Notes under the pieces: generated by a model | The model's input: only the letters and a program-made list of their open reading frames with translations | Told to the model about the DNA's origin: nothing | Databases searched by the model: none | Position numbers and translations under genes: made by a program | NCBI GenBank assembly: GCA_024230435.1 | Contig: JAAERL010000405.1 | Span: 1-62,977, forward strand | Length of the DNA stretch: 62,977 bases | Origin: Desulfobacteraceae bacterium | GTDB taxonomy: Bacteria > Desulfobacterota > Desulfobacteria > Desulfobacterales > Desulfosarcinaceae | Reading direction: 5' to 3' | In this document: positions 1-62,977 of the stretch, one piece after another | Layout: each line of letters opens with the position of its first letter | Position numbering within the stretch: position 1 is the stretch's first letter

Positions 1-32
1 GATTACGGGCGTTTCAGAAGCAGTCGAATTTT

Positions 33-1637
33 TCAGGGAAGAATTTTCTTCGCCCGTACTTGCTGCAACCGGAGATTCTGCTGGCCAATCTTCCTGGCCT
101 TGATAGGGCCCTGATAGGAAGCGGAAGAATTTTGCAAACTCGATATTTCACTGTTACCGCCTCCTGCGCCTGTCATGTGCAGCGTTTTATCTTTGATGGA
201 AAAGATCAGAGCCATGACCGCCGAGGGGTAAACACGCGTATCAGGATCATATTTTCCGCCTTTATTACGGTTTGGCTGGGATACGCACTGGTTGCCGTCG
301 TGGGTCTGAAACAAGGTAAACCAAGGAATGTGGTATTTCATCAGGTTATTGAACGATTCGGGATTTAAGGCAGCTCCCATCGCTGCCCAGCTCATGCCCA
401 CAATAGGATTGCCATGTGTGTCGGGAAAACTTTTGTAGTGGCCGTCAGAGCCCAAAAAGCCAGCATGCAAGTCAGCTACGGAATTAGAAACCGGAGAAAG
501 ATAATGGGCAATGGCAGAGCCGCCTGTCCGGCCAATGTCACCCCACTTGGTCTCGCTGGTCACCTTATTGCGGTACCACACATAGCCTGCGGCGTTGGTT
601 GCATCGGCCAAAAATTTATAACCATCTTCCATAGTGGTGCTATTGATCTCGATACCGCAGCGTTCTATAAGCGAAAGCGCAGTGAGAGCCTGGGCGGTCA
701 TCATGCAAAAGGGGCCATAGCCGCCCATGAAGGCTTTGTGCCCCCAACCGCCATACCTGTCCATCATTCCGATGTTGTCGTTAGTGATCTGGCTATCATC
801 GGTTAATTGGGCGGTATGGAGCCAAGAGGAAATCTCTTGGAGCTCGGGAATTAACCAACTTTCTTTGGTCCTCAGGTAGTATTCAGCAAGCAGAATACCG
901 GCAAAGGAGTATCGCCATCCAAGCAAACCATTTTCTTCCTCGCTGGGTTCACCGACTGTTATTCCGGCAAAGTTTTCCACCGTCTTTTTAACTATCGGCA
1001 GATACTGTGGATCACCGCTGGCAAGCAAGGCCAAAGCGGCCATATAGGTAACGTGAACGCCTTTCCAGGTGCCATTTTCGCGTTGCGTGGAAGCAATAAG
1101 GGCGCAAAACTCCTCGCGCAGACGATCGGCCTTGGGGCAATTGTAGGGAAATTCACTTGAATAGGCTCCGTACCCGGTACCTACATCTATTTCAACGGAA
1201 ACCGTTGAGCCGCCGCGCTGGACAGTAAGGGTAAGTATGCCATCTGAGCCATGACTTTCATCAAGGGCTTTGCCAAAATCCATCATGGGCCCTTCATAGC
1301 CAAAGACTTCCGGGCCGTAACCGTTTTGGTGATCAGTTTCAAACGCTTTTCCATTAGCGCCGGTGATCTGGTCGCCCGCTTTGAGTTTGCCCGCTGCAGG
1401 CGAATCCGGGAAAACGTACTCAATAAAAAGCACTTTTAGATTACTCTCGCTGAGCTTGGCGCGCGCGCCGGTCATGCCGAGGTTAATAAAAAAACCGGGA
1501 ACTTGAGCGTCCGGGCCCTCATCGGTGGTTCCGGTCCAGGGCGAGCCGTCCTCTTCATCCCAGTTTACAGCCTGGGCAGGCGCTTGAAAAAACAGAACAA
1601 AAAACAACAAACCAATAATATAAAATTTTAATTTCAT
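33..1637 (-). CDS. Secreted PDZ domain / alpha-toroid (DUF6288-like) protein
   Basis: The protein starts with a clear signal peptide (MKLKFYIIGLLFFVLFF, cleavage probably after AQA near residue 23), so it should act in the periplasm or outside the cell. A PDZ-like segment follows (about residues 45-150, with SPAAGKLKAGDQI as the peptide-binding-loop region). The C-terminal two thirds carries repeated helical segments with Gly/Trp-rich turns (RYGGWGHKAF, STQRENGTWKG), like the alpha/alpha toroids of terpene-cyclase or prenyltransferase-like folds. This order resembles DUF6288 proteins, whose function is not established. I chose the ATG at 1637 because AAGGTGG lies 8 nt upstream of it; a GTG four codons earlier (1649) overlaps that ribosome site. 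The gene stands alone. The family call is from memory and moderate; the secreted PDZ architecture is fairly sure. Confidence 0.7.
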   Translation of the reverse strand: MKLKFYIIGLLFFVLFFQAPAQAVNWDEEDGSPWTGTTDEGPDAQVPGFFINLGMTGARAKLSESNLKVLFIEYVFPDSPAAGKLKAGDQITGANGKAFETDHQNGYGPEVFGYEGPMMDFGKALDESHGSDGILTLTVQRGGSTVSVEIDVGTGYGAYSSEFPYNCPKADRLREEFCALIASTQRENGTWKGVHVTYMAALALLASGDPQYLPIVKKTVENFAGITVGEPSEEENGLLGWRYSFAGILLAEYYLRTKESWLIPELQEISSWLHTAQLTDDSQITNDNIGMMDRYGGWGHKAFMGGYGPFCMMTAQALTALSLIERCGIEINSTTMEDGYKFLADATNAAGYVWYRNKVTSETKWGDIGRTGGSAIAHYLSPVSNSVADLHAGFLGSDGHYKSFPDTHGNPIVGMSWAAMGAALNPESFNNLMKYHIPWFTLFQTHDGNQCVSQPNRNKGGKYDPDTRVYPSAVMALIFSIKDKTLHMTGAGGGNSEISSLQNSSASYQGPIKARKIGQQNLRLQQVRAKKILP

Positions 1638-1649
1638 AACAAATTCCAC

Positions 1650-2517
1650 CTTTCGAACGTGGCAACATTGTCCTGCATTAAAAATGCTTAACCAAAATCT
1701 ATAACAACTTCATTTTAAAAGACTTGAAACTGTGTCGATACGGCTAATGCCGAAAACAGCAATGTCCGGGTAACAATACAGTCCCGCCTTGGCGGTAATC
1801 AGATAGAAGATAGACTAATTTTTTATACAAGCGTCACCTTAATTTAAGGACGGCTCATGTTGTGTTTTGGATTCTTATGACCTCATATTAAGGATAACGT
1901 GTTGACTTAATTAATATTGGGCGTCAAGCTTTATTGCTATGAGAACGCTAAATGGTGCGAAGACCCGAAATTTCACATGAGGCTTGACGAATATATAAGC
2001 CTGTAACTAAAAGCTGTGACATTTAGTTGCAAATTTTACACCATAATTATTGCATTAAACCATGCATCTGCAGACCGGGCTGCCGGACATGGCAAATACA
2101 ATTAAATTACAATTTTTTATCTTCAGATAGACAAAAAATAAAAAATCTGACGTGATGGCGCAGTTAAAAAATAAAAGAAATCGTGAACACATTAATTTTG
2201 AATCGAAGGGAAAAAATACGAAAATAGAACACAATAATTTCAAAAGCGAAACAGAAGGTATGGTTCGAAAAGGCTGTGCCTGAATGAATGTGGATCAGCG
2301 CCGCCAAAAAAATATCTACGCCGCAAAAAGCACGATTTCGTTTCACGCAATCTAACCTATCCTCTTGTAATGCTGATCGATTGCTAATCCGATAAAAAAT
2401 GGAATTTTTTAACTTAAATTACAGCAGCTATGATGAGCAAAGGATCCAAAGTTACTGCAATCAGGGATGTTGCTGAAAAAGCAAAGTCTCTGCAATAACC
2501 ATTTTGGTTGGATGTGA
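1650..2517. other. AT-rich intergenic region without a recognisable gene
   Basis: The stretch between the PDZ protein start and the first hairpin element holds only short open frames on both strands with no convincing ribosome site or family match. It should contain the promoter of the leftward PDZ gene. I see no RNA gene or strong terminator in it. Confidence 0.5.
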
Positions 2518-2692
2518 TTAGGCGATTGGCGGAAAAAATATAGCATCTTAACAGATACCATATTGGGCAGGATTTTTTTTCGTCTTCAAGGCGTGCCAAA
2601 GCCTGCATACTTAAAATATTTGGGCTTTGGCACAACGCCAAGCAGGCTCAAAACAAGTAAGAGTGGTATATTCGTATCTTCTGCGGCCCTTA
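2518..2692. mobile_element. Hairpin MITE-like element, copy A (diverged)
   Basis: The element body (2521-2689) begins GGCGATTGGCGG and is flanked on both sides by TTA (2518-2520 and 2690-2692). It contains the family core: TACCATATTGGGCAG, TCGTCTTCAAGG, and the paired TGCCAAAG / CTTTGGCA arms around a GCATAC-type loop. The right arm has diverged from copies B and C and resembles the end of the family at 31.7 kb. It lies 60 bp beyond the thrS stop codon, at the gene's 3' side. Confidence 0.75.
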
Positions 2693-2752
2693 ATGCCCTT
2701 TGCCAGACTTTATCTTGCGCTCCCGGCAAATCAGGCGGTTTTTTCTCTGCCA

Positions 2753-4669
2753 TCAACGGCTAAAAAGGTCCATTTCCAACTTTCGCTCTTTTATATTGGC
2801 TTGAACCTCTTTTATAAAATCAGGTACGGGTATTCCGTGCTTGACGTTGCCATCCAGGGTTCTAACCGAAACCGTACCGCTTTCTTTTTCTTTGTTTCCA
2901 TAGGTCAAAATTAATGGAATTTTATTCAGTTGCGCTTCTCTTACCTTTTTATTCAGGCTTTCGGAACGGTGATCGGTTTCCGTGCGCAATCCGGCCCGCT
3001 GCAGGTCTTGCGCCAGGTTTTGAGCAAGAGGGGCCAATTCGTCATTGATGGGCAGGATGCCCACTTGCACCGGAGCAAGCCACAGGGGAAATTTTCCGGC
3101 GAAATGTTCCACCAATATTCCGAAAAATCGCTCAATGGAGCCATAAATCACGCGATGGATCATGATGGGGCGATGCTTTTCGTTATTCTGTCCGATATAG
3201 GACAGATCAAATCTTTCGGGCAGCGCCATATCCAGTTGTACGGTTCCGCACTGCCAGGTGCGGCCCAAGGCGTCCTTGATGTGAGCATCGATTTTGGGCC
3301 CGTAAAAAGCGCCGTCGCCTTCGTTCAACTTGTAGTCTTTTCCATATTGTTTCAAGGCGGATTCGAGCCCTTGGGTTGCTATTTCCCACTGTTCATCCGT
3401 ACCGATGGATTTTTCCGGCCGGGTGGACAACTCTAATGAAAAACCGAGGCCGAAGGTGCCATAGATACGTTCAACCAGTTTCAAAACACCTAAAATTTCA
3501 TCCTGGATCTGGTCAGGAGTCATGAAAATATGGGCATCATCCTGGTGAAAAGCGCGTACTCGGAACAAGCCGTTGAGAACGCCACTGAGCTCATGGCGAT
3601 GAACCAGCCCCACTTCACCGGCCCGAATAGGAAGATCTCTGTAGGAATGATGCTTGCGGCCATATAGCAGCATTCCCCCAGGACAATTCATGGGCTTGAT
3701 GGCGTAATCATGCTCATCGATGCTGGATATATACATGTTTTCACGGTAATTTTCCCAATGCCCGCTTCGTTCCCATAAAAATCGCTGCATCATGATAGGT
3801 GTTTTTGTTTCAACGTAACCGGCGTCGCGGTGCTCTTTGCGCCAATAGTCCAACAGCTCATTCCAGATTGCCATGCCCTTGGGATGAAAAAAGGCCATGC
3901 CGGGCGCTTCATCATGAAAACTATACAGATCCAAGGCCTTACCGATTTTACGATGGTTTCTTTTCCTAGCTTCTTCAAGAAAATGCAGATACGACTTCAA
4001 TTGCTTTTTATCAAAAAAGGCTGTTCCGTAAATGCGCTGAAGCTGGGCGTTGCTCTGATCAGCGCGCCAGTAAGCTCCGGAAACCTTCATCAATTTAAAG
4101 GCTTTAACAAAACCGGTATGGGGTACGTGAGGACCCCGGCAAAGATCTGTAAAATTTCCCTGCTCATAAAAAGAGATGCTCGCATCTTCAAGAGCAGATA
4201 TCATTTCAAGTTTATAAGGTTCATCCCGGTAAAATTCCATTGCCTCGTTCTTGGATACCCTTCGCCGTTTGATGGGCACTTTGGCCTTGACGATTTTTTT
4301 CATTTGGGCTTCAATTTTACTAAAAGCCTCTTCAGATACCGGTTGCATATCGACATCGTAATAGAAGCCGTTTTCAATAACCGGTCCGATGGTCAGCTTT
4401 GCATCCGGGTAAATATCCATAATTGCCTGGGCCATCACATGGGCTGCGCTATGGCGCATAATCTCAAGGGCCTCAGGGCTTTTTGTGGTAATCAGGCGAA
4501 CGGCTGCATTTTTTTCAATGATTTGGCCAAGATCCACCAAACGCCCGTCTAATTCCATGGCAACGCAATCGCGGGCTAGGCCCTGGGAAATGCTCAGCGC
4601 GACATCCATTCCTGAGGGTTTTTGGTCAAACTGCTTTATGCTTCCGTCGGGAAGTGTTATAGAGATCAT
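2753..4669 (-). CDS. thrS: Threonyl-tRNA synthetase
   Basis: This is a full-length class II threonyl-tRNA synthetase (638 residues, the usual bacterial length), which charges tRNA-Thr in the cytoplasm. Domains in order are an N-terminal TGS domain (about 1-60), the editing domain with HSAAHVMAQA near residue 73 and CRGPHVPHTG further on, the class II catalytic core, and a C-terminal anticodon-binding domain. The three zinc ligands of the active site are visible: Cys in MNCPGG near residue 327, His in QDDAH near 376, and His in MIHRVIYGS near 501. The motif 2 region is FRVRAFHQDDAH. The start ATG gives the expected N-terminus. The usual infC-rplT neighbours are not downstream; the gene is followed by a repeat element, so it is probably a single-gene unit here. 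Confidence 0.97.
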   Translation of the reverse strand: MISITLPDGSIKQFDQKPSGMDVALSISQGLARDCVAMELDGRLVDLGQIIEKNAAVRLITTKSPEALEIMRHSAAHVMAQAIMDIYPDAKLTIGPVIENGFYYDVDMQPVSEEAFSKIEAQMKKIVKAKVPIKRRRVSKNEAMEFYRDEPYKLEMISALEDASISFYEQGNFTDLCRGPHVPHTGFVKAFKLMKVSGAYWRADQSNAQLQRIYGTAFFDKKQLKSYLHFLEEARKRNHRKIGKALDLYSFHDEAPGMAFFHPKGMAIWNELLDYWRKEHRDAGYVETKTPIMMQRFLWERSGHWENYRENMYISSIDEHDYAIKPMNCPGGMLLYGRKHHSYRDLPIRAGEVGLVHRHELSGVLNGLFRVRAFHQDDAHIFMTPDQIQDEILGVLKLVERIYGTFGLGFSLELSTRPEKSIGTDEQWEIATQGLESALKQYGKDYKLNEGDGAFYGPKIDAHIKDALGRTWQCGTVQLDMALPERFDLSYIGQNNEKHRPIMIHRVIYGSIERFFGILVEHFAGKFPLWLAPVQVGILPINDELAPLAQNLAQDLQRAGLRTETDHRSESLNKKVREAQLNKIPLILTYGNKEKESGTVSVRTLDGNVKHGIPVPDFIKEVQANIKERKLEMDLFSR

Positions 4670-4860
4670 TTGAATTTTACCTTATTTGAATGTTAAAAGG
4701 ATGATATTCGTTGATGCCAACTTGAATAACGTGTTCAGGTCATCCAAAACGATTGAATTAATCAGTTGCCGCTATTTACAATTTTAATAAATCAAAGTGG
4801 CATTTTAAGGTGCGTCAGTATCACCACCTGGAAATATATTGAAGTAGGAGAAATACCCCT

Positions 4861-6027
4861 GTGGGTCAAGTAAAAAATAGAAAACAGGAACAACTTCCCG
4901 ATTATGAAGTGATTACAACGGAACAAGACCTCACCGAATTTGTTCAAAAAACCGCAAAAGCCCAAATTGCGGCCATCGATCTTGAATCGGACTCAATGTA
5001 CCATTACAGGGAAAAAGTGTGCCTCATCCAAATGGCGGTCAACGGGTATAATGTGGTCATCGACCCGCTGCTGGTAAAGGATTTAAGCGCCCTGAAGCCT
5101 ATTTTTGAGGACCCGGCCACCTGTAAAGTGCTTCACGGCTCCGACTACGATATTCGCAGTCTGTATCGCGATTACGGAATTTCGGTCAACAATTTATTTG
5201 ATACGCAATTGGCCAGTATGTATCTTGGTTACAAGGAAACAGGCTTGGAATCGGTTGTCGCCCATCATTTCGGCATCGAACTGAACAAAAAATATCAAAA
5301 AAAGGATTGGTCCCAGCGGCCTCTTCCCGATGAAATGATCACCTATGCAGCCTTGGATGTTGTCTATTTGATACCCCTGGCCAAAATGCTGATAAAGAAA
5401 CTGAAAACAAAAAAACGCCTTGTCTGGGTGCAAGAAGAATGTGAACGGTTGAGCAAGGTGCGGCCCAACGACTGCGGCAATGATCCGCGCTTTTTAAAGG
5501 TTAAAGGCGCCGGACGGCTAGGGGCAAATCAACTGGCAGTGCTGGAAGCCCTTTTAAAAATGCGTGAAGAAATTGCCTGCCACAAAGACAGGCCACTGTT
5601 TAAAATTATCGGTAATATGACCTTGCTTAAAATCGCCACCGCAATGCCGGGCGGTTTGCGAAGTCTGGAAAAAAGTAATTGCTTGAGTGAAAAACAAATG
5701 GTCATGTACGCAAAACCAATTTTGCAAACGGTCAAGCAAGCACGCCTGCTCCCCAAAGAAGAGCTGCCGCGCTATCCGCGAACCAAGGCCCCGCGGTTAT
5801 CACCTAAAGTTCCCCTGAGGGTCCAAACTTTAAAAACCTGGCGCGATAAACAGGCTCAAAAAATGGATCTTGACCCTGCCCTGCTTTTCAACAAAGCCTT
5901 GATTCGGAATATTGCGATTGCAAAGCCCCTTACATTAGAAGAATTTTGCAAAATTCCGGGCATACACCAATGGCAGGTGAACAGTTTTGGCAAACAGGTT
6001 CTGAAAATTCTCAAAACAAGCTCTTAG
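4861..6027 (+). CDS. rnd: Ribonuclease D-like 3'-5' exonuclease with HRDC domain
   Basis: The N-terminal half is a DEDD-family 3'-5' exonuclease. Metal-binding motifs are visible as Exo I (AAIDLESD, near residue 38), Exo II (HGSDYDIRSL, near 90) and Exo III (TYAALDVVYLIPL, near 160), the last with the Tyr of the DEDDy type. A helical HRDC domain follows (about 215-300), and a second helical region completes the 388 residues, matching RNase D, which trims tRNA and other RNA 3' ends. The start is GTG with TAGGAG 10 nt upstream. The stop codon TAG (6025-6027) coincides with the start of a repeated terminus also present at the RNB nuclease stop, at 33881 and at 41547. Confidence 0.93.
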   Translation: MGQVKNRKQEQLPDYEVITTEQDLTEFVQKTAKAQIAAIDLESDSMYHYREKVCLIQMAVNGYNVVIDPLLVKDLSALKPIFEDPATCKVLHGSDYDIRSLYRDYGISVNNLFDTQLASMYLGYKETGLESVVAHHFGIELNKKYQKKDWSQRPLPDEMITYAALDVVYLIPLAKMLIKKLKTKKRLVWVQEECERLSKVRPNDCGNDPRFLKVKGAGRLGANQLAVLEALLKMREEIACHKDRPLFKIIGNMTLLKIATAMPGGLRSLEKSNCLSEKQMVMYAKPILQTVKQARLLPKEELPRYPRTKAPRLSPKVPLRVQTLKTWRDKQAQKMDLDPALLFNKALIRNIAIAKPLTLEEFCKIPGIHQWQVNSFGKQVLKILKTSS

Positions 6028-6038
6028 AGCCTGTTTGG
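6024..6038 (+). repeat. Element-terminus motif TTAGAGCCTGTTTGG at the rnd stop codon
   Basis: GAGCCTGTTTGG directly follows TTA inside the rnd stop codon. The same word follows TAA at the RNB nuclease stop (24546-24560), occurs with one extra T at 41547-41562, and is present inverted as CCAAACAGGCTC followed by TAA at 33881-33895. It behaves like one end of a mobile hairpin element abutting a TNA target. Confidence 0.6.
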
Positions 6039-6871
6039 CAGCTAATTCTATTCAAAAATATTTTTCAACCCTGATTTGAATTGCTCCACATAAGCGCAAA
6101 GGAGTTCTTTGGCATCAAGGTCAATACATTGACAAGCTAAAAAGGCGTTAATTTTTAATTCATCCGATCCACAACTTATTGGCACTGGTTCAGCTATATG
6201 CAAACCAATGGCTGAACAAACTGTTTTTCTCAGAAAAGTCAAGGAGTTGGCATTAACCCATTTTTATTCGTAACCCACTGATTTTATGATTGTTGTCATA
6301 CAATTAAACCAGTGCCGGCTTGTTCAATACGTACCGGAATACAAGTTTATTTTCATTTCTGAAGCTTATAGTTCTTTCGCCAACAAAAAAATATATCCGG
6401 CAAATACGGCACAATGACGGGCACATATATTGCATGTAGTTGAACATAATAGATTTAAACTATAAGCTGAATTCAGGGGGTTTAAAAATCGGTTGAATCT
6501 ACTTAGCTAATCACTATAATAAACTATATATACCAAGGTGGAATTCGCTTTTCTCTTAATCACTGCCCGTTGAATATTTTGCGTTAACCAAAGATATGAA
6601 TTGTAAAGTCTATAATTCGATGTTCGAATATTTCCGTCACTGTGTGTAGCAATGTCATGTAACTTATTGATATTATTATAACACAAAAATTAATAGGCGA
6701 ATTTTCAGCTTTAATAAATTCAGGTGCTTAGCAAAAAAACTTGAATATCCGATATAGCGTTACTCCTGAAACGTAAAGATCTCTGAAACTCAGCATTCGA
6801 CGGTGGAAACCGGTCCCGCAGTTTTGTGAATATATCGTTATCTATTCTGCAAATTATAAATAGGGGGCATT
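6039..6871. other. Long AT-rich intergenic region upstream of the prkA operon
   Basis: About 830 bp separate rnd from the PrkA gene. The only notable open frame (6048-6242, minus strand, TTG start, 64 codons) has no ribosome site and no recognised family. A small palindrome ATTCGA-TGT-TCGAAT lies at 6615-6629. The stretch should contain the operon promoter and a long untranslated leader, but I cannot place a promoter with confidence. Confidence 0.4.
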
Positions 6872-8950
6872 ATGGTCAAAAAAGTACAAAATCAGGTAAA
6901 AACAAAATCTCAGTTCCATGATCATTGTTGGCAAGTCAAGCAAAACCTTCGCATGTTTGAGAACTGCTTTCAAAGTGTATCCCGCATGATTTTGGAAAAT
7001 GAAATTCATAAAGTCGTGGTTAACGCTAAAACTACATACGATTTTAATATTTTCCGAAACGGCAGAAAACACGTTATCGGGATGTATGATGAAATCAACA
7101 GTTTTGTTTCCTATGTCAAAGATGCTTCCGAAAACGGGTCGTCCAAGGAAATGGCTTTTGTTTTGGTTGGGGAACCGGGCAATGGTAAAACCTTTTTCGT
7201 GGATTTTTTATGCACTCAGTACCGTAGTTTTTTAACTAAAGATAAAAACAAAAAATACACCTTCCGATTCATCGGCATAGACCAGATTGGCAATTACGGC
7301 CGAATCAATGCAATTGAGTCCCAAACCTATGAAGACCCGATGATACTGGCCATGAATTTGTACGATGACAGGGATGAAAGCAAAACCTTCCTGGCAAAAG
7401 AGATCGGCTTTGATGACAAGCAAATTGAAAACCTCTACGAAAATTACCGCCCCCTGGGCGCTTGCAGTGGTTATATCTGGAATGATATCCGCAGCTTTAC
7501 GAACGGCAACATCGATGACATGATGAAATATGTACAGATTGTTCCTGTTCCGCTTACCGAAAGCTTAGGCACGATTACCGGTAAATATCCTGCAAAAGAC
7601 AAGATTACTTCATCTGCCGTGGATTTGTTAGGAGAAGAATCCATCCAGCGGCTGTTGCATATTACCGACACCAACAACCCTTACCGTTTTGATCTGCGCC
7701 GCGGCGCATTGGCCCGTGTCGCAGGCGGTGGAATTCATTTTGCCGATGAAATCTATAAAAATAAAAAAGACCTGGTTCAGGTCTATCTAGGGGTTATCCA
7801 GAACCGGAATATTGAAATTGACGGCTACAAATGGCCCATTGACACCTTGATTATCGCCACAAGCAACAACTCGGAATTCAATCGTTTTCTGGCTGAAAAA
7901 GAAGAAGCGCCTATAGTTGACCGCTGCCGGATTTGCTATGTGTCACACAATACCAATTACAAATTGCAAAAAGAATTAACCCAATATGCTATCGGCAATG
8001 AAGCCCGCACGACCCTGACTCGTGAATCGCTCCACCAGGACCCTAATCTGAATTATGCCGGCTCTGTTGCAGTTGTCCTGACCCGGTTGCCGCGCTCGGA
8101 AAAACTCACGCCTATTGAAAACATGAAACTGGCGGCCGGTGAAGTCGCCGGTGAAAAAAGCATTAAAACCCTGGCCGAAGTAATTGATACACTGAACCAG
8201 GAAGCTGATATCACCAAGCGATTCGGACAAAAAGGGCTGGGCCAGCGAAATCTGGGACGCTCTGTGCAGCTTCTAACGGAAAGTTCGGAAACCAATGAAG
8301 GTCAGTGCATGTTTGCTTATGATATTTTTAGAGCATTGGAGCGTATTATTCTCGATTATGTTATCGAGGCCAATGACAGATCAAAATATTTAGAAGACCT
8401 GAAAACAGCCAAAGGGCTCTACCGTGAACGGATCATGACCGAAATGTTTAACGCTTATATGGATGAGCCTCTGGCTATTCGAAAAGATGTGATGAATTAC
8501 GTCAACATGATTATCGGCATCGATGCGGAAAACCTTGGACCGGACAAAATGTGGAAATACAAAGACCCTCAGACCAATGAGCTGCGTGCTCTGAAAATCG
8601 ATGAGCGTTATGTAAAAAGCGTTGAAGAACGACTGGGTCTCAAAACAGAAGAACAACGCGAAACGTTCAGAACCTCTATTCGTAAAATTTACGGTCAAAA
8701 AATTTCCGTGGACCTCAATTACGACTTCATGGACAATCTTGAGTTGGTTAAAGCCGTAACCGATGTCCGCCTCAAATCCGATATCGCCGGTGCAGGCAGT
8801 TTGATCGGGGCTTTGGCAAACAGGACCAACGAAGAAAATCAAAAGCTCTATGACCGCATGGTCGATACCATGCTCAATAAGTTGGGATATTGCCGGACAT
8901 GCGCTCAAAAAACCATTGAATATTTCTGCACACAGGAAGATGAAAACTAA
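6872..8950 (+). CDS. prkA: PrkA-family serine protein kinase (YeaG-like)
   Basis: This 692-residue protein is a PrkA-type AAA+ ATPase/serine kinase. The N-terminal AAA+ core has Walker A GEPGNGKT near residue 100 and a Walker B-like stretch FADEIYKNKKDL near 287, followed by the sensor region ATSNNSEF. The C-terminal half (about 450-692) is the helical PrkA kinase-like region. In E. coli and Bacillus, PrkA/YeaG works with YeaH and SpoVR-type proteins in starvation and sporulation responses; the direct substrate here is unknown. The start follows AGGGGGC with good spacing. It is the first gene of a four-gene operon and ends 9 bp before the YeaH homologue. Confidence 0.93.
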   Translation: MVKKVQNQVKTKSQFHDHCWQVKQNLRMFENCFQSVSRMILENEIHKVVVNAKTTYDFNIFRNGRKHVIGMYDEINSFVSYVKDASENGSSKEMAFVLVGEPGNGKTFFVDFLCTQYRSFLTKDKNKKYTFRFIGIDQIGNYGRINAIESQTYEDPMILAMNLYDDRDESKTFLAKEIGFDDKQIENLYENYRPLGACSGYIWNDIRSFTNGNIDDMMKYVQIVPVPLTESLGTITGKYPAKDKITSSAVDLLGEESIQRLLHITDTNNPYRFDLRRGALARVAGGGIHFADEIYKNKKDLVQVYLGVIQNRNIEIDGYKWPIDTLIIATSNNSEFNRFLAEKEEAPIVDRCRICYVSHNTNYKLQKELTQYAIGNEARTTLTRESLHQDPNLNYAGSVAVVLTRLPRSEKLTPIENMKLAAGEVAGEKSIKTLAEVIDTLNQEADITKRFGQKGLGQRNLGRSVQLLTESSETNEGQCMFAYDIFRALERIILDYVIEANDRSKYLEDLKTAKGLYRERIMTEMFNAYMDEPLAIRKDVMNYVNMIIGIDAENLGPDKMWKYKDPQTNELRALKIDERYVKSVEERLGLKTEEQRETFRTSIRKIYGQKISVDLNYDFMDNLELVKAVTDVRLKSDIAGAGSLIGALANRTNEENQKLYDRMVDTMLNKLGYCRTCAQKTIEYFCTQEDEN

Positions 8951-8959
8951 GGGGGCTCC

Positions 8960-10330
8960 ATGTATGGAAAAGGACTTTTTGCCATCAGCAAACGTTTAGC
9001 AAAGCTGGGATTTACACCGGAACAGATCCAAAAAATCGTAACCGGAATCAGAGCTGAATCCGAAGAAATTCCGCTCCACGTTCCTTTGGAAACTCCCGGC
9101 CCAGTAAATGAAAGCATTTATGCTTTTAACGACTTGCTGATGCTTCAATCGGCTTCTAAGCCCAATGTAAGCCAGAGCAGTCATGTTCGTACCATTGACG
9201 AACTTTTGGCCAAAGACAAACAGCGTGAAAAAGATGGTTTTCCGCGTAAAATCCGCGTAGGCCGGATGATCAAACCAGGACGCGGGGGGAAAAATAAAGT
9301 AGTGGTCATCCCCACCACTGTGGAAGAAAAGCTGATTCACGATCCGTCTTTTAGTGATACTGATGAAGAGGAAGCCGGCGGAGGACATGGCGATGGGCAA
9401 GAAGGCGAAGTTATCGGCGAGCAACCAGTTCGGCCTTCTCAGCAAGGCAGAGGCGCCGGTCCTGGCCAGGGTGAAGATGAGCAGCATGAGCTGGAATCTT
9501 CAGCGTATGATCTTGGCCGCATCCTTACAGAACAGTTTGAATTGCCCAATTTAAAAGACAAGGGGAAAAAACGTTCGCTGACACGTTACACCTTTGACAT
9601 GACAGACAAGCATCGCGGGTTCGGCCAAGTCCTTGACAAAAAGGCCACTTTGCGCAAAATTGTGGAAACCAACATCAGTTTGGGAAATTTGCCGGATACG
9701 AGCAATATCGATACCACCCGGTTCCTGGTCTCGCCTCATGACATGGTTTATCGCATTCTGAGCAGAGAAAAGGATTTTGAATCCCAGGCTATGATATTTT
9801 TCGTACGCGACTACTCAGGTTCCATGGCGGGAAAAACAACGGAGCTGGTGGTTGCCCAGCATGTCATGATATACAGTTGGCTGCTTTATCAATACGCAAA
9901 TCAGGTGGAAACACGATTTGTGCTTCACGATACAACCGCCAAGGAAGTTCCTGATTTCTACACCTATTATAACTTAAAGGTGGCTGGCGGCACCCAAGTT
10001 TCTTCGGCATACAAGCTGGTTAACGATATTGTGGAAAAAGAAAACCTGGCCCAGGATTACAACATTTACATTTTTCATGGAACAGACGGAGATGACTGGG
10101 ACACGGATGGGCGTGAAGCTATTCCTCAACTAAAAATCATGCTGCGCTACGCCAACCGTGTCGGCATAACCATTGTCCAGCATGCATCCGGCTCATCAAC
10201 AGAAGTTGAGAAATATATTAAAAAATCAGGGTTATTAGAACAGGCCCCGGAGTTGATTCGATGTGATACCTTCAACGATGATGTAGATGAACAGCGCCTG
10301 ATTGACGGCATTCGTAAATTGATATCTTGA
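8960..10330 (+). CDS. YeaH/YhbH family (DUF444) VWA-like protein
   Basis: This 456-residue protein is the DUF444 partner normally encoded beside PrkA. A charged Gly/Glu/Gln-rich low-complexity linker (about residues 130-175) precedes the von Willebrand A-like domain. Its MIDAS-like metal motif is DYSGSM near residue 284, and TDGDDW follows near 375. The family's biochemical role is not settled; association with PrkA is inferred from conserved gene order. It starts with ATG after GGGGGCTCC, 9 bp behind prkA, so the two are co-transcribed. Confidence 0.93.
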   Translation: MYGKGLFAISKRLAKLGFTPEQIQKIVTGIRAESEEIPLHVPLETPGPVNESIYAFNDLLMLQSASKPNVSQSSHVRTIDELLAKDKQREKDGFPRKIRVGRMIKPGRGGKNKVVVIPTTVEEKLIHDPSFSDTDEEEAGGGHGDGQEGEVIGEQPVRPSQQGRGAGPGQGEDEQHELESSAYDLGRILTEQFELPNLKDKGKKRSLTRYTFDMTDKHRGFGQVLDKKATLRKIVETNISLGNLPDTSNIDTTRFLVSPHDMVYRILSREKDFESQAMIFFVRDYSGSMAGKTTELVVAQHVMIYSWLLYQYANQVETRFVLHDTTAKEVPDFYTYYNLKVAGGTQVSSAYKLVNDIVEKENLAQDYNIYIFHGTDGDDWDTDGREAIPQLKIMLRYANRVGITIVQHASGSSTEVEKYIKKSGLLEQAPELIRCDTFNDDVDEQRLIDGIRKLIS

Positions 10331-10397
10331 CCATGACTTGCGCCCATCCGAACCATTAGGATTTAGGGCCTTTGAAAATAAAAAATGGGAATACACC

Positions 10398-12035
10398 ATG
10401 GAATTGATCGACCAGCATACTAAAGCCATCATGGAAGGGTGTAAGGAGCGCGCTTGGGCTCAGGGCTTGCGCTTTGAAAATGAAACGCTTGAATACGTTG
10501 TTACCAACCGGGATTTGCTTGAACTCTCACCCAAAATCATGATCCCTACCCTTTACAATTACTGGGTTCACGACCTTGAAGTTCTTAAAGGAAAGGGAAG
10601 ATATGAACTGTATCCGAGCAATCCTTATGAAACCGTCATCAACACGCGCCCGGCAATTTCTTTTTACAATGATAACAACCCGGACTGGCTCAATGTAATG
10701 ATCTTCTACCATGTTTTGGCCCATGTGGATTTCTTCCAAAACAACCTGTTTTTCCGTCACACCTGGAATTATGATTTTAACGGGGAGGCGCTTTCGGACA
10801 AACGGGTGATTGCCAAGCTGCGTGCCGAACGCGGGCGCTGGGTAGATTACGTGATTGAATTCTCCCGCGGTATTGACAATCTGGTAGGCTACTATTGCGA
10901 ATTGGATCAGAATTTCACTATTCCTACAACACAGCATAACCTTCGCGTTGATTACTATTTCGACATTTTTATTCAAAACATCAAGCATTTTAAAACCAGC
11001 GAATATATCAAGGAAATTGAAAGGTTCAACCAATGCCGCACCGACTACGCAGAATTGGGCGAAGATAGTTTTTTTTCCGAAATCGAACGGCGGTATCCAG
11101 AATTTAGGGCTCTGTTTGAAAAGTACAAGGAGCGAAAAAGTGTCAAGGCCTTTGACCTGATGCAATATATTACTCAGAATTCAGAGTTTTTGAATAAGGA
11201 AGAAAACAGATGGATGTTGACGGTTATGGAAATCGTGCGGAAAACATCCCTTTTTTTCCAACCCCAGATTCGAACCAAGATCATGAACGAAGGATGGTCC
11301 AGCTACTGGCATGAAAACCTTTTCATGAAAGATGACCGTATTAATGGTCACGAGGTTGATTTTGCAAGGGTTAACGCTGGTGTCACATCCATGCCCCGTG
11401 TTGGGTTAAATCCTTATGCGTTGGGTATGCGTTTATTTTACGCCATCGAAGAACTGGTCAATAAGGGCAAACAGTCCTGGGATTTCCAGCGGCTCAATGA
11501 TTCCTACAAACGGGAAAAATACGACAACAAAACCGGTTCGGGCCGCGATTACATTTTTTTTATAAGGGAAAATTATTCCGATTTTACGTTTATCAATGAG
11601 TTTGTAGGCCAGGATTTTATCAACGAAAACAAATTATTTGTTGCCGGGCGGCGTTTAAACGAATCCAAAATGGTATGGGAGTATTATGTCAAAAGCCGCA
11701 AAGCCAGGGATTACCGGAAAATGGTGATGGATTCGCTCTATCATCCGCCCTATATTGTCCTGGACCACGAAAAAAGCTCCAAAAACAACACTCTATATCT
11801 TTTTCACCAATTTGAGGGCAAGCCACTGTTAAAAGAGTATATCTCAAACACTTTGCTGGGTATGGAATTTTTATGGGGAGGACCGGTTGAGTTGGAAACA
11901 AAAGAGGTCAAGACCCTACCCTTGCGAGGTGACCGGCCCCATGCCCCTGGCAAACCAAGACCAAAGGAAATGATTTGGCAGCACGTTGTTTATTCGATGA
12001 AGAACCGAAAGTTGAGCAGGCGGATTATAGCATAA
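10398..12035 (+). CDS. SpoVR family protein
   Basis: The protein has the SpoVR signature FYHVLAHVDFFQNNLFF near residue 100, including conserved His and Asp residues, and matches the family over its length. In Bacillus SpoVR is needed for the spore cortex; in non-sporulating bacteria homologues (YcgB) accompany prkA and yeaH, and the molecular function is unknown. I chose ATG 10398, with GGGA 7 nt upstream, over a TTG at 10338 that would add 20 unconserved residues. The chosen start gives 545 residues. The gene is third in the operon, 67 bp after the DUF444 gene and 36 bp before the second PrkA-like gene. Confidence 0.92.
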   Translation: MELIDQHTKAIMEGCKERAWAQGLRFENETLEYVVTNRDLLELSPKIMIPTLYNYWVHDLEVLKGKGRYELYPSNPYETVINTRPAISFYNDNNPDWLNVMIFYHVLAHVDFFQNNLFFRHTWNYDFNGEALSDKRVIAKLRAERGRWVDYVIEFSRGIDNLVGYYCELDQNFTIPTTQHNLRVDYYFDIFIQNIKHFKTSEYIKEIERFNQCRTDYAELGEDSFFSEIERRYPEFRALFEKYKERKSVKAFDLMQYITQNSEFLNKEENRWMLTVMEIVRKTSLFFQPQIRTKIMNEGWSSYWHENLFMKDDRINGHEVDFARVNAGVTSMPRVGLNPYALGMRLFYAIEELVNKGKQSWDFQRLNDSYKREKYDNKTGSGRDYIFFIRENYSDFTFINEFVGQDFINENKLFVAGRRLNESKMVWEYYVKSRKARDYRKMVMDSLYHPPYIVLDHEKSSKNNTLYLFHQFEGKPLLKEYISNTLLGMEFLWGGPVELETKEVKTLPLRGDRPHAPGKPRPKEMIWQHVVYSMKNRKLSRRIIA

Positions 12036-12071
12036 TAAAAACCCAAAACCGCCGAAAGGAATACTTCCATT

Positions 12072-14384
12072 ATGATGCAGGAATTGAGCAATATAGAAAA
12101 AGCTATGCTTCATATCCAGCAGACAAAGGCGACAATTGAGCAACAACCGCCAATTCCCTTTGAAGAATTTCTGAAATTGACTCGCCGGCGGCCTGCCTCC
12201 ATAATTCGTAATGTTTTTCAATTTTTTCATGACATGATGAAATTCTACATTGGTCAGGGGGTCGATGAATACCCTGATGATCCCGAATCCATAAATTATG
12301 TCCGCTACGATTTCAATAACATGTTTGTGGAAGGTTCGGACCATCCTTTTTTCACAGACCGGTTGTTTGGCAATCGGTTGATGAAACAAGTGGAAAGCAT
12401 GCGTCAGGGAGCCCAGCAGAATAAAATTTATATCTTTGACGGTCCCCATGGTTGTGGTAAAAGCACCTTTTTAAATAATCTGCTCAAAAAATTCGAGGAA
12501 TACGCCAACACCGAAGAAGGCTGCAGATATGCCACGGTATGGCGTCTTAATGTGGGTAAACTTGGCAGGCCATCGGTTTCCACCAATGAAACGGTTTCCA
12601 TCCTCGAAAAACTGCTTCAACTTCAAAAAGAAGCCAAGCAGGAACAGGAACAATACCATCGCATGAAATCGCGCGTGTTGTCCCAAAGAGAAGATGCTTT
12701 TTTGGAAATTCCCTGTCCAAACCACGACAATCCCCTGCTGATTATACCCAAAGCACAGCGCCGCGCCGTATTGGATGACCTGTTTGAAAATGATGCTTTT
12801 AAATACGCCTTGTTTACTGAAAAAGAGTATGAATGGGTATTTAGCGAAATTGCCTGCACCATCTGCACTTCCGTTTATGACGCCCTGTTGAGCCGCTTTC
12901 GTGATCCTTTGAAAGTTCTGAAAATGGTCTGGGCCAAGCCTCACATATTTAACCGGCGTGTCGGCGCCGGCGTCAGCGTCTTTAACCCCGGAGACCGGCC
13001 TCTCAAGCAGAGCGCTCTGGGAAACGATATGCTCCAGAACCGGATTAACCGGCTGCTTGGAGACTCGAACCAGGTCCAGTACATCTACTCGCGTTACGCA
13101 AAAACAAACAATGGGCTGTATGCCCTGATGGACATCAAGTCCTACAACATCGAAAGGCTGATCGAACTGCATAACATCATCAGCGATGGAGTCCACAAAA
13201 TTCAGGATATTGAAGAAAACGTCAACTCATTGTTTATGGCGCTGATGAATCCCGAAGATAAGCGAAATATTCAAAATATCCAATCTTTTTCAGATCGTAT
13301 TACCTATATCAATATATCCTATGTCCTTGACCTGAACACCGAGGTTGAAATTTACAGGGATATTTTCGGACGTCATATCGATGCGGCTTTTCTTCCGAAA
13401 GTTTTGCATAATTTCGCCAGGGTGATTATCTCTTCAAGATTGAGTTTGCGTTCGGAAACGCTTTTGGAATGGATTGGCAATCCTGAAAAATACAAGCGCT
13501 ACTGCGACAAGAATCTCCAATTACTAAAAATGGAAATTTATACCGGTTATATTCCCAAATGGCTTAGCGAAGAAGATCGCAAAAAACTCAATGCCAAAAG
13601 ACGCCGGAACATCATCGCCGAATCCGAAAATGAAGGCAAGCACGGTATTTCAGGCCGGGATTCGATCCAAATTTTTGGCGAATTTTATAACACTTATGCA
13701 AAAAACGGCGGATTGATCGATATGTCCACGCTTTGTAAATTCTTTAAATCAAGGAAGGATTTACGCGCCTCAATTCCGGATGGTTTTCTGGACGCCCTTC
13801 ATCATATGTACGATTATTCGGTATTACAGGAACTTAAAGAATCGCTGTACTATTACAATGAGGAGCAAATCGCCAGAGAGATTGAAAACTACATCTTTGC
13901 GGTAAATTTTGAATACGGAGACATCGAAACCTGTCCATATACAGGTGATAAAATTGAAATAACGGAAGAGTATTTCAATTTGTTTGAAGCCCGGATCTTA
14001 GGCGGCGGATTAGAGATGTCAAGAAAGAAAGATTTTCGCAAGTACGTTCAGAAAGAATATGCAACCCAGACGTTGCCCCAGGAAATTATTGGACAGAGCA
14101 AACGAATGAATGAAACGCAACAGTTCGGCACTCTTAATGAGCGATATATTTACAATATTAAAGAGAAAGTTATGGAGCCGTTCCTTGGCAACGATAATTT
14201 TCGGCGGGCTATCAAGGATTATGACCAAGAAGATTTTAAAACCTATGATCGAAGAATCAGGGATGATGTTACCTTTTTGATGAACAACCTGACGTCAAAA
14301 TATTATTATACTCCACAGGGAGCCAAGGCGGTCTGCATTTATGTCATTGACAATGATTTGCCAAAAAAATTCAACCAGCCGTAA
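12072..14384 (+). CDS. Second PrkA-like AAA+ ATPase with Cys-rich insertion
   Basis: This 770-residue protein is related to PrkA but clearly distinct from the first operon gene. Walker A is GPHGCGKST near residue 124. Two cysteine clusters follow, CPNHDN near 214 and CTIC near 263, suggesting a metal-binding insertion. The C-terminal half is helical and PrkA-like (LSLRSETLLEWIG region). It is the last gene of the operon. Its presence next to a canonical PrkA suggests the two ATPases form a pair or hetero-complex, but that is inference. It converges on a small minus-strand gene only 9 bp downstream with no evident terminator between them. Confidence 0.85.
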   Translation: MMQELSNIEKAMLHIQQTKATIEQQPPIPFEEFLKLTRRRPASIIRNVFQFFHDMMKFYIGQGVDEYPDDPESINYVRYDFNNMFVEGSDHPFFTDRLFGNRLMKQVESMRQGAQQNKIYIFDGPHGCGKSTFLNNLLKKFEEYANTEEGCRYATVWRLNVGKLGRPSVSTNETVSILEKLLQLQKEAKQEQEQYHRMKSRVLSQREDAFLEIPCPNHDNPLLIIPKAQRRAVLDDLFENDAFKYALFTEKEYEWVFSEIACTICTSVYDALLSRFRDPLKVLKMVWAKPHIFNRRVGAGVSVFNPGDRPLKQSALGNDMLQNRINRLLGDSNQVQYIYSRYAKTNNGLYALMDIKSYNIERLIELHNIISDGVHKIQDIEENVNSLFMALMNPEDKRNIQNIQSFSDRITYINISYVLDLNTEVEIYRDIFGRHIDAAFLPKVLHNFARVIISSRLSLRSETLLEWIGNPEKYKRYCDKNLQLLKMEIYTGYIPKWLSEEDRKKLNAKRRRNIIAESENEGKHGISGRDSIQIFGEFYNTYAKNGGLIDMSTLCKFFKSRKDLRASIPDGFLDALHHMYDYSVLQELKESLYYYNEEQIAREIENYIFAVNFEYGDIETCPYTGDKIEITEEYFNLFEARILGGGLEMSRKKDFRKYVQKEYATQTLPQEIIGQSKRMNETQQFGTLNERYIYNIKEKVMEPFLGNDNFRRAIKDYDQEDFKTYDRRIRDDVTFLMNNLTSKYYYTPQGAKAVCIYVIDNDLPKKFNQP

Positions 14385-14393
14385 AAATGGATA

Positions 14394-14687
14394 TCATGCA
14401 ATATCCGGAGGTCTGGAGGAAGAATCGTTAAAACCGCAGATAGATGAATTTTTGCTGTCCTTGACAAAATCGAAAAGCCGCCCTTTGTATGCACACTGAA
14501 TCATATCCCGGATTTTTCTCATCAGGTATTCGCGCGTGGCGCTCTCCCCATCGGTCCTTAAACGAAAAGCGATAAGCCGCTGAAGGTCAATGTCATTCTT
14601 GTCCCGATCCGGCACGATCTGCATGACACTATGAAGCAAGATTTGATAAGGACCGTCTTTTCCTTCTAATGTAATAACCTTAACCAT
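14394..14687 (-). CDS. Small conserved-looking protein of unknown function
   Basis: The 97-residue product has no family I recognise. It is hydrophilic, with an N-terminal beta-rich part (MVKVITLEGKDGPYQI) and a helical basic middle (TREYLMRKIRDMIQCAY), and no signal peptide or membrane segment. A GAGG ribosome site 5-6 nt before the ATG and ordinary codon use support a real gene. It converges with the PrkA-like gene and ends 9 bp from it. Confidence 0.55.
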   Translation of the reverse strand: MVKVITLEGKDGPYQILLHSVMQIVPDRDKNDIDLQRLIAFRLRTDGESATREYLMRKIRDMIQCAYKGRLFDFVKDSKNSSICGFNDSSSRPPDIA

Positions 14688-14804
14688 TTTTGCCTCACAA
14701 GCGGATCTTACTTAATAAAGGTGTTAAAATTCATAGCGGCTCTTTTGCTTATTATATCACTATCGTTGCATACCGGTTTTGCATTGGCGTCTGATTAGCG
14801 GGCG

Positions 14805-16172
14805 CTATTTCATGCTTAGAACACGTTGTTTTCTGCTCACCACCTCCACAATACGAATGCCGTATTTTTCCCGCTCTACCAGTACTTCGCCTTTTGCGAT
14901 AAGGGTATCGTTAACCAACACATCCACAGGTTCACCATCGAGTTGCGCCAGCTCGACAACCGAGCCAGCTCCAAAGTTTAATACCTCTCTGATTGACCTT
15001 CTTGCTCTGCCCAACTCAATGGTCAGCTCCATGGGAATGCCTAATATCAAATCAAGATTCTTAAGCTCATCATCAACCTCATCCTTTTTTTTGCTTTTCG
15101 CCTCATCGGAAGCGGCAAAAGTATCTTTCTCCGTGTCTGTTTCATCTACATCGGATTGCACTTCATCGCGTTTGATACCAGCATCAACAATGATGGTGGC
15201 TGCCTGGGACTTAAACAAAAAACGCTGAGTTTTTATAATATTAAGAGATTCCACACGAAAATCAAGACCATTGGTGATAGAAGGCGTTGACAGTACACAG
15301 GATAATCCTGCGTCCACGAACCCTGATTTGAGATTGCCGCCGATGATGTTGCTAATTTCCCGGATAACATCAAAAACATCCTCTTCGCTTTCGATCTCAT
15401 CTTCTTGCATGCTCAACATTGCCGCAGTCATAGTCCTGGCAAAGGAATCATTTACCTGAATGATAAATACACCATGAACGTCACCTGCAAAACTGACCAC
15501 GCCGACGGTACGTTTTTCCTCTTTGAAATCATCAGGCACCTGTCCGATATTTTCAATTTCCATCGACAACATAGTATAAAAAACATCAATTACAGCATTA
15601 ATCAAATTGGTGGACAAATCCACCGAATTAATTTTTGCAAGCACCTCCTCGGGTGTAAGATCCCCGGATCCGAAAAGATCCTTTGTTGCGCCGATATCTT
15701 CCTTTAAGGAAATTTCAATCAGTATGTCATTTTTTTTATGCCTGAAAATCCAGGAATGAAGTTCGCCGGCCTGGCTGGACTCAATTTTAAAATCTGAGCC
15801 GCGTGTAATTGAAGGTGTTGAAATAACACATTTCAAATCGTTATCCAGAAAATCACTTTTCAGGTTTCCGCTGACAATATTGGTAATTTCGCCTAAAACA
15901 TCTTTAACTTCGTCAAGGCCTTCAATTTCCTTTTCTTTGATTCCCAGCATCTCAGCGGTTATAAACCTGGCGAATTGCTCTGAAATATGAATGCTCATTG
16001 TGCCAACGACTTCACCGCCATAGCTGACAGAACCCACAAAACGGTTTTCATTTAATCGCTGATCGGCGATTTTACCAACGCGCGCCAATTCCAACCCGAT
16101 CATGGTGTCAAAAGTTTCGGTGATGCTATTGGCGATTGTTTTTTCAACAGCGGTGATGCGTATCTTTTTCAT
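14805..16172 (-). CDS. CheX-CheX-FliN (SpoA) fusion protein
   Basis: Two tandem CheX-like domains (about residues 1-160 and 180-340) share the segments VLGEITNIVSGNLKS and VIREISNIIGGNLKS, each followed by a CVxSTPSIT stretch. A charged linker (about 340-375) leads to a C-terminal FliN/SpoA domain (about 376-455; LGIPMELTIELGRARRSIRE). CheX proteins dephosphorylate CheY-P, and FliN/SpoA domains sit in the flagellar C-ring, so the protein may link CheY-P turnover to a switch complex. The CheX catalytic pair appears as E-I-x-N in each copy. No other chemotaxis or flagellar genes are adjacent. The gene stands alone between the small 97-residue gene and fhs. Confidence 0.85.
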   Translation of the reverse strand: MKKIRITAVEKTIANSITETFDTMIGLELARVGKIADQRLNENRFVGSVSYGGEVVGTMSIHISEQFARFITAEMLGIKEKEIEGLDEVKDVLGEITNIVSGNLKSDFLDNDLKCVISTPSITRGSDFKIESSQAGELHSWIFRHKKNDILIEISLKEDIGATKDLFGSGDLTPEEVLAKINSVDLSTNLINAVIDVFYTMLSMEIENIGQVPDDFKEEKRTVGVVSFAGDVHGVFIIQVNDSFARTMTAAMLSMQEDEIESEEDVFDVIREISNIIGGNLKSGFVDAGLSCVLSTPSITNGLDFRVESLNIIKTQRFLFKSQAATIIVDAGIKRDEVQSDVDETDTEKDTFAASDEAKSKKKDEVDDELKNLDLILGIPMELTIELGRARRSIREVLNFGAGSVVELAQLDGEPVDVLVNDTLIAKGEVLVEREKYGIRIVEVVSRKQRVLSMK

Positions 16173-16570
16173 CCGGCAAACTCCTGTACAGCATGAATTT
16201 TAAACACAATCAATGACGCCTTTGTCACTTATTTGACGAAGGCCAAGATTTATCCTGCCCAGGCCATATCACCGCACTCATGCCGAATCCGGCAATTCGG
16301 CCTGGGGCTGTTTTCTATCAGTTCATAAACAAGCGAAACAGCTTAAGACCTTGCAAAATAGCCGCCAAACGAATCCCACAAATGTTTAAAAGCAAACCCA
16401 TGGCGACTCTGAAGATTGGATTGACTGTTGCAGATATTTGGTAAGGGGCTTGGAAGCTGCAAATATACCGTTATTGCAGCGGATTTGGTATGAAAGGGCT
16501 CCGGCGCAGATTGAAATTTTCAAATACGATAAAAAGACTCTGCTTTAAATGCCTGAGTGAAGGTGTAATA
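16173..16570. other. Intergenic region between the CheX-FliN gene and fhs
   Basis: No credible gene is present. The stretch should carry the promoter of the leftward CheX-FliN gene just before 16173. Apart from the hairpin at its right end I see nothing notable. Confidence 0.4.
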
Positions 16571-16612
16571 CAGATTTGGCCGGATTATTGTCCTTGACCC
16601 CGGCCAAATCTG
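16571..16612. terminator. Perfect 13-bp inverted repeat downstream of fhs
   Basis: CAGATTTGGCCGG (16571-16583) and its exact complement (16600-16612) flank a 16-nt loop. On the plus strand the stem is followed by TTTT. The hairpin lies 38 bp beyond the fhs stop codon, so it probably ends fhs transcription, although the T run favours the opposite direction. Confidence 0.6.
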
Positions 16613-16650
16613 TTTTGAGAATATCTTATTATTTTATCTGGCTGAAACTT

Positions 16651-18414
16651 TTAAAATAAACCACTGACCTTTCCTGTCTCAGGATCTACATCAATGCGGC
16701 GGAAGGCCGGGTTGGAACCGGTTCCGGGCATCAGGCTTATGGTTCCTGCGCACGGGCAGAGGAACTTGGCGCCAGAGTAAATTAAAATGTCGCGAATGGG
16801 TAAGCGCCATCCCTTGGGAACGCCTTTTTTGACCGGATCATGGCTCAGGCTCAAGTGTGTTTTAACCATCATGGTTGCAAAATCCGCATATTTCGGATCA
16901 TTTTCCAGCATTTCGGCCTTAGCTGCTGCAGCAGACTCCCAATCAACGCCGTCAGCGCCGTAAACTTCCTTGGCAATGATTTCAACGCGGTCGCGCAGTT
17001 TCATTTCCAGAGGATAGAGGAAGTCAAAGTCGTTTTTGTCTTTGCAGGCATCGATTACCGCATCGGCAAATTCCAAGGCGCCATCACCGCCGAGCTCCCA
17101 ATGCTTAGATTCGGCGCAACGTGCTCCGGCGGCCTCGGCGGCCTTGCGGACCAGGGCGCACTCGGCATCGGTATCCGTATAGAAACGGTTGATGCAAACC
17201 ACCGGATTGATTCCGGATTTGCGGATAACGCCGATCATGTGCACCATGTTTTCGATGCCGTTTTCCACCAGACCCAGGTTTTCCTTTTGGTATTCTTCGG
17301 GCAAAGATTTACCCGGAACAACTTTAGGGCCCCCACCGTGCATTTTCAACGCGCGAATGGTGCTGGTCAAAACAGAGACGTGGGGTTTGAGGCCGGAGAA
17401 GCGGCATTTCACGTTCCAGAATTTTTCAAAACCGATATCGGCGGCAAAACCTGACTCAGTGACATGGTAGTCAAACAGCTTAAGGCCAACGCGATCTGCG
17501 ATAATGGAACTCTGACCGACAGCGATGTTGGCAAATGGGCCGGCATGAACAAAGCAGGGTTGATACTCGGCGGTGCACATCAGAGTAGGATTAATGGTGT
17601 TGCGCATGAACGCCGCCATGGCATTGCCGACTTCCAGGTCTTTGCAAGTAACCGGTTTACCGCTCTTGTCAAAGGCAACGGTAATGTTGTTAATACGCTC
17701 TTTGAGATCGGCTAAGTCGGTGGCGACAGACAAGATGGCCATAAGTTCAGAGCCTACGGCGATACCGAACTTGCTTTGCATGGTAAAACCGTCAAAACGG
17801 CCACCGAGGCCGATGACGATATTACGCAAAGCCTGGGCGCAAAAATCAATAATCCAACCAAGCTCAACCTTGGTCGGATCAATATTTAACCGGCGCATAC
17901 CGGTCAAACGCTTAAGTTGTTCGTCATTGTAGTTACGCTCGTGCTGCATGCGTGCTGTCATGGCGACCATGCCCAAATTATGAGCGTTCATGATATCATT
18001 GATATCGCCGGTCAAACCCAGAGAAAACTCCGTCATTGGAATCAGCAGGGAGTTACCACCGCCGGCGGCAGTTCCTTTGACGTTCATGGTTGGCCCGCCT
18101 GAAGGTTGACGCAAAGCGCCGCCGACATTGACGCCACGCTTGCCAAGACCTTCCATGAGTCCAACAGAAGTAGTACTTTTGCCTTCACCCAATGGTGTTG
18201 GGGTAATTGCGGTAACCTCAATGTATTTTCCATCGGGTTTGTCTTTAAGGCGATCGATCACCTTTAAAAAATCAACTTTTGCCAACCGGCCCATGGGAAG
18301 AATTTCTTCGGAATTAAGGGCAAGTTTTTCACGCCAGTTATCTGGGGTGGGCATGTTTTTTTCCGCTTCTTCGGAAATCTGCCAATCCGCCATTTTTACT
18401 GCATCATAGGGCAT
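16651..18414 (-). CDS. fhs: Formate-tetrahydrofolate ligase
   Basis: This enzyme makes 10-formyl-tetrahydrofolate from formate, ATP and tetrahydrofolate in the cytoplasm. In sulfate reducers and acetogens it is the second step of the methyl branch of the Wood-Ljungdahl pathway, and it also feeds C1 metabolism. The 587 residues match the family, with the nucleotide-binding motif [11 protein letters not shown] near residue 72 and the conserved [12 protein letters not shown] and [12 protein letters not shown] segments. The start ATG has a perfect GGAGG ribosome site 7-8 nt upstream. The gene appears monocistronic: no folD or metF is adjacent. Confidence 0.97.
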
Positions 18415-18645
18415 TAATCCAACCTCCTTGTTAATTAAAATTTGGTGTTACAGAAACGATAGGTTCGCGAAGAGACCTGAAAGATTGTTTCTAGAACCGC
18501 GGATGTTTTTCGTATTCCGCGTCCCTGATAAAACCATGCATGTTTTTAATGAGCTGAAGCCTGCGGTTTTTTATAAAGTTAACCGCTTTATCTTTTAAAT
18601 TGTTTAAACGGTAAGTGCTTAGCACGATCAGGGCTTTTTCGCAAT

Positions 18646-18685
18646 ACTAAAGCAGGTCGCCCAGAACTAAAGCAGGTCGCCCAGA
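18646..18685. repeat. 20-bp tandem duplication spanning an ABC transporter stop codon
   Basis: The unit ACTAAAGCAGGTCGCCCAGA occurs at 18646-18665 and again, identical, at 18666-18685. On the minus strand it contains the last codons (GDLL) and stop of the downstream ABC gene, so a second copy of the gene's end lies directly behind the first. Confidence 0.95.
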
Positions 18686-20667
18686 GAACTTTGCAGTGTT
18701 AACTTGGCATAAAGCCCGCCGAGTTCCATCAATTGAGAATGAGTGCCCGTTTCAGCAATGCAGCCTTGTTTGACCACGGCAATCTCGTCGGCTGTCCTGG
18801 CGGTAGAGAGCCGGTGAGCCACCAGAATTGATGTACGCCCGGCCATTAAATTGGCCAGCGCTTCATGTATGGCGGCTTCTGTCTGGGAGTCAATGTGCGA
18901 TGTCGCCTCATCCAGCAATACCAATTCCGGCTCGCGGGCCAAAGCTCTTGCGATGGTCACAAGTTGGCGTTCTCCGGTAGAAAGGTTGGTCCCGGCCTTT
19001 TCCAGAGGTGTATCCAATCCTTCGGGCAGCCGGTCCACCAAATGGCTGCAGTTGGCTGCTTCGATGATCCGCTGCACGTCTGCCTGATCAACAGTATCAG
19101 GGTTTTCAAAAATATTCCGGCGTAAAGATCCTGAAAAAACAACGGGGTCCTGGGGCACCCAGGCGGTCATTTGCCTGAGCTGTTTGATCTTTATTCCGCG
19201 CAGATCCTGCCCATTGATCAAAATCCGGCCCTTGACCGGATCGTAGAACCGCAGGAGCAGACCTAAAAGGCTGGTTTTACCGGAACCGGTTGGTCCCACA
19301 AGGGCCAATGTCCGGCCGCTTCTGATTTTTATGGAAACATTGCGCAGCACGGGTTCGCCCTGTGTGTAAGCGAAATCAACCGATTCGAACTCAATCGAAT
19401 CGATCCGATTCAAAGCAGGCGGGCTTCTTTTGATTACATCTATCGGCGCCAAATATTGCCGTTTGTCCAAAAGCGCGAAAATACGTTCAGCCGATGCCAT
19501 GGCGTTTTGTAAAATATTGTAATTTTCTGCCAAATCCCGCAAGGGACGGAAAAACATTCTCAGATAGGTAATGGCTGCAACAAGTGCTCCTAAAGTCACC
19601 GCGCCGCTGATCACAGATCTGGCGCCGTAGAGAATTAAAATCGCTGTAGCCAAAATTCCAAGCACCTCGACAAGAGGCATAAAAATGGCGAAAATATGAA
19701 TCTGTTTCATGCCCAGACGATAATTTTCAGCATTTAAATTTTTAAAGTCCTGAAAATTATTTTCCTCCCTGCCAAAGGTTTGAATGGTCTGGATACCGTC
19801 TATGCTCTCGGCCATACGGCTGTTGATTTGGGCCACTTTGACCCGCAAAGCCCGGTAAACATGCCTTAGATGAGCGGTAAAATGAATTACCGTCCAAACG
19901 ACGATAGGCAATACTGCAAACCCGGCCAGGGCGAAACGCCAGTTTAACACCATTAAAGCCGCGGCAATGCCGATCAGTAAAAAGAAATCCTTAAAGATCA
20001 TGGCTACAAATGTTGTAAACAATTCATGCATGTTTTGGATATCGTTGGTTACCCTGGTAACCAGACGCGCCACGGGCTGGCGATCAAAAAAAGCCATGCT
20101 TTGGCTCTGGATATGATCAAACAAATGCATCCGCAGATTATGCATGATTTTATGACCGGCGTATTCCATGATCATGCGCTGAACAAAGACCAATCCGAAA
20201 TCAAGGGCAATGACAATAAAAAAGACAAGCACCACCAGTTTCAACCCGTTGAGTTCTTTTTCTCTCAACCTGGGCAGAACCTGTTTGGGCAACCGGTCAA
20301 GGTCTGATAAGGCGATATAAGCTTTTGTCCCTTGACGTATGAAAAGCCGCGGGTAATGGTCAACAATCTTTCGCAAGTCCTGATTGCTGATATCTATGGG
20401 AACATAGCGCTTTGCTCCCCGATTGCCGTCGGTTGCTTGAGCTAAAGCAGGCCCGGCGCCCTGCTCAGGCACAATAAACCGGTCAATGGCCATTTTACTG
20501 AAATAAGGCAAGGCCAGTTCCAAAACGGTAATGGCCACGACAAGCAAAACAGATCCAATCAAAAGACGTTTGAAAGGCCGTAAAAACGGCAGCATTCTTT
20601 TTAAAAGGGCCAGATCATAAGGTTTGCCCATATGGTCTTCTTCGGTGTATCCGTAATCAAATCGCAT
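18667..20667 (-). CDS. Heterodimeric ABC exporter subunit with canonical ATPase site (MdlB/SmdB-like)
   Basis: The protein fuses a six-helix exporter membrane domain to a nucleotide-binding domain, with Walker A GPTGSGKTS, signature LSTGERQ and Walker B LVLLDEATSHID carrying the catalytic Glu. It pairs with the gene just upstream, which has a degenerate site. A polar insertion of about 90 residues between the first two membrane helices (about residues 60-150) is longer than usual and should lie outside the membrane. I chose the ATG at 20667, which has AGGAG 7 nt upstream and overlaps the partner's stop by 11 nt; an ATG 33 nt earlier lacks a ribosome site. Substrate is unknown; relatives export lipids or drugs. 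Confidence 0.9.
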   Translation of the reverse strand: MRFDYGYTEEDHMGKPYDLALLKRMLPFLRPFKRLLIGSVLLVVAITVLELALPYFSKMAIDRFIVPEQGAGPALAQATDGNRGAKRYVPIDISNQDLRKIVDHYPRLFIRQGTKAYIALSDLDRLPKQVLPRLREKELNGLKLVVLVFFIVIALDFGLVFVQRMIMEYAGHKIMHNLRMHLFDHIQSQSMAFFDRQPVARLVTRVTNDIQNMHELFTTFVAMIFKDFFLLIGIAAALMVLNWRFALAGFAVLPIVVWTVIHFTAHLRHVYRALRVKVAQINSRMAESIDGIQTIQTFGREENNFQDFKNLNAENYRLGMKQIHIFAIFMPLVEVLGILATAILILYGARSVISGAVTLGALVAAITYLRMFFRPLRDLAENYNILQNAMASAERIFALLDKRQYLAPIDVIKRSPPALNRIDSIEFESVDFAYTQGEPVLRNVSIKIRSGRTLALVGPTGSGKTSLLGLLLRFYDPVKGRILINGQDLRGIKIKQLRQMTAWVPQDPVVFSGSLRRNIFENPDTVDQADVQRIIEAANCSHLVDRLPEGLDTPLEKAGTNLSTGERQLVTIARALAREPELVLLDEATSHIDSQTEAAIHEALANLMAGRTSILVAHRLSTARTADEIAVVKQGCIAETGTHSQLMELGGLYAKLTLQSSLGDLL

Positions 20668-22399
20668 TTTCAAGCTCCTGAAGCGCATGCACCCGGGCAT
20701 AATATCCCTTGGCGGTCACAAGTTGCTGATGGGTTCCATGTTCAACAATCCGGCCCTGATCCAGACTCACAATAACCGATGCCTTGTGAATGGCTGATAG
20801 CCGGTGTGACACGATAAGTACAGTCTTTTGACGGGACAACCGTTCCAATGTTTCAATAATATGCCGGCCTGTGCGTGCATCCACTTGACTGATAGGATCA
20901 TCGAGCAAAAAGATGGGCCGGTCCGTCAACAGCGCCCGGGCCAAAGCAATCCGCTGTTTTTGCCCTCCGGATAACAAGACGCCTTTTTCACCAGCGAGGG
21001 TGTCAAGCCCGGAAGGAAAAACATCGATGGTTTCGGCAAGACCGGTATCCTTGATAACTTTGGAAAGCTTTTGCTCTGTGCAGCCGGGGCAACCGAACGC
21101 AATATTGTCGCGCACCGTACCGGCAAAAAGAAAAGGTTCCTGGGGAACATAGGCGATATGACGCCTCAAATCCGATAACGAATAATCGCGGATATCTTTG
21201 CCATCGAGGCTGATACGGCCCTGGCTCACATCGTATAAGCGGGGCACAAGGCTCAAAATGGTGCTTTTACCGCTTCCAGGCGGCCCTACGATCCCCGTGA
21301 TCGCGCCAGGGGAAACTTCCAGTGAAATTTTATCCAAAACCTTGCGCTGTTTTGATCCTTCATAGGAAAAACAAACATCTTTGTAAACAATCCGACCTTT
21401 TACTCGTGACAACGGCACGGCATTGGGTTGCTGCCGGATATCGGACTGCTTTTCCAGAATCACTTTCAGACGATGCAAGGAGGCTCCCCCCCGCTGGATT
21501 AAATTGGCCACCCAGCCCATGGCCATCATCGGCCAGGTCAACAAGTTTAAATAACCAATAAAAGCAACAAAATCACCCGGGGTAATTTCATTGAGAATGG
21601 CCCGTTTTCCACCCAGTAATAGCACCAGGGCGACGCTTATATTGGTCATTAGCAGCATAAAAGGAAAAAAAGCGGCGGTAACGGTTACAAGCTTGATGTT
21701 TTCAGATACATAAATTTGCGAGGCCCCGCGAACAGCGCTTTCAGAATTTTTTTCTCCAGCGTGGGCCTTGGTCAGCCGAATGGCGCCAAACCTCTCCCGA
21801 ACCGTTTCGGTAAGCTCTGAAAAAGCCTCCTGGACGGATTGATACCGCTGAAACATGCGTTTTCCGAGCAGCCGGGTACCCAGAACAATCAGCGGCATGG
21901 GGATGAGCACATACAAGGTCAGTTCAACATGAATGTAAAGCATAAAGCCAATGGCCGATAGTCCGAGCACCACCGCATCGTTAAAAGCCACCAGCCCCAT
22001 GCCGGCCGCCATGCGGACCTGGGTGATATCATTGGTGGCGTGGGCCATTAAATCGCCGGTCTTTGTTTTATCGAAATAAGACGCCGAAAGGGTCTGTATA
22101 TGGTGAACAAGCCGATTGCGCAATCCTTCTTCGACCCGCCGGGCCATTCCCAAAAGGCACCTGCGCCAAATATATCGGAACAATCCGATCATAATAGCCA
22201 GCGATGCAATCATCGATGCGTAATAAACCAAGGCGCCCATGCCGGCTTTGTAAAAGGTCAAAGCATCAATTACTCCTTTGATGGCCCGGGGTATGAGCAG
22301 TTGAAAAAAATCAACCAAAATCAGGGAAAACAGCCCAAGCGAAATACGGTATCGATGTGATCTGTAATAGGGTCTAATCAGTCCAAAAGCTTTTATCAT
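20657..22399 (-). CDS. Heterodimeric ABC exporter subunit with degenerate ATPase site (MdlA/SmdA-like)
   Basis: This 580-residue exporter half has a membrane domain (about 1-310) and a nucleotide-binding domain with Walker A GPPGSGKST, signature LSGGQKQRIALARAL and Walker B FLLDDPISQVD. The catalytic Glu after Walker B is replaced by Asp, typical of the degenerate site in heterodimeric exporters such as TM287/288 or MdlAB. It is the promoter-proximal gene of a two-gene operon and overlaps the partner by 11 nt, implying translational coupling and fixed stoichiometry. It is divergent from the RNB nuclease gene, so the 170-bp gap between them holds both promoters. Confidence 0.9.
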   Translation of the reverse strand: MIKAFGLIRPYYRSHRYRISLGLFSLILVDFFQLLIPRAIKGVIDALTFYKAGMGALVYYASMIASLAIMIGLFRYIWRRCLLGMARRVEEGLRNRLVHHIQTLSASYFDKTKTGDLMAHATNDITQVRMAAGMGLVAFNDAVVLGLSAIGFMLYIHVELTLYVLIPMPLIVLGTRLLGKRMFQRYQSVQEAFSELTETVRERFGAIRLTKAHAGEKNSESAVRGASQIYVSENIKLVTVTAAFFPFMLLMTNISVALVLLLGGKRAILNEITPGDFVAFIGYLNLLTWPMMAMGWVANLIQRGGASLHRLKVILEKQSDIRQQPNAVPLSRVKGRIVYKDVCFSYEGSKQRKVLDKISLEVSPGAITGIVGPPGSGKSTILSLVPRLYDVSQGRISLDGKDIRDYSLSDLRRHIAYVPQEPFLFAGTVRDNIAFGCPGCTEQKLSKVIKDTGLAETIDVFPSGLDTLAGEKGVLLSGGQKQRIALARALLTDRPIFLLDDPISQVDARTGRHIIETLERLSRQKTVLIVSHRLSAIHKASVIVSLDQGRIVEHGTHQQLVTAKGYYARVHALQELENAI

Positions 22400-22568
22400 T
22401 ACATTAATTGCCTTAACGGTTCTATAAAATTAACAATCCGCCAATCCGTCTATTTTCACGGCTGGTATGGCTTTATTTTTGTTGCCATATTTTGATACCA
22501 TAAAACGCAACAAAAGGACGGTCAATTTATTTTGACTTTAAATCAAGTGGTTGTTAAGTAAGAATGTT

Positions 22569-24548
22569 ATGGAACCTGGCTCTATTGTAGAATTCATCGA
22601 TCAGCAAAAAATTATTTGCGCGGTTGTATTGGAAACCAAAAAGATGCGGTTGCGCTTGCTGACGGAAACTAATCGGGAAGTCAAACTCGCTGCCGCGCGT
22701 GTGTCTCATCGATCCGGGTGGCCTATGCAGTTGCCCCAAAGCCGTGAAAAACTGGTTAGCTCCCTTAAAACGATTGGGGTTCAAAGGCGAAAAGCAAGCG
22801 AACAAATTGATATTAAAGAGTTATGGGACATCCTGCACAGTGAGCAGGAATGGATTGACCTTCCAACCATGACGGATTTTTGTTTTCCCAATGAACCGGA
22901 TGACAATCATCAGGCAGCGGTCATCCGGGCCTTTTTCAGGGATAAAACTTATTTCAAATTCCAAACGGACCGTTTTTTTCCCCATACCGCTGAACAAGTC
23001 GATCAGATCATCACCCAAAAACAAGCCGCGGTGCAAAGGGAACAATTAATTGATCTCGGCGGCCTGTGGGTTCAAAAAGTCCTGAAAAATCAAAAATGCG
23101 CCGAGCCCCTGGAAAAACGGACCATTATCGAAACGCTGATATCCTATTACTTATATGATAAAGAAAGCTCTCACAGCCAAGCGGCTAAAGCCATCCTGAA
23201 AAAGGCTGCTGCTGGATCAATGTCTGCCATTTTTACATTTCTGACCAAAATTCAGGTATGGCGCCCCAATGAAAATACGGACCTTTTGCGCTATGAGGTA
23301 CCCATTGAGTTTTCCAAAAACGTTCAAATCGAAGCCGAAACATTATGCGCGTCTTTGATCAAGATGGAAGATTACCGCCACGATTTGAGTCAAACGCCTG
23401 TGATCACCATTGATGGTCCACAAACAAGTGATTTTGACGACGCCTTGAGCATCAGGCGGCAGGATGATCACTTTGTACTGGGCATCCACATTGCCGATGT
23501 CGCTCATTTCATCGCCAAGGGCAGCTCCCTGGACCGGGAAGCAAGGAACCGGGCCAGTTCGATTTATATGCCGGATCAAAAAATCCCCATGCTGCCATCG
23601 TGTCTTTCCGATGATATCTGCAGCTTGAAAGTCGGCCATGCCAGACCCGCTATCAGTACCCTGGTGCGCATTAATGAACGGGCCGAAATTTTGGATTATC
23701 AGATCGTGCCCAGTATCATTAAGGTGCACAGACAGCTAACCTACCAGGATGCGGATAATACCGCCAATGAAGACGAAGCCATCGCCGCCATGTTTGCCAT
23801 AGCGAAAAGCTATCGTTCAAAACGCCTGGACTCTGGCGCTTTGATCATCGACCTGCCGGAAATTTCCTTACGATTGAACAACTCTCAACCGCCGGAAATC
23901 AAAAAAACGGAAAGGGAAACCCCTGGACGCTTGCTTGTTTCTGAATTCATGATTCTGGCAAATGAATTGGCGGCCCGGTTTTTGGCCGAAAAAAAACTCC
24001 CGGCCATCTTCAGGGCCCAGCCCGATCCCCGGGAGCGGTTGTTCCAGCGTCAAGAAGGCACTCTTTTTCAAAATTGGATGCAACGCAAACTTCTCAGCCG
24101 CTTTGTCCTGGGGGCAAACCCGGAACCCCATAGCGGCCTTGGATTACCATCGTATGTGACCTGCACCTCCCCAATCCGGAAATACACGGATCTTATTACT
24201 CAGCGCCAATTACATGCGGCCATGGGACTGGAATCCGCATATGACAAAAAACAGATCGAAAACATCATCACATCCCTGGACCAGACCGTAGGACAGGTGG
24301 GGCGGCTGCAGTTCCGGCGTAATCGCTATTGGCTGTTAAAAGCCCTGGAAAAAAAGGTCGGTCAAAAGCAAGAGGCCATAGTGCTTAGCAAACGGCGCGA
24401 AGGCTATGCCATCCTGCTTCCAAATTATATGATCGAATGCAATTTATCCGGAGCGGAAGGCATCAAGCTCAAACCCGAAGACCCGGTCATGGTCACGATT
24501 CAACATGTCCACGCCCGTAATGACGTATTGACTGTTGTTTTTGGCTAA
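22569..24548 (+). CDS. RNB-domain (RNase II/R family) 3'-5' exoribonuclease
   Basis: The central RNB catalytic domain is clear (about residues 275-590), with the metal-binding run DGPQTSDFDDALS and the following HIADVAHFI and CTSPIRKYTDL segments; it degrades RNA hydrolytically from the 3' end. The N-terminal part lacks an obvious tandem cold-shock region and looks more like the shorter RNase II-type proteins of cyanobacteria and deltaproteobacteria. A short C-terminal S1-like stretch follows. At 659 residues it is shorter than RNase R. I prefer ATG 22569 to the TTG at 22551; neither has a strong ribosome site. The stop TAA (24546-24548) is directly followed by the repeated GAGCCTGTTTGG terminus. 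Confidence 0.88.
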   Translation: MEPGSIVEFIDQQKIICAVVLETKKMRLRLLTETNREVKLAAARVSHRSGWPMQLPQSREKLVSSLKTIGVQRRKASEQIDIKELWDILHSEQEWIDLPTMTDFCFPNEPDDNHQAAVIRAFFRDKTYFKFQTDRFFPHTAEQVDQIITQKQAAVQREQLIDLGGLWVQKVLKNQKCAEPLEKRTIIETLISYYLYDKESSHSQAAKAILKKAAAGSMSAIFTFLTKIQVWRPNENTDLLRYEVPIEFSKNVQIEAETLCASLIKMEDYRHDLSQTPVITIDGPQTSDFDDALSIRRQDDHFVLGIHIADVAHFIAKGSSLDREARNRASSIYMPDQKIPMLPSCLSDDICSLKVGHARPAISTLVRINERAEILDYQIVPSIIKVHRQLTYQDADNTANEDEAIAAMFAIAKSYRSKRLDSGALIIDLPEISLRLNNSQPPEIKKTERETPGRLLVSEFMILANELAARFLAEKKLPAIFRAQPDPRERLFQRQEGTLFQNWMQRKLLSRFVLGANPEPHSGLGLPSYVTCTSPIRKYTDLITQRQLHAAMGLESAYDKKQIENIITSLDQTVGQVGRLQFRRNRYWLLKALEKKVGQKQEAIVLSKRREGYAILLPNYMIECNLSGAEGIKLKPEDPVMVTIQHVHARNDVLTVVFG

Positions 24549-24750
24549 GAGCCTGTTTGGAAATTACTTATTCTTGCTTGTCTTAGGGTCTGATCCGATT
24601 AGATTTGGATTCGTTTTCAAGAAGCAAAGATGGATGCATACTGATTACATACTAATTATATACTAATTGCCTGTGCACATTTACGCAACAGCCTTCAGGC
24701 TGGTTTTCGCAGAAAATAAACCAGTGCGCCAATTCTTTTTTCAACCCTAA
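24546..24750. repeat. Diverged hairpin-element remnants after the RNB nuclease gene
   Basis: The stretch opens with GAGCCTGTTTGG after the TAA stop. It then contains TTAGATTTGGATTCG at about 24598, GATGGATGCATACTGA and CTGTGCACATTTACGCAAC. The same words in the same order recur at 31.74-31.84 kb, and TGGATTCGTTTTC also occurs near 41.93 kb. This defines a diverged hairpin family related to the 158-bp elements. Confidence 0.6.
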
Positions 24751-24939
24751 AGTTGCATTCATTATTTAAAAAGCAATCATGACAAAGCCTTTGCCGGAAT
24801 CGTAACCGGCAATGAAAATTACGGCTATCGAACCCGGACCTGCGCATATGAAAAACGAAACAAGGACGGCCTCGAACACGGTAAAATAACATACGGGTAT
24901 AAAAACACCGGACTGGAAAGTATTAAATTCGGAGACTGA
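24751..24939 (+). pseudogene. 3' remnant of an unidentified gene
   Basis: A 62-codon frame without a start codon reads as plausible protein, with repeated Tyr/Gly-rich phrases (ENYGYRTRTCAYEK, HGKITYGYKNTG), and ends in TGATAA. The preceding repeat region seems to have replaced the 5' part. I do not recognise the family. Its stop lies within a tandem 14-bp repeat. Confidence 0.35.
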
Positions 24940-24970
24940 TAAAAGACGACTGATAAAAGACGACTGAAAA
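24934..24970 (+). repeat. Tandem 14-bp repeat upstream of the TauE/SafE-like pseudogene
   Basis: GACTGATAAAAGAC occurs twice head to tail (24934-24947 and 24948-24961), followed by a partial third copy. It sits just before the GAGGAGG ribosome site of the broken exporter-like gene. Confidence 0.85.
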
Positions 24971-24990
24971 AAAAGAGGAGGTAATTTGCC

Positions 24991-25652
24991 CTGAATGTAT
25001 TATCATTATTCCTATTGGGACTGCTGAGTTCCGGCCATTGTATTGGAATGTGCGGTCCGTTAGTGCTTGCCATTCCGGCCAGCACAGGAAAATGGACCGC
25101 CCATATTGCCTGCCATTGAGGGCGCATTACCACCTATGCAATTACAGGCGGATTAATGGGCTTATTGGGCATCAGCGCAAGGCTGCTTGAATCAAACCGG
25201 GTTTTCATGTGGATGCCCCGGCTCAAACTTCTTTTAAGGGCAACATCTGCTTTTTTTTTACTTATCTTTGGCTTGCAGCGCCTGGGTTTTATAAACAAAC
25301 CGAAATGGATATCTAAAGCCGTTATCCGCAAAATTCCACTTATAGGCAAAACACTGAACCCTTTATTAAAAGGAAAAGACGATCTTAAACTGTTTTTTTC
25401 AGGATGTTATTGGGTTTACTGCCCAGCGGTCTTTCCTATGCCGCATTTGCCAAGGCGTTGGCGAGCGACTCAATTCTATCAGGCGCCTTGCAAACCCTGC
25501 TTTTTGGTTTGGGCGCCCTTCCTTGTTTAATGCTGATAGGTTCAGGCGTTGGTTTTATTGTTTTGCGCTACCGTGCAAAAACAGAAATGATCGCCGGACT
25601 GCTAATGATTGCCATGGCTGTCTCACTGATTTTGAAAATCAGCGGGTTGTAA
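24991..25652 (+). pseudogene. Broken TauE/SafE-like (COG2836 type) membrane protein gene
   Basis: A GAGGAGG ribosome site precedes a frame beginning at CTG 24991. It reads the family hallmark SSGHCIGMCGP and then meets an in-frame TGA at 25117-25119. The same frame continues (GRITTYAITGG, several hydrophobic helices) to about 25397, where a run of seven T is one base short. Shifting there gives MLLGLLPSGLSYAAFAKA and two more helices to a TAA at 25650-25652. Intact relatives are sulfite-exporter/copper-related membrane proteins with paired GHCxGMCGP and LPCG motifs. Two lesions suggest a pseudogene, unless the run of T reflects a sequencing error. Confidence 0.8.
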
Positions 25653-25752
25653 TGTTGCTGGCATTGACAAACCTGATTAGAATTGGCAAATCAGACTGAT
25701 TCTTAATTTAAAGGTCCTTTATCAATAGCAAAAAAACAGGAGCTTTTCCGAA

Positions 25753-26694
25753 TTGAATATTTCACTATCAGGCGCCGCCCCAATAAAACAGCAATTAACA
25801 ATTTTGTTTGCTCTATCGCGCACACCCCACGGAGTAATCGACATGGCTGCCCCGGCCGCCGCTGCGCTTTTATGCTTGGGACATTTTCCGGCGCTGCCGG
25901 TTGTTATTATCGGCATGGTGACAGTTTTTGCCGGTTATACGGCCGTCTATGCAATCAATGACCTTGTAGATCTGCGCACGGATATTGAGAAAGTGCGTAT
26001 TGGCGGATACAGCGACTGCGAAACTTACCTCGATGGGGTGCTGATCCGCCATCCCATGGCCAAAGGGATGCTCAGCTTCAAAGCCGGTTTGTTCTGGGCC
26101 CTGACATGGTCGGCAGTGGCTCTTGCAGGAGCCTTCTGGTTAAACCCGGTATGTGTTTATATTTTTTTGACAGGATGCTTGCTGGAAGCTTTCTACTGCA
26201 AATTATGGCGGGTAACTCCCCTGCGCGGCGCCGTTAACGGCCTGGTAAAGAGCCTTGGCCCCCTGGCCGCCTGCTTCGCCGTTAATCCTTGTCCCCCGGT
26301 ATTTTTTTTAATTTGTCTTTTCCTATGGTTCTTTTTTTGGGAAATCGGCGGTCAAAACATACCCGCTGACTGGACGGATATTACTGAAGACCGCCATTTC
26401 AATGCTCAAACCATACCGGTTGCCTTAGGCCTGAAGCGCAGCAGTTTGTTAAGCTTAACCTGTCTGGCAACTGCTATGTTTTTCAATGCAGCAGTTTATG
26501 TGGCCTCTGCGCTGAATTATAATGGCCCCTTTTTGCTGGCAATAGTCTTGCTAAACGTATTCTTACTGTTAAAACCCGCCATGCAATTGAACGAAACAAA
26601 GGACAGGCGTTTCGCCATGCAATTATTTAATAAAGCCAGCTACTATCCGCTGGCGAATCTTGTTCTTATCGTTTTTTTCATCATTATTCGTTGA
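25753..26694 (+). CDS. UbiA-family prenyltransferase
   Basis: This 313-residue integral membrane protein has the two Asp-rich motifs that bind prenyl diphosphate through magnesium: NDLVDLRTD near residue 75 and DWTDITED near residue 207. Hydrophobic helices fill the rest of the protein. Such enzymes attach prenyl chains to aromatic or other acceptors, for example in menaquinone synthesis. The insertion after the first motif (GGYSDCETYLDG) and the lack of quinone-pathway neighbours leave the acceptor unknown. The start is TTG 25753 with AGGAG about 10 nt upstream. It converges on the split membrane gene. Confidence 0.88.
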   Translation: MNISLSGAAPIKQQLTILFALSRTPHGVIDMAAPAAAALLCLGHFPALPVVIIGMVTVFAGYTAVYAINDLVDLRTDIEKVRIGGYSDCETYLDGVLIRHPMAKGMLSFKAGLFWALTWSAVALAGAFWLNPVCVYIFLTGCLLEAFYCKLWRVTPLRGAVNGLVKSLGPLAACFAVNPCPPVFFLICLFLWFFFWEIGGQNIPADWTDITEDRHFNAQTIPVALGLKRSSLLSLTCLATAMFFNAAVYVASALNYNGPFLLAIVLLNVFLLLKPAMQLNETKDRRFAMQLFNKASYYPLANLVLIVFFIIIR

Positions 26695-26714
26695 TCGGAA
26701 GATTGGACTTTGGT

Positions 26715-27155
26715 CTAATTTTCCATGATTGTGTTGGCTCCTCGATAGGTAAACAAGCCTATAATGCTTAAAATCGCAGAGATCATAAAAGGCGCCAATG
26801 GTGGTATTGCCGGCGTATGAGCTCTAACACTGAAAATTACTGCACCCATAATTATTGATTGTGTCAAAACAATGGATACTAAAGCCCATTTTGACCACTG
26901 CTCTGCATTTGTGAAGGCAAATATCAAAATATAAAAAATCGATAGGCCCGTGATCAGAAAATCTAATCCGGCTGCCCGCATAAAATTCAAGGTCATGGTT
27001 TGTATTCCCAGAGGCAGTTTATTTCAACTGCTACCCATGACCGCTTGATGATAGTCCATTGTTTGCGATGCGGTCAAAAACCTAAAGGCAGTGAGTATTT
27101 CACCGCAAAAAATTATAAAAAAACAGATAAAAGATATTTTTGTTAAAAATTTCAT
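26715..27155 (-). pseudogene. Small four-helix membrane protein gene interrupted by a single in-frame TGA
   Basis: A frame starting at ATG 27155, with a GGGGGC ribosome site, encodes MKFLTKISFICFF onward for 43 codons and then hits TGA at 27024-27026. The same frame continues without another stop for 102 codons to 26715. Reading TGA as Trp gives a continuous membrane protein, MGSSWNKLPLGIQ and then LNFMRAAGLDFLITG, which resembles small bacterial membrane proteins with a Trp at that position; this is a recollection, not a search. An ATG at 26996 with a weak ribosome site could restart translation and give 93 residues with three helices. A perfect inverted-repeat operator lies upstream and a PadR-like gene beyond it. 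Confidence 0.65.
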
Positions 27156-27193
27156 ACTGCCCCCATGAGTAAAAGTATTTAGAATTGATTGTT

Positions 27194-27226
27194 ATTCATA
27201 CTAATATGTACAATATTAGTATGAAT
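27194..27226. promoter_or_regulatory. Perfect 14-bp inverted repeat, likely PadR-type operator
   Basis: ATTCATACTAATAT and its exact complement flank the spacer GTACA. The site lies 38 bp upstream of the leftward membrane-protein start (27155) and 23 bp beyond the end of the PadR-like gene. A 33-bp palindrome of this kind in a promoter region is typical of a dimeric winged-helix regulator, so the neighbouring PadR-like protein is the natural candidate ligand. Confidence 0.75.
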
Positions 27227-27249
27227 CATAGTTTATTTCCTTGATATCA

Positions 27250-27651
27250 TTACTCAAATCTTTTTTTGTCTCGTAAAAATACAGCGTTAAATGTTTCAAC
27301 ATCTCCAGGCCGTTTTTTTTGGTCGACAAGCGTTAAATTTTTGATAAAGCCATTGAAAGAAAAAAACATCCGCCCCGGATTCGTGGAATAGTGTGTCATT
27401 AATTCTATAAAGTGCGCCTCTCCTTTTTTGGTAAGGAAATAAACTTTTTTTTCGGGCATCTCGCCTTTTTTCAAAGTCTTGGAGGAAAGATACTCTTTTT
27501 CGGCCAATTTTTTAATATTTTGATAAATTGTAGGTGAACCGATTTTAATAATTTTCTTGAGCCGGCTCGCTTCTATGTTTTGAGCCATTTCGCAAGCACT
27601 TGCAGAGGATTTTTTTAAATAACCTAAAATAACTAAATCAACAGCAGACAT
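27250..27651 (-). CDS. PadR-like winged-helix transcriptional regulator
   Basis: The 133-residue protein opens with the PadR pattern (DLVILGYLKKSSASACEMA) and has the recognition helix and wing region GSPTIYQNIKKLAEKEYL near residues 38-56, then KKVYFLTKKGEAHF. It is short, so only a brief C-terminal helix is left for dimerisation. GGGATT sits 7 nt before the ATG. Genes of this type often repress a neighbouring membrane-protein gene; here the palindrome at 27194-27226 between it and the split membrane gene fits that role. Both genes are on the minus strand. Confidence 0.78.
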   Translation of the reverse strand: MSAVDLVILGYLKKSSASACEMAQNIEASRLKKIIKIGSPTIYQNIKKLAEKEYLSSKTLKKGEMPEKKVYFLTKKGEAHFIELMTHYSTNPGRMFFSFNGFIKNLTLVDQKKRPGDVETFNAVFLRDKKRFE

Positions 27652-28171
27652 CGTTAATCCCTATCAAAGTATTCGTAAAAAATGCAATGCTGCACAGTGG
27701 TATGCTTCATAGTCTTTGTCAATTCGTTAGCTATAGCTTTTACTCGTTTACCAAATTTTTAAAATATCAACGATACGCTACCGGCAAGGGTCTTCACAGG
27801 CATTTTTCTTGACCCGATTTAACTTTTTTTGCAAATTGACGCTATCTGAATCCTATTGATGCAATACCGGGTTAAACGCTATAGGATAGGATCTTACAAG
27901 CATTGATGGCGCTTTTTTACCTTGATGATAGGGTTGATTTAAGATTTGACCATAAAAATTTATTTGTTTTTTTTCAAAAAGTGTACTAAGAATACTGATT
28001 GAATCAGTTATCCACACAGACCTGTATCTTAACTTCCTTAATTAGCTTTCGGATTCCGCTATAATAGATCGCATCATTGTTATTCTAAAAGATTTGCGCA
28101 GGGATAATTTATAGATATTTGTCGGAAATTTTGAATTTTGGACACAAAAAAACAGAAAAAGGATCATTTAC
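27652..28171. other. AT-rich region upstream of the histone-H1-like gene
   Basis: No gene is seen. It contains a 15-bp palindrome ACTGATT-G-AATCAGT (27994-28008) overlapping a DnaA-box-like TTATCCACA (28008-28016), and a TATAAT at 28060-28065 about 100 bp before the histone-like start that could be its -10 box. The single DnaA-box match is not evidence of an origin. Confidence 0.4.
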
Positions 28172-28582
28172 ATGAAAAAAATTAAGACCCAATTAGATTC
28201 CATCGCAAAGAATTTAAGCAATCTGGCAAAAAAAATCAAAAAAGTAAGCGGCGAGGTAAGACCCGGCACTAAGCCAGCTAAAAAGGCTGTTGCCAAAAAA
28301 ACTGTTGCCAAAAAAAAGCCGGTGGCCCGTAAAACAACTAAGGCTAAACCAAAAGCTAAAGCTAAAGCTAAAGCTAAAACTACAGCTGCAGCTGCAGCCA
28401 GAAAAGGCACGGTTCTGGACAAAGTATATGACGTTATCTCTAAAAGTCGAAGTGGAGCCAATATTGCGACTCTTAAAGGAAAAACCAAACTGGAAGCTCG
28501 TCAGCTCAGCAACGCTCTTTACAAACTTAGTAAACAGGGAAAAATTAAAAGCAAATCAAGAGGCATTTATGTCAAATCCTAA
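28172..28582 (+). CDS. Histone H1-like Lys/Ala-rich DNA-binding protein with C-terminal winged-helix-like domain
   Basis: The 136-residue protein has three parts: a short amphipathic N-terminus (MKKIKTQLDSIAKNLSNLAKK), a Lys/Ala/Pro-rich tail (about 30-88) including a run of KAKAKAKAK encoded by near-identical AAAGCT repeats, and a folded C-terminal domain (about 90-136; VLDKVYDVISKSRSGANIATLKGKT) that looks like a small winged helix. It probably binds DNA non-specifically as a nucleoid protein, like bacterial H1 homologues of the AlgP/HctA type, with the folded domain adding specificity. AAGGAT lies 8 nt before the ATG. It stands alone between AT-rich gaps. Confidence 0.82.
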   Translation: MKKIKTQLDSIAKNLSNLAKKIKKVSGEVRPGTKPAKKAVAKKTVAKKKPVARKTTKAKPKAKAKAKAKTTAAAAARKGTVLDKVYDVISKSRSGANIATLKGKTKLEARQLSNALYKLSKQGKIKSKSRGIYVKS

Positions 28583-29244
28583 AAATTAGAAGGGTATTGC
28601 TAATATTAGCGACCTGGTAGTCTCAATACCAAGTATATTGATAGCGCACCTTTTCGAAAATGCTTTTTGCCGCGCCTCTTGTTGAGAAGGGGGCATACTT
28701 TTGAACCGTTCTTTTTTCCTTTACGATTTTCCACAGGCTTCTATATTTAATGCCTGAACAAGAGGTGCTGTAATTGCGTTACTCCCACGCATTCATTGCA
28801 CTTGACGGTCAAATTTCAGATATCTATTGAACACATTAAGACCAACCGTCCGATTTTTAGCTCAAAATCAGGTCCGGGGGATATTTTTTTCCACATAATG
28901 CCATTGAACCCCGGACCTGCTAAAGTTTGCTCGAAATGATTGGTTTACCCTCGCGTTTTTCCTTCATTATCAAAAAAGCTCCGAAATACAACCTGAACTT
29001 AAACAGGGCCAGCTTAAACAGGTAAATTTGTATCAAATCAAGGCGCACAAAAAATTTTAGGATCATGAAAATTTAAATCATCCGGTTTTGAACCGGATTT
29101 GGCTCTTTATCAGGGTATTAGAAAATATTGGACAAATTAGCAGTTTATGAATGAAAAATCGTTTGTCCGGTATCGATAAAATGGGGCTATCACATGGCTA
29201 CCCCTCCCCCAAAAAAAAAGATTTATTCGATAGAGAGGTAAACA
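28583..29244. other. Intergenic region with inverted repeats and a diverged hairpin remnant
   Basis: No gene is evident. A perfect 11-bp inverted repeat CAGGTCCGGGG lies at 28869-28879 and 28909-28919. From about 29015 to 29160 the sequence resembles the second hairpin family (words ACAGGTAAATTTGT, CAAGGCGCACAAAAAATTTTAGGATCA, TATTGGACAAATTAGC), matching parts of the copies at 34.8, 41.7 and 51.4 kb. Confidence 0.5.
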
Positions 29245-29523
29245 ATGAATGAAAATGAAAACGTATCAAGGGATGTAATAAAAGAGGCAGTTCTTGATAA
29301 GCTTGAATCTTTGGCTAGACCCAAGCAAACGATCAATGAACAGATGCACTTTCAGCAAGATCTTGATCTGGGAACTTCCTTCAAGGCGGCATTGTCATTA
29401 CCATTTTCTAAAATATCAAATTGTTACGGAGGCCAAACTGTGAGTAGTACGGAAACCAAAATGCTTGAAATTGTAAAAAACGCTATTGATTTAGTCTACA
29501 AGAAAGCCAATAGGAAAGCATGA
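29245..29523 (+). CDS. Small soluble protein of unknown function, coupled to an outer-membrane protein gene
   Basis: The 92-residue product is hydrophilic with amphipathic helices at both ends and no signal peptide; I do not recognise a family. GAGAGG sits just upstream of the ATG, and the stop overlaps the next gene's start as ATGA, so the two are translated as a unit. The pairing suggests a role connected to the barrel protein, but the sequence gives no direct clue. Confidence 0.65.
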   Translation: MNENENVSRDVIKEAVLDKLESLARPKQTINEQMHFQQDLDLGTSFKAALSLPFSKISNCYGGQTVSSTETKMLEIVKNAIDLVYKKANRKA

Positions 29524-30374
29524 TGAAAAAAATGATTATAAAATCCTGTGCTGCTGTTTTAATTTTATTTTTTGCAACTTATGCCTATGCAGAACCTTGG
29601 AATTATTATCTGCGCCGGTCAGCTATCAATAAAAGCACCTTAGAAAAGCCAGCACAATTTCAAATAACCTTGCCTGAAGATAATGAGGACTCTTACGCAA
29701 TTGATTTAGGTTTAAGCGCATTGTCACCAAGCATACTCTACAAAGAAAGTCTTTGGGAATTTGCATTAACCGGCGAATACCATAGAAATACCCAAATTGA
29801 AAAAAAACAAGAAGTCTTACTGTTAGGCGCCTCAACGCTTGGAGTCATAGGCGATATTACAGAACAGCCATGGAGCATCCTTCCAAAGAGCTCAATAGAC
29901 TTTAAACATGACGAAATCAGCGATTCTGAGAGCATATTGATATCCCTAAATAGCAGCGTTGTATATCTGCCTTTTTGGATAGGCAAAATAACTGGTACGA
30001 ATTTACTCGGTTTTCTCTGGCAACCTCTTATCGGTCTGGAATATGAAAATATATTTGAAGCAAAAGATGACGCCCCAACCGGTGATATTTTGCGAGGTTA
30101 TGCTTTTTTTGATATTGCCGTATATCCTCTAAGAACATTGATCCAGGAAAGATTGGAGTTAAGTGTTATCGCCAAGGTATGGCATGATCTGCATGAATCA
30201 AGCGATCTGGATGGTGATAACGATTCATATGATTTAATAGAATATTCAGCGACATATTATCTGGATGAAAATAAACATTATGCATTGGCGTTATGTCATT
30301 TTGATGGGGAAAATCCTACTACAGGCTTTCAACAGCAAAAATTTACCCAAGTATCTTTTAAAATGAAATTTTAA
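29520..30374 (+). CDS. Predicted outer-membrane beta-barrel protein
   Basis: The 284-residue protein has a signal peptide (MMKKMIIKSCAAVLILFFATYAYA, cleavage after AYA) and a series of alternating hydrophobic/polar strands. It ends in an aromatic beta-signal, QVSFKMKF with terminal Phe, as expected for Bam-assembled barrels. An acidic loop SSDLDGDNDSYD near residue 230 could bind calcium. No named family is recognised. It is coupled by a 4-nt overlap to the 92-residue gene upstream. Confidence 0.75.
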   Translation: MMKKMIIKSCAAVLILFFATYAYAEPWNYYLRRSAINKSTLEKPAQFQITLPEDNEDSYAIDLGLSALSPSILYKESLWEFALTGEYHRNTQIEKKQEVLLLGASTLGVIGDITEQPWSILPKSSIDFKHDEISDSESILISLNSSVVYLPFWIGKITGTNLLGFLWQPLIGLEYENIFEAKDDAPTGDILRGYAFFDIAVYPLRTLIQERLELSVIAKVWHDLHESSDLDGDNDSYDLIEYSATYYLDENKHYALALCHFDGENPTTGFQQQKFTQVSFKMKF

Positions 30375-30422
30375 AATGAACTATAAGAGCAGCTCTCCTG
30401 ATGTTATACACCCGGTTGGCTG

Positions 30423-30845
30423 TTAACGATTTTTAAGTTCGGAAAAAATTAAATCTTCTTCCGGTTTTAAAGGCTCGCCTGTTTCGCAATCCATGCAATG
30501 CGCCACCTGCATATCCGTCTTAGAAATGGACTGCCATGTGCCGTTGATGATCCGCACACCATAAAGCAGCTTTTTAGGAATCCAAATCATTTTGCCGTTT
30601 GGTGCTTTGCGCTGTACTTTTACTGAAAGAAATTGCCGTATCGTTAAGCCTCCCCCTGTCAGCATCATTTTTGCAAGCTTGTCTTTAAAATACTCTTCAT
30701 GTTCAGGTGTATACCCTATTTTTCCGTTTGATTCAATATCAATTTCTAAGATACCATCGATCCCCGCAAGGGTGATGATTTTGTCGCCAGGCAGCTCAAG
30801 AATAGTATTTATTAACTCCTGAACCGGATCAACAGTTTTGACCAT
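30423..30845 (-). CDS. Conserved-looking hypothetical protein downstream of the DUF169 gene
   Basis: The 140-residue soluble protein has no signal peptide or membrane segment. It has a short helical start and a beta-rich middle (LAGIDGILEIDIESNG), then a CMDCETG motif near residue 117 that could hold a metal or thiol. AGGAGA lies 11 nt before the ATG. It begins 14 bp after the DUF169 gene stop, so they form an operon. I do not recognise the family. Confidence 0.65.
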   Translation of the reverse strand: MVKTVDPVQELINTILELPGDKIITLAGIDGILEIDIESNGKIGYTPEHEEYFKDKLAKMMLTGGGLTIRQFLSVKVQRKAPNGKMIWIPKKLLYGVRIINGTWQSISKTDMQVAHCMDCETGEPLKPEEDLIFSELKNR

Positions 30846-30859
30846 TAGTAAATTGTCTC

Positions 30860-31597
30860 CTATTTGCCCAATAATTGTGAATTGCGTGAGTGTTTACGTT
30901 GTCTTGCTTTTTTCAATCTTTTCCAAAAAGGCTTACAGATAAAGCTGTTCTCATCGAGTTCACAAAGCTGATGAAACATGGGTTTTGTGACAGTAAAAGC
31001 AAGTATATCATGTGGCAGATATTGTCTCATTGCAATATCCGTTGCGCCGATGATAGCTTTGGGAATGTCCAGATCCTCAAATAATGCCGCCAGCATGGAA
31101 CATCCAGATCCAAACTTGGTGAAAACCTGCTGATTTTCGATAGTGGCGTTGTGGTATTCAGCTCCGATCATCAAAAAGCTGAGTTGATCGGGATTAACAA
31201 AAAAAGTAACCGTTCTGAGATAATCGTACTGGTCCTGTTTTAGAGGCCCAATCACTATAAACGGATGACACTGTTTATAGGGTTTTTGATTATCTAACCA
31301 TCGATTCATAATCTTAGGCGATGATTTAAGTCCTTCTTTGTTCACAAGAAAATTAACATATTCATCTCTGGGCATGGGTTCGGCGCCGCAAATCCAGTAA
31401 CCAGCCCCCATACAACTGAATTTCTCCCTGGAAACAAGAATTGACTCACCTTGTTGCCAATTAGCATAGGCTGAAAAAAAACAATGTTTCGGGCTGATGA
31501 AAGGTTCAAACGGTTTTATGTCAGGCACATCATAAAATCCAACAGGAGCAGCAGTTATGCCTGCAATTTGTAAAATGTTCTTCGCGTTTGGTTGCAT
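30860..31597 (-). CDS. DUF169 family protein
   Basis: The 245-residue protein matches the DUF169 (COG2043) pattern: APVGFYDVPDI at the start, REKFSCMGAGYWICG near residue 57, and FGSGCSMLAALFEDLD near 165. The conserved cysteines suggest cofactor or metal binding, but no member's reaction is firmly known to me. These proteins are frequent in methanogens and sulfate reducers. It is the first gene of a two-gene operon with the 140-residue protein. Confidence 0.8.
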   Translation of the reverse strand: MQPNAKNILQIAGITAAPVGFYDVPDIKPFEPFISPKHCFFSAYANWQQGESILVSREKFSCMGAGYWICGAEPMPRDEYVNFLVNKEGLKSSPKIMNRWLDNQKPYKQCHPFIVIGPLKQDQYDYLRTVTFFVNPDQLSFLMIGAEYHNATIENQQVFTKFGSGCSMLAALFEDLDIPKAIIGATDIAMRQYLPHDILAFTVTKPMFHQLCELDENSFICKPFWKRLKKARQRKHSRNSQLLGK

Positions 31598-31719
31598 TAA
31601 AGTCCTCTATTATTTCAGATAGTGTGATTGTTTTTCTCAGATTATAAATGCGTTCATTTATAACCGTCCCCCCCCGATTAATAAACTGATAAAAGACCGC
31701 GCACAGTTCGGATTATGTC

Positions 31720-31985
31720 CTTAGAATCTTAGATTTGGATTCGTTTTTAAGGCGCGCCGATGGGGTGCATACTAATTGATATATTAATTGTCTGTGCACA
31801 TTGACGCAACACAAAAAACGAATTTAAGAACAAGTAAAAGTGGTATATTCGCATCTTGCACGACCCTTATATGCATAAATCAGCATTTTCTTGCAAACTT
31901 AACACAAAAATTTTTAAAGCTGCAAATCTGTATACGCTTGCTTAGGCAATTTGCACGATATCTTCGTTGTGCTTAGCCAAATTGG
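31720..31985. repeat. Diverged hairpin element (third family)
   Basis: TTAGATTTGGATTCGTTTT, GGGTGCATACTAATTGA, CTGTGCACATTGACGCAAC, AAGTAAAAGTGGTATATTCG and CACGACCCTTA appear in order. The first words match the copy after the RNB nuclease gene (24.6 kb) and the last match the right arm of copy A (2.66-2.69 kb), which links this family to the 158-bp elements. Confidence 0.65.
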
Positions 31986-32022
31986 ATTACTTTCTTATAA
32001 CATTTTAGCAAAAAAGGGAAGG

Positions 32023-32211
32023 CCGGCGCTGTTATGGCATGCGCCATAACAGCGCCGGTGATTAGGAAAGAGTAAAAGCGACGGTGGGTGATGGCTTTTC
32101 CCCTGGCCGGGGTTATTCCAACAACCCGAAGTATGGGATGGGGCGGGGAATTGCCGGGAAACTATGTCTGCGATGCTGTGTGGGAGGTGGGGTGAAGTTA
32201 TTTCCCGGCAA
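32023..32211. other. Cluster of GC-rich inverted repeats, possible structured RNA
   Basis: A perfect 16-bp stem CCGGCGCTGTTATGGC (32023-32038) with loop ATGC pairs with 32043-32058. A second perfect 11-bp stem TTGCCGGGAAA (32151-32161) pairs with 32201-32211, and between them CCCCTGGCCGGGG can fold locally. The block is markedly more GC-rich than its surroundings and carries no credible gene, so a non-coding RNA or mobile-element remnant is possible. Confidence 0.4.
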
Positions 32212-33709
32212 ATCTATAGTTACTCAGCGCGTTATGCTTAGTAAACTGGCTCTTCTACGCTGGTAATGGTTGTGTTTTGCTGGCCGCGCCTTTTTAAGCG
32301 GGGCCGTAAGTTTTACGATTTTGCATGTATTGAATCAAAAGCTCGTGCCTGGAAAAGACACAAATACCGTCGTCATCGGTTAAGATGACAACACTTTGTC
32401 CCGGCTTGGCTACTGTTTTCGCTATAATTTAATATTCGGTCAATACTATATGCGTGGCCAAAAACAAAAATAGGCATTATTGTAATTTTTTATATTTAGC
32501 GTTACCGCCTTTTGCGGTAGCTGCTTGTTGTATTTATTCTATCAAAAGATCGGACTTGGAAAATTACTTTTGTCGGCCCGCACTTTACTTTAATAGAAAG
32601 CAATCCATGTGCCAGTTTTTCAAGTGCTTAATATTAAAGAAAAAAATATACCGATACATTTTTATGGCAGATAATAAGTACGCAAAATAATATACCTGGT
32701 TACGATAATTGCATGTTCAGGCAGTCGAAAATGCTGCCATATCTTTAGAAACAGAATAACGAAAATAATAGAGGATAGAACCATTGAAACGGCGGCGGCG
32801 GCAATTGCAATGTTCTTTACTTTGGCCACTTGTCTTTTTTCTTGCTTTGGCGGTTCCAACAGTTCAATGTGATTATCTGAAATGTTTTAGCGAATTAGCC
32901 GGAAATATATCCTGAGACCGATATTATGACCAGGCATCGGTTGGGTAAATATTTTAACCTCGTTAAAAGTTAATTTTTTCTGCGTTATCAATCCAATATC
33001 TTTTCCGTTTGACTTCCTCTGCGCCCTAAAGCACTGGAGATTCCAGCTTTATCAAGCAACTGATACCATTTCTGGTCTCTGCACAGGCTGATACGGCAAT
33101 GATCTGTCCTGCCCGCCAGAGCTGCTTGTATTTAGGCTGCAATGGTCAACAAAAATTTGGCCTATCATTCGCCGCACCTTGTACCGGCCGATTTGATAGC
33201 AGTTTTTTTTTGTAACTTTTTGATGATTCAGAGTGCTTCATAGCTTCCTTTTGAGTCATTAAATATCCTTTTAATTCGGTTTTTTATAATTGTTTCATCT
33301 GAGCGATGATCATCGTCACATTTTTATTAGGGTCTTGGAAGAGGTTGCGTTCTTTTATGTTTCTTTATAAAAGATATGCCGGGTTACGTAGTTGTTGAAT
33401 CGGGTATATTCCAGATCTATTTTACCTTTTTTTTACAGCCTATTCCCCCGCAATAACCGCAGGCAGGCCAGCGAGGACTTTTTCCGAGACTTCTTCTTTT
33501 ATTTTCATGAACTGGTATTTACCGGTGGGGTTTTTCTATCCAAATAGTCCACTAATCATTACTATTAAGTATAGCTAATTTTTGGGGTACAATATTCCAA
33601 TTAATTTAAAACTACAATACACTCATGAGAGCCTTCCGAAATGGGGACAAACCGCTGATTCGTTGGAGATCAAGATGTGAGAAAAATTAAGATGTGACTG
33701 AAAAATTCA

Positions 33710-33867
33710 GGCGATTAGCGAAAAATAATGTTATGCCGCCTTTAGAATTTTTTTCGTTTTCAAGGTGTGCCAAAATCTGAATACTTTACGTATTCGGACC
33801 ATTGGTAAGCGTTAAGGAGGCTCAAAAAAGACAGGTGAGATGGGTACAATCCTGAACAAAAACCGCC
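33710..33867. mobile_element. Hairpin MITE-like element, copy F (diverged)
   Basis: The element is 158 bp, exactly the length of copies B and C. It begins GGCGATTAGCG and ends AACCGCC, with internal TTTTTTTCGTTTTCAAGG, GTGCCAAAATCTGAATAC and TACGTATTCGG. The flanks are TCA on the left and TTT on the right, so the target repeat has decayed or differs. It is followed 28 bp later by copy K. Confidence 0.7.
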
Positions 33868-33895
33868 TTTGATTAATATTCCAAACAGGCTCTAA

Positions 33896-34051
33896 GGGTC
33901 GCGGAAAAATTGTTTTGTCCAATTGGCGCAGGATATGGGCTCGTATTCAAGGCGCGCAAAGCCGTGCATATCGAGTATTCGCAGCTTTGCGCAACGCAGA
34001 AGACGAGTTGATAGACAAGTCAGTTGGGATAAAATATTTTTTCCGGGGCCC
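33896..34051. mobile_element. Hairpin MITE-like element, copy K, abutting the CBS gene stop codon
   Basis: The 156-bp body runs from GGGTCGCGGAAAAAT to TTTTTTCCGGGGCCC and is flanked by TAA at 33893-33895 and 34052-34054. Inside, GCGCAAAGCCGTGCATA and TATTCGCAGCTTTGCGC form the central arms. Its right terminal base plus the TAA target make the stop codon of the CBS gene (minus strand TAG, 34051-34053). Confidence 0.8.
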
Positions 34052-34503
34052 TAAGAGTTCAACAGCGTACGCAGCACATCTTCCTTGCCGATAATGCCCA
34101 CCAGCCGTCCGTCGTCCACTACCGGCAGGGTATGAAAGCCCTTGTCTACCATAAGGCCTGCGATTTTTTCGATTGCCGATTCGGAATTAACGGTTACTGG
34201 GTTTTCGGTCATTGCCTCACCAACGGTAAGAGCGGCTATTTTGCGTGCATCCTTTTCCAAATGTTTGGTGGAAGTGATCTGAATGTAGCTGTCCAGCAAC
34301 GTGATCAGGGTTGGAACAGGAGGCCGTTTATGTTGAGCTACCAGATCGCTCTGACACAACACACCGATTAGTTTTCCCTGATCATCGACCACCGGAGCGC
34401 CATTGATGTTGTTGTCCAGTAAAATTTTGGCTGCCTTCGTAAAGCCAGTCTTTGACGTTAGCGTTATCAGTTTAGTGGTCATGATATCTTTAGCTTTTAT
34501 CAT
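34051..34503 (-). CDS. CBS-domain pair protein
   Basis: The 150-residue protein is made of two CBS motifs (about 5-60 and 90-148), including APVVDDQGKLIGVLCQSDL and LPVVDDGRLVGIIGKEDVL. Stand-alone CBS pairs bind adenosyl nucleotides and regulate partners; no partner is encoded nearby. I chose ATG 34503, preceded by GGGGAAGG, rather than a TTG five codons upstream. The stop codon is formed at the junction with hairpin element K, so the original C-terminus may have been slightly altered by the insertion. Confidence 0.88.
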   Translation of the reverse strand: MIKAKDIMTTKLITLTSKTGFTKAAKILLDNNINGAPVVDDQGKLIGVLCQSDLVAQHKRPPVPTLITLLDSYIQITSTKHLEKDARKIAALTVGEAMTENPVTVNSESAIEKIAGLMVDKGFHTLPVVDDGRLVGIIGKEDVLRTLLNS

Positions 34504-34760
34504 ATATGCCTTCCCCAAAAAATCATGTCAGGCCCTGAATGGCAGGTCTTTGAGTCAACACTATCCGTTGGCCGGAACAAGACAATTATATAAAGGTTGC
34601 GGATAGCAACGAGTTGTCAGGATGATATTGCTTAATCAACCGGCGGTACACAGATCGAATCTGATTGGCGCCGACTTTGAAAAAAATACAAAAAATGGCA
34701 TAACCGCTTTTGCCCATGACTGCCTTTATAGCTTTATTTTTGCATAGTTAGTGTTCATTG

Positions 34761-34902
34761 CGAAACAGGCAAATTTGTCCGGGATCAAGGCATGCAAAAA
34801 ACCTTACCACGGGCATCTGATTAATATTCCGGGATTGATATTGCGAGGATAAAATTTAAGCACAACGAAAATATCGGGCAAATTGGCCATTTTATGGATG
34901 GA
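34761..34902. repeat. Hairpin element of the second family
   Basis: ACAGGCAAATTTGTCCGGGA at the left and CGGGCAAATTGGCCA at the right form the outer arms, and internal words GGCATGCAAAAAA, CGGGCATCTGATTAA and GCGAGGATAAAATTT are shared with the copies at 41.65 kb (inverted) and 51.36 kb. It ends just before the zinc-ribbon gene stop. Confidence 0.65.
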
Positions 34903-34908
34903 CATTAG

Positions 34909-35091
34909 TTAAAATCCCGGAATTTGTTCCGGACAAAACATATCAAAATCATGATATTCAAGATTTTGCGGTTTTTCCCGATCCCGGTATCGTTGCGAAC
35001 GGTAGTCGGTTTGATTGCATCTGCAAAAATTGCAATCAGTATTGTTTTTGGAAAGTAAACGGCCACATTCGATACAATGTTCACTAAGCAT
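34909..35091 (-). CDS. Small zinc-ribbon protein
   Basis: The 60-residue protein begins with CIECG and CNFCRC (about residues 6-27), the two Cys knuckles of a zinc ribbon, followed by a polar tail. GGGGG sits 5 nt before the ATG, which supports translation. It has no obvious partner gene. The hairpin element lies immediately beyond its stop codon. Function is unknown; such ribbons often bind nucleic acid or act as small adaptors. Confidence 0.6.
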   Translation of the reverse strand: MLSEHCIECGRLLSKNNTDCNFCRCNQTDYRSQRYRDREKPQNLEYHDFDMFCPEQIPGF

Positions 35092-35548
35092 TTTTCCCCC
35101 TTTCTAAAATGATTATTTTATAGTATTCCAATTTTGGTTTTTTGGTACTTTTTGTCAAAGATAGCGATTTAAGTATAAATTCCTGGCCATTGATGCCACC
35201 AGATCGATCCAATTTTGGTTTTCCCAAAGCTAAAATCCGCTTTGTGCTATTAAAGATTGCGGCGCAAGACTAATGTCAGAAAACACCTAAATTGAAACAC
35301 TATTATTATTATAACATAAATTTTCCGGATTTGGTTATAACTTGGGACATTCAATTTAATCAGAGCTTCCTGAAATACAGATAATATTTTGTAATTTCAG
35401 TTAAAATGCGACAAATAGATGGGTATTAAGTGCTTAAAAACTCAGTAAATAAACAAAAACCTTCGCACTTTTTACCAGCAAACTTATGTATAAATACAAT
35501 TTGAAACAGATAAAATTATAGAATTTTAATCTTTACTTTGATTGACGG
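35092..35548. other. AT-rich intergenic region before the transposase remnant
   Basis: The stretch is AT-rich and holds no credible gene or strong repeat. It probably includes the zinc-ribbon gene promoter at its left end. Confidence 0.4.
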
Positions 35549-35890
35549 TTGCGCAGAGATAATCGTTGGGTGAAGCTGGCTAAGTTTATTCCCTGGGAAG
35601 AATTTGAAATAGCTTATGCCAAGAACTTTTCAAGTTCCGGAGCAGGTCCTGCCGCCATGTCAGTGCAAATTGCTTTGGGTGTTTTGATCATAAGGGAGAA
35701 GCTTGGCGCCTCCGATGAAGAAACGGATGAGCAGGTTTTTGAAAATTCTTATCTGAAATATTTTTTTGGCTTTACTGGTTGCTGCGATAAAAAACCGTTT
35801 CATTTGATCATGTTTGTTTATTTTAGAAAACGATTAAGTAAAAAAGCTATTTGCAAGATCATCGAAACGGTGAACCAAAAAGCAAAAGTG
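35549..35890 (+). pseudogene. Truncated IS5/IS1182-type transposase (N-terminal part)
   Basis: The frame reads NRWVKLAKFIPWEEFE, then GVLIIREKLGASDEET and ENSYLKYFFGFTG, the N-terminal pattern of IS5/IS1182-like DDE transposases. The extreme N-terminus is missing and the DDE catalytic part is absent: after VNQKAK the reading frame runs into mechanosensitive-channel sequence. It is therefore an inactive fragment fused to another pseudogene. It is the only transposase remnant in the window. Confidence 0.8.
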
Positions 35891-35934
35891 ACCACACAAA
35901 TCGCCTTATACCAAATGGATATCCGGCATTTTGA

Positions 35935-36561
35935 TATCGCTTCATGTTTTCGGTCTCAACGCAGCCTCGCTGGCTGTTGTATTCGGCGCCTTGGGAATTG
36001 GTCTTCAAAACATTTTCAATAACTTCATTTCAGGTATTACCCTTTTATTCGAACGGCCGATACGAAGTTGGCGGCGAAGTCGAAATTAACGGCACTTTAG
36101 CATCCATAGGGTCCACAAAAAAATCAATGTCCGCCCCACCGTGGTTCAGACCTGCGGTAACTCATCGCTTATCATTTCCAACTCTGAATTTGTGAGCAGT
36201 CAAGTGATCAACTGGAGTTTCAAAAACCGGCGCGTCCGGCGTAAAATTACCGCCGGCGCCGCCTATGGGTCCGAGATTGACCTTGTTCGTGAAACCTTCC
36301 TCAAGGTTGCAGCAAATACTGCGATCCTTAAAACACCAAAAACCGAATGTGCTGTTTAGCGATTTCAAAGATAGCGTTTTTATTTTCATCTTGAAAATTT
36401 AGATCAAAATAGAGAAAATTCTCTAAACTGAATCTAAGGTTCGATTCGAAATCGGCCGCCTTTTCAGACAGCGCTGTATCGAGATCGCCTTTTTGCAGCG
36501 GGATCTGCATTTGCGGACACTGGCCCCGGATACATTTGCTTTTCAAAAGCAAGACCGGTGA
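35935..36561 (+). pseudogene. MscS-family mechanosensitive channel, C-terminal pseudogene
   Basis: Read across three frames, the DNA encodes the MscS pore helix and beta domain: GLNAASLAVVFGALGIG, GLQNIFNNFISGITLLFERPI, then EVEING, SSLIISNSEFVSSQVINWSF and AYGSEIDLVRETFLKVA, then RFEIGRLFRQR and QRDLHLRT, ending at TGA 36559-36561. At least three frameshifts and the missing N-terminus, replaced by the transposase fragment, make it non-functional. It converges on the glycosyltransferase gene 7 bp away. Confidence 0.85.
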
Positions 36562-36568
36562 ACCTATA

Positions 36569-37834
36569 TTACAAGACTTCACCACCGAAAAAAATACCTA
36601 ACAAGTATCCCAATCGCTTTCGCAGTATCGAGTAAGAAAAGTGTTTTTTAGCAATTTCATAATTATGGTTTACGATTTTTTCTTTGAGTTCTTGTGATTC
36701 GAGAATTTCGCGAACCTTTTTTATGGTGTTCTTTGTAAGAAAGCCATCCATAACAACCAGGTCATAACCTTTTGGTTCGATGTCGCGTACAAATATTGAA
36801 TAGCGGTTAATGAGCATTGGTTTTTTAAAATAAATCGCTTCAAGAAATGCATTGCCGAAGCCTTCATATAAACTTGGGTAGGTGATAAAATCCGCAAACG
36901 GATAAATGTCCCATAGGGAATTACGGCCTTTAAAATCGATTTCCTCATTCAACGGATCCATGACTTTTGATTCAATAAAACGCAGATCGACACCGCTTTG
37001 GCGGGCATCATTCTTTAACCATTCAACGTATTCATATCCTTCGTCGCCAGCCTCATGTGACACTACCAGTTTATATTTCGGGTCCTTGAGCTCCTTGACT
37101 AATTCAACGGCATGTTCGATACCCTTTCGCTGTACCACTCGCGTAGGCTGCAGGACGATGATATCATCCGCACTTAAGCCAATCGATTGATAAAAATCGC
37201 TGTCTTGCTTGCTCGTAATTTTAGGTGGATTATCAAAATCCAGCACATTTGGAATAATGATCGATGAGATACCTGTTCGCAAGGCCAGTTGTTCTTGTGC
37301 GTCAGAATTTATCACAACATGTTCAACGCTTGTCAAATTCGGAGGAAACGCCATTCGCAAATATTCACTAACGGCATTGATCAGATAACGCGATCTTTCC
37401 CAGTAAAAATCATGATGGTGCGCTATCGTTGCAAATTCAGTCTCTGAGATAAATTCTGTCAACGCAAGCGCAAGGGGAACATGCATGGGAATTGCCAGGA
37501 TATTTTGAGGTATCAACAGATCAATTGAATATTTTTCTACAAATTCATGGATTTGAACCTTCAGCAAAGATTTAATTGCATGAATGGTTTCCGTTACGGC
37601 GGGTTTACGTCCCCTACGACCAAAAATCCTTTCGTTTATCCATTTGTTTTTTTCATATTGAAAGTGGGCTTCCGGTATTAGATAACTCCTTTCCGGTGCC
37701 CGATCTAATTCTCCTGCACACCAGAAACAATTGTGCCCCTTTTTTCTCAATACTGTGGCCCATTTACTCGCTTCCATCGTTACACCATCAGTGCCGGAAA
37801 ACCGGGTGGAAATAAATCCGATATTTTTTCCCAT
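36569..37834 (-). CDS. GT4-family glycosyltransferase
   Basis: This 421-residue GT-B glycosyltransferase has the GT4 C-terminal signature: the donor-site run SLYEGFGNAFLEAIYFKKP (EX7E motif) near residue 325, with LQPTRVVQRKGIEHAVEL near 240. The N-terminal acceptor domain includes FATIAHHHDFYWER near 135. The acceptor-domain features resemble enzymes making glucosylglycerate-type compatible solutes such as mannosylglucosylglycerate synthase, but this is only a suggestion. A GGGGGA ribosome site precedes the ATG by 10 nt. No sugar-nucleotide genes are adjacent. Confidence 0.82.
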   Translation of the reverse strand: MGKNIGFISTRFSGTDGVTMEASKWATVLRKKGHNCFWCAGELDRAPERSYLIPEAHFQYEKNKWINERIFGRRGRKPAVTETIHAIKSLLKVQIHEFVEKYSIDLLIPQNILAIPMHVPLALALTEFISETEFATIAHHHDFYWERSRYLINAVSEYLRMAFPPNLTSVEHVVINSDAQEQLALRTGISSIIIPNVLDFDNPPKITSKQDSDFYQSIGLSADDIIVLQPTRVVQRKGIEHAVELVKELKDPKYKLVVSHEAGDEGYEYVEWLKNDARQSGVDLRFIESKVMDPLNEEIDFKGRNSLWDIYPFADFITYPSLYEGFGNAFLEAIYFKKPMLINRYSIFVRDIEPKGYDLVVMDGFLTKNTIKKVREILESQELKEKIVNHNYEIAKKHFSYSILRKRLGYLLGIFFGGEVL

Positions 37835-37986
37835 ACTTAATCATCCCCCTGAATATTTGGCGATTTACTGTCAATTAGCAGGCGGCGTCTATCCAATAAA
37901 CGACCTGTTTATAGATAGACACTATTTAACCGGTAACGGTTAACGCCGGGTGTGAATGACTTTTTGACAAATTCACACAAATGGCT

Positions 37987-38150
37987 TTAGGCGATTGGCG
38001 GAAAAGAATATACCATATTGGGCAGAATTTTTTTTCGTCTTCAAGGCATGCCAAAGTTTGCATACTTAACGTATTTGGGCTTTGGCATAACACACAAGAC
38101 GGAAAAAAAGACATGCAAGATGGTATATTATTTAACTGTAAATCGCCTTA
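37987..38150. mobile_element. Hairpin MITE-like element, copy B (intact)
   Basis: The 158-bp body (37990-38147) is flanked by TTA on both sides. Nested complementary segments run from the ends inward: GGCGATT / AATCGCC, AATATACCAT / ATGGTATATT, TTTTTTTCGTCTTC / GAAGACGGAAAAAAA-like, ATGCCAAAG / CTTTGGCAT, around an imperfect CATACTTAACGTATT loop. It differs from copy C at only three positions. It lies upstream of the glycosyltransferase start and beyond the end of the secreted-protein gene. Confidence 0.9.
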
Positions 38151-38209
38151 GAACCCGGTTGCTTGAGCAAGATACGAGCATGATTTACGTTCTTTTAACG
38201 ATTCACGGT

Positions 38210-39013
38210 TTAAAAGTAAGGCGTATGCCCTTCACCGAGCATATCTATGAAATATTTAATTAACTCGGCTTGTGTTGGATTTTCACCATCTACTTTTTTC
38301 AGTTGTTCCTTACACTGGCCGGAACGGATTTCTCCATCATAGACAAGATGCTCAAGCCAAAAAGCACTCCTGACGATCTCTTTGAAACCAAAAAATTCTA
38401 TATTTCCGATCTCAACGACATAATCACCAATGGCGCCACTGGCCTGCCAGACATATATCCGGTATTGACCAGCCTTTGTGAGGATGATATCTGTTTTCTT
38501 TTGATAAAAATAGGATTTAAAAGAATATTGCTCATACCAGATATCGCCCTGTACATCATTATTGACGATGTACACGCCTTGGCTATCATCGGTATCAAAT
38601 GGTAAATTAACAGATTCATCCGCGGGCAACAGGTATTCTTGCTTGGGCCCGGCAATCGCAATAGTAAGCAAAATATCTTGATAGACTTCACAAGCAGGTA
38701 CTAACGGTGCGATATGCAATAGCCTGCCGGTCACCCCGTTTTCATCCGTAACAATAAGATCATGAATATTTCCGTGTATATCTTCCATGGTTATTCCCGG
38801 TTTGAAGTCATCTTCTTCCAATTGGAAATAAAACATGTCAACATCATTTTCCTCATCAAGGTGCATGTAAAATCCCAAACATTTTTCAATAGGTCCAGGC
38901 ACGCTTACCTTATCGCGGTCTTTTGTTTGAACATATGGAACGTGGGCATATGAATGCATTGCAAAAAAGAAAAGAGAAAGAAGAAAAACTAAAATGTTGA
39001 AACATTTTTTCAT
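38210..39013 (-). CDS. Secreted protein of unknown function
   Basis: The 267-residue product begins with a signal peptide (MKKCFNILVFLLSLFFFAMHSYA) and is then mostly beta-rich and acidic, with QYRIYVWQASGAIGDYVVEIG near residue 190 resembling the end of a jelly-roll-like domain. It has no lipobox and no C-terminal anchor, so it is probably periplasmic or released. I chose ATG 39013 because GGAGG lies 8 nt upstream; the open frame extends 13 codons further back. The family is not recognised. Confidence 0.75.
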   Translation of the reverse strand: MKKCFNILVFLLSLFFFAMHSYAHVPYVQTKDRDKVSVPGPIEKCLGFYMHLDEENDVDMFYFQLEEDDFKPGITMEDIHGNIHDLIVTDENGVTGRLLHIAPLVPACEVYQDILLTIAIAGPKQEYLLPADESVNLPFDTDDSQGVYIVNNDVQGDIWYEQYSFKSYFYQKKTDIILTKAGQYRIYVWQASGAIGDYVVEIGNIEFFGFKEIVRSAFWLEHLVYDGEIRSGQCKEQLKKVDGENPTQAELIKYFIDMLGEGHTPYF

Positions 39014-39052
39014 CACATCGCCTCCTGCGGTTTTAAAAGTTAGCTTCAGCAC

Positions 39053-39407
39053 CTATAATTTTTCTGAAAACGGTCAATCGAGCCTTAAATTGCGCTCAAA
39101 CGTTTATTCCGGTAAATCAACCATATAGCTGTGATTCAGTTTTTCGCACGCCTTATTTGCGGCAGAGCTTAATTGCCGGCCAAGCTTATTAATTTCAGGA
39201 TAACTATCTGGATAACTATTGACATATATCGTCGCCATGGGTGTGGATCTTCAACTTGAGTAACATAAAAAAAGGAAATAAAAAAGCGCTGTGCTTCACC
39301 TTTATCAAATAACCGTTTTTTAGTCGAATCAACCATCTAAAATAAAAAAGCCAGCCGCACAGCTTTTGAACAATCCAAGTTAATAGCTTGCTAAGATCCG
39401 GTTTAAA
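39053..39407. other. Intergenic region, no gene seen
   Basis: This stretch upstream of the secreted-protein gene should carry its promoter. The open frame at 39216-39449 overlaps the terminator hairpin and is not credible. Nothing else stands out. Confidence 0.4.
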
Positions 39408-39444
39408 CAAAAAAACCCCCGGCCTTTCAAACCGGGGGTTTTTA
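39408..39444. terminator. Bidirectional rho-independent terminator
   Basis: CCCCCGG and CCGGGGG pair across a 9-nt loop, preceded by a run of A and followed by a run of T, so it can stop transcription in both directions. It lies about 90 bp beyond the stop of the leftward Cys-rich gene. Confidence 0.85.
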
Positions 39445-39535
39445 AGCAATACAATAGCTGGAACATTAGTGCGATAACTCTAAAAAGCACTCATTTGCAA
39501 CCGGACCGTGACGAACAGTGTGAATTACATCAATG

Positions 39536-39799
39536 CTAAACTACAACAGGAATTGGCAAAAAAGACATGGAGGTTGTAATTTTGCTACTGTCAATAGGAT
39601 TTTGTTCTGTCTCCTGAATTCCTATTGCCTTGTTAAGTAAGCGCTGTGGATCTAATGTCATACACTCAGAACACAAGCAAGTTTGAACGGTCAAATCTCC
39701 TGATCGGTAGCGGCCTACATGCGTAGCTAATGAACGTTCACAGACGAAACACGAAATCTTTACATTTGGCGACAAAAGTTTTGGCATGTCAATTAGCAT
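39536..39799 (-). CDS. Small Cys-rich protein
   Basis: With the ATG at 39799 (AAGGA 9 nt upstream) the product has 87 residues and a CFVCERS and CLCSECM pair that could form a zinc site. The open frame extends 30 codons upstream to 39889 and would add CFKCARSGKGRP, giving a third CxxC, but with no ribosome site. No family is recognised. A strong terminator follows, which supports a real transcription unit. Confidence 0.5.
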   Translation of the reverse strand: MLIDMPKLLSPNVKISCFVCERSLATHVGRYRSGDLTVQTCLCSECMTLDPQRLLNKAIGIQETEQNPIDSSKITTSMSFLPIPVVV

Positions 39800-40076
39800 G
39801 GCTGGTCGTCCTTTTCCTGATCTGGCGCACTTAAAGCATTTTGTTTTCCATAACCTGACAAGCATAATGAGCAAATCATATGCCAGCAATTGCCAACATT
39901 AAATATCACATTGAATTTATATCAAATTACATTGATACGAACGTGACCTGCAAATAGCGGTTTCATCCGTTTTTGATAGATCCGTGCAAACAAAACACTA
40001 TCACAATGAAAGCGCCTGTCTAAGCGGCATCCGCCATATTCTTCCGTTGTTTTGAGCCGATTATGCTGTCAATCGT

Positions 40077-41525
40077 CTATGGAATCGCTTTGCGGCGTTG
40101 CCGCTGCTCTAATTGTTCAAGCAACCATAATCGTTCATCCCGTTTGTAAACATCTAATGTCCTGTCTTTTCTCAGTGCTATTTCCAATGCTTCCGGGTCC
40201 GGTTCCACTCCGGTCCAATTTGCCAACACCTGCAACGCTTTGTTTCGCTCATCTTCGGTCAGGTCCAAAATGCTGATGCGATGATTACCCTCAGGCGCCA
40301 TGAATCGATAAACTTCACGGCTTTCGCTCTCATGGCCGGTGGGATAGGCGCCCGCTGTCCAAGGGTCGAAGGTTCCGTAAAGGGACATGAACCTTCTGGC
40401 ATCGCGGGATACCCAGTTGTAAATATCAAGCATGGCCGCTTGCTCAAACGGTTCCGGTGGGGCAATCTGCTGGGGTATATAGGGCAGATAATCATTGGGA
40501 TCATATTGCAGAAGGTGATCTATGGGCCGGGTGTAAAGCAATGGATAACCAAGTTGGCGATAAGCCTGGTAATAATAGGGCTCAAAAATGCTCATCCGGG
40601 AATCCTCCCAACTGGCTACACCAACGATATCCTCTATAAATGCGTAAAGCGTATTATCGTCTGCCGTCACCGGCGGGATATAATTACACCTTGACGGCGG
40701 TTGATATTGCCAAAAAGCATAGTAGAACTCACTGATAATGTAATCAAAGGCCTGGGCAACACCACCGGGCCAACGGTTATAGGTTCCAAGCAGCTTCATC
40801 CGCTTTTCCATTGCGCTTCTGCGATTCAATGCTTCTATTTGGAAATCGACCAGTTTGTCGCGGCACGCCGGATCTCCCACTTGCTCGAGAAAATAATCAT
40901 AACGTTCGTCTTTGCGCGAAAAGCTCAAAGGCGCCACATAGGAAATAGTTCCATTTACATCATCTGGATAAAAGCGGCGATGATAGGAGGCAGTCATTCC
41001 CCCTTTACTGATGCCGGTTGAAAGCCATGCACCGGTATAGTAAGGACGAATCGCTTTAACAATCCGGTGATGATCCGCTGCGGCCTGCTTAATGGTCAAA
41101 AAGTCCCATATCACCGGATCTGGCATCGATTCATTAAAAAACCGATGCTCTATAGACAATTGATTGCCATTTAAAAGAACCGTAAGCTCCGATGGTGAAT
41201 ACCTCAAATAATAGCCAAGAGTGCGCATTACCAAAGGCGCTGTGCGGCTGCGATGTGACAAAACCATTGTTTGAGTAAAACGTTGTCCGGCCGGATTTTG
41301 ATGATCCAAAGGTTGATCGAAGGACAACTTGAAGCCGCAATGCCCATCTGGTATATACGGATCGTTTGTTAGCTCGTTAACAGTCATTGCTGGAATCGAT
41401 CCTAAAAATTCAAAAATTTCATCACGATCAGAACACTGTTGCCCCGCATAGCCGATCGCAATACTACTAAAACTAAAACAAGTAACAAGAGACACAAACC
41501 AAATAATTTTTTTCAGTTTTACCAT
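40077..41525 (-). CDS. Secreted S37-type (PS-10) serine peptidase
   Basis: The protein has a signal peptide (MVKLKKIIWFVSLVTCFSFSS, cleavage near AGYA) and an alpha/beta-hydrolase fold. The nucleophile elbow GISKGG near residue 171 supplies the catalytic Ser; GTFDPW near 390 and EGNHRIS near 420 are the likely Asp and His positions. This matches peptidase family S37, tripeptidyl aminopeptidases known from Streptomyces, so it probably trims peptides outside the cytoplasm. The 482 residues are full length. It appears monocistronic. Confidence 0.82.
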   Translation of the reverse strand: MVKLKKIIWFVSLVTCFSFSSIAIGYAGQQCSDRDEIFEFLGSIPAMTVNELTNDPYIPDGHCGFKLSFDQPLDHQNPAGQRFTQTMVLSHRSRTAPLVMRTLGYYLRYSPSELTVLLNGNQLSIEHRFFNESMPDPVIWDFLTIKQAAADHHRIVKAIRPYYTGAWLSTGISKGGMTASYHRRFYPDDVNGTISYVAPLSFSRKDERYDYFLEQVGDPACRDKLVDFQIEALNRRSAMEKRMKLLGTYNRWPGGVAQAFDYIISEFYYAFWQYQPPSRCNYIPPVTADDNTLYAFIEDIVGVASWEDSRMSIFEPYYYQAYRQLGYPLLYTRPIDHLLQYDPNDYLPYIPQQIAPPEPFEQAAMLDIYNWVSRDARRFMSLYGTFDPWTAGAYPTGHESESREVYRFMAPEGNHRISILDLTEDERNKALQVLANWTGVEPDPEALEIALRKDRTLDVYKRDERLWLLEQLEQRQRRKAIP

Positions 41526-41546
41526 CGCTTTTTCCCCCTCTTCTTA

Positions 41547-41790
41547 TTAGAGCCTGTTTTGGAAACCGGTTCTTATACGTTTCCATTTTCATTTTTAATA
41601 GCGTTTTCCAGCTCAACCGCTATATCGGCCCAATTTACCCAATATCCTTTGCTGCGTGCGAAAAATTTTATCCTCGCAATACTAACCTTAGGCATATCTA
41701 TACAGATACCCGTAGTAAAATTTTTCGCACGCCCCGGTCTCGAACAAATTTTTCTATTTCGCAGTTGAACACTATCTATGAATGGATCAA
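41547..41790. repeat. Hairpin element of the second family with perfect 17-bp core arms
   Basis: GCGTGCGAAAAATTTTA (41654-41670) pairs perfectly with 41716-41732. Read on the minus strand, the words AAATTTGTTCG, CGTGCGAAAAATTTTA, GGGTATCTG and TATTGCGAGGATAAAATTT match the copies at 34.8 and 51.36 kb. TTAGAGCCTGTTTTGG at 41547-41562 is the terminus also seen at the rnd and RNB nuclease stops. Confidence 0.75.
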
Positions 41791-41799
41791 AATGTGAGG

Positions 41800-42532
41800 T
41801 GGTACTGCTCACGGCAATAAATTACCGTGCATCTAACGACGCTAACGTCCCCCAACCCGATAAGCAAAATAAGGTTCGTGTAAAATAAAAACCTTCGTTG
41901 GCTTAATGCGCCGGATCTGGATTCGTTTTCAGGATCTTGGATACAAAAACAAGTAAGGTCAAATAATTTACATCTTCGCTGCCCTAACGCTCATCCATAA
42001 ATGGCCAATTGCCTGTTTCGCCGATGGGCCTCAGCCAAATTCCCATACAAAATTCAAGAAATAGTGGATGCTTTAAAAAAATAACAATTTCTGCGTCTTT
42101 GGACCGAAACTATATCATATGTATTTGAGAAAAACACGCGATAATTTCCTCAGTGATGGTGCAGTTGTTTTTAACAAAATATCGCACAAAATGATAACCT
42201 TTTGACAATACAACTAAAGTCAGCCATTCTCATAGATTCCGTGGTTGCATAAAAAGTAAACCTGCTAGCAATATTGTATACAGAAAAATACAAATTCGCC
42301 TTTGATGATTATTAATAAAATTGCAGTAATTTATAGCTGTAAAAGTAAAAATACCCCCATTTTTTTAAAAATCTGCATTTTTTCATTTTTTTTCATAATA
42401 TGCTATTTTCACATAATATTTCACATATGGCATCAACCTTGCTGTGTAAAGTAACGGAAGATGAAAAGGTTATGATTAATTTTTATGACAAAAACGAGGA
42501 GAACAACAAATGATTCTGGTTGGAGAATAATC
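41800..42532. other. AT-rich intergenic region with a diverged hairpin remnant
   Basis: Between about 41,900 and 42,030 the words TCTGGATTCGTTTTCAGG, ACAAGTAAGGTCAAAT and ATAAATGGCCAATTGCCTGTTTCG recall families two and three. The remainder is AT-rich without a gene and should contain the promoter of the PH-like/zinc-ribbon gene. Confidence 0.45.
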
Positions 42533-43447
42533 ATGAAAAAGGTTCAAAAAAATAGGCTTTTATCAGAAATAGAGCAAAACATTTATTCGCAACCTTTAAC
42601 TATCTTTGGTGTTCCGGTTGATTCTTCCACAATTTTTACAGACCACAAAAACAAACACAAACTAAGCTTTGAAAAACGGCAGCGTAAACTGATTATTAAA
42701 GCCGCTTTTGTAAAATTCTTCCTTCATAAAAATGAAAATATCCGCTGCCTGACTACCGGTTACTCCCCCGCAAGTATGCTTGAACGAATTTTCTCCGGGA
42801 CTTCGTTTCTATACTTTAAGCGGGCGATTTTAATTTTTACCAGCAAACGCATACTTCACATTCCAACGTATTTTAACAAAACAGCACACAGCTCGGTTTC
42901 ACAAATCTTGTATGAAGATTGTGCAAGCATTCAAATTAAAGGCCGCAATTTAGAAGTCCGTTATAAAAGTGGTCAACAAGAGGTGTTTCCTTATATTTTT
43001 CGCAAAGAAATAAAAAAGATCAAAATGCTTTTGAACAATACGGTTTTAACCCCAGAAGAAGCCGGAAATTTGCAGCAACGCGTACATTTATGCCCAAGCT
43101 GCGGCAATACGCTTAAAAACGAAAAACAAAGATGTCCCAATTGCAAATTAACCTTTAAGACTGCAGAAAAAGCTACAATAAGGGCACTGGCATTTCCCGG
43201 AGGCGGATATTTTTACAGCCGTCACCCGTTTTTGGCTATTTTGGCAGGTTTTTTGGAAATCCTTTTCGCGGGCCTTACTATTTTGTTTTTACTGGATGCC
43301 GATATAAAAAAGAGCATAGAGCCCAATACAGTGATTTTTTTGATTATTGCATTTTTATTACTTAAACTGAGCACCGTTTTCCACAGCCGCCTGCTCATAG
43401 AAAATTTAATGCCTTCAAATAAAAATTTTACATTTCGCAAAATATAA
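42533..43447 (+). CDS. PH-like domain, zinc-ribbon and transmembrane protein
   Basis: The 304-residue protein has an N-terminal region whose middle (about 75-165; RAILIFTSKRILHIP, ILYEDCASIQIKG) looks like a bacterial PH-like domain. A rubredoxin-type zinc ribbon follows (CPSCGNTL and CPNCKLTF, about 195-220), then two hydrophobic helices (about 235-285). The zinc ribbon and PH-like fold should face the cytoplasm. Function is unknown. I chose ATG 42533 (GGAG 8 nt upstream) over ATG 42485, which lacks good spacing. A strong terminator follows, so it is a single-gene unit. Confidence 0.75.
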   Translation: MKKVQKNRLLSEIEQNIYSQPLTIFGVPVDSSTIFTDHKNKHKLSFEKRQRKLIIKAAFVKFFLHKNENIRCLTTGYSPASMLERIFSGTSFLYFKRAILIFTSKRILHIPTYFNKTAHSSVSQILYEDCASIQIKGRNLEVRYKSGQQEVFPYIFRKEIKKIKMLLNNTVLTPEEAGNLQQRVHLCPSCGNTLKNEKQRCPNCKLTFKTAEKATIRALAFPGGGYFYSRHPFLAILAGFLEILFAGLTILFLLDADIKKSIEPNTVIFLIIAFLLLKLSTVFHSRLLIENLMPSNKNFTFRKI

Positions 43448-43466
43448 GGGTATCGAAAAAAACAGG

Positions 43467-43518
43467 AAAAAAATCACATTTTAACGTCTTTAACAGATGC
43501 ATAAAATGTGATTTTTTT
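43467..43518 (+). terminator. Rho-independent terminator of the PH-like/zinc-ribbon gene
   Basis: AAAAAAATCACATTTTA (43467-43483) and its exact complement (43502-43518) form a 17-bp stem with an 18-nt loop, ending in a run of T. It lies 20 bp after the stop codon. Confidence 0.9.
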
Positions 43519-43552
43519 TACGTTTATGGATGGACACGAGCTAAAGTTGCGT

Positions 43553-43626
43553 GTTTTATCAGCCGATATCCAATATGAGATAGTTCCACCGGCGAAACAG
43601 GCAAATGGCTATTTCGCTGATAAAAC
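43553..43626. repeat. Inverted repeat upstream of the TPR gene
   Basis: GTTTTATCAGC and its exact complement bracket 52 bp that include GGCGAAACAGGCAAATGGC, words shared with the second hairpin family. It ends 34 bp before the TPR gene start and may be an element remnant or affect that gene's expression. Confidence 0.55.
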
Positions 43627-43660
43627 GCGAAAAATGATTATTGAGGCATAGATAAAGCAT

Positions 43661-44848
43661 ATGGATCCATTATCAATATCCGCAGACACCTTGTTTTTGG
43701 CGTTGGAAAACCAGTCTTATCAAGCGGAAACGTTGGCAACCCAAGCATTATCCAATGGTATTGACAAATACATGGATGAAGACTACGAGGCAGCCGCCGT
43801 TGAATTTAAACGCTCATTGGGATTGTCTCCTTATTCCCAATATGCAGTCGACGCCACAAAACACCTCGCACAGACCTATCTAAAATTGGATGAAACAGAA
43901 AAAGCCATTGATGCATATAAACAAACGCTGAAACTCTTGCCCCAGAGAGATGATTTACACCTTGCGTTGGGCAACCTTTTTATGGCCGAAGACCGTTCGG
44001 GTGAGGCCGTTGAATCATACGAACAAGCGGTGCGCATTTATGACGACCCGGTCAATCGTTACGCCTTGGGACAAGGGTATTTAAGTACCGGGCGATATAA
44101 CGATGCGGAAAATCAATTTAATAAAATCATCAGCAGGAGCCCGGATAGCTATAGCGGTTACTTTGGGTTGGGTCAGACACTTAGTGCTCAAAAAAAATAC
44201 ACTGCGGCTATCGAGGCGTTTGAGAACGCCCTGAGTAGAAACCGTGATTTCAATGATGCCTATGTTGAAATGGGATATGTTTATGCAAACGCCGGTAAAA
44301 TGGAAAAGGCCGAAGATATTCTCACTACATTAGAGCATAAAGATCCGGATTTGGCTTCACTGCTGAAAGCCTACATACAAAAAACAACTAAACCTCAAAT
44401 CACGACTGCCTGGGCCACAGGGACGTTTCACTTTTACCTGCCGGCAAAAACTCAGATTTCAGATATGAGCTCATATTTGTCTGAACCAAATGCCAGTCAT
44501 AGTTTAACAATGGAATTTCAGTTCAACAAAGAAATGAATAGAGAAACGGTGGAAGATCCTTTTAATTGGACTATTAAACGGGCTTCGGGCCTCGGACCGG
44601 CCGAAAACTATAATTACGGTCTGGGCATTGAAGATACGGAGGTTCAGCTCAGTTTATACCCTTCCGATGTATATTATGACTCAGACAAACTAACGGCAAC
44701 GGTTCGTTTTAGCATCAATCAGAACGCAGAGGCCAACGCAACAATAGACCCTGTCCATATTGTTTTCTCATTCAACGGGCAAGATGCCGATGGAAACCCC
44801 ATGGACCCCAAATTCGATCAATACATGGGATTTTCAGGTCATTTTTAG
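43661..44848 (+). CDS. TPR-repeat protein with C-terminal beta domain
   Basis: About six tetratricopeptide repeats occupy residues 25-235 (for example AAAVEFKRSLGLSPYSQYA, EAVESYEQAVRIY, AAIEAFENALSRN), giving a protein-binding scaffold. A beta-rich domain of about 140 residues follows (PQITTAWATGTFHFYLP to the end), possibly Ig-like. No signal peptide or membrane anchor is seen. GAGG lies about 12 nt before the ATG, rather far. The last codons (GHF and the stop) fall inside hairpin element E, so the natural C-terminus may have been changed by that insertion. Confidence 0.8.
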   Translation: MDPLSISADTLFLALENQSYQAETLATQALSNGIDKYMDEDYEAAAVEFKRSLGLSPYSQYAVDATKHLAQTYLKLDETEKAIDAYKQTLKLLPQRDDLHLALGNLFMAEDRSGEAVESYEQAVRIYDDPVNRYALGQGYLSTGRYNDAENQFNKIISRSPDSYSGYFGLGQTLSAQKKYTAAIEAFENALSRNRDFNDAYVEMGYVYANAGKMEKAEDILTTLEHKDPDLASLLKAYIQKTTKPQITTAWATGTFHFYLPAKTQISDMSSYLSEPNASHSLTMEFQFNKEMNRETVEDPFNWTIKRASGLGPAENYNYGLGIEDTEVQLSLYPSDVYYDSDKLTATVRFSINQNAEANATIDPVHIVFSFNGQDADGNPMDPKFDQYMGFSGHF

Positions 44849-45015
44849 AAAATGGGGATATAACATCTTTAAAGATACCATATTGGGCTTAGATTTTTTT
44901 GTTTTCAAGGCGTGCCAAAGTTTGCACACTTAACTTATTCGCAGCTTTGGAACAACTTAAGAAGGCGGAAAAAAATATAAATAAGACATTATAGTCTTGG
45001 ACAAAAATCGCCTAA
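44837..45015. mobile_element. Hairpin MITE-like element, copy E, overlapping the TPR gene stop
   Basis: The body (44837-45012) starts GGTCATT and ends AATCGCC, followed by TAA (45013-45015); the left flank is TCA. It shares GATACCATATTGGGC, TTTTCAAGGCGTGCCAAAG and GCACACTTAAC with copies A-C. The TPR stop codon (44846-44848) lies inside it, and the stop of the convergent SPOR gene lies 12 bp beyond its right end. Confidence 0.8.
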
Positions 45016-45024
45016 AGGCACTGC

Positions 45025-46497
45025 CTAATCCGCTGAATTATAAATCGCCACATAAAAATCGTTAATCAATCCTTTGCTCTTTAACTGATCCCCATAGTTT
45101 TGTGCGCTTATTTTGGAAGCAAAATGGGAAATTTTAACCTGATACCACTTACGGTTTGCACTGATTACTTGCGTCAAAAAGGCATCCAGGTCCTTTTTTT
45201 TAAGCTGGTCAACATAACTTTCAGCGTCTTCATAGTTCAGGTAAGCCGCCACCTGGATGGTAAACGGATCATTGGCGACACTATCAGCCGGAGCACCGGT
45301 TTCAGCAACCGGGGAATTATCGGTTGCAGATTCATCGTCCTTTGATTTGATTGAACGCAGCCCCACGGCCGTCATGATCACAAGCATTAAAGCGATACCG
45401 GTTCCGGCTATTGATTTGCGGAACACAGGTGATTGATGCCACACGATGTATAATCTATGAAAAATACGTTTTTGATGGTTAAGTCCTCGAAGTCCTATAT
45501 TCTTGAATGACGCCGCCAAAGGCGGAATGTATTCAGCAGTCCGGCTCAGCGTTTTTTTCTTTTTCTGTTCCTTTCTTGCGGCAGGTTTTTCATTAATTGT
45601 TTCCGCCGGCTCAAATCCGGCAACCAACTGCCTGGATTGTTCTTCGGTAATTTGAGCGGTAATTTGGGCGGCCTGGGCCAAAGCCTGCCGGTTTTGCTTC
45701 GTTGGCGGCAGCCATTTAACGGCGGCGGCTACCGCTGCAAGACACATATTATCTCCAAGTTGCATGGCTTTCAGATAAATCTGCAAAGACCAATCATTGA
45801 TCCAGCCTTCGTCTTGAAGCAATTTCGCCGCCAAAAGTATGTCGTCATTATCAATAAGCTCAAACTGCCATGCCTGATGATACGTTTGCAAAGCATCAAA
45901 ATCCGATCGCCGGTGTTTCAGGAAAAACGATAATGCCAACCGTTGAATCGTTTTATTTTTCCTAAAGTATTCCGCGACATGGGCAACGGTTTCATGTTCG
46001 AGGCGAATGCAACTATCTATTTTGCAAATTTGTTCAAGCCAGCTTTTCGCTACGGTTTCATCAGCAGGATTAGTATGGCAAAGATAGTCGCATATCAATA
46101 CTCTTGCTTTTTGCAGCAATTTGGGTTGAGCCAGGTAAAAACGAACCAATCGGGCCTTAAAATTGTTGAGCAGCTTTTTCCGGGTTAAAGGCGATAGCCA
46201 ATAGCTATCGTAGGAAGCCGCGGCCCTTTCGAAAGCCATTTTTGCCTCCGTCATCATACCGGCTCTTTCCCATACGGCAGCTTCCTGGACATGTTGTCTT
46301 ACAAAATATGTTCCAAGACGGTTCATTATCCAGCCGAAGCCCCAAAAACAAACTATCAAAATCGCCGCCACCGGAACAGCCAGGGCATTGATCCCGGCTA
46401 TTTCCTGCCACCATGGCAAAACCGCAAAACAGAGCAAGCCTCCTAAACAGGAGGTCAGCCATAGCCTGAAACCCAGATGTCTAAATATTGCGTTCAT
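45025..46497 (-). CDS. SPOR-domain membrane protein
   Basis: The 490-residue protein has two N-terminal membrane helices (about 10-60), a long helical repeat-like region (about 75-300), a third membrane segment near 350-370 (SIAGTGIALMLVIMTAVGL) and a C-terminal SPOR domain (about 415-485; FTIQVAAYLNYEDAESYVDQL) that would bind denuded glycan in the periplasm. It is the last gene of a three-gene operon and overlaps the class A PBP gene by 4 nt (ATGA), so it probably helps place or regulate that synthase at division sites. Confidence 0.83.
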   Translation of the reverse strand: MNAIFRHLGFRLWLTSCLGGLLCFAVLPWWQEIAGINALAVPVAAILIVCFWGFGWIMNRLGTYFVRQHVQEAAVWERAGMMTEAKMAFERAAASYDSYWLSPLTRKKLLNNFKARLVRFYLAQPKLLQKARVLICDYLCHTNPADETVAKSWLEQICKIDSCIRLEHETVAHVAEYFRKNKTIQRLALSFFLKHRRSDFDALQTYHQAWQFELIDNDDILLAAKLLQDEGWINDWSLQIYLKAMQLGDNMCLAAVAAAVKWLPPTKQNRQALAQAAQITAQITEEQSRQLVAGFEPAETINEKPAARKEQKKKKTLSRTAEYIPPLAASFKNIGLRGLNHQKRIFHRLYIVWHQSPVFRKSIAGTGIALMLVIMTAVGLRSIKSKDDESATDNSPVAETGAPADSVANDPFTIQVAAYLNYEDAESYVDQLKKKDLDAFLTQVISANRKWYQVKISHFASKISAQNYGDQLKSKGLINDFYVAIYNSAD

Positions 46498-48515
46498 GGT
46501 TGTGTTTTAAATCTGTTAAAAAACGGAAAAACGGATGTTTTCTTTAATGGCACCCGAACACTGTCAACATCCCCAGGAGCCACCGGTTGACCTGAAAAAA
46601 TATTCACCGTTTCCATACTCATACCCGATGGTTGTAAAAATGGACGCGCCGGGTCCTCTTCAGTGGCAACGCGCATAAATTTAGCCCATATCGGCGCAGC
46701 CCCACGGCCGCCGGTGATTCCCCTGCGATAATTATCTTTCAACCCGATGCCGCCACCGTCAAAGCCTACCCATACTGAAGTGCTCAAAGTAGGCGTAAAG
46801 CCAGTAAACCAAGCATCATGGTATCTATTGGTGGTTCCGGTTTTTCCGGCTGCAGGTTTCCGGAATCCGATTTTTCGAATGCGGCGGCCCGTGCCTTCAT
46901 CTATGACAGCCTGCATCATATCCACGATCTGAAAAGCCAACCGGGAATCAAGCACCCGGCTACTGCTAATGATATTTTCTTCGAGCACTTGCCCAAAGGC
47001 GTCTTCAACACGCCAAATCCCAAAAGGCTTATACCGCAATCCACCTGTAGCAAACACACCGAAAGAAGAGGCCATTTCCAAAGGGCTTACTCCGGATGTG
47101 CCTAACGCCAGGGAGTAAACAGGAATAAGGGGACTTTCAATACCGCAGCGTTTGGCTGTTTGCATCACGGCTTCCGGCCCGGTTTGGGTTATAAGCTGTG
47201 CTGCCACGGTATTGATTGAATGGGAAAACGCTGTTTTCAGTATAACCGGACCCCGGTATTTCCTATCAAAATTTTTAGGCTGCCAATTCCGGGTTCCTTG
47301 AAGAGGTATGGATACAAGTTGATCAGTAATTACGGACGCGGGCGTTAATCCATTTTTTTCAAAAGCAGTATAGTATAAAAAGGGCTTAAAGCCTGAGCCC
47401 GGCAACCGGTTGCACTTGGTAGCGCGGTTAAACTCGGTTTCTGTATAATCCCGGCCGCCCACCATTGCTTTTACAGCTCCGGATGTCGTCTGGACCGCCA
47501 CTAAAGCTCCCTGAAGTTTTTCCAGTCTTTGATTTTTATCCAAGACAGGGTTAGCCATCATTTTTTCCACTTTCACCACCCCATCTCGAATGGCGTTTTC
47601 CGCTTCGAGCTGCATCTGCATATCAAGGGTAGTGGTGACCTTGAGGCCGCCATGATAGACAAGCTGCGGGCCATAACGCACTTCAAGATCTTTTAAAATC
47701 CAATCCACAAAATAGCCGGCGGCTTTTCGCGCCTGACTCTTGCCTTTGAATTTCAATTCTGCGGACTGTGCTGCAACAGCCTCATCTTCGGATATGAATC
47801 CGACGGTCAGCATACGATTTAAAACAATGCGCTGGCGCTTTTTTGCTCTATCAAAATATCTCAAGGGATTGTACCGGGAGGGCGATTTGGGCAGCCCCGC
47901 CAACAATGCCGATTCCGCCAGATTAAGTTCTGAAGAGGATTTACCGAACAAGGCATCCGCGGCAGCGCCTATCCCCTGAGCCTGAGGCCCGAAATAGATT
48001 TGATTAATATAAGCCTCGAGTATTTCATTCTTGCTGAATTGGGCTTCGATCTGAAAAGCTACCAGCAACTCGCGAATTTTGCGGGATAACGTCTGTTCAA
48101 AGGTAAAAAATAAATTCTTTGCCAGCTGCTGGGTAATAGTCGAAGCGCCTTGTACCCGTCCTTTGGAAAACAATGTAACCGATAACGCTTTTATGGTCCG
48201 TAATTTATTAATACCTTCATGTTGCCGGAAACGGTGATCCTCGGTAGCCAAAATGGCTTGAACCAGATAAAAAGAGATCTGGTCCAGACTGACGAAATCC
48301 CGCCCGCCAATCTTCATTATGGATTCGCCATTGGCGTCAAAAATTTCCGTGGGCGGTCTTTCAATAATACGGCTTAAAGGATCAGGGATTTGAGGAAGCT
48401 CAGGAACCAGCGTAAAGAAAAAAAACGTCCCAATCAAAGCAAGTATGCCTGATAACATAAAGCAAAAAGCCAACAAACCGCCGGTTAAGCGAAGCATGCC
48501 CATAAAAAAAGTCAA
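46494..48515 (-). CDS. Class A penicillin-binding protein (PBP1a family)
   Basis: This bifunctional peptidoglycan synthase has an N-terminal membrane helix and a GT51 glycosyltransferase domain with EDHRFRQHEG (catalytic Glu, near residue 90) and GASTITQQLAKN. The transpeptidase domain follows, with SxxK in GSGFKPF near 373, SIN in SHSINTVA, and KTGTTN near 557. It polymerises and cross-links glycan outside the cytoplasmic membrane. I chose a TTG start at 48515, which overlaps the upstream stop as TTGA and has GGGGGA 7 nt before it; an ATG four codons later is possible. The order membrane protein, PBP, SPOR protein indicates a cell-wall operon. Confidence 0.93.
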   Translation of the reverse strand: MTFFMGMLRLTGGLLAFCFMLSGILALIGTFFFFTLVPELPQIPDPLSRIIERPPTEIFDANGESIMKIGGRDFVSLDQISFYLVQAILATEDHRFRQHEGINKLRTIKALSVTLFSKGRVQGASTITQQLAKNLFFTFEQTLSRKIRELLVAFQIEAQFSKNEILEAYINQIYFGPQAQGIGAAADALFGKSSSELNLAESALLAGLPKSPSRYNPLRYFDRAKKRQRIVLNRMLTVGFISEDEAVAAQSAELKFKGKSQARKAAGYFVDWILKDLEVRYGPQLVYHGGLKVTTTLDMQMQLEAENAIRDGVVKVEKMMANPVLDKNQRLEKLQGALVAVQTTSGAVKAMVGGRDYTETEFNRATKCNRLPGSGFKPFLYYTAFEKNGLTPASVITDQLVSIPLQGTRNWQPKNFDRKYRGPVILKTAFSHSINTVAAQLITQTGPEAVMQTAKRCGIESPLIPVYSLALGTSGVSPLEMASSFGVFATGGLRYKPFGIWRVEDAFGQVLEENIISSSRVLDSRLAFQIVDMMQAVIDEGTGRRIRKIGFRKPAAGKTGTTNRYHDAWFTGFTPTLSTSVWVGFDGGGIGLKDNYRRGITGGRGAAPIWAKFMRVATEEDPARPFLQPSGMSMETVNIFSGQPVAPGDVDSVRVPLKKTSVFPFFNRFKTQP

Positions 48516-49426
48516 GGTCTGTCCCCCGGTGAATTCATCCAATCAAAAAATGATGCCCCCTGCATTGATCTCAACAGCCGGTCCACATCGGCTTGACGGC
48601 CTTGAACAAGGATAACCTTTGGCCCCTCGACCGTTTCGACCTCGAAGCCCAAGTCGACCATATTTGCAGGTCCGGAAGAGGATATGCCTACACGGATAAT
48701 TTTGCCGGAAATTCGAAGCAAATCCTCCGGGTGGGCAATAATACCCTTTCGTACCGATTCGGGAAACGAGTTGAGCGTTTTGAAAAATTTTTCCGAGGAA
48801 TAAATATTACGGCCGAAATCAGCAAGCTGATCCAAACTCGAATCAATGGCCACCTCTCCGCGTTTAATATGAGCAAGGAGGCTTTTTCCCACAGACAGCC
48901 TGTGCAGCACCTGATTATTATTATCTAATAAATAAATCATCAGGATCTGATCCTGAAGTTCGAAAAACGTGCGGCGCCAGTGTCCCCCGCTCAATAAGGT
49001 CAACAGGGTAAAGGGGCTGATCATTTCATTGGAAAGAATCGGAGGTAATTTTTGATATAAATCAACGAAATGTTCAGCAGATACCATGGCGCCATCCTTA
49101 TGATCGATGGATAACACCAACTGCCCTAATGATGAGGCCTGGCGGGCCTCACGTTGAGAAGTCCGGCGCTGGGTTATATAGGATTTCAGGGTTTGCTGCG
49201 CCAAATGGGTTTGCCGGCCTTGATCCCATATTGCGCCCGACTCGGGCCTGCCTGAATTGCTCTGGACAAGATAACCGCCCACTGTTTTTTCAATCCAGTT
49301 TAAGCGGAACTCCACGCAAACACACACAATGCCTATAATAAGAGCCAAAATCAATCGTAGTGAAACCAGTCTGCGGAACCATTGTTTCGCCGTAGCTGGT
49401 GCATACCAAATATCCATAACTACCAT
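48512..49426 (-). CDS. Membrane-anchored protein heading the PBP operon
   Basis: The protein has one N-terminal membrane helix (LRLILALIIGIVCVCVEF) and a long extracytoplasmic region of about 250 residues with no family I recognise; it is mixed helix and strand without Cys pairs. The stop overlaps the PBP start by 4 nt (TTGA), implying coupling, so it may be a partner or regulator of the PBP. The start is uncertain: ATG 49426, ATG 49417 and TTG 49468 are all in frame and none has a clear ribosome site. Confidence 0.68.
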   Translation of the reverse strand: MVVMDIWYAPATAKQWFRRLVSLRLILALIIGIVCVCVEFRLNWIEKTVGGYLVQSNSGRPESGAIWDQGRQTHLAQQTLKSYITQRRTSQREARQASSLGQLVLSIDHKDGAMVSAEHFVDLYQKLPPILSNEMISPFTLLTLLSGGHWRRTFFELQDQILMIYLLDNNNQVLHRLSVGKSLLAHIKRGEVAIDSSLDQLADFGRNIYSSEKFFKTLNSFPESVRKGIIAHPEDLLRISGKIIRVGISSSGPANMVDLGFEVETVEGPKVILVQGRQADVDRLLRSMQGASFFDWMNSPGDRP

Positions 49427-49579
49427 GCAAATGCTGAGGCAAAAAGTCTTGCCAGTTATAATTGTCAACTATTTTTACGGCAGATAACCAAGATTATCAA
49501 TAGCTATGAGACGATAAATAATCAATGGAGCTAAATTAGAGGGTTTGTGATGGGGAATTAGGACCGGTTGTTGACCGTT

Positions 49580-51169
49580 CTATTCGTCCTGCTCCTTTAC
49601 CTCTGCAAAATCTCCGGCTTCGTATAGTTGGCGAAACACCTCAATGATTTGCGGATCAAATTGGCTGCCGGAACCGCCAAACATGATATCCCGGATTTTA
49701 TCCTCTTGCATGCGTCTTCGATAAGCGCGGTCCGAGGCAATAGCATCATAAACATCTGCAACACTTAATATTCTGGCTAAAAACGGAATTTTCTCACCCG
49801 CCAAACCGTCAGGATAGCCGGTGCCATCGTAGTTTTCATGATGACAGCGTACAATTTTTTTTTCACGATCCCACAGGCCCATTTTATCCATGATTTGCGA
49901 GCCGATGATTGGATGCTGCTGAATAATGCGGTATTCTTCTCGATTTAAGCGCCCGGGCTTTAAAAGGATATCGTCACGAATACCTATCTTTCCGATATCA
50001 TGAAGCAATCCCGCTACGTTCAGAATATCCAGTTCCTCGGTCGTGCATCCCATTTTTTTGGCCAGGGCCAGAGCAATATGGGTAACACGGCTGGAATGCT
50101 CCTTGGTATATGGGTCCCGCGCCTCTATTGCTTTGACAAAGGCATACACGGTGGAAAGCAGGTTACTGTAAATATTATCGTACAATGCCAGATTTTCTAT
50201 CGCTACAGACGCCTTGTTGACCATAAAAGACAAATAATATAAATCCTTTTCGCAAAAACAAGCGTTATCTTTAAAAATAACTGCGCTTAAAACACCAAAT
50301 ATTTTACCGCGAATTGTCAACGGCACCAGAACAAAAGAGCGCACCTGACCTGGAAGCCGTCCCCAGGTACTGTTGTTTTTTTGAATAAGCAACGGTTGGC
50401 CGTCTTGGGCGGCTTCCTCGACAAGTTTTTGAATTAAAGGGTCTTGTTCATTAAAAAACCCCTCAGGGTAAGCGTCAGATGCGTTCACCGCCTGATCATC
50501 ATGCGTATTTTCTGATTTATTTTTAAAACTGGAGGAAAGCAGGGTCGGCGATTGCATAAAATCATTGATCATATAAAAGCACGAAGCGTCCGCCTTTGTT
50601 ATCTCCATGCTCATATTCACCAATTGCTTAAACACATCAGTACTTTCATAAACATTTGAAAAATCAGTGAGAATTCGATTCAGAATATTCAGATCATCAA
50701 CCTTTGAACTTAATTGGGCATTCAATTTTTCAAGTTTATTTTTTCCTTCGACCTCTTTTGCAAGGATCAAATTTTCCACAAAGAGTTTGCGCTCGCGCAT
50801 AACCCTTCTTAAACACATTTCCATCTGCTGTAAATTGATCGGTTTGATCAAATAATCAACGACACCGTTTTTCAACGTATGGATGGTGCTATCCAGGGAA
50901 GGGTACCCTGTCATGACGACAACGGGCACAGAATTGTCATATTTTCTCATGAAATCGGAAAATTCAAGCCCGTCCATTGTCGGCATATTGATATCGGTAA
51001 AACAACAATCAACTTTATTATTCCATAACAATTCAACAGCTTGCCTTCCATCTCCGGCGGTCAGAACACTATAGCCGCGGGATTTGAAATACGTCCTGGC
51101 AACTTCAAGGATACTCTCTTCGTCATCGACCAAAAGCACTGTTTCTTTGTTTGATTCTTTGATTTCCAT
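49580..51169 (-). CDS. Response regulator with GAF and HD-GYP domains
   Basis: The 529-residue protein has an N-terminal receiver domain (about 8-125) with acidic pocket DDEES and phospho-acceptor Asp59 in CCFTDINMP, a GAF domain (about 175-330), and a C-terminal HD-GYP domain (about 335-520) with HDIGKIG and HHENYDGTGYPDG. HD-GYP domains hydrolyse cyclic di-GMP, so phosphorylation and a GAF ligand may both tune that activity. No sensor kinase gene is adjacent. It appears monocistronic. Confidence 0.93.
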   Translation of the reverse strand: MEIKESNKETVLLVDDEESILEVARTYFKSRGYSVLTAGDGRQAVELLWNNKVDCCFTDINMPTMDGLEFSDFMRKYDNSVPVVVMTGYPSLDSTIHTLKNGVVDYLIKPINLQQMEMCLRRVMRERKLFVENLILAKEVEGKNKLEKLNAQLSSKVDDLNILNRILTDFSNVYESTDVFKQLVNMSMEITKADASCFYMINDFMQSPTLLSSSFKNKSENTHDDQAVNASDAYPEGFFNEQDPLIQKLVEEAAQDGQPLLIQKNNSTWGRLPGQVRSFVLVPLTIRGKIFGVLSAVIFKDNACFCEKDLYYLSFMVNKASVAIENLALYDNIYSNLLSTVYAFVKAIEARDPYTKEHSSRVTHIALALAKKMGCTTEELDILNVAGLLHDIGKIGIRDDILLKPGRLNREEYRIIQQHPIIGSQIMDKMGLWDREKKIVRCHHENYDGTGYPDGLAGEKIPFLARILSVADVYDAIASDRAYRRRMQEDKIRDIMFGGSGSQFDPQIIEVFRQLYEAGDFAEVKEQDE

Positions 51170-51339
51170 AACTATAATTTAATTCACATTCTTTAGTTAT
51201 CTTATTAAATTAAATCGAATTAAAATGCATCGGAGTCCCCGATACCGTATTTGTCGCAATTAAAAAAATACTAACCGCACCTGACCATTTTATTTATCGG
51301 CTTAGTAAGCCGGGAACTTAATACAGAAATTATTTTGTA

Positions 51340-51470
51340 CCCGCCGGTGAAATAAGAAAATTTGTTCGAGAGTAAGACGTGCAAAAAATTTTTCCGCAGG
51401 CGTCTGATTGATATGCCGGGGATAAAATTTTAAGGGCCTTGGATAGGCGCCATGTAAAAGCCTATTTAGA
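51340..51470. repeat. Hairpin element remnant of the second family
   Basis: GAAAATTTGTTCGAGA, ACGTGCAAAAAATTTTT, GGCGTCTGATTGATATGCCGGG and GATAAAATTTTAAGG match the copies at 34.8 kb and (inverted) 41.65 kb. It lies immediately beyond the HMG-CoA lyase stop codon. Confidence 0.6.
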
Positions 51471-51473
51471 GCT

Positions 51474-52388
51474 CTATTGTTTTAATTTATAGATTTTTCC
51501 AGGCAAAGGCCTGCCCAAAAGCCTGCTCAACTGTCTCGAACAGTCAACAAGACGTTCGATGGACACTCCGGTTTTAACAGACAACCTATTGAGCATATGG
51601 ACGGTATCCTCTGTGGCGATATTACCGGCAGCCGCCTTGGCAAACGGACAGCCCCCCAAGCCGCCAATGGATGTATCAAAATTATGAACACCCATCATAA
51701 GCCCGATCATTAGATTAACGAGCCCCAAGCCGCGCGTATCATGCAAATGAAGACACACCGGAATGGCGCCGGCCATTGGCAAAACGGCTTCTAAAACCAG
51801 CCTGATGCTCACCGGGGTCCCCATGCCGGTTGTATCCGCCAGCACAAGATGATCCACTGCGTTTTCCAGAAACAAACCGGTTAATCGCTTAACCGCATCG
51901 ACACTGATCTGATCTGTGTCCAGGTATCCGAAAGCACACTGGATACTTCCACGCACCTTTCGCCCAGCCCTGCGTGCGATCATTATCATCGGCTTAATCT
52001 GCTCCATTGCCTGTTCTACTGTCATGCCACTATTTGCCCTGCTGTGCTCTTGGCTACCGGATAAGGATATCTCAATCCACGGAATTTTCGTCCGGCATGC
52101 GCGCTCAACCCCTTTCTGATTTAAGGTCAGCGCACTGTAATTGATCTTATCCATATCCGGTAATCGTTCTATCACGGCCTCGGCGTCATTCATTTGAGGC
52201 ACTTTTTCAGGATGAACAAATGAAGCCGCCTGAATCCATCGAAGCCCGGCTTGGCCCAATGCTGATATCAGATGAATTTTTTCATCCGTTGTGAGAATTT
52301 GCCGCTCCATTTGCAAACCATCCCTTGGACCGACTTCGGTAAGAACTACTTTACCGGGTATGTCATCAAAAAACTTCATTTTCCACAT
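51474..52388 (-). CDS. Hydroxymethylglutaryl-CoA lyase-like enzyme
   Basis: The 304-residue TIM-barrel protein belongs to the HMG-CoA lyase branch of the DRE-TIM superfamily, which cleaves HMG-CoA to acetoacetate and acetyl-CoA, usually in leucine breakdown. Visible features are the metal/substrate motif EVGPRDGLQ near residue 18, HLHDTRG near 220, and the family signature GGLGGCPFAKAAAGN with the active-site Cys near 252. It stands alone without other leucine-pathway genes, so related lyase reactions on other acyl-CoAs cannot be excluded. AGGA lies 7 nt before the ATG. Confidence 0.9.
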   Translation of the reverse strand: MWKMKFFDDIPGKVVLTEVGPRDGLQMERQILTTDEKIHLISALGQAGLRWIQAASFVHPEKVPQMNDAEAVIERLPDMDKINYSALTLNQKGVERACRTKIPWIEISLSGSQEHSRANSGMTVEQAMEQIKPMIMIARRAGRKVRGSIQCAFGYLDTDQISVDAVKRLTGLFLENAVDHLVLADTTGMGTPVSIRLVLEAVLPMAGAIPVCLHLHDTRGLGLVNLMIGLMMGVHNFDTSIGGLGGCPFAKAAAGNIATEDTVHMLNRLSVKTGVSIERLVDCSRQLSRLLGRPLPGKIYKLKQ

Positions 52389-53371
52389 CCCTTAATCCTA
52401 AAATTGAAATAATACGTTTGTGTTCAGCCTCAAAATAGACAAATAGATCATTTCCAGATAAACACAAGTTAATCCATGCTCTGACAAATACAATTATATA
52501 CCAGATCTCACGATAAAATACTCATATCCGCACCAACTTCTTTTTTTTATTTTATAGTTGACTACCATTAGTATACGAACTATATAATGCATGTTCTTTT
52601 CAAAAAAAAATGAAGTATATTATATTTCTCCTAAAAATTGCTATACGAAGAGCATATTTTTTTAATGTTGTCTTATGTTCTGTTGCCGCATAAACCGGAT
52701 GGCTGGAATAAATAGTTTTATCCGGTAGAAAAAACATAATTGGTATAGGTTTTTTTGAAAATCGGAATCGTTTAAAAACAGATTTGGCAAAAACGGTCAG
52801 GAAACCTAAAAAATACGGATTATGACTTCAAAGTTGCTGTTCATTGTCTTGTGCTGTTTTATTTTTTATCTTCGGCTGTGCATGAAATCTTCGCTCCAAT
52901 TGGCCGTATGCTGGGGACTTGATGCCAAGAAACGCAAGGAGAAAGAATAAACTGCCACGCCCTGAAGGGCGAAGCTTGTAAGAACACAGATTCGTACATT
53001 GACTAAGGCGCAGCCGCCACGGGCTGTTGTGAAGGGCTGCGTTACGGCGCAAACAGACCACCTTGGACTGCTTTACTACCTTTAGGCTCTGCGGCAGGCA
53101 GTTAAACAGGTTTAAAGGGATTAAACCGGCGGCTGCTTGCGCTAAAGGTATCGCTAATATCGTCGGGACGGACTTATCCCGCAAAAGCGAAGAAATTGAA
53201 GGCGACTCCAATGCAGCGAGTATTCGGGATTTTTGCCGAACTGACTAAAAGTTCCTGCCGGGCTTTTCTTTAGTGACTGGCAAAAACCCCGGACCGGCAC
53301 TGTACAAGGTATTAACTGGAAGTATTGCAGTTTGTTGCATCATGCCAATGGCTAAAACTATCAACAAGAAA
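52389..53371. other. Intergenic region with GC-rich hairpins
   Basis: The left half is AT-rich and featureless. From about 52,930 to 53,240 the sequence is GC-rich with several inverted repeats: GCCCT-GAA-AGGGC-like near 52962, CGCAGCC/GGCTGCG (53009-53015 and 53035-53041) and GGTTTAA/TTAAACC (53109-53115 and 53121-53127). The open frames at 52828-53211 (minus) and 53063-53248 (plus) lack family matches. A non-coding RNA or a decayed gene is possible. Confidence 0.4.
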
Positions 53372-53384
53372 AAGGAGGCGGTGC

Positions 53385-53432
53385 TTGCTCTCCGGCATAA
53401 ATGCCAGAGCTTCAACACCGAATTTTAGATGA
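53385..53432 (+). CDS. Short leader ORF translationally coupled to the M28 peptidase
   Basis: The strong ribosome site AAGGAGG (53372-53378) is 50 nt upstream of the peptidase ATG, which has no site of its own. Six nt after it, TTG 53385 opens a 15-codon frame that ends TGA at 53430-53432, overlapping the peptidase start as ATGA. A GTG at 53381 in the peptidase frame ends in TAG directly before the ATG. Ribosomes that finish the leader could restart on the peptidase. A short hairpin (GGCAT / ATGCC) lies within it. Confidence 0.55.
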   Translation: MLSGINARASTPNFR

Positions 53433-54976
53433 AAAAAATTTTATCCGTTACCACAATTGGCCTGTTAATGTCACTTTTTATCGGATTGCCCGTCAATGCC
53501 GAAACAAATATTTTTACGCCTGATGGACTCAAGATAGAACATGCTGTAAATTTGTATGGCGTAAAATTACATCAGCAAGCGCTTATGGAAATTTCCAAAA
53601 ATAACGATAATAACCGCTCTGCCGGAACACAAGGATATGAATCATCTTCTGACTATGTCGCTTATTGGTTGAAGTCGGCCGGCTATGAAGTTGAAAAACA
53701 AGAGTTTGAATTCCCCTATTTTCAGGAATTATCCGATCCCGTATTCCAGACGACAAATCCTGCAAACGAGCCGTATGAACCAAATACGCAAGACAGTTAT
53801 TACACAATGACTTACTCAGGCAGCGGCGATGCCGAAGCCCAACTTGTACCTGTAGATGTGGTCATGCCTCCGGCGTCCGAACCCAATACCAGCAATAGCG
53901 GCTGTGAAGCCCAAGACTTCACTGACTTTCCGCAAGGAGCTATTGCCCTGATTCAAAGGGGAAGCTGCTCTTTTTATGATAAGGCCATCAATGCCCAGAA
54001 CGCAGGCGCAAGCGCTGCTATCATCTACAATGAGGGTCAAACAAACCGCACCAATGCCATCCGTGGAACCCTGGGCGGTCCGGAAATTACGATTCCGGTA
54101 GTTTTTTCAACACATGAAATCGGTGCTGACCTGTATGAATTATCCCAAACACAGCAAGTGCGAGCGCAAATTTCGACGGATACGGAATTCGAAATGCGAA
54201 ACAGCCATAATATTCTGGCATCCACGCAAGCAGGTGATCCGAACAATACTGTAGTTATCGGGGCACACCTTGATTCCGTATTGGCCGGTCCGGGAATTAA
54301 CGACAACGGCAGTGGAAGCGCGGCAGTGCTTGAAGTTGCAACCAAAATCGGATGGTTGAAAATTCAGCCGGAAAACCAAATCACATTCGCCTTCTGGGGA
54401 GCGGAAGAACTCGGGCTCATTGGCTCGGAATATTACGTCGGTCAATTATCAAAAGAACAATTGGCGACAATTGAGCTTTACCTGAACTTTGATATGATCG
54501 CTTCTCCAAACTACGTCCGCTTTGTTTATGATGGTGATGGTTCCGATACCGATATTGCCGGACCTTACGGATCAAAATATATCGAATCTTTTTTTGTAAA
54601 TCATTTTGCAGAAAAAGATCTCGCCACCGATCCTTCAGTCATGGGAGGAAATTCAGATTATGCTCCATTTATGCTTGCAGACATACCGGTTGGCGGATTG
54701 TTCACTGGTGCAGGCGGCATTAAAACCGAAGAACAAGCGCTCGTCTATGGCGGCACAGCAGGAGAGCCTTATGACGCAAATTACCATACGCTTGAAGACA
54801 ACCTGGACAACCTCAATTATGAAGTTGAGGAACAAATGATCAAAGCAATGGGTAGCGCATTGGATCACTTTGCATACACCCTTATACCGGAACCTGAGAC
54901 GGCGCCATTGGTTCGCGCAGCCAAATCAGCAGCAACTGCCCAGCTTGATTACCAGGGCCCATTTGCTGTTAGATAG
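53429..54976 (+). CDS. Secreted PA-domain M28 family aminopeptidase
   Basis: The 515-residue protein has a signal peptide (MKKILSVTTIGLLMSLFIGLPVNA). A PA insert follows (about 135-260; QGAIALIQRGSCSFYDKA), then an M28 zinc peptidase domain. Zinc-site residues are visible in GAHLDSV (near 284), GINDNGSGS, WGAEELGLIGS (general-base and ligand Glu), NFDMIAS and YHTLEDN near 450. Relatives are leucyl or broad aminopeptidases that work outside the cytoplasm. It lacks its own ribosome site and seems coupled to a short leader ORF. A good terminator follows. Confidence 0.9.
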   Translation: MKKILSVTTIGLLMSLFIGLPVNAETNIFTPDGLKIEHAVNLYGVKLHQQALMEISKNNDNNRSAGTQGYESSSDYVAYWLKSAGYEVEKQEFEFPYFQELSDPVFQTTNPANEPYEPNTQDSYYTMTYSGSGDAEAQLVPVDVVMPPASEPNTSNSGCEAQDFTDFPQGAIALIQRGSCSFYDKAINAQNAGASAAIIYNEGQTNRTNAIRGTLGGPEITIPVVFSTHEIGADLYELSQTQQVRAQISTDTEFEMRNSHNILASTQAGDPNNTVVIGAHLDSVLAGPGINDNGSGSAAVLEVATKIGWLKIQPENQITFAFWGAEELGLIGSEYYVGQLSKEQLATIELYLNFDMIASPNYVRFVYDGDGSDTDIAGPYGSKYIESFFVNHFAEKDLATDPSVMGGNSDYAPFMLADIPVGGLFTGAGGIKTEEQALVYGGTAGEPYDANYHTLEDNLDNLNYEVEEQMIKAMGSALDHFAYTLIPEPETAPLVRAAKSAATAQLDYQGPFAVR

Positions 54977-55030
54977 TTAGGGGCGTAAGCGCAATCTGTA
55001 TCTCAGGCCGTCTTGTTTGTGCGGAAAACA

Positions 55031-55074
55031 GCTCCAGGGCAAAACCGCTCGCCCTGGAGCTTTTCAATTTTTTT
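55031..55074 (+). terminator. Rho-independent terminator of the M28 peptidase
   Basis: GCTCCAGGGC (55031-55040) and GCCCTGGAGC (55051-55060) form a perfect 10-bp stem with a 10-nt loop, followed by T-rich sequence. It ends directly at hairpin element C. Confidence 0.9.
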
Positions 55075-55236
55075 AGACGATTGGCGGAAAAGAATATACC
55101 ATATTGGGCAGAATTTTTTTTCGTCTTCAAGGCATGCCAAAGTTTGCATACTTAACGTATTCGGGCTTTGGCATAACACAGAAGACGGAAAAAAAGACAT
55201 GCAAGATGGTATATTATTTAACTGTAAATCGCCTTA
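55073..55236. mobile_element. Hairpin MITE-like element, copy C (intact), encoding the end of a methyltransferase
   Basis: The 158-bp body (55076-55233) is flanked by TTA on both sides and differs from copy B at three positions. Its right end lies inside the leftward methyltransferase gene, whose last codons (AIYS and stop TAA) are read from the element. It directly follows the peptidase terminator's T run. Confidence 0.9.
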
Positions 55237-55775
55237 GCCGCAAGGCAAGCCACATGGCTGGCTTTATGGCCAGGTTGAGCAGGCATTTCCTCATAATAAA
55301 GAATATACAAAGGCAAAAACGCCCGTAACAGCTCGTTTGGACGCAACAAATAATCACGGCTTCCGGGTTGCTGCGCCACAGGTTCCAGCTCCACAAACGT
55401 TTCAAAGATCAGCAATCCGCCCGCACGCAATCCTTCAAGAATCAAAGGAAACAACCGGCGCTGCAGAAAATTTATATTAATGATGAGATCATAGGTATCG
55501 GGCGCAATATCAAAAAAATCCAAATCAGCGCAAATAGCGTTGATACCTTCATGGCGCCCACTGAATTTTAGCAAACCCGTATCTGAGATATCCACGGCAT
55601 CAACCTTGAATCCCTGCCTTGCAAGAAACAGCGAATTGCGGCCACTGCCCGCGGCAATATCCAGCGCCCTGGCCTGGTTGACCGGCGAAACAAATTTTCT
55701 CAAAATGTCCGAAGGCTTATCGCCCTTTTTCATGTCATTGTGTTTTTCATTCCATTTTTCACGATCAGACTTCAA
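55218..55775 (-). CDS. Class I SAM-dependent methyltransferase (TehB-like)
   Basis: The 185-residue protein has the SAM-binding motif ALDIAAGSGRNSLFLA near residue 38 and the acidic motif VDAVDIS near 58, with DTYDLII near 92 as the post-I region. This matches small class I methyltransferases of the TehB type; the substrate is unknown. Its last four residues and stop are supplied by hairpin element C, so the native C-terminus may have been replaced. It converges on the M28 peptidase. Confidence 0.85.
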   Translation of the reverse strand: MKSDREKWNEKHNDMKKGDKPSDILRKFVSPVNQARALDIAAGSGRNSLFLARQGFKVDAVDISDTGLLKFSGRHEGINAICADLDFFDIAPDTYDLIININFLQRRLFPLILEGLRAGGLLIFETFVELEPVAQQPGSRDYLLRPNELLRAFLPLYILYYEEMPAQPGHKASHVACLAAKAIYS

Positions 55776-56369
55776 TCCTTTTCCTCACTTTTCCATGAAT
55801 TGATCCTAAAACCCAGTCTCCCATCCAGACTCTAAAAAAAGGATAATTCACATTCCATTGCCTGGTCAAATGGTACCTTATGTCAGCAACACGGGATTGC
55901 AGATCGGATTGAACGCAGCGAAATCCAACCCCAAACTATTTTTACTTACCGGCAATACAGAACAATTTTGAAATAAAAATGCTACGGCTTATTTGGTGGC
56001 ATTTTTACGCAAATAAATGTTCCGATGCATTTCAGGCGATTTTCATTATCTCAGACATGAACTACCATATTGAAAGTTAGAGCTTGCCCTTTCTCTATCA
56101 TTACAAAAGTTAAAACCTGCTCATCTATTCCCATCCTAAAACTTAACATATCGATATTAAAGTTATTTTCAAATAGATTTTTTTTTGGCAAGCCTTTTGC
56201 TCAACAAAATACAACGCCAATAAACGGGACATGGTTATAACTTCGGTCAAAATAATTCAGAAATCATGAAATTAAAAATTAAAAACTCATTAACTCGGCG
56301 CACTAAACATCTCTAATTTTATGATCGGATATTAAAACCCAATCCAACTAAGCGTAAAGGGGTTCTGCA
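55776..56369. other. AT-rich intergenic region upstream of the surface-protein operon
   Basis: No gene is seen. It must hold the promoters of the leftward methyltransferase and the rightward STN-like/giant protein operon. No operator-like palindrome is obvious. Confidence 0.4.
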
Positions 56370-57227
56370 GTGAAAAAGAAAAAAGAATTCAAATCAAAGA
56401 CGATATGGCAATTCACCGCCTGGGCCGCATGCCGCTCAGCAAAGCCGGTATCCGCAAATGCGATTCAGTGGATACCGGCTTTGGTGGTAGTGGGAGTTCT
56501 ACTCCTTTTCGGCATGACGGCCCAGGCCAGCGATTTTTTACTTGAAACCGGTGACAACTGGATAAAGGGCCAGGGTTTAAACGTTAATCTCGGTGATGTC
56601 CTGACACATCTGGCTCAGCGCACCGGCTTTACTATCTATATGGATGAAAAGCTGGCCCAAGCCACTGTATCGTTCGACATTTGCGCTCCGCTTGATTCCG
56701 AAAAAGCCATCCGCCAGATTGTAAAACCCCATAATTATGCAATGGTCTTTGCCAGGGTACCCGGTAAAAAGGACATTCAAATTCAGCAAGTAAAAGTCTT
56801 CGAAAAGAGCAACACCCCATCCTCGTATATCGTTCTAACCGGTTCCAGCGCAGCCCCCCGCTCAAGCGCCTCATATGCCAGGGAAACAAGCAGTGCTTCC
56901 GGTGGCAAATCCAAACTTGGCGCTACCATCGCCGGTCCTGCAGCAGCCAGAAAAATAATCAAGCCGCCAGTCCAAATCACCAAAAGCTCTTTAGGGTTTA
57001 CAGGCTTCCGTTATAAAAGCAAATATCCTGCGCCGGATTACCGCCCCAGCAGCACAGCCATGGCCAAATCATACTCAAAATACCGCCAGGAAGGTATAGC
57101 CCTGAAAGCGCGAAGCGAAAACAATAAATTCTACAACGGCCGGATCTCGGCCGAAAGAAATAAAAATTGGTACCGTTTTCAGCGAACGGCGTTAATTCAA
57201 GAAACCATTAAAGAAAGCAAAGAGTAA
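56370..57227 (+). CDS. STN-like (secretin/TonB N-terminal domain) secreted or membrane-anchored protein
   Basis: The 285-residue protein has a long basic N-terminus and one hydrophobic segment (WIPALVVVGVLLLFGMTAQA), a late signal peptide or anchor. A small beta/alpha domain follows (about 68-130; NVNLGDVLTHLAQRTGFTIYMDEKL) that matches the STN fold of secretins and TonB receptors. The rest is low-complexity, basic and probably disordered. The start is GTG 56370 with AAAGGGG upstream. It is 15 bp before the giant surface-protein gene, so the two are an operon and the STN-like protein may aid export or anchoring of it. Confidence 0.72.
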   Translation: MKKKKEFKSKTIWQFTAWAACRSAKPVSANAIQWIPALVVVGVLLLFGMTAQASDFLLETGDNWIKGQGLNVNLGDVLTHLAQRTGFTIYMDEKLAQATVSFDICAPLDSEKAIRQIVKPHNYAMVFARVPGKKDIQIQQVKVFEKSNTPSSYIVLTGSSAAPRSSASYARETSSASGGKSKLGATIAGPAAARKIIKPPVQITKSSLGFTGFRYKSKYPAPDYRPSSTAMAKSYSKYRQEGIALKARSENNKFYNGRISAERNKNWYRFQRTALIQETIKESKE

Positions 57228-57242
57228 GAAGGAGGTAGAACA

Positions 57243-60200
57243 ATGCAACGCCCACATACCATTAGAATCGCATTAGCCATAACCCTATCTTGCCTGCTGT
57301 TGACCGGTTTGGCCGTACCAGCCAACGCCGGAGTGGATGATGTCCTGTTAGGTGTCGTTGGTAGCCAGGAAATGGTTGACTTTTCGCAAATCGATTCCAC
57401 AAACTTTGCAGACACATTTACCTACAATGGACAGTCAACATCTTCGTTGACCCTTGGCGGTAATGTCGAAGCCCAGATCGGCGCAATATGGACCGGGGGC
57501 AGCGACTATGAATGGAGGGAAATACGGGTTGTTATTGATTCCAACGGAGACGGCAACCTCACCCCCTTTGATTGGTCCGATTCCTCCCATCCCTGGAATC
57601 CGCCTACGGAAAACCCCTCGGATGGAGACAGCTGGACCTATACCTACCCATCTGATTATCCGCGTACAGACCTTCAGGACCAGCAAATCACCATCACTTG
57701 GGACGCAAACTGCTATTGCACCGACTTTCCATGGGAAGACTGGGAACACTGGTGGTACGAAAGTGACACTGACAAAACAGACAATTGGTGGATGGAAAGC
57801 GGCCAACTGATGAACGTCTGGTGGTCAGGCCGGGATCAGAACTGGAATACCCTGCCCAATGGTAACTACAAAGTTCAGGTCTGGGTAGACGAAAACGGCG
57901 ATGGTGACTTCGGAGAAACTGAAGCACACAAAACCATGATCCTCAGAATCGAAACAGCCAGTATCACAGGAACCGTAGTAGACAGCAGTGGTGATCCGGT
58001 CATCGGCGCCCGTGTTGAAGCAGGCTCCCACTTAGCCTGGGGCGAAAGCCGCACTGAATCCGATGGCAGCTTTACGGTTTCCGGGCTGGAAGCGGATGCA
58101 GACTACCACCTGCGGGTTCAAGCTGACGGAAAAGTGACCTATGAAACCAATGTCACGCTGGCTTCCGGCGAAACCACCGCAAGTGCCGGCACAATCGAAA
58201 TGAGCGATGCAATAACGATCACCGGGACCCTCAAACTGGATCGCAACTCAAATGGCGCACTTGACGAAACTGAAGATCAATTCGAAGCATTTGAAAACCA
58301 ATGGGGCTGGGAACAAAATGACTTGTGGATCTGGATCGACGGCCACAATATCCAGGGGCCCGGATGGGGCAACTCGAATGTCCAATTTGCAGTTGGCGAC
58401 AGCTCCCAAGATTTTTCAATAAATATTCCCCCTCCCGACGGCAATGCCACATACCAGATAAACGTACATGCTGATGGCTACGTGGCTACCAGCAACGGCA
58501 ACTCTTTGAGCAGTGTCAGCATACCTGTAGACTCTACCGGCGGAACCGCAGGAACCATAGTATTAACCAAGGCGGCCCGTTTGTATGGCTCGGTCCAACT
58601 GCCCGCCGCGGTTACTGATTGGAACCACATCGATGTTCAAGCCATCAACGAATCCAATACTGATGACCGCTACTGGGGCTGGGGAAACATCGATCCATGG
58701 CGTGAGGATGGCGATGGCGAAAGCGAATCCACAAGTGTGGGCGAGTTCGCGATTGACGGAATACCGGCCGGAACCTATCGCCTGGAAGTACGGGTAATGG
58801 GATACGCTAGTAACATTACAGAGAATGTTGAAGTTGTTCAGGGTTCAGACAAAGATATGGGAATCCTTGAGATCTCGGAAGGCAGCAAAATCACCGGCAC
58901 ACTTACCATTCAAGGAGATACCACCAATCTGGAACGCTGGTATGGCGACAGCGGCGACTCATTGGACGTCTGGATAGATGCATGGTCTCACTCCGCCGGT
59001 TGGAGCGGCACCAATGTGCGTGTTCCACGCGGTGAAAACCAAAGTGTTGAGTTCAGCCTGGGCGGACTCGACGACGCCACTTATGAAGTAAACTGCTGGT
59101 TTGGTGAAGGTTATGAACTCGTTGATTCAAATGGTGATTCGCCTGTATTTGTAGCCGTTTCCGGAAGCACCGCCGCTAACCTGACTCTCAAACCATTCGA
59201 AGGCATCGTGCAAGGCGTCATTTCCGGAACCGGTATTGATGGTTTTGACCTGAGCAGTATTGTTGTTGAAGTAAAACGGCCCTGGGACTGGCTGCCGCCC
59301 AAAATCGCCACAGTGGCCAACGGCGGCATCAATGGCTCCACCGGCTCCTATAGCGTCAGCGGTCTTGGGACAGGCGACTACGTCGTAAAAGCCGGCGCCT
59401 ATACAGGCTTTATGAGCTGGGATAGCGAGGGCAGTCCAAGTGACCTTAGCGGATACCAGGGCGATGGCTTTTTAATTCCCGACTCCAGCGTAGGCGTATC
59501 CATGGATCGCAGCTTCGTTGAAAATGACGATAGCAACCCCACCACGCTGAATATCGCACTGGAAAGAGGTTACAGCATTTCCGGTACGGTTACTTTAAGC
59601 ACAACAGATGCTCCCTGGCATGATTTCGGTGATGGCGAAGGCGGCGATTCCAATGACCGCCAAGACACCACCGATCCCTATGATGAAAGAATCAGCATGG
59701 AAGCAGACGTTGAGGGAACCGCTGTTATGGCCATGCCAATGGATATGATGTTCATGGGAGGCGAAGATCCGCGCATGGGCATGGTTCAAGCCAACGGCGC
59801 CTTCACCATTGACGGTCTGTCTCCGGGTGCTTACATGATTATGCCGCCGTTTAGCTCGGAACGTATCAGCCAGATGGACACCACAACCATGCAGGGCCAT
59901 TTCTTCAACGGCGGTGAAGAAACCCATCACTGGACCGCAACCACCCAGATGGTGGTTATCACCGATGACGATGTCAGCAGCGTAAACTTTGAATTCGCAA
60001 ATGGGTATACGGTAACAGGCCAGTTGACCCTTCCCGAAGCTCAAACCTACTCTGAATCATGGGAAGAGTGGTGGTGGGTCGGTCACCTGGAACTGGAAAC
60101 TGCTCAGCGTGAGTTCATGGGCCATGGCAAGCCTTTGATGAAACGGGATTTCAATCAAGGCAGCCGTTACAGCTTTACCTTTAACCATGTGGCCAACGGC

Positions 60201-62672
60201 GACTACCTGGTCCGCTTTTGGACGGATCGCTATGTTCCCGGCGGCTCTAAATTTACCGTAAGCAGCACCAACACATCGGTAAACCTGACCATTGAAGAAG
60301 GCGCGAACCTCGTAGGCAAATTAGTAGACGCGGACACCGGCGAAGCGGTCACCTCCGCTGATGGTATCATGGTGCGCTGCGAATCTGTTGACCATGTTGA
60401 AGGCTCCTGGCGTGAAACCCGTGATGACGATTGGTCCCAAAGCTACATTGAAGACGGCGAAGACCTGATGAACAGCGGCTCTTCAGGCGGCGGTGACGGT
60501 TCAGATTCTGAAGGCGCCCGCACCAACAACACCCCGGGTAAATTTCACCTCACGGCGCTGCCCACGGGCCACAAATATGTCGTAGTAGTAGAAGCCAGCC
60601 ACGGCCAAAAAAGCAATGGCGCTAAAAATTATGTAGGCAGGGTCATTGCCGGTGTGGAAATCCCCGATGGAGCCACCGGAGATATTAGCGTAGGAACCAT
60701 TAAATTGACAGAGGGAACCACAATCCAGGGCCGGATTACCGACAGCAGCGGCAATCCCATCCCGGGTGTTGAAGTATTCGCCATGCCGTCCGATACCCAT
60801 GACGGTTCGGCCGAGGCCGAAGGTATGTCCGATACCCAAGGTTATTACACAGTCTATGGTATCAACCCTGAAGTGGAATACTATGACCTGATAGCAGCCG
60901 AACGTCCTGACATGTTCGATGACTGGGGCAGAAAGATTGAATGGGGAGAAAAACGCAAGTACAATGTGGCCCCGGAGACTACGGATGCCAACTTTGTCCT
61001 GGCTCCCGCAACAGCCACCTTGTCAGGCACGTTGACCATTCCGGACGACGGCGTTTCTCAGTTCATGATTCCCTTTAAAGATGAAGCCAATAACTTCCCG
61101 GCCTCCATTATCATGCTGCAACGCAAAGGCGTAATCTACAAAGACGTAATGGACGGTATCGAAGTCATGAGCGTTCCCGCTCCCAATGGCGCCCTGACCA
61201 CCACCTACGTAATTGACAACCTGGAGCCGGGTACCTTCAAGGCCATTTTTATGAACTACGGGCTGACCACCCAGGTTATCGACAACGTAGTCGTTGCCGA
61301 TGGCGCCAACACCTTGAATGTGACATGGACCAGCGCAGGTTATACCGTATCCGGCGGCCTAGCCCTTGCCAGCGGCGGTTATCCCACTACGGCGGATATC
61401 AGCGGTGCAATTTGTATGAATACCAACGACCAGAGCCTGACATTCGGCAACCTGACCGCGGAAGCAGACGGAACATACTCTGCCTATGAAGTTCCCGGAC
61501 TGGCCGATGGCCAGACCTACCAACTGGTGTTTTACAGCGAAACCGGGCATGACGGTCCGCCTGATATCTTCACCGTGGGAGAGCCGTTTACCGTCACCGA
61601 AGATATTAGCGGCAACACGGCCACCATCAGCCGGGAAACCGTGCCGGTTCTCATGGCTCAGGCCATCCAAAACGCTGATAACGCCAACGTTATCGACATC
61701 GGCATCTTCAGCACCAGCTATCTGAACGATGACAGCATCGAAGTCGTCTCTACAGCGCCCACAACGGAAACTGCCGGCGGAGAAATCTATGTCAGCCAAG
61801 GCGACGGAACACTTTCCACCGTGATCTTGTCCGGTGACAAACGCAACCTGTCCGCCAGCTACACAAAGGACAGCGCCGATGCCACGGTAATCTTAACCCT
61901 GGCAGTGCATTACGGCGATGACGAAACTACCTTACTCGAACAGATCAGCTTTAACGTAAACACTCTGGCCAAAAATGAAGACTCTGTAAGTGTCTACATT
62001 CCCGGCCAGGTTAAACTGGGCAACGGCGACGCCTCTCAGATCTACGTACCTGCCGGAGCCTTAGACACCAGTGATGACGGTAAAGCCATCGTCTCCATCG
62101 AAAAAACCGATGAAGAGCCGGGCACACTGTCTAGAGAGTCCCGCGCGGTAGCCAACAGCAGGGGCATTTTCGCCAGATCGGCACGTAGCGCGTTGCCGGA
62201 TACAGCCACAGCAGCCGGTGATCAGTATGACTTCAGCATTGCCGCAGCAAGTGACAGTGCGCAAGTCTCTCAGGTTAACGCAGTGACTGTACAGGTTCAA
62301 TATGATCCTGCCTTGGTCGAGGATGTAGACCAACTGCAGATCATGCACCTGGTCGGTGAAACCTGGACAGCGGAAACCACCAACCGTACCGTGGACACGG
62401 AAAATTACACTATCAGCGCAGATGTAGACAGCTTGTCACCCTTTATCCCAGCAGTTGTTCGAGACAGCGATGGCGGTGACGATGACAGCGGTGACGACGG
62501 CGGCTCCTCTTCATCAAGCAGCAGTGGCGGTGGCGGTGGCGGATGCTTCATCTCCGCATCAGCAGGCGATTTTACAGGTGTAATCTTCTTGTTTGGATTT
62601 TGCCTGATAGGCCTGATCATCGGAGCAAAGTTAGTCATGCATGCAATTACCGTAGAATTCAAAAAACGATAA
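57243..62672 (+). CDS. Giant surface protein with tandem carboxypeptidase-regulatory-like domains and Cys-TM sorting tail
   Basis: The 1809-residue protein has a signal peptide (IALAITLSCLLLTGLAVPANA). Its N-terminal region contains EF-hand-like acidic loops (DSNGDGNLTPFD near 97, DENGDGDFGETE near 214). About eleven beta-sandwich repeats of the CarboxypepD_reg type begin near residues 239, 325, 446, 549, 655, 777, 921, 1022, 1160, 1258 and 1367 (for example SITGTVVDSSGDPVIGARV, TIQGRITDSSGNPIPGVEV). The end is a Ser/Gly-rich spacer, Cys near 1767 (GGGGCFISASAG), a hydrophobic helix and basic FKKR, like a tripartite protein-sorting signal. It is probably displayed on the cell surface, perhaps for adhesion. 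A terminator follows. Confidence 0.85.
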   Translation: MQRPHTIRIALAITLSCLLLTGLAVPANAGVDDVLLGVVGSQEMVDFSQIDSTNFADTFTYNGQSTSSLTLGGNVEAQIGAIWTGGSDYEWREIRVVIDSNGDGNLTPFDWSDSSHPWNPPTENPSDGDSWTYTYPSDYPRTDLQDQQITITWDANCYCTDFPWEDWEHWWYESDTDKTDNWWMESGQLMNVWWSGRDQNWNTLPNGNYKVQVWVDENGDGDFGETEAHKTMILRIETASITGTVVDSSGDPVIGARVEAGSHLAWGESRTESDGSFTVSGLEADADYHLRVQADGKVTYETNVTLASGETTASAGTIEMSDAITITGTLKLDRNSNGALDETEDQFEAFENQWGWEQNDLWIWIDGHNIQGPGWGNSNVQFAVGDSSQDFSINIPPPDGNATYQINVHADGYVATSNGNSLSSVSIPVDSTGGTAGTIVLTKAARLYGSVQLPAAVTDWNHIDVQAINESNTDDRYWGWGNIDPWREDGDGESESTSVGEFAIDGIPAGTYRLEVRVMGYASNITENVEVVQGSDKDMGILEISEGSKITGTLTIQGDTTNLERWYGDSGDSLDVWIDAWSHSAGWSGTNVRVPRGENQSVEFSLGGLDDATYEVNCWFGEGYELVDSNGDSPVFVAVSGSTAANLTLKPFEGIVQGVISGTGIDGFDLSSIVVEVKRPWDWLPPKIATVANGGINGSTGSYSVSGLGTGDYVVKAGAYTGFMSWDSEGSPSDLSGYQGDGFLIPDSSVGVSMDRSFVENDDSNPTTLNIALERGYSISGTVTLSTTDAPWHDFGDGEGGDSNDRQDTTDPYDERISMEADVEGTAVMAMPMDMMFMGGEDPRMGMVQANGAFTIDGLSPGAYMIMPPFSSERISQMDTTTMQGHFFNGGEETHHWTATTQMVVITDDDVSSVNFEFANGYTVTGQLTLPEAQTYSESWEEWWWVGHLELETAQREFMGHGKPLMKRDFNQGSRYSFTFNHVANGDYLVRFWTDRYVPGGSKFTVSSTNTSVNLTIEEGANLVGKLVDADTGEAVTSADGIMVRCESVDHVEGSWRETRDDDWSQSYIEDGEDLMNSGSSGGGDGSDSEGARTNNTPGKFHLTALPTGHKYVVVVEASHGQKSNGAKNYVGRVIAGVEIPDGATGDISVGTIKLTEGTTIQGRITDSSGNPIPGVEVFAMPSDTHDGSAEAEGMSDTQGYYTVYGINPEVEYYDLIAAERPDMFDDWGRKIEWGEKRKYNVAPETTDANFVLAPATATLSGTLTIPDDGVSQFMIPFKDEANNFPASIIMLQRKGVIYKDVMDGIEVMSVPAPNGALTTTYVIDNLEPGTFKAIFMNYGLTTQVIDNVVVADGANTLNVTWTSAGYTVSGGLALASGGYPTTADISGAICMNTNDQSLTFGNLTAEADGTYSAYEVPGLADGQTYQLVFYSETGHDGPPDIFTVGEPFTVTEDISGNTATISRETVPVLMAQAIQNADNANVIDIGIFSTSYLNDDSIEVVSTAPTTETAGGEIYVSQGDGTLSTVILSGDKRNLSASYTKDSADATVILTLAVHYGDDETTLLEQISFNVNTLAKNEDSVSVYIPGQVKLGNGDASQIYVPAGALDTSDDGKAIVSIEKTDEEPGTLSRESRAVANSRGIFARSARSALPDTATAAGDQYDFSIAAASDSAQVSQVNAVTVQVQYDPALVEDVDQLQIMHLVGETWTAETTNRTVDTENYTISADVDSLSPFIPAVVRDSDGGDDDSGDDGGSSSSSSSGGGGGGCFISASAGDFTGVIFLFGFCLIGLIIGAKLVMHAITVEFKKR

Positions 62673-62692
62673 TCCTATAACATTTCTCCTGC

Positions 62693-62720
62693 AGGGGCGG
62701 GCCTTTTATGGCCTGCCCCT
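62693..62720 (+). terminator. Hairpin terminator of the surface-protein operon
   Basis: AGGGGCGGGCC and GGCCTGCCCCT pair over 10 of 11 positions with a TTTTAT loop, about 20 bp after the stop codon. The following T run is poor, so the call rests on the stem and position. Confidence 0.7.
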
Positions 62721-62823
62721 ATACAATTCTCATCCACTATGTTTTGTTTTTTTTTTGATCAGGCGTCCCCCAAAAAAAAACAGAACATTTTTTATCCCAT
62801 TCAGTATTTTTTGCGGCCCGCAC

Positions 62824-62977
62824 TAAGGCGATTTCTGTTAAAGAATATACCATCTTGTATGTCTTTTTTCCCGTCTTGTGCGTTATGCCAAAGGTGCGAA
62901 TACGTAAAGTATGCAAACTTTGGCACGCCTTGAATACGAAAAAAAATTCTGCTCAATCTGGTATATTCTTTTCCGCC
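62824..62977. mobile_element. Hairpin MITE-like element, copy D (inverted, cut by window end)
   Basis: After TAA (62824-62826) the body starts GGCGATTTCTGTTAAAGAATATACCA, written here as the reverse of copies B and C, with TTATGCCAAAGG, GAATACGTAAAGTATGC and CTTTGGCACGCCTTGAA in order. It lies beyond the giant protein's terminator and runs off the window. Confidence 0.88.

Follow-up and report, generated by a model that had tools for sequence, protein, structure and literature searches.

Placement of three types of MITE-like mini-transposon relative to stop codons and gene ends in a Desulfobacteraceae draft genome

In a stretch of 62,977 nucleotides of Desulfobacteraceae DNA (hereafter the window, which is the entire contig C404 of a 6.13-Mb draft genome of 1238 contigs), five genes were noticed to end at or within a short repeat element. 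This raises the question of whether such elements seek out stop codons, are retained there as useful hairpins, or owe their position to their target and to what the genome tolerates. Here we describe three element types from one genome and use matched null models to gauge how far the target triplet and tolerance behind genes explain the coincidence of mini-transposons with stops.

Three element types, their target and their possible mobiliser

The repeats in the window belong to three element types, F1, F2 and F3, which are MITE-like, non-autonomous mini-transposons: they are short, gene-less and present in high copy number, possess terminal inverted repeats (GGCGATT..AATCGCC and others) with G as the first base at both ends, and are flanked in all three types by a 3-bp target-site duplication, TAA or TTA. 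No called genes were found inside elements, a weak test with a gene finder whose minimum is about 57 codons. F1 extends from GGCGATTGGCGG to AATCGCC and is mostly 157–187 bp long; its 5' terminus occurs 424 times genome-wide (at most two mismatches) versus 10 times for a reversed control pattern. F2 starts with GAGCYTGTTTGGGAA and spans lengths between 23 and about 160 bp, and F3 starts with GGGTCKYGGAA, its complete pairs measuring about 150–180 bp in nine of ten cases and about 80 in the other. At three loci (L032, C1166:24583; L060, C162:4086; L051, C8:5025), F2 is reduced to about 23 bp, that is, scarcely more than two termini, with TAA or TTA on each side. Several draft contigs terminate inside F1 (the window at 62827–62977, the starts of L039 and L054, and the end of L068); F1 probably breaks the assembly, so that counts of complete copies are lower bounds. 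Among relatives, 6 of the 40 genomes searched (own genome counted) contain an F1 match, and a second genome (G019) has 84 termini versus 18 for the control.

Identical 3-bp flanks were found in 64 of 82 complete F1 copies of a first sample (39 TAA and 25 TTA). Among F1 terminus pairs with identical flanks (retrieved with a loose 7-base pattern), 126 of 163 had TAA or TTA, as did all F2 (19/19) and F3 (10/10) pairs, these having been preselected for identical flanks. The consensus of the insertion target is YTWAR. The duplications thus bear out the proposal of the initial annotation that these are mobile elements with a TWA target; its broader formulation, a TNA target that includes TAG, was wrong, given that the targets are TAA and TTA and that TAG arises from TTA followed by the G of the element.

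A 3-bp TNA target duplication is characteristic of the IS5 family (IS1031 group), and the TAA and TTA of F1, F2 and F3 conform to this rule; unlike IS5-family insertion sequences, all three lack a transposase. The genome contains six PF01609 matches, and contig C541 carries two partial IS5-family transposase copies (NF033580, PF13340). The sequence common to these two copies begins with (A)TAA followed directly by GAGCGTGTCTGAA, close to the GAGCCTGTTTGGGAA of F2, whereas the ends of F1 (GGCGATTGGCGG) are unlike it. On the basis of its termini, an IS5 origin of F2 is likely; for F1 and F3 we infer such an origin from the target alone, and mobilization would presumably have involved an IS5-type transposase acting in trans. 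No element combining F1 or F3 ends with a recognisable transposase was found in 2.27 Mb (37% of the genome). The screen for autonomous partners yielded 11 terminus pairs at 0.5–3 kb; the ORFs of seven pairs appeared host-gene-like by eye and none was transposase-like, two of the other four had no ORF of at least 150 aa, and two shared an ORF with an inspected pair.

Element boundaries and gene ends in the window

Coordinates of the elements and of the five genes are given in Table 1. Mosaics occur (the F3-like 3' end of copy A is shared with the element at 31732–31866), and pieces of F1, F2 and F3 lie adjacent to one another at 33710–34051, where one TAA is common to the F2 terminus and copy K.

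Table 1. Mini-transposon sequences and associated genes in the window (positions from its first nucleotide)
Feature	Positions	Strand	Basis and remarks
Copy A, F1/F3 mosaic	2521–2689	+	F1 5' end, F3-like 3' end, TTA duplication
rnd-like gene (3'-5' exonuclease with HRDC)	4861–6027	+	ORF, Pfam, homologues
Lone F2 terminus at rnd stop (TTA-GAGCC)	6027–6038	+	Sequence
RNB-domain ribonuclease gene	22551–24548	+	ORF, Pfam, homologues
Lone F2 terminus straight after RNB stop TAA	24549–24560	+	Sequence
F3-like mosaic element	31732–31866	+	TTA duplication
F1 copy, decayed	33710–33867	+	Flanks TCA/TTT
F2 terminus GAGCCTGTTTGG	33881–33892	-	Adjoins TAA
F3-type copy K	33896–34051	+	TAA duplication 33893–33895 / 34052–34054; last base completes CBS stop; entered in the regression as F3, register -1
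CBS-domain gene	34051–34518	-	Stop TAG = target TA + element G
F1 copy B	37990–38147	+	TTA duplication; gene 3' end 62 nt away
F2-like terminus GAGCCTGTTTTGG after TTA	41550–41562	+	Sequence
TPR gene	43661–44848	+	ORF, Pfam; ends at or in copy E
F1 copy E	44837–45012	+	5' end decayed, start uncertain; right flank TAA
F1 copy C, 158 bp	55076–55233	+	TTA duplication 55073–55075 / 55234–55236; nhmmer 179 bits, sequence
Methyltransferase gene	55218–55775	-	ORF, Pfam methyltransferase matches, homologue C-termini; last four codons and stop in copy C
F1 copy truncated by contig end	62827–62977	-	Profile match

The five reported coincidences are largely real: those at the methyltransferase, CBS, rnd and RNB genes stand, and the one at the TPR gene is plausible only. 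Copy C does encode the end of the methyltransferase gene, whose stop (55218–55220, - strand) lies 13 nt inside the element, which supplies A-I-Y-S and the stop. Eight homologues terminate two to six residues past an AIK motif (read as AIN in one homologue and as GIK in another; compared by eye), and the window protein ends four element-coded residues past the matching AAK. Joining the flanks in silico yields a 203-residue frame with a tail that is absent from these eight homologues. The CBS stop was likewise correctly described as built from copy K and its TAA target: on the gene strand, TA comes from the target and G pairs with the last base of the element. For the TPR gene, the claim that copy E holds the stop agrees with one alignment, in which the element starts at 44837 after TCA and includes the TAG at 44846–44848, and disagrees with the profile match, which starts only at 44873; the flanks of this copy are unequal (TCA versus TAA). 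Judged from match coordinates only, 27 of the 28 best TPR matches extend to residue 392–395 of 395, and 23 CBS matches of at least 54% identity extend to residue 152–155 of 155, a reach that fits putatively native ends for both proteins.

The remaining two cases are lone F2 termini and not complete elements. The RNB stop TAA (24546–24548) directly precedes GAGCCTGTTTGG, as had been noted, and the next inward-facing match is at 30923. The rnd stop TAG (6025–6027) is indeed at a terminus GAGCCTGTTTGG (next inward-facing end at 17854; at most two mismatches), but the two overlap by one base rather than following one another, the stop being made up of the TA of TTA and the initial G of the terminus. 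The C-termini of all 14 RNB homologues fall no more than one residue from that of the window protein, and those of 13 of 14 rnd homologues match the end of rnd in the window, the exception (L189) having an altered tail; given these shared end positions, nothing was supplied at either gene, and insertion struck an end that was already native. The tail of rnd (6012–6038) itself reads like an F2 end facing outwards (GAGCTTGTTTTG, - strand), TTA and GAGCCTGTTTGG; GCTC-TWA-GAGC junctions of this kind are also seen at some of the other F2 copies, and the homologues suggest that the rnd tail is native. Elsewhere in the window, a perfect 20-bp tandem duplication (18646–18685) lies at the 3' end of the gene at 18667–20700 (- strand), its second copy covering the stop.

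At the genome-wide rate reported below, 2.7 cases would be expected in the roughly 14 elements of the window (our own tally of elements and lone termini), with P(≥5) = 0.11, or 0.06–0.18 for 12–16 elements. It is conceivable, if rather doubtful, that the five cases are a chance cluster over an ordinary background, a reading compatible with the one that we favour; however, this background is itself shifted towards gene 3' ends, so that chance accounts for the window and not for the genome.

Placement across the genome

Insertions were analysed in 1,945,260 bases (38 contigs) and in a later held-out set of 322,229 bases (17 pieces), together 2.27 Mb or 37% of the genome; the sampled contigs were long ones and F1-bearing ones and not a random draw, and 14 very short contigs were excluded. 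A home-made dicodon finder supplied the gene calls. The first set contained 127 F1, 19 F2 and 10 F3 complete elements and the second 17, 3 and 2, and empty sites were rebuilt in silico by removing the element and one copy of the duplication. In the first set 134 of 156 elements, and in the second set 17 of 22, were inserted at TWA between two called genes; the others were dropped, being coding, at contig ends or without TWA on the side used. Stop overlap was scored where the target is the stop codon or overlaps it in the register TTA-G. Insertions were compared with all intergenic TWA sites under uniform, target-weighted, arrangement-matched and same-region nulls. The uniform null was not used alone, as YTWAR context and gene arrangement matter, and the same-region null is conservative in short gaps where the stop is the sole site.

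Across both sets, 24 of 151 targets overlapped a stop, against 10.6 expected with target weights, 14.4 when gene arrangement was also matched (P = 0.009) and 21.9 within the same region (P = 0.29). The first set contributed 19 of 134, with expectations of 7.1 (uniform) and 9.9 (arrangement-matched; P = 0.005), rising with target weights to 9.7 (P = 0.005), 13.0 (arrangement-matched; P = 0.055) and 16.0 (same region; P = 0.19). In the held-out set, 5 of 17 overlapped a stop, where the weighted uniform null expected 1.0 (P = 0.002), the arrangement-matched null 1.6 (P = 0.016) and the same-region null 5.8, a high value because those gaps are short. Relative to sites 1–60 nt downstream, the insertion rate at stops was 1.09-fold in the first set, 4.27-fold in the held-out set (resting on five and three insertions) and 1.30-fold in both. 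A regression over 22,379 TWA sites gave a ratio of 1.08 (95% interval 0.51–2.34) for stops versus sites 1–30 nt downstream, the odds ratios being 1.67 (0.50–3.52) for stop overlap, 1.55 (0.59–2.82) at 1–30 nt and 1.34 (0.50–2.30) at 31–60 nt. At present power, stops are thus not special among gene-end sites; a preference for them by a factor of up to about two is compatible with the data.

These counts temper several of the initial claims. The genome-wide comparison of element boundaries with stops that had been suggested as a check matches random placement under the region-matched null, as a refutation would, and departs from it when all intergenic TWA sites serve as the null; a preference for stops as such is not upheld by the downstream ratio of 1.08 or by the same-region expectation. 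In the first set with its elements in place, the stops of 21 called genes coincide exactly with an element boundary and those of five fall inside an element; four called starts lie inside elements and two called genes span one. The notion that elements supply gene ends therefore describes a rare event (5 of 156 complete elements), and at RNB and rnd the homologues end likewise. That insertion at a stop is tolerated was in turn correct, given that TAA is duplicated or TTA followed by G restores TAG.

The general shift towards gene 3' ends is firmer than the excess at stops. Convergent gaps received 39 of 151 insertions against 18.1 expected (P = 3e-6) and divergent gaps 23 of 151 against 41.4 (P = 5e-4), and in the first set coding DNA contained only 11 of the 155 usable sites, although 71% of TWA sites are coding (P about 1e-63). 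In the regression, the odds ratio for convergent gaps was 1.96 (1.11–3.35); that for divergent gaps (0.72; 0.43–1.10) and the near-start terms were not significant, and the divergent deficit was absent in the small held-out set (4 versus 4.6). An excess was observed 61–120 nt upstream of called starts (28 of 134 insertions; expected 18.9 under the weighted uniform, 15.5 under the arrangement-matched (P = 0.0006) and 20.5 under the same-region null (P = 0.016)), which does not fit simple promoter avoidance, and sites 61–150 nt behind stops were in deficit under the same-region null (17 versus 28.2). Such placement is expected if elements are tolerated downstream of genes and eliminated upstream, with some results fitting untidily. 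We infer that the 3' bias stems from purifying selection, which an insertion bias could mimic.

Explanations and parallels in other bacteria

We consider it likely that target preference and tolerance behind genes explain the stop coincidences. The elements target YTWAR, with duplication of TAA or TTA; under this reading, copies that land in coding DNA or divergent gaps would mostly disappear and those behind genes would persist. A TAA stop is itself a good target, the duplication of which leaves the gene intact, and TTA overlapping a stop gives TAG because either end of an element starts with G. Coincidences with stops would then follow without stop targeting or a selected role of the RNA. 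Counting against this reading are the 24 overlaps versus 14.4 (P = 0.009), the held-out 5 of 17 versus 1.6 with its 4.27-fold rate, the excess 61–120 nt upstream of starts, the non-significant divergent and near-start terms, the missing divergent deficit in the held-out set and the lack of an autonomous partner for F1 or F3 in the sequence screened. The two stop counts, together with the 10.6 of the weighted uniform null, are also what favours a transposition machinery that directly prefers stops or gene ends, for instance because it responds to the structure of terminators or to supercoiling, or is coupled to transcription. Such a preference is nevertheless unlikely, given that there is no excess over neighbouring 3' sites (1.08 at 1–30 nt, 1.30 at 1–60 nt) or over the same-region null. 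We regard as highly improbable that the YTWAR target and G-starting ends are an evolved stop-safe design that always leaves an in-frame stop and makes gene ends a refuge.

The initial annotation also suggested that the elements add a transcript-protecting hairpin, that is, one placed after the stop that protects the mRNA 3' end and is kept by positive selection. A hairpin was demonstrated for F1, and the very stable fold of copy C (-61.9 kcal/mol, z -9.6 on the + strand; -50.2, z -7.3 on the - strand), the better folding of the + strand in 100 of 127 F1 copies and the bias towards 3' ends all agree with such a role. However, a selected RNA hairpin should exhibit more G-U than A-C changes on the transcribed strand, plus compensation, and neither was found: departures from Watson-Crick pairing comprised 90 G-U and 96 A-C in 53 short F1 copies (double changes: 9 compensated, 9 broken) and 69 G-U and 53 A-C in 58 long ones (10 compensated, 25 broken). 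These 111 of 127 copies exclude 16 of other lengths; RNAalifold on all 127 together had returned only three pairs, the length variants producing a gappy alignment, and was rerun by length class. Compared with the nearest gene upstream whose 3' end lay within 100 nt, element orientation was not significantly biased (23 same, 35 opposite; P = 0.15), nor was orientation in tandem gaps (42 to 28; P = 0.12). Moreover, the excess extends to 60 nt, and F2 (2/19) and F3 (2/9) likewise match stops. There is no measurable RNA constraint on F1 copies; a protective hairpin is accordingly unsupported and very unlikely, and the F1 hairpin looks inherited from the source element rather than maintained. Judged from the sequence and fold of copy C, F1 also lacks the layout of an intrinsic terminator, in which a U run would directly follow the stem: a T run precedes and an A run follows the apical hairpin (on the 5' and 3' arms, respectively, inside the stem).

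Rfam models at gathering thresholds produced no matches in the window, and the three types were not met in the literature, which was searched by words and not by sequence; as far as such searches show, they are new members of a known phenomenon. Placement of mini-elements at stops and gene ends is already known in other bacteria. The base-paired mini-elements BOX, RUP and SPRITE of Streptococcus pneumoniae are described as overrepresented between convergent genes and interpreted as parasites that are tolerated downstream of genes; a BOX copy at the very 3' end of a gene is reported to encode its stop in 36 cases, with no strong indication that the gene is truncated (PMC3049150). The placement pattern is that of F1, F2 and F3, in another species and under other names, and the likeness rests on placement. 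A MITEAba12 copy is described as fused once to a gene, giving a premature stop (PMC6382973). A review (PMC10969869) describes intergenic locations as the usual ones and mentions QMITE2 in 3' untranslated regions. This Coxiella burnetii element, of 150–190 bp, is reported mainly from 3' untranslated and intergenic regions; according to its authors, QMITE1 and QMITE2 overlap gene 3' ends by 1–50 bp with no significant change in protein mass, and QMITEs sit at the 3' end in all affected functional genes (PMC5896051). QMITE2 differs from F1, F2 and F3 in that its direct repeats are longer and variable (7–11 nt) and in carrying a REP, the target of IS1111.
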